9,499 nucleotides of DNA from Candidatus Fermentibacterota bacterium (GTDB taxonomy: Bacteria; JAFGKV01), in NCBI GenBank assembly GCA_030620115.1, contig JAUXFG010000151.1, positions 1-9,499 of the forward strand. The letters run 5' to 3'. The position numbers and the translations under genes are program-made. The notes under the pieces are model-generated. The model ran no database searches and had not been told where the DNA came from. It saw only the letters and a list, made by a program, of their open reading frames with translations. Positions 1-9,499 of the stretch are shown here, in pieces (position 1 is the first letter of the stretch; each line of letters opens with the position of its first letter).

Positions 1-8
1 CCCCACCC

Positions 9-109
9 AGATTCTTCGGTCGCACTGCTTCCTCAGAATGACACGTGGTGCCGCATACTTCTGCATACTACCACTGTCATTCTGAGCGACTCCAAGGAGC
101 GAAGAATCT
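9..109. repeat. Inverted pair of a 35-bp dispersed repeat
   Basis: Two 35-bp elements face each other, at 9-43 and 75-109 (the second inverted). They share a 10-bp left arm (AGATTCTTCG) and a 12-bp right arm (CTCAGAATGACA) and differ in the 13-bp middle. A third copy lies at 9467-9499. As RNA the pair could fold into a long imperfect hairpin just past the trmFO stop, but no T-run follows on the minus strand, so I do not call it an intrinsic terminator. Elements with these arms recur between genes in many environmental bacterial genomes, to my recollection; their origin is unknown to me. Confidence 0.75.
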
Positions 110-160
110 CTCCTACATCCTCGTTCTGTCATCTCAACGCTGAACGCTCTCTTCCTCCCA

Positions 161-1489
161 TCATCCCATCACCCCATCCCGCCACTCCGCCAGCCTTTCC
201 AGTGACCGCTGGCAATGCCAGGCTCTCCTGGCCTTTCTACCTCTCACACCAACTGGTGCGGCGGGAAGAAGGCCAAAGTTCGCATTCATCGGTTGAAAGG
301 GCCCCGTCCCCGGCTCACTGACGTATCTGCAGAGGGAACCCAGCATGGTCTCCCGCGGCAAAGGTTCGATTTCGGAGCCGGACCGCTCGAAACAGAAGAA
401 GAGCGCGGCCAGGAGCCCTGTGCCTATGCTCTCCATGTATCCTTCTGTGCCACAAAGTTGCCCTGCTACCCTGACCTTCGGATCAAATCTCAGGGCGAGA
501 TCCACGGTGAGAAGGCGCGGCGAATCAAGATAGGTATTCCGATGGAGCTGGCCATACCTGAGGAATCTCGCCGCCTTCAAGCCAGGAAGCTTGCGAAATA
601 TCTCTCGTTGTGCCGGTTGCGAGAGGCGGGTCTGACATCCCACGAGATTGAAGCTTGTTCCACCCACATCCTCCAGCCTGAGCTGGATCACGGCACAAGG
701 TCGCCCACCCTCCGGCGGACGCAACCCAACGGGTCGAAACGGCCCGAACGCCAACGTATCATCGCCCCTTCTTGCCAGCTCCTCTATGGGCACACATGAT
801 TCAAAGAACTCGATCCTCTCCCAATCGCGCTCCACCGCCGGGTCGCCCTCCCTGAGATCCCTGACAAGAGTTCGGTATGTTCCTTCATCCAAGGGGATGT
901 TCCAGTAATCGCCACCCCCATCACCATAACGATCCGCCTTGAATAGATCGGAATAATCAATGGACTCTGCATCGATGATAGGGCTGATGGCATCGTAGAA
1001 GAAAAGCCTCTGCCGCCCGAATTCCTTTTCCAAAGATGACGAAAGCAAAGCGCTGGTGAGCGGACCGGTAGCGAGGATAATCGGTCTCCCCACGCCCCCA
1101 AAATCAGTAACCTCATGGCGCCGAAGTTCTACATTCGGATTGGATTCCAGCAACGATGTCACCAGATGCGAGAAGCGGTCCCGGTCGACCACCAGAGCCC
1201 GTCCTCCGGGCACCCTTGCCTCCTCAGCCACCTGGAGGAGAAAGCAGCCAAGCAGTCGAAGCTCCTCTTTCAATAGGGCTTGCCCCGAGGGCATGGTCTC
1301 GCTTTTCAGAGAGTTGGAGCAGACGAGCTCAGCCAGGTTCCCGGTGGTGTGGGCGGGGGTGGGCACATCGGGACGCATCTCGTAGAGCACCACCTTGATG
1401 CCCCGCGAGGCCAACTGCAGCGCTGCCTCGCACCCGGCAAGGCCTCCGCCGATGACATGACAGGGTTGTTCGTGGGGGTTAGCCCGCAA
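161..1489 (-). CDS. trmFO: Methylenetetrahydrofolate--tRNA-(uracil-5-)-methyltransferase TrmFO
   Basis: This cytosolic flavoprotein makes 5-methyluridine at position 54 of the tRNA T-loop, using 5,10-methylenetetrahydrofolate as carbon donor and reduced FAD. The N-terminus has the FAD-binding GGGLAGCEAA motif (from about residue 14), followed by LYEMRP, TPAH and AELVCSNSL. Cys57 in CSNS and Cys232 in ESCVPIEELARRG correspond to the two functional cysteines known in Bacillus TrmFO. The C-terminal HRNTYL, EGYMESIGTGLL and QPMNANFGLLP blocks are also typical. The chosen TTG start gives 442 aa, the usual family length, and has CGGAG six bases upstream. The alternative ATG at 1546 adds 19 unrelated residues, lies inside a dispersed repeat and lacks a Shine-Dalgarno site. 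The gene follows topA on the same strand, a widely conserved pairing. The family and function are secure; the exact start is not. Confidence 0.95.
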   Translation of the reverse strand: MRANPHEQPCHVIGGGLAGCEAALQLASRGIKVVLYEMRPDVPTPAHTTGNLAELVCSNSLKSETMPSGQALLKEELRLLGCFLLQVAEEARVPGGRALVVDRDRFSHLVTSLLESNPNVELRRHEVTDFGGVGRPIILATGPLTSALLSSSLEKEFGRQRLFFYDAISPIIDAESIDYSDLFKADRYGDGGGDYWNIPLDEGTYRTLVRDLREGDPAVERDWERIEFFESCVPIEELARRGDDTLAFGPFRPVGLRPPEGGRPCAVIQLRLEDVGGTSFNLVGCQTRLSQPAQREIFRKLPGLKAARFLRYGQLHRNTYLDSPRLLTVDLALRFDPKVRVAGQLCGTEGYMESIGTGLLAALFFCFERSGSEIEPLPRETMLGSLCRYVSEPGTGPFQPMNANFGLLPAAPVGVRGRKARRAWHCQRSLERLAEWRDGVMG

Positions 1490-1542
1490 CGCTAACTCCG
1501 AAGCTCTCCATCTGGTGTCGAGAGCCGTCCGAAGATAGACCA

Positions 1543-1578
1543 ACATTCAACATCGAACATCGAACGTCCAACGCCGAA
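1543..1578 (-). repeat. Degenerate heptamer tandem repeat, copy 1
   Basis: Read on the minus strand, this is about five tandem 7-bp units of consensus GTTSRAY, opening with TTCGGC. The same element occurs in plus orientation at 1639-1661, 4185-4222 and 9387-9426. It covers the ATG at 1546 that would otherwise extend trmFO. Positions 1563-1578 are an almost perfect inverted match (15 of 16) to 1641-1656. Confidence 0.7.
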
Positions 1579-1603
1579 GTGGAAGTGGAAGTGGAAGTGG
1601 AAG
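1576..1603 (+). repeat. GAAGTG hexamer microsatellite
   Basis: There are four perfect GAAGTG units followed by a partial unit. They sit in the trmFO-topA spacer, inside the 62-bp loop between the two arms of the heptamer inverted repeat. The tract is not within a credible gene. Copy number is likely to vary between strains by slippage. Confidence 0.85.
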
Positions 1604-1638
1604 AGATCAGAAGTTGGAGACGCGTTCTTGGTTCCCAT

Positions 1639-1661
1639 CGTTCGGCGTTGGATGTTGAACG
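1639..1661 (+). repeat. Degenerate heptamer tandem repeat, copy 2 (short)
   Basis: About three units of the GTTSRAY heptamer, preceded by TTCGGC. The element is inverted relative to the copy at 1543-1578, so the pair brackets the hexamer microsatellite. Confidence 0.6.
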
Positions 1662-1666
1662 TTTCC

Positions 1667-1700
1667 GCCCGCCTGCCCCGAGCAAAGTCGAAGGGCGGGC
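1667..1700. repeat. GC-rich inverted repeat after topA
   Basis: GCCCGCC (1667-1673) and GGCGGGC (1694-1700) are perfect 7-bp arms around a 20-bp loop, starting 7 bp past the topA stop. On the minus strand it would fold in the topA 3' end, but no T-run follows. The loop resembles another common dispersed intergenic element. It could stabilise the transcript end or be only a mobile-repeat remnant. Confidence 0.55.
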
Positions 1701-1707
1701 AGCCCAA

Positions 1708-3909
1708 CTATCTCGCAACCTCCTGACCGCAGCGCAGGCAGACAAGGGCTTCCTTGTTTCCCTTTTTCGCTTTGCTTGCGGCTCCGGCTCCACATGCAGG
1801 GCACGTCACGGCCTCGGGCTCGCTCCATGTCGCGAATTTGCATTCAGGGTAGCGGCTGCAGCCAAAAAAACGCTTCCCTGCCTTGCTGCGGCGCGTCACC
1901 AGCGTCCCGGTGCAGCCTTCGTTGGGGCATGGAATGCCCGTGGAAAGCGGCATAGTGGTCCTGCAACCAGGATATCGGCTGCAGGCCAGGAACTCCCCGA
2001 AACGCCCCGCCCTGCGAACCATGGGCGCGTCGCATTTCGGGCATCGGGCATCAGTCTCCGTGGGTGGCGTTCCTTCTCGATGCTTGTGCAGTGGTTGCGT
2101 GTGCCGGCATGAGGGAAAACCACTGCAAGCCAGAAACTCCCCGTGTCTCCCGAACTTCACCAGGAGTGGCCGTTCACAAATGGGGCACTTCTCGCCACTG
2201 TCACGTTGAATGGCTTTCCTGACCTCGCTCTGGGCACTCTCGGCCGCCACGAGCTGCGCTCGGAAAGACTCGTAGAAGTCAGATACCACCTGCACCCACG
2301 ACAACTCTCCCACCTCGACCTTGTCGAGTCGTTCCTCTAATTGCGCGGTGAAGCCCACGGCAAAAAGCTCGGGGAATCGTTCCACCAGGATAGTGCACAC
2401 CGCCCGCCCAAGTTCTGTAGGCTTCAGCTGCTTGCTTTCGATGGATACGTATCGTCGTCGTTTGAGCGTCGACAAGATCGTGGCGTATGTGCTTGGGCGA
2501 CCGATACCGCGGGCCTCAAGCTCCTTTACCAGCGATGCCTCGGTGAACCGGGGTTTTGGTTTCGTGAACTGCTGCTTCTTTTCGAGCCGCTTGAGCGTAA
2601 GCAATTGCCCTTTCTCCAGCAGTGGGAGCTCCTCCTCGGTCCGTTTCGCCGGCCACAAAACCGCGTGGCCATCAAACAGTTTCATCACCCCGGAAGCCCG
2701 CAACGTGTATCGGCCGGCGGTAATAAGGATAGTGGTTACTTCCACCTTCTCTCGCTCCATCTGTGACGCCAAGAACCGCCGCCAAATCAGCTCATAGAGG
2801 CGGAACTGTTGTTTGGAAAGCTGCTCTGTGAGGTCTGCCGGTTTCCGGTGCACGTTGGTGGGGCGTATGGCTTCGTGCGCGTCCTGAGCCCTTTTCCGGG
2901 AACCGTATACGGGCGTCCTGGAGGGCACATAGCGGTCGCCCCACTGCCCGCGAATGAAATCACGGGCCGCCTTCTGGGCCACGCTTGCCAGACGATAAGA
3001 ATCCGTCCGCATGTAGGTAATCAGACCCACATGTCCTTCTCCCCGAATATTCACGCCTTCGTAAAGCTCCTGGGCGATCTTCATGGTGCGTTCGGGCGAA
3101 AGACCCAATCGTACGCTGCTTTCCTGCTGGAGCGAACTGGTGATGAACGGGGCCGGTTGTTTTGTCGCCTTGGCCACGCGGTCGACTTTGGAGACGATGT
3201 ACTGCTCTCCGCACAGCGCATCATACGCCCTATCAGCCTCCGCGGCGCAGGTAAGCTTGACCTTCTTTCGGTTCTCAAGCGCAAGCACGGCCTCCAGCGA
3301 TCGACCCTCTTCATCAGCCAAGAAGATTTTGATCGTCCAATACTCTTGTGGAACAAATGCTTCGATTTCTTTCTCCCGTTCCCACACAAGCCGAAGCGCC
3401 ACCGACTGAACCCTCCCCGCCGAGAGATTCGTCTTCAACGTCCGCCATAGGAATGGGCTCACCTTATAGCCCACAAGGCGATCCAAGACACGCCGCGCCT
3501 GCTGCGCATCAACCTTATCCATATCGAGTTGGTGCGGATCTGCAATGGCGCGTGCGATAGCACTCTTGGTGATCTCGTTGAAGAGTACACGGAAACAGGG
3601 AGCCCCTGAGCGGAGGAGGATGGCCTTCACATGCCAGCTTATGGCTTCCCCTTCCCGATCCTGATCAGCGGCGAGGTAGATGGTTTCGCATTTCTTGGCC
3701 GAGGCACGTATCTGCTTGACGATCTTCCCCTTGCCTTTGATCACTTCATACGTGGGTTTGAAGGCATCCTCGGTGTCAACGCCCAACGTTCGGATAGGCA
3801 GATCTCTCACATGCCCCATGGAGGCCATGACCTCGTAGCCAGGACCGAGAAAGCCTTTTATCGTCCTTGCTTTTGCAGGGGATTCAACGATTACAAGCGA
3901 TTTTGCCAT
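1708..3909 (-). CDS. topA: DNA topoisomerase I (type IA)
   Basis: This 733-aa enzyme relaxes negative supercoils by single-strand cleavage and passage. The TOPRIM domain begins at the N-terminus (LVIVESPAKARTIKGFL), with metal-binding Glu9 and the DQD motif at 82-84 (AADQDREGE). The catalytic tyrosine is Tyr299 in GLITYMRTDS. GRPSTYATI (about 470-478) marks the core domain. The C-terminus carries four zinc-ribbon cysteine sets: 575/578/595/601, 623/626/643/649, 661/666/684/690 and 703/706/724/727. The start at 3909 gives the canonical MAKSLVIVES; an upstream ATG at 3957 adds 16 residues foreign to the family. The Shine-Dalgarno site is weak (GTGAAAG). trmFO follows 218 bp downstream. I could not identify a convincing promoter in the 350-bp leader. 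The function is certain. Confidence 0.97.
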   Translation of the reverse strand: MAKSLVIVESPAKARTIKGFLGPGYEVMASMGHVRDLPIRTLGVDTEDAFKPTYEVIKGKGKIVKQIRASAKKCETIYLAADQDREGEAISWHVKAILLRSGAPCFRVLFNEITKSAIARAIADPHQLDMDKVDAQQARRVLDRLVGYKVSPFLWRTLKTNLSAGRVQSVALRLVWEREKEIEAFVPQEYWTIKIFLADEEGRSLEAVLALENRKKVKLTCAAEADRAYDALCGEQYIVSKVDRVAKATKQPAPFITSSLQQESSVRLGLSPERTMKIAQELYEGVNIRGEGHVGLITYMRTDSYRLASVAQKAARDFIRGQWGDRYVPSRTPVYGSRKRAQDAHEAIRPTNVHRKPADLTEQLSKQQFRLYELIWRRFLASQMEREKVEVTTILITAGRYTLRASGVMKLFDGHAVLWPAKRTEEELPLLEKGQLLTLKRLEKKQQFTKPKPRFTEASLVKELEARGIGRPSTYATILSTLKRRRYVSIESKQLKPTELGRAVCTILVERFPELFAVGFTAQLEERLDKVEVGELSWVQVVSDFYESFRAQLVAAESAQSEVRKAIQRDSGEKCPICERPLLVKFGRHGEFLACSGFPSCRHTQPLHKHREGTPPTETDARCPKCDAPMVRRAGRFGEFLACSRYPGCRTTMPLSTGIPCPNEGCTGTLVTRRSKAGKRFFGCSRYPECKFATWSEPEAVTCPACGAGAASKAKKGNKEALVCLRCGQEVAR

Positions 3910-4184
3910 GATATCTTTCACTCTGTTAGGAGAGCGTCGCTGCGCTCCGCTTCGCAACTGGGGTTTTGGGGTATTGGAATATTGGGTTTGAGGATTCTGC
4001 GTTTATTCGCTCCCTATCGAGGAATCCCCTTTCCAACATTCCCGCATTTCGCATTTCTTCCCAATCCATCAATCTCTTCTCCCAATCACCAATTCATCAG
4101 CATCTCTTGAGAAACACGCTCGATCGCGTCCGTCGTATCGAGCTTCTACGGCCATGACGAAGCATGGCCCTCCATCATCCTCAC
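3910..4184. other. Gene-free spacer upstream of topA
   Basis: I see no credible coding sequence here. The stretch 3960-4110 is pyrimidine-rich on the plus strand, with AT-rich low-complexity sequence. Its conceptual translations resemble spurious peptides I associate with dispersed repeats, so it is probably decayed repeat DNA. Near 3930-3957 a GC-rich stretch can fold on itself in the topA 5' leader (GAGCG/CGCTC). The topA promoter should lie in this region or just above, but no -35/-10 pair was convincing. Confidence 0.5.
4150..4169. repeat. Perfect 7-bp inverted repeat
   Basis: GGCCATG (4150-4156) and CATGGCC (4163-4169) are separated by 6 bp. No T-run follows on either strand, so it is not an intrinsic terminator by sequence. 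It could be a protein-binding palindrome or part of a repeat. Confidence 0.5.
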
Positions 4185-4222
4185 TTCGACGTTGAATGTT
4201 GAATGTTCGATGTTCGGTGTTC
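4185..4222 (+). repeat. Degenerate heptamer tandem repeat, copy 3
   Basis: After TTCGAC come about four to five tandem 7-bp units of type GTTSRAT. The structure and orientation match the copy at 9387-9426. It lies just past the stop of the exported-protein gene at 4261. Confidence 0.75.
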
Positions 4223-4260
4223 ATCCCCCATCCCAGCAATCCAGCATTTCCCCATCCTTC

Positions 4261-4872
4261 CTACCCCTGTCCAAGCCGCTGATACACCACCGCCGCAAAT
4301 GTCGCAAGAAAAAGCACGATCACCACTTGAAGGAGCAGAGAGCTATGGCCTTTCCCCTCCTCCGCGTCCTCGGTCTCCACATCAGCCGACGTCTCCGGCA
4401 CCAAACGAGGATCAAGTTGCGCCAACAAATCATCCCCAGGAAGGCTGGTGGGGATTTCGCCCCGGTAATCATAACCCGTGGGTACCTGGAAGGGCGCCTT
4501 CGAGCTCCTGGCCGAGGTGAACCCTTTGCCCATTCGCGCCTCTATGTAGTACTCGACCCCAGATCGCCCCACCAGCCGAGCAGGAATGAGGGCCTGGAAT
4601 AGATCCAGCTCAAGCATGGCCATGGGAATTTCCTGGAATCCACTATCGGATCCCAGCGTCCTGACAAAGAGCCGCACATTGATCATCTCCGGGTTGGGGC
4701 ATTCCACTGCGGCCGTCACGTAGAGCTGGATGAACGGCTCACAATCCAAGGGCGGCTCATGTGAGACGCTCAAGGCAACCTCACTGGATTCCAGGTCTTC
4801 AGGGATCTCTCCAACGGCAAAGGCGGCAAGAGGTACGGTAACCAGAAAGAGGATCGAAACAAGACGTGTCAT
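4261..4872 (-). CDS. Exported protein with C-terminal membrane anchor, unknown function
   Basis: This 203-aa protein is not one I can name. Residues 1-19 form a signal peptide with a likely cut after AFA. Residues 40-130 look like a single beta-sandwich domain. The pattern, with IQLYVTAAV early, alternating hydrophobic strands, and IPARLVGRSGVEYYIEAR late, resembles Ig/fibronectin-like modules of secreted bacterial proteins. Cys44 and Cys58 could pair. A Glu/Asp-rich linker (about 160-174) precedes a transmembrane segment at 178-197 and a short tail (YQRLGQG). The mature domain would therefore sit outside the cytoplasmic membrane, anchored at its C-terminus. The start has AGGGAG just upstream. 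The gene lies beyond the terminator of the pilin operon and has its own putative promoter, so co-function with the pilus is only a positional guess. Confidence 0.8.
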   Translation of the reverse strand: MTRLVSILFLVTVPLAAFAVGEIPEDLESSEVALSVSHEPPLDCEPFIQLYVTAAVECPNPEMINVRLFVRTLGSDSGFQEIPMAMLELDLFQALIPARLVGRSGVEYYIEARMGKGFTSARSSKAPFQVPTGYDYRGEIPTSLPGDDLLAQLDPRLVPETSADVETEDAEEGKGHSSLLLQVVIVLFLATFAAVVYQRLGQG

Positions 4873-4899
4873 CGAATACTCCCTTCAGTATACTCAGGG

Positions 4900-4927
4900 A
4901 ATATGCGCGTCATCATGGCCCAGTCAA
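4900..4927 (-). promoter_or_regulatory. Putative sigma-70 promoter for the exported-protein gene
   Basis: On the minus strand TTGACT (4922-4927) is followed after 16 bp by CATATT (4900-4905). This would start transcription near 4893, about 20 nt before the ATG at 4872. The -35 is good (5 of 6) and the -10 moderate (4 of 6). It lies between the pilin-operon terminator and the gene, where an independent promoter is expected. Confidence 0.45.
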
Positions 4928-4990
4928 CCCGTGGCACCCCGCGCGGCGATGGGCTCCCCATTCGTGGTTCGTGACGATGAGAAGAATGAG

Positions 4991-5028
4991 ACAAAAAGAG
5001 GGGGCCTCGGCCCTGCCGAAGCCCCCTC
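4991..5028 (-). terminator. Rho-independent terminator of the pilin operon
   Basis: On the minus strand a 14-bp stem (one G-U pair) with a 3-nt AGG loop spans 5028-4998. It begins with GAGGGGGC and is followed directly by TTTTTGT. It starts 28 nt past the pilX-like stop. No T-run flanks the other side, so it acts only leftward. Confidence 0.92.
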
Positions 5029-5055
5029 AATCGGTCGCTCTCTAAAAACGCCGCG

Positions 5056-6459
5056 CTAGTAAACCTCTCTCCAGCTCCCCTCACACTTCGATACCTTGGT
5101 AATCGGCTGGTTATGATCTTTCAAAGGAGGAAACCCAGGTGGTGGGCACCTGCACCCGCGCTTGTCGTGCGTGGTGTCCGTGCCGTACCCGTGCTCGAAA
5201 TGCCAGTCCTCGGTCGCCGTAATCTCGGCCACAACTAAGCCGCCATACATATAGAGGATTCCCTCACGGTCACGTCCAGTGCAGTTGACAACATCCAGTT
5301 TCCCATCGCTCCGAAGAGCGATCAGATAGGCCTGGATGATGCGATCGCCGTCCACGCCAAGCGGATTAACGTCGGGAATGATGATGTCGCCATCGCGCTT
5401 GTAGGCCGCCACCAGTCCCAACATATCATCACAGTGCGGGTTGAAGCGGGGATCATCGGCCAGGAGTATGTCATCCTGTATGATGATGTTCCGGTCCACC
5501 ACGATGGTAAGCTGCCCGTTCAGCGTTCCGCTGACATCGGCATCGCCTTCGCCGCCGGTGAATTCGACGTGGCACACGCCGGGGATCGGGATCGGCATCA
5601 CCGTGCTATCGGCCAGCGCATGATTCCATACCGCTATGGTCCCATCAGCATGGAGCAGGATCCTCGTATTCTTCTCCCACACATAGTTCGGATCGATCCC
5701 GTCCACCACGTTTCCGAAATCGGGCGGGTAGTCGATCTTGTCGACACCTGTCTCGTACCCCTCGTAGAAGGTGGCGAAGCACTCGGGCTCAGTGCCGCCA
5801 CCGCAGCCGCTTTCCCCCCCTTTTTTGAAACTGTTGTGGTGCTGGCTCACAGGTCCCCAGAAACGGGCTCCAATCCACGGGGGATAATCGGGGGGATTCT
5901 TATTTGCTATCCACATCTGACCGTTGCAATGGACCGGTCCTTTGACCACATCGTAGTCCCCGAAATACGCTTGGCACCTTTCGAAGAACTGCGCATAACA
6001 TGACGAGTTGTCGTACCCGACACTAACATCGATTTCAGTCGCTCCTTGCGTGCCGTGGGCCGTGGTCCCATCAGCATGGATAATATACTTCCACGTACGG
6101 TCATCGCCTCCGATGTCCGAGCAATCGAAGCCTCCTTCGCTGCAGTCGTTGGCGGCATCGGCGTAGATAACCGGATTCGTCGTGCCGCAGGATACCACAC
6201 TTATGCTCCCAAGGGGGATGCTCCCCCCGGCTTGGCACGGCGCCGGGTCTTGGTTCTGAAGCCATTGGTAGCCATACGCCAGCCCGGCCTCCGAGAGCTG
6301 CCCGGCAGACATCGACTCCTGCTCATTGAACGACATCTTATACTCTGTCACGGACGATGTCATGAATCCGCCCGCCAGAATTCCCAGGATCAGGAGTGAA
6401 AAGATGGCCATGATGAGAGCCATGCCCTTTTTCCCTGCTCCTCCATGAAATGCTGTCAT
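5056..6459 (-). CDS. pilX: PilX-like pilus assembly protein, large and cysteine-rich
   Basis: This 467-aa protein is the last gene of the minor-pilin operon. Residues 10-70 match the PilX N-terminal type: a short basic start (GKKGMALIMAIFSLLILGIL), a membrane helix, then an amphipathic helix with NEQESMSAGQLSEAGLAYGY. There is no clear class III prepilin cleavage site. The rest is predicted extracytoplasmic and holds 15 cysteines. The C-terminal third (about 305-445) has GTLNGQLTIVVDRNIII, DDMLGLVAAY and GYGTDTTHDKR..PPPGFPP blocks. I recall these from large PilX-like proteins with a DUF4900-type domain; that name needs checking. PilX proteins of Pseudomonas and Neisseria are under half this length. 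The ATG at 6459 has GAGGAGG upstream; a 14-residue upstream extension would overlap pilW. An A6G7 run in the coding strand (5814-5826) sits mid-gene. Confidence 0.82.
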   Translation of the reverse strand: MTAFHGGAGKKGMALIMAIFSLLILGILAGGFMTSSVTEYKMSFNEQESMSAGQLSEAGLAYGYQWLQNQDPAPCQAGGSIPLGSISVVSCGTTNPVIYADAANDCSEGGFDCSDIGGDDRTWKYIIHADGTTAHGTQGATEIDVSVGYDNSSCYAQFFERCQAYFGDYDVVKGPVHCNGQMWIANKNPPDYPPWIGARFWGPVSQHHNSFKKGGESGCGGGTEPECFATFYEGYETGVDKIDYPPDFGNVVDGIDPNYVWEKNTRILLHADGTIAVWNHALADSTVMPIPIPGVCHVEFTGGEGDADVSGTLNGQLTIVVDRNIIIQDDILLADDPRFNPHCDDMLGLVAAYKRDGDIIIPDVNPLGVDGDRIIQAYLIALRSDGKLDVVNCTGRDREGILYMYGGLVVAEITATEDWHFEHGYGTDTTHDKRGCRCPPPGFPPLKDHNQPITKVSKCEGSWREVY

Positions 6460-6470
6460 GAGACCCTCCT

Positions 6471-6986
6471 CTATAGGTTTCTGGTTTTCACCTTGCCACA
6501 CAAGATCAATGTATCCGTCCCGTCGGTGCTCAATACACCGAGGGTCACCTCAATGCCTTTCACCGCTTGATCGGTCATAAGTGTAATAGGAGTCGGCAGG
6601 ATACTACCTTCAGGGTTGGTGTATTCGAAGTTCAACAGGAACGCGTTGGGTATCAGTTCCTGCATGCCGCTCCCGCCGGCCTCGCGCTTCAACCAATTCC
6701 CGACGAGGGCGTACTTGTAGGTCATCAGCGCTGAGGTGCCGATCTTGGCATCGAACTGAATTGAATTGGCCTCTCCCTGCTGGATCCCACTCACATGACG
6801 CAGCTCACGGCTCAGTATGTCAAATGCCGCCCGCGCATCATTTGTCTTGATCGCCCGCATCTGCAACGGCTCATTCAGATTGAGGTGGCCGCGAAACAAC
6901 ATGAGGACCGCCGCGCTGATGAACATGAAGACCACTATGGCTATCAACAACTCCACCAGCGTTGTTCCACGCGTTTTCCGTGTCAT
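6471..6986 (-). CDS. pilW: Type IV pilus minor pilin, PilW-like
   Basis: This 171-aa type IV pilin-like protein has a short leader (MTRKTRG) cut by prepilin peptidase after Gly7, then TTLVELLIAIVVFMFISAAVLML. Glu at mature position +5 is kept, but +1 is Thr instead of the usual Phe/Met. The remainder is a globular domain with RAAFDILSRELRHVSGI, the helix-strand pattern of PilW/GspJ-like proteins. It is probably part of the minor-pilin complex that primes filament assembly at the inner membrane. GGAGG lies 6 bases before the ATG and overlaps the pilV-like stop, and the gap is 10 bp, indicating translational coupling. The assignment as PilW rests on its third position in the cluster and on length; GspJ-like is the alternative. 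Confidence 0.82.
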   Translation of the reverse strand: MTRKTRGTTLVELLIAIVVFMFISAAVLMLFRGHLNLNEPLQMRAIKTNDARAAFDILSRELRHVSGIQQGEANSIQFDAKIGTSALMTYKYALVGNWLKREAGGSGMQELIPNAFLLNFEYTNPEGSILPTPITLMTDQAVKGIEVTLGVLSTDGTDTLILCGKVKTRNL

Positions 6987-6996
6987 TGACGACCTC

Positions 6997-7350
6997 CTAG
7001 TACTTGGCTCCGTAAATGGTGGCCATCTTCACCCCGTGATTCTGCCCAAGCCAATTCCAGCTCACGGTCACTTCGGCGGTCTTACAATTAGCAATAGGGC
7101 CGGCAACAACAGACCACGCAATCGTGTATCGACCCTCCACAAGGTTTCCCGATGCGATGCTGGGATAATCCTTTGTCCCAAGGTCTTCCAATATACGTTG
7201 TGCGATCACGGAAGCTTCGGTCTGAAATTGACCCTGGATAACTGCCTGGGTTCCTGCCGGCCACTGGCCCACAATGGCCAGTAGACCGATGAGGAGTATG
7301 GCCGTAGCTACCATCACTTCCACGAGGCTAAAACCGCTTTCTCTTCTCAT
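6997..7350 (-). CDS. pilV: Type IV pilus minor pilin, PilV-like
   Basis: This 117-aa prepilin has the leader MRRESG cut before FSLVEVMVATAILLIGLLAIVGQW. This is a canonical class III site with Phe +1 and Glu +5, and ILLIGLLAI is typical of PilV/GspI proteins. The short C-terminal domain (about 50-117) is beta-rich with one cysteine. The ATG at 7350 follows a GGGGG ribosome-binding stretch. Upstream in-frame codons to 7593 overlap the preceding pilin gene and are not used. The gap from the gspH-like stop is 13 bp. It is inferred to join the other pseudopilins in the initiation complex at the pilus tip. GspI of a type II secretion system is the main alternative, but the PilX-like partner favours type IV pili. 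Confidence 0.85.
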   Translation of the reverse strand: MRRESGFSLVEVMVATAILLIGLLAIVGQWPAGTQAVIQGQFQTEASVIAQRILEDLGTKDYPSIASGNLVEGRYTIAWSVVAGPIANCKTAEVTVSWNWLGQNHGVKMATIYGAKY

Positions 7351-7363
7351 CTTGGCCCCCTCA

Positions 7364-7786
7364 TCAAGCGTCCTCGATTTTGATGCGGCCCACCGAATTG
7401 ACGGTGATCTTCCTGGCAGTCCCTGCATCATTCTCCACCGTGATGGAGCCACCAATACAGGTCCCCCGGGGATGGAAATCCGGTGTGCCAGTCGTGGCTT
7501 GAACACTCGCCCCACCGGGAAGCGCAAATCGGTAGAGTGTGTCACCGTCGGTAGCGTTGTAGACGCATATTCTCGTGGTAAGGGCCACCACATGAATATT
7601 GTCTCTCGTGGTCACCGCCATCTGGCGCGCAAATCGCATGGCATTCACCACCTTCTCGGTAGCGGTATCAATCTTCGCCTCGTCCAAGGTTGACTTGTAT
7701 CGGGGGATAAGGCTGGCCGACAAGATGAGAATGATTGCGAGGACTAGTGCTATCTCCACCATCGAGAATCCTTTATTCGCCCTCAT
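7364..7786 (-). CDS. Type IV pilin-like protein, GspH/FimT type
   Basis: This is the first gene of the operon, 140 aa. The leader MRANKG precedes FSMVEIALVLAIILILSASLIPRY, with Phe +1 and Glu +5 of a prepilin peptidase substrate. The following DEAKIDTATEKVVNAMRFARQMAVTTRDNI is the helix typical of GspH/FimT proteins. A beta-rich C-terminal half carries two cysteines (CVYNA and TCIGG) that could form a disulfide. AGGTGGTG lies about 9 nt before the ATG at 7786. The longer frame up to 7978 would run through the sigma-54 promoter and lacks pilin features, so it is rejected. The gene ends with tandem TGA TGA stops. FimT/FimU leading a pilV-pilW-pilX series is the usual order in type IV minor-pilin clusters. 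Confidence 0.87.
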   Translation of the reverse strand: MRANKGFSMVEIALVLAIILILSASLIPRYKSTLDEAKIDTATEKVVNAMRFARQMAVTTRDNIHVVALTTRICVYNATDGDTLYRFALPGGASVQATTGTPDFHPRGTCIGGSITVENDAGTARKITVNSVGRIKIEDA

Positions 7787-7887
7787 AGGCACATCACCAC
7801 CTTTCTGTCGATAGTCTGGGCTTCTCACAGAATCGAGCCTGTATGCACTTCTCCGCTCCCATATACTATTCCGAGTTTGAAGATACC

Positions 7888-7903
7888 TGCAAAATCGGTG
7901 CCA
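7888..7903 (-). promoter_or_regulatory. Sigma-54 (RpoN) -24/-12 promoter of the pilin operon
   Basis: On the minus strand TGGCAC-N5-TTGCA matches the RpoN consensus (TGGCACR-N4-TTGCW) at every defined position except the R. Transcription would start near 7878, leaving a leader of about 90 nt before the GspH/FimT-like ATG. It faces the operon and lies in non-coding DNA. RpoN control of pilin genes through an NtrC-family activator such as PilR is established elsewhere. A weak sigma-70-like TTGCAG-N18-TAGTAT overlaps but is much poorer. Confidence 0.8.
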
Positions 7904-8018
7904 CGCAATCCCCACGCCCGGAATCAGGGCCGGGGAAGCCCTCTCACGCACCACACCGTCTCTGGCAAGAATGCGCATCAGCGTAGCGCTCGTTGCCTAC
8001 ACCCGGGTCCCTACTATG

Positions 8019-8055
8019 ATACCCATTTCACTAGGTATGAAAAACATTTCATACC
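8019..8055. promoter_or_regulatory. Overlapping inverted repeats, putative enhancer-binding-protein site
   Basis: GGTATGAAA (8034-8042) and TTTCATACC (8047-8055) form a perfect 9-bp inverted repeat with a 4-bp gap. A further ATACC at 8019-8023 pairs with the GGTAT at 8034-8038, giving a second inverted pair 10 bp apart. The left and right ATACC elements are 32 bp apart, about three helical turns. The array lies roughly 140-180 bp upstream of the predicted RpoN start, where NtrC-type activators usually bind. An operator for the rightward tRNA promoter is the alternative, as it ends 27 bp before that -35 box. Confidence 0.55.
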
Positions 8056-8082
8056 CACATTGATTTTTCCCCGAGCCCGGAC

Positions 8083-8111
8083 TTGACCGTACCTTTGGCC
8101 GCGGATATCTT
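8083..8111 (+). promoter_or_regulatory. Sigma-70 promoter of the tRNA gene
   Basis: TTGACC (8083-8088), a 17-bp spacer and TATCTT (8106-8111) would start transcription near 8118, about 20 nt before the mature tRNA 5' end. The spacing is ideal and both boxes are close to consensus. Confidence 0.65.
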
Positions 8112-8137
8112 CGGCTTCGTTGCAACGAAAAAAGCGC

Positions 8138-8213
8138 GGCGGCGTAGCTCAGTTGGCAGAGCAGCGGAATCATAATCCGTAGGTCCGGGGTTCAAGTCCC
8201 TGCGCCGCTACCA
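8138..8213 (+). tRNA. tRNA-Met (anticodon CAU), elongator type
   Basis: A complete 76-nt cloverleaf with an encoded CCA end. The acceptor stem is GGCGGCG/CGCCGCT, followed by U8-A9, a GCTC/GAGC D-stem with AGTTGGCA loop, and a GCGGA/TCCGT anticodon stem. CAT is at 8171-8173 in a 7-nt loop. The variable loop has 5 nt and the T-arm is CGGGG/CCCTG with a TTCAAGT loop. The first pair is G-U, as in many bacterial elongator tRNA-Met genes, and the body resembles that class. A tRNA-Ile2 read by lysidine modification also has CAU and is the less likely alternative. The initiator is unlikely because the GGG/CCC anticodon-stem pairs are missing. Confidence 0.95.
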
Positions 8214-8216
8214 GAC

Positions 8217-8246
8217 GCGGTGGGTGTTCATTTGCCCACCGCTTTT
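8217..8246 (+). terminator. Rho-independent terminator of the tRNA gene
   Basis: GCGGTGGG (8217-8224) and CCCACCGC (8235-8242) form an 8-bp stem with a 10-nt loop, followed by TTTT. It begins 4 nt after the tRNA CCA. Its right arm also encodes, on the minus strand, the last codons of the convergent radical SAM reading frame, whose stop is at 8228-8230. Confidence 0.8.
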
Positions 8247-8668
8247 CTCTGACCACCGCTTCCTGATACGCGGCGCACTGTCTTGAGCTTCAGCGAAAAG
8301 CTGTCATGATCGAAGTAGTAGAACGAGCTGAACACCTCGACATGCTCTTCCACCAGTCGTTCCGCCTCTTTCGAGAGCCGAACTGAGCTCATATCAGGCA
8401 GAAGATGGGGATCGAACTTCCTGCAAGAGCCATACTCGCGAGTAATGGGGACGGATGGGAGTGCCGCCAGGAGATGAAGCGCGGTCACCGTGTTGCCGCC
8501 ATGGATGCTCGCCTTCAAAGCCAAGGTATCCGCAAGATCCTGCAGCGATTCGAATGGAAAGCCCCATATGAAGCTTGCGGTAATACGCTGGAAACGACCC
8601 CTCAATAGATCGATCTGTGCCGGGACCTTATCTACGTCCATGCCTCGCTTCCCGATCCTCCTCAGCAC
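8228..8668 (-). pseudogene. C-terminal remnant of a B12-binding radical SAM protein
   Basis: This frame holds about 146 aa and matches the later part of a radical SAM barrel. DDVLRRIGKRGMDVDKV resembles the stretch that normally follows the GIESGS-type motif, and ITASFIWGFPFESLQDLADTLAL is the FI.GFPxE segment. It joins the N-terminal half (8662-9372) out of frame. The segment that should lie between them, with the strand carrying the substrate/SAM-contact GIES motif, is missing. A GTG at 8668 has GGAGG seven bases upstream and overlaps the TGA of the first half by 7 bp, so the fragment could still be translated by coupling. A frame-internal ATG at 8773 gives residues unlike the family. The end at 8228 runs into the tRNA terminator and may also be shortened. 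Without the CxxxCxxC site it cannot act alone as a radical SAM enzyme. Confidence 0.7.
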
Positions 8669-9372
8669 GTCGTCACCTCCTCCACAATGCTTGTCACACG
8701 CGGTGTCGAGAAGGAGTGGACTTCTCTTCCCCAAAACAGATTCGTCTCGCAGAATGAGCAGGAGAACGGGCATCCCCGAGTCAACTCCAGAGGTATCGGC
8801 CCATTGTAGGGCGACAGATCAATCATATCATATGCAGGAACGGGCAGCTCATCGAGACAGAGAATACGTTCGATCCGTCCCGTGGTGGTGACCACACCAT
8901 CCCCATGGGAAACCACAAGTCCGGGAATAGCCGACAAATCCGTTCCTGCACGCAGTGCACGAACAAGAAGAGGAAACCTCCGCTCTCCTTCCCCAAGAAG
9001 GACGGCATCGGCAACAGCGTAGCGCCTCAGCAAGGGAGCGGCCACGGACGATGGCCCGGGTCCTCCCAATACGATCTTCTTCTCAGGCGCCTGCCGTCTG
9101 ATCTCTCGAAGGAGCAACACGAGGTGAGGCAGCATATGGACCATGCAACTGAAACCGATGACCTGGCCGGAATCCTCGAGTACAAATCGAAGCATGTCAT
9201 GGATATCAAGCCGTGATCCATGCTCGTGAAGCTGATAGTCCCTGAGCGCCGCCGTGATACCGCTCTCGGCCAGCGCAGCAAGGAGACACAGACATCCCAG
9301 AGGAGGGGAGACCACGGACGCAGGCGGCTGAAAGTGAACCAACGTCACCTCAGGAACACTACAATGCACCAT
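8662..9372 (-). CDS. N-terminal half of a broken B12-binding/radical SAM protein
   Basis: The 236-aa product has a cobalamin-binding-type Rossmann domain at about 8-145 (VTLVHFQPPASVVSPPLGCLCLLAALAESG, IGFSCMVHMLPHLVLLLREIR, VLGGPGPS, LLGEGERRFPLLVRAL). The start of a radical SAM domain follows, with the [4Fe-4S]-binding CxxxCxxC at Cys201, Cys205 and Cys208 (TRGCPFSCSFC). Family members run to roughly 450-600 aa; this one stops soon after, at VEEVTTC. The remaining C-terminal sequence resumes in another frame at 8668. The ATG at 9372 has GGAGG eight bases upstream. Longer starts at 9387 or 9441 read into the heptamer repeat. The substrate is unknown. With the barrel truncated, I expect the enzyme to be inactive unless the break is a sequencing or assembly error. 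Confidence 0.75.
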   Translation of the reverse strand: MVHCSVPEVTLVHFQPPASVVSPPLGCLCLLAALAESGITAALRDYQLHEHGSRLDIHDMLRFVLEDSGQVIGFSCMVHMLPHLVLLLREIRRQAPEKKIVLGGPGPSSVAAPLLRRYAVADAVLLGEGERRFPLLVRALRAGTDLSAIPGLVVSHGDGVVTTTGRIERILCLDELPVPAYDMIDLSPYNGPIPLELTRGCPFSCSFCETNLFWGREVHSFSTPRVTSIVEEVTTC

Positions 9373-9386
9373 CCTCTCCCCCTCCA

Positions 9387-9426
9387 TTCGACGTTCGATG
9401 TTCGGTGTTGGATGTTCGATGTTCAA
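9387..9426 (+). repeat. Degenerate heptamer tandem repeat, copy 4
   Basis: TTCGAC is followed by about five tandem 7-bp units of type GTTSRAT. It abuts the start region of the radical SAM gene. It has the same head (TTCGAC) and orientation as the copy at 4185-4222. Confidence 0.75.
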
Positions 9427-9466
9427 TCTGCAATCCCGCATTCCAGCTCCCCTCCTCCCTCCTCCC

Positions 9467-9499
9467 AGATTCTTCAGTCGCTCCGCTCCCTCAGAATGA
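9467..9499 (+). repeat. 35-bp dispersed repeat, copy cut by the window end
   Basis: AGATTCTTCA at the left and CTCAGAATGA at the right match the arms of the copies at 9-43 and 75-109; the final two bases fall outside the window. The 13-bp middle again differs. Confidence 0.7.

Follow-up and report, generated by a model that had tools for sequence, protein, structure and literature searches.

Tandem dyads and a sigma-54 promoter upstream of a minor-pilin operon in Candidatus Fermentibacterota: evidence for enhancer-dependent control

Introduction

Major pilins are the classical pilus targets of RpoN. PilS-PilR and RpoN control pilA in Pseudomonas aeruginosa, Geobacter sulfurreducens and Kingella kingae, with Nps-Npa and pilE as the commensal Neisseria case. 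At such promoters the sigma-54 holoenzyme waits as a closed complex and requires a distantly bound AAA+ activator. Contig JAUXFG010000151.1 of a Candidatus Fermentibacterota bacterium (9,499 nt, hereafter the window) raises the question of whether a minor-pilin operon can be controlled in the same manner, and if so through which operator and by which protein. The first-pass annotation had proposed a sigma-54 element facing the pilin operon, together with a perfect inverted repeat and an extra half-site upstream, as the arrangement of an NtrC-family activator and RpoN. We followed up this proposal in the organism's own genome (G000) and in two relatives of the same family (G001 and G002), a comparison set of three species. 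The genome-wide scans were pattern searches.

The minor-pilin operon and its promoter

The operon consists of four tightly spaced genes on the minus strand (7786 to 5056), with a plausible ribosome site at most of them (Table 1). They are consecutive fimU-, pilV-, pilW- and pilX-like genes with class III signal peptides, as indicated by PF12019, three matches to PF07963 and the PilX-like protein, which itself gave no match in Pfam or NCBIfam. A 204-aa frame from 7978 would span the promoter. The first pilin likely starts at 7786 instead, because its MR..KGF start and the preceding GAAAGG.GGTG stretch are conserved in both relatives.

Table 1. Features of the minor-pilin locus in the window
Feature	Position	Strand	Remarks
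Distal dyad TATGAAATGTTTTTCATA, perfect, inside the 22-bp palindrome 8034-8055	8036-8053	-	tandem pair kept in G001 and G002
Proximal dyad AGTGAAATGGGTATCATA, degenerate, 21 bp from the distal dyad	8015-8032	-	direct repeat D2
Putative sigma-54 (-24/-12) promoter TGGCACCGATTTTGC	7903-7889	-	exact TGGCAC-N5-TTGC; orthologous elements in two relatives
GspH/FimU-like minor pilin, first gene, ATG at 7786 after GAAAGGTGGTGA	7364-7786	-	PF12019, PF07963; three-way alignment
PilV/GspI-like minor pilin	6997-7350	-	PF07963; NCBIfam PilV/XpsI below cut-off
PilW/GspJ-like minor pilin	6471-6986	-	PF07963; gspJ below cut-off
PilX-like protein, last gene, hydrophobic N-terminus GMALIMAIFSLLILGILAGGF	5056-6459	-	same position in G001 and G002 operons
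Terminator-like hairpin, 14 pairs then TTTTTGTCTC	4998-5028	-	directly after the operon; strong, with a T run
Divergent tRNA-Met gene	8138-8213		palindrome upstream, at a distance of 83 bp

The sigma-54 element was found where it had been described, as the only match to TGGCAC-N5-TTGC without mismatch in the window. It is followed by an A, which extends it to TGGCACCGATTTTGCA (7903-7888, minus strand). The -24 GG and the -12 GC stand at the correct spacing within this context, and 102 bp separate the -12 GC from the first ATG of the operon. Transcription would be predicted to start near 7878, a sigma-54 transcript being expected to begin about 12 nt past the -12 GC and to require RpoN.

Other features were observed around the operon. 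Directly past its terminator, positions 4261-4872 (minus strand) probably encode a secreted protein, with no Pfam match. Dispersed intergenic repeats occur in the window (1600-1760, 4190-4260 and 9390-9450) and in L161 (9283-9567) and L067 (3-659); their translations resemble 'FDVRCSMLNVG/NIEHPTPNIE' and 'VILSDCKERRISPSSSFCHLN'.

The upstream dyad array

The perfect 9-bp inverted repeat, GGTATGAAA-N4-TTTCATACC, was recovered at 8034-8055, while the supposed extra half-site proved to be a second, degenerate full dyad. Read on the pilin strand, the array is GGTATGAAATGTTTTTCATACC TAG TGAAATGGGTATCATA. The upstream element is therefore two tandem TGAA-N6-TTCA dyads, 21 bp apart, with a conserved core shorter than the 9-bp arms. 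The array lies 131-166 bp upstream of the promoter, in agreement with the 130-170 bp noted earlier, and 155.5 bp separate the centre of the distal dyad from the end of the -12 GC. This position, at about -140 to -175 with the dyads two turns apart, fits a distant AAA+ activator. The operator as first written, GGTATGAAA-N4-TTTCATACC, had to give way to the tandem TGAA-N6-TTCA pair, and it showed no second match with up to 3 mismatches in the 4.1-Mb own genome. With a matrix built from other loci, the array scored above all 2000 dinucleotide shuffles of the 504-bp upstream region.

Conservation and pattern searches

Between the first pilin and its orthologues in G001 and G002, identity is 50% and 47%. 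Promoter and upstream sites, which had been expected to be conserved before orthologous operons, were seen in both relatives. In G001, the -24/-12 element CGGCACGATGCTTGC lies 83 bp before the ATG, and the dyads GTGAACGCCGCTTCAC and GTGAAAGGCGTTTCGTG are 20 bp apart, with the distal centre 147.5 bp from the -12. The corresponding element in G002 is TGGCACGCCACTTGC, 95 bp before the ATG, with dyads GTGAAAGTCCCTTCAC and GGAATGCGGTTTCAC also 20 bp apart and the distal centre at 150.5 bp. Records labelled Candidatus Fermentibacteria (JAFGKV010000231.1) and Candidatus Eisenbacteria (JALOPK010000254.1) contain orthologous loci with the same arrays, seemingly those of the two relatives. NtrC-family upstream activator sites are dyads, usually paired on the same face of the helix and placed roughly 80-300 bp upstream, and this layout was seen in three species. 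Conservation was judged from direct spacing measurements; when the upstream regions of all three operons were aligned with MAFFT, the G001 promoter fell out of register. A palindrome spotted by eye at L005 (about 2275-2238), ATATAGGAC...GTCCTATAT, was dropped; a GTGAA-N6-TTCAC pair fits the conserved distance.

The neighbour on the far side of the block differs in each species, with tRNA-Met in the own genome and a NusG-like frame or an RsgA-like GTPase frame in the relatives (both labels were read from the sequence rather than assigned by family search). The promoter and dyad block therefore belongs to the pilin operon and travels with it.

Across the three genomes (12.8 Mb), the combined pattern TGAA-N6-TTCA-N(105-135)-BGGMAY-N6-TGC gave exactly three matches, all at the orthologous minor-pilin operons, and its reversed control gave none. 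Tandem TGAA-N6-TTCA pairs with at most 2 mismatches occurred at 10 places in these genomes. Half of them (5/10) have a -24/-12 score of at least 21 within 300 bp downstream in one orientation, against a background of about 0.016 per 600 nt, and the other five have none. The five arrays with a strong promoter comprise the three orthologous operons, contig C81 of G000 and contig C184 of G001, and lie 106-223 bp upstream of their -24/-12 elements. None of 2000 shuffles reached the array score at any of the five loci with matrices that left out the tested locus, a test that is partly circular for C81 and C184, both found by the pattern itself. Among 20 oriented dyads (ten sites in both directions), the GAA / TTC positions are nearly invariant (20/20, 20/20 and 18/20), and the outer T and A are kept in 17/20. 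In 79 pilin loci from other bacteria, an array with a strong -24/-12 element was found nowhere but in the two known relatives.

Candidate regulon

The first-pass suggestion that the operator could define a regulon holds for one form of the motif. The full 22-bp operator finds only itself and therefore defines no regulon; the shorter tandem core leads to two further loci. On C81 of G000, the sole mismatch-free tandem array precedes a PilX paralogue (43% identical), and the sigma-54 element TGGAACGAAATATGC stands about 95 bp before that gene. On C184 of G001, an array and the element TGGCATGCGTATTGC stand before a phosphatase-like gene that has a CxxCH motif at the C-terminal end; GspE-like, GspF-like and pilin genes come next, and except for the pilin, these names are readings of the translations. 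Since similar arrays occur at the PilX paralogue and in the relative, a small regulon is likely, and the activator of the minor-pilin operon probably acts on a few further pilus or secretion operons as well. The stretches examined around the pilB-T-C-S-T-R cluster, pilS/pilR and other pilin genes contain no such array.

Another PilX paralogue, on C258 of G000 (83% identical), was not counted among the regulon members, as it is without such dyads. CGGCATGAATTATGCA stands about 55 bp ahead of its ATG, and direct repeats of TGTTAAGAGCA take the place of dyads upstream (L161, about 7500-7660). The phosphatase-like frame on C184 (L113, about 1804-3178) contains an in-frame TGA in EPCG*GGAQQGGLARRAT, possibly selenocysteine, and a haem-type CRACH motif near the C-terminus.

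Candidate activators

Both genes that the first-pass annotation had recommended looking for are encoded in the genome. An rpoN gene is present on C249 of G000 (PF04552, E 2.1e-59), and a PilR-like gene was found on C14, besides other NtrC-family activators; in total, PF00158 gave 14 strong matches in the own genome. The gene order on C14 is pilB-pilT-pilC-pilS-pilT-pilR, so that PilS-PilR are encoded within the type IV pilus cluster. The PilS-like protein is a membrane histidine kinase, and PilR is a response regulator of the NtrC type whose loop reads GSFTGA. Its orthologue on C154 of G001 is 65% identical and shows the same PilS-PilT-PilR order, and the letters of the recognition helix (DPSTLYRKL) are identical in the two proteins. 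No clear PilR was found in G002, but this 82%-complete genome also lacks an orthologous PilT, so the negative result carries no weight.

From this genomic association, the PilR of the pilB-T-C-S-T-R cluster is our leading guess for the activator, a tentative one at odds a little short of even. There is also close to an even chance that the same architecture is served by the response regulator on C105 of G000 or by another NtrC-family protein. C105-type orthologues occur in all three genomes (C93 of G001 and C314 of G002, 62-76% identical), PilR having been found in two with the third 82% complete, and in G000 and G001 the activator gene and a pilin-like gene are arranged head-to-head. However, neither the C105 nor the C93 intergenic region contains a TGAA-N6-TTCA array, and it is PilR that belongs to the pilus assembly cluster.

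A histidine kinase gene lies alongside the pilin-like gene and NtrC-family regulator pair on C105 (L072, 9298-9964) and C93 (L114, 8628-9110). A PilR of the classical kind should act at pilA. The major pilin of G000 was not identified with certainty; the one pilA-like gene found with a strong sigma-54 element, on C228 of G001, has a different palindrome. This element is CGGCACGGGAGTTGC (L112, 1117-1218), and the near-perfect palindrome just upstream, TGCGGAATGCAA-N7-TTGCATTCTGCA, would be a second type of pilin enhancer.

Discussion

We conclude that 7787-8055 is probably (roughly 0.87) the enhancer-dependent promoter of the gspH/fimU-pilV-pilW-pilX operon, a reading drawn from sequence comparison; this probability applies to the architecture and does not extend to which activator serves it. 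The proposed arrangement of an NtrC-family activator with RpoN is supported by the rpoN gene, the encoded activators and the conserved promoter and sites. In the mechanism that we envisage, an NtrC-family activator would bind both TGAA-N6-TTCA dyads, which share a face of the DNA at a distance of about two helical turns, and would oligomerise once activated, probably through phosphorylation. The bound activator would then loop to the RNA polymerase-sigma-54 held at TGGCAC-N5-TTGC, where ATP hydrolysis would drive open-complex formation with a start near 7878.

Other explanations of the dyads were weighed against this reading. A lone perfect dyad is typical of many dimeric regulators, and the site might bind a repressor or another regulator of non-enhancer type and merely lie beside a sigma-54 promoter. 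We consider this improbable, as sigma-54 promoters require an enhancer-binding protein, and at all five loci two dyads in tandem, spaced by about two helical turns, precede the -24/-12 element by 106-223 bp. The palindrome also lies close to the divergent tRNA-Met gene, 83 bp upstream of it, and could belong to that gene as a regulatory or terminator element. This attribution was discarded as very improbable, being contradicted by the relatives, in which the array is kept before the pilin operon with no tRNA gene adjacent. Chance similarity of promoter and palindrome is hardly credible: a single 10-base match is expected a few times per bacterial genome, but here three species share the position, the spacing and both motifs, and 0 of 2000 shuffles reached the array score.

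Enhancer-dependent control of the operon, the reading that we prefer, can be compared with known systems. It resembles the PilS-PilR/pilA systems in its sigma-54 promoter, upstream activator site and pilus-subunit target, and the PilSR pair is encoded here, the activator itself being predicted; it differs in that the target is a minor-pilin operon. Apart from pilE, nine pilus loci of commensal Neisseria, minor pilins among them, proved to be RpoN-independent (PMC6528607). The minor-pilin genes of P. aeruginosa change in pilR mutants and were earlier identified as Vfr dependent (PMC6058289). The PilR sites of this species were described as NifA-like TGT-N11-AGA with GTCT elements (PMC6058289), and the TGAA-N6-TTCA core, compared by eye, is unlike them.

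Two tandem dyads upstream of sigma-54 promoters are also known for NmpR, an NtrC-like response regulator of Myxococcus xanthus, whose sites are GCGCA-N5-TGCGC, two of them about 14-15 bp apart, with pairing used as the criterion for real sites (PMC11841059). The half-site and spacing are different here, the activator is predicted, and the targets of NmpR are an oxygen-utilisation regulon and pilR, not minor pilins. In Desulfovibrio vulgaris, the NtrC-family response regulator DVU2114 targets pilin and pilus assembly operons (PMC3333781; PMC4641369). The pilin operon as target and the predicted NtrC-family activator are shared features, whereas the DVU2114 targets are Tad/Flp-type pili. In our literature search of open-licence papers, no described motif matched the TGAA-N6-TTCA operator. 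The locus is thus very probably a real case of a mechanism of familiar kind with a less usual target, the minor pilins, and an operator motif unmatched to described ones.

For this uncultivated lineage, whose relatives are labelled Candidatus Eisenbacteria and Candidatus Fermentibacteria, the results yield an operator motif together with a small candidate regulon, and they point to direct sigma-54 control of minor pilins, in contrast to the RpoN-independent minor pilins of commensal Neisseria. A more far-reaching idea, which we regard as rather unlikely, is that a dedicated activator, distinct from that of the major pilin, uses tandem TGAA-N6-TTCA enhancers for the minor pilins, an extra PilX and, in the relative, the cluster of phosphatase-cytochrome, secretion-type ATPase and pilin genes, with the tip tuned separately from the shaft. 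If this were true, the composition of the pilus tip would be adjusted apart from the shaft in this uncultivated lineage.
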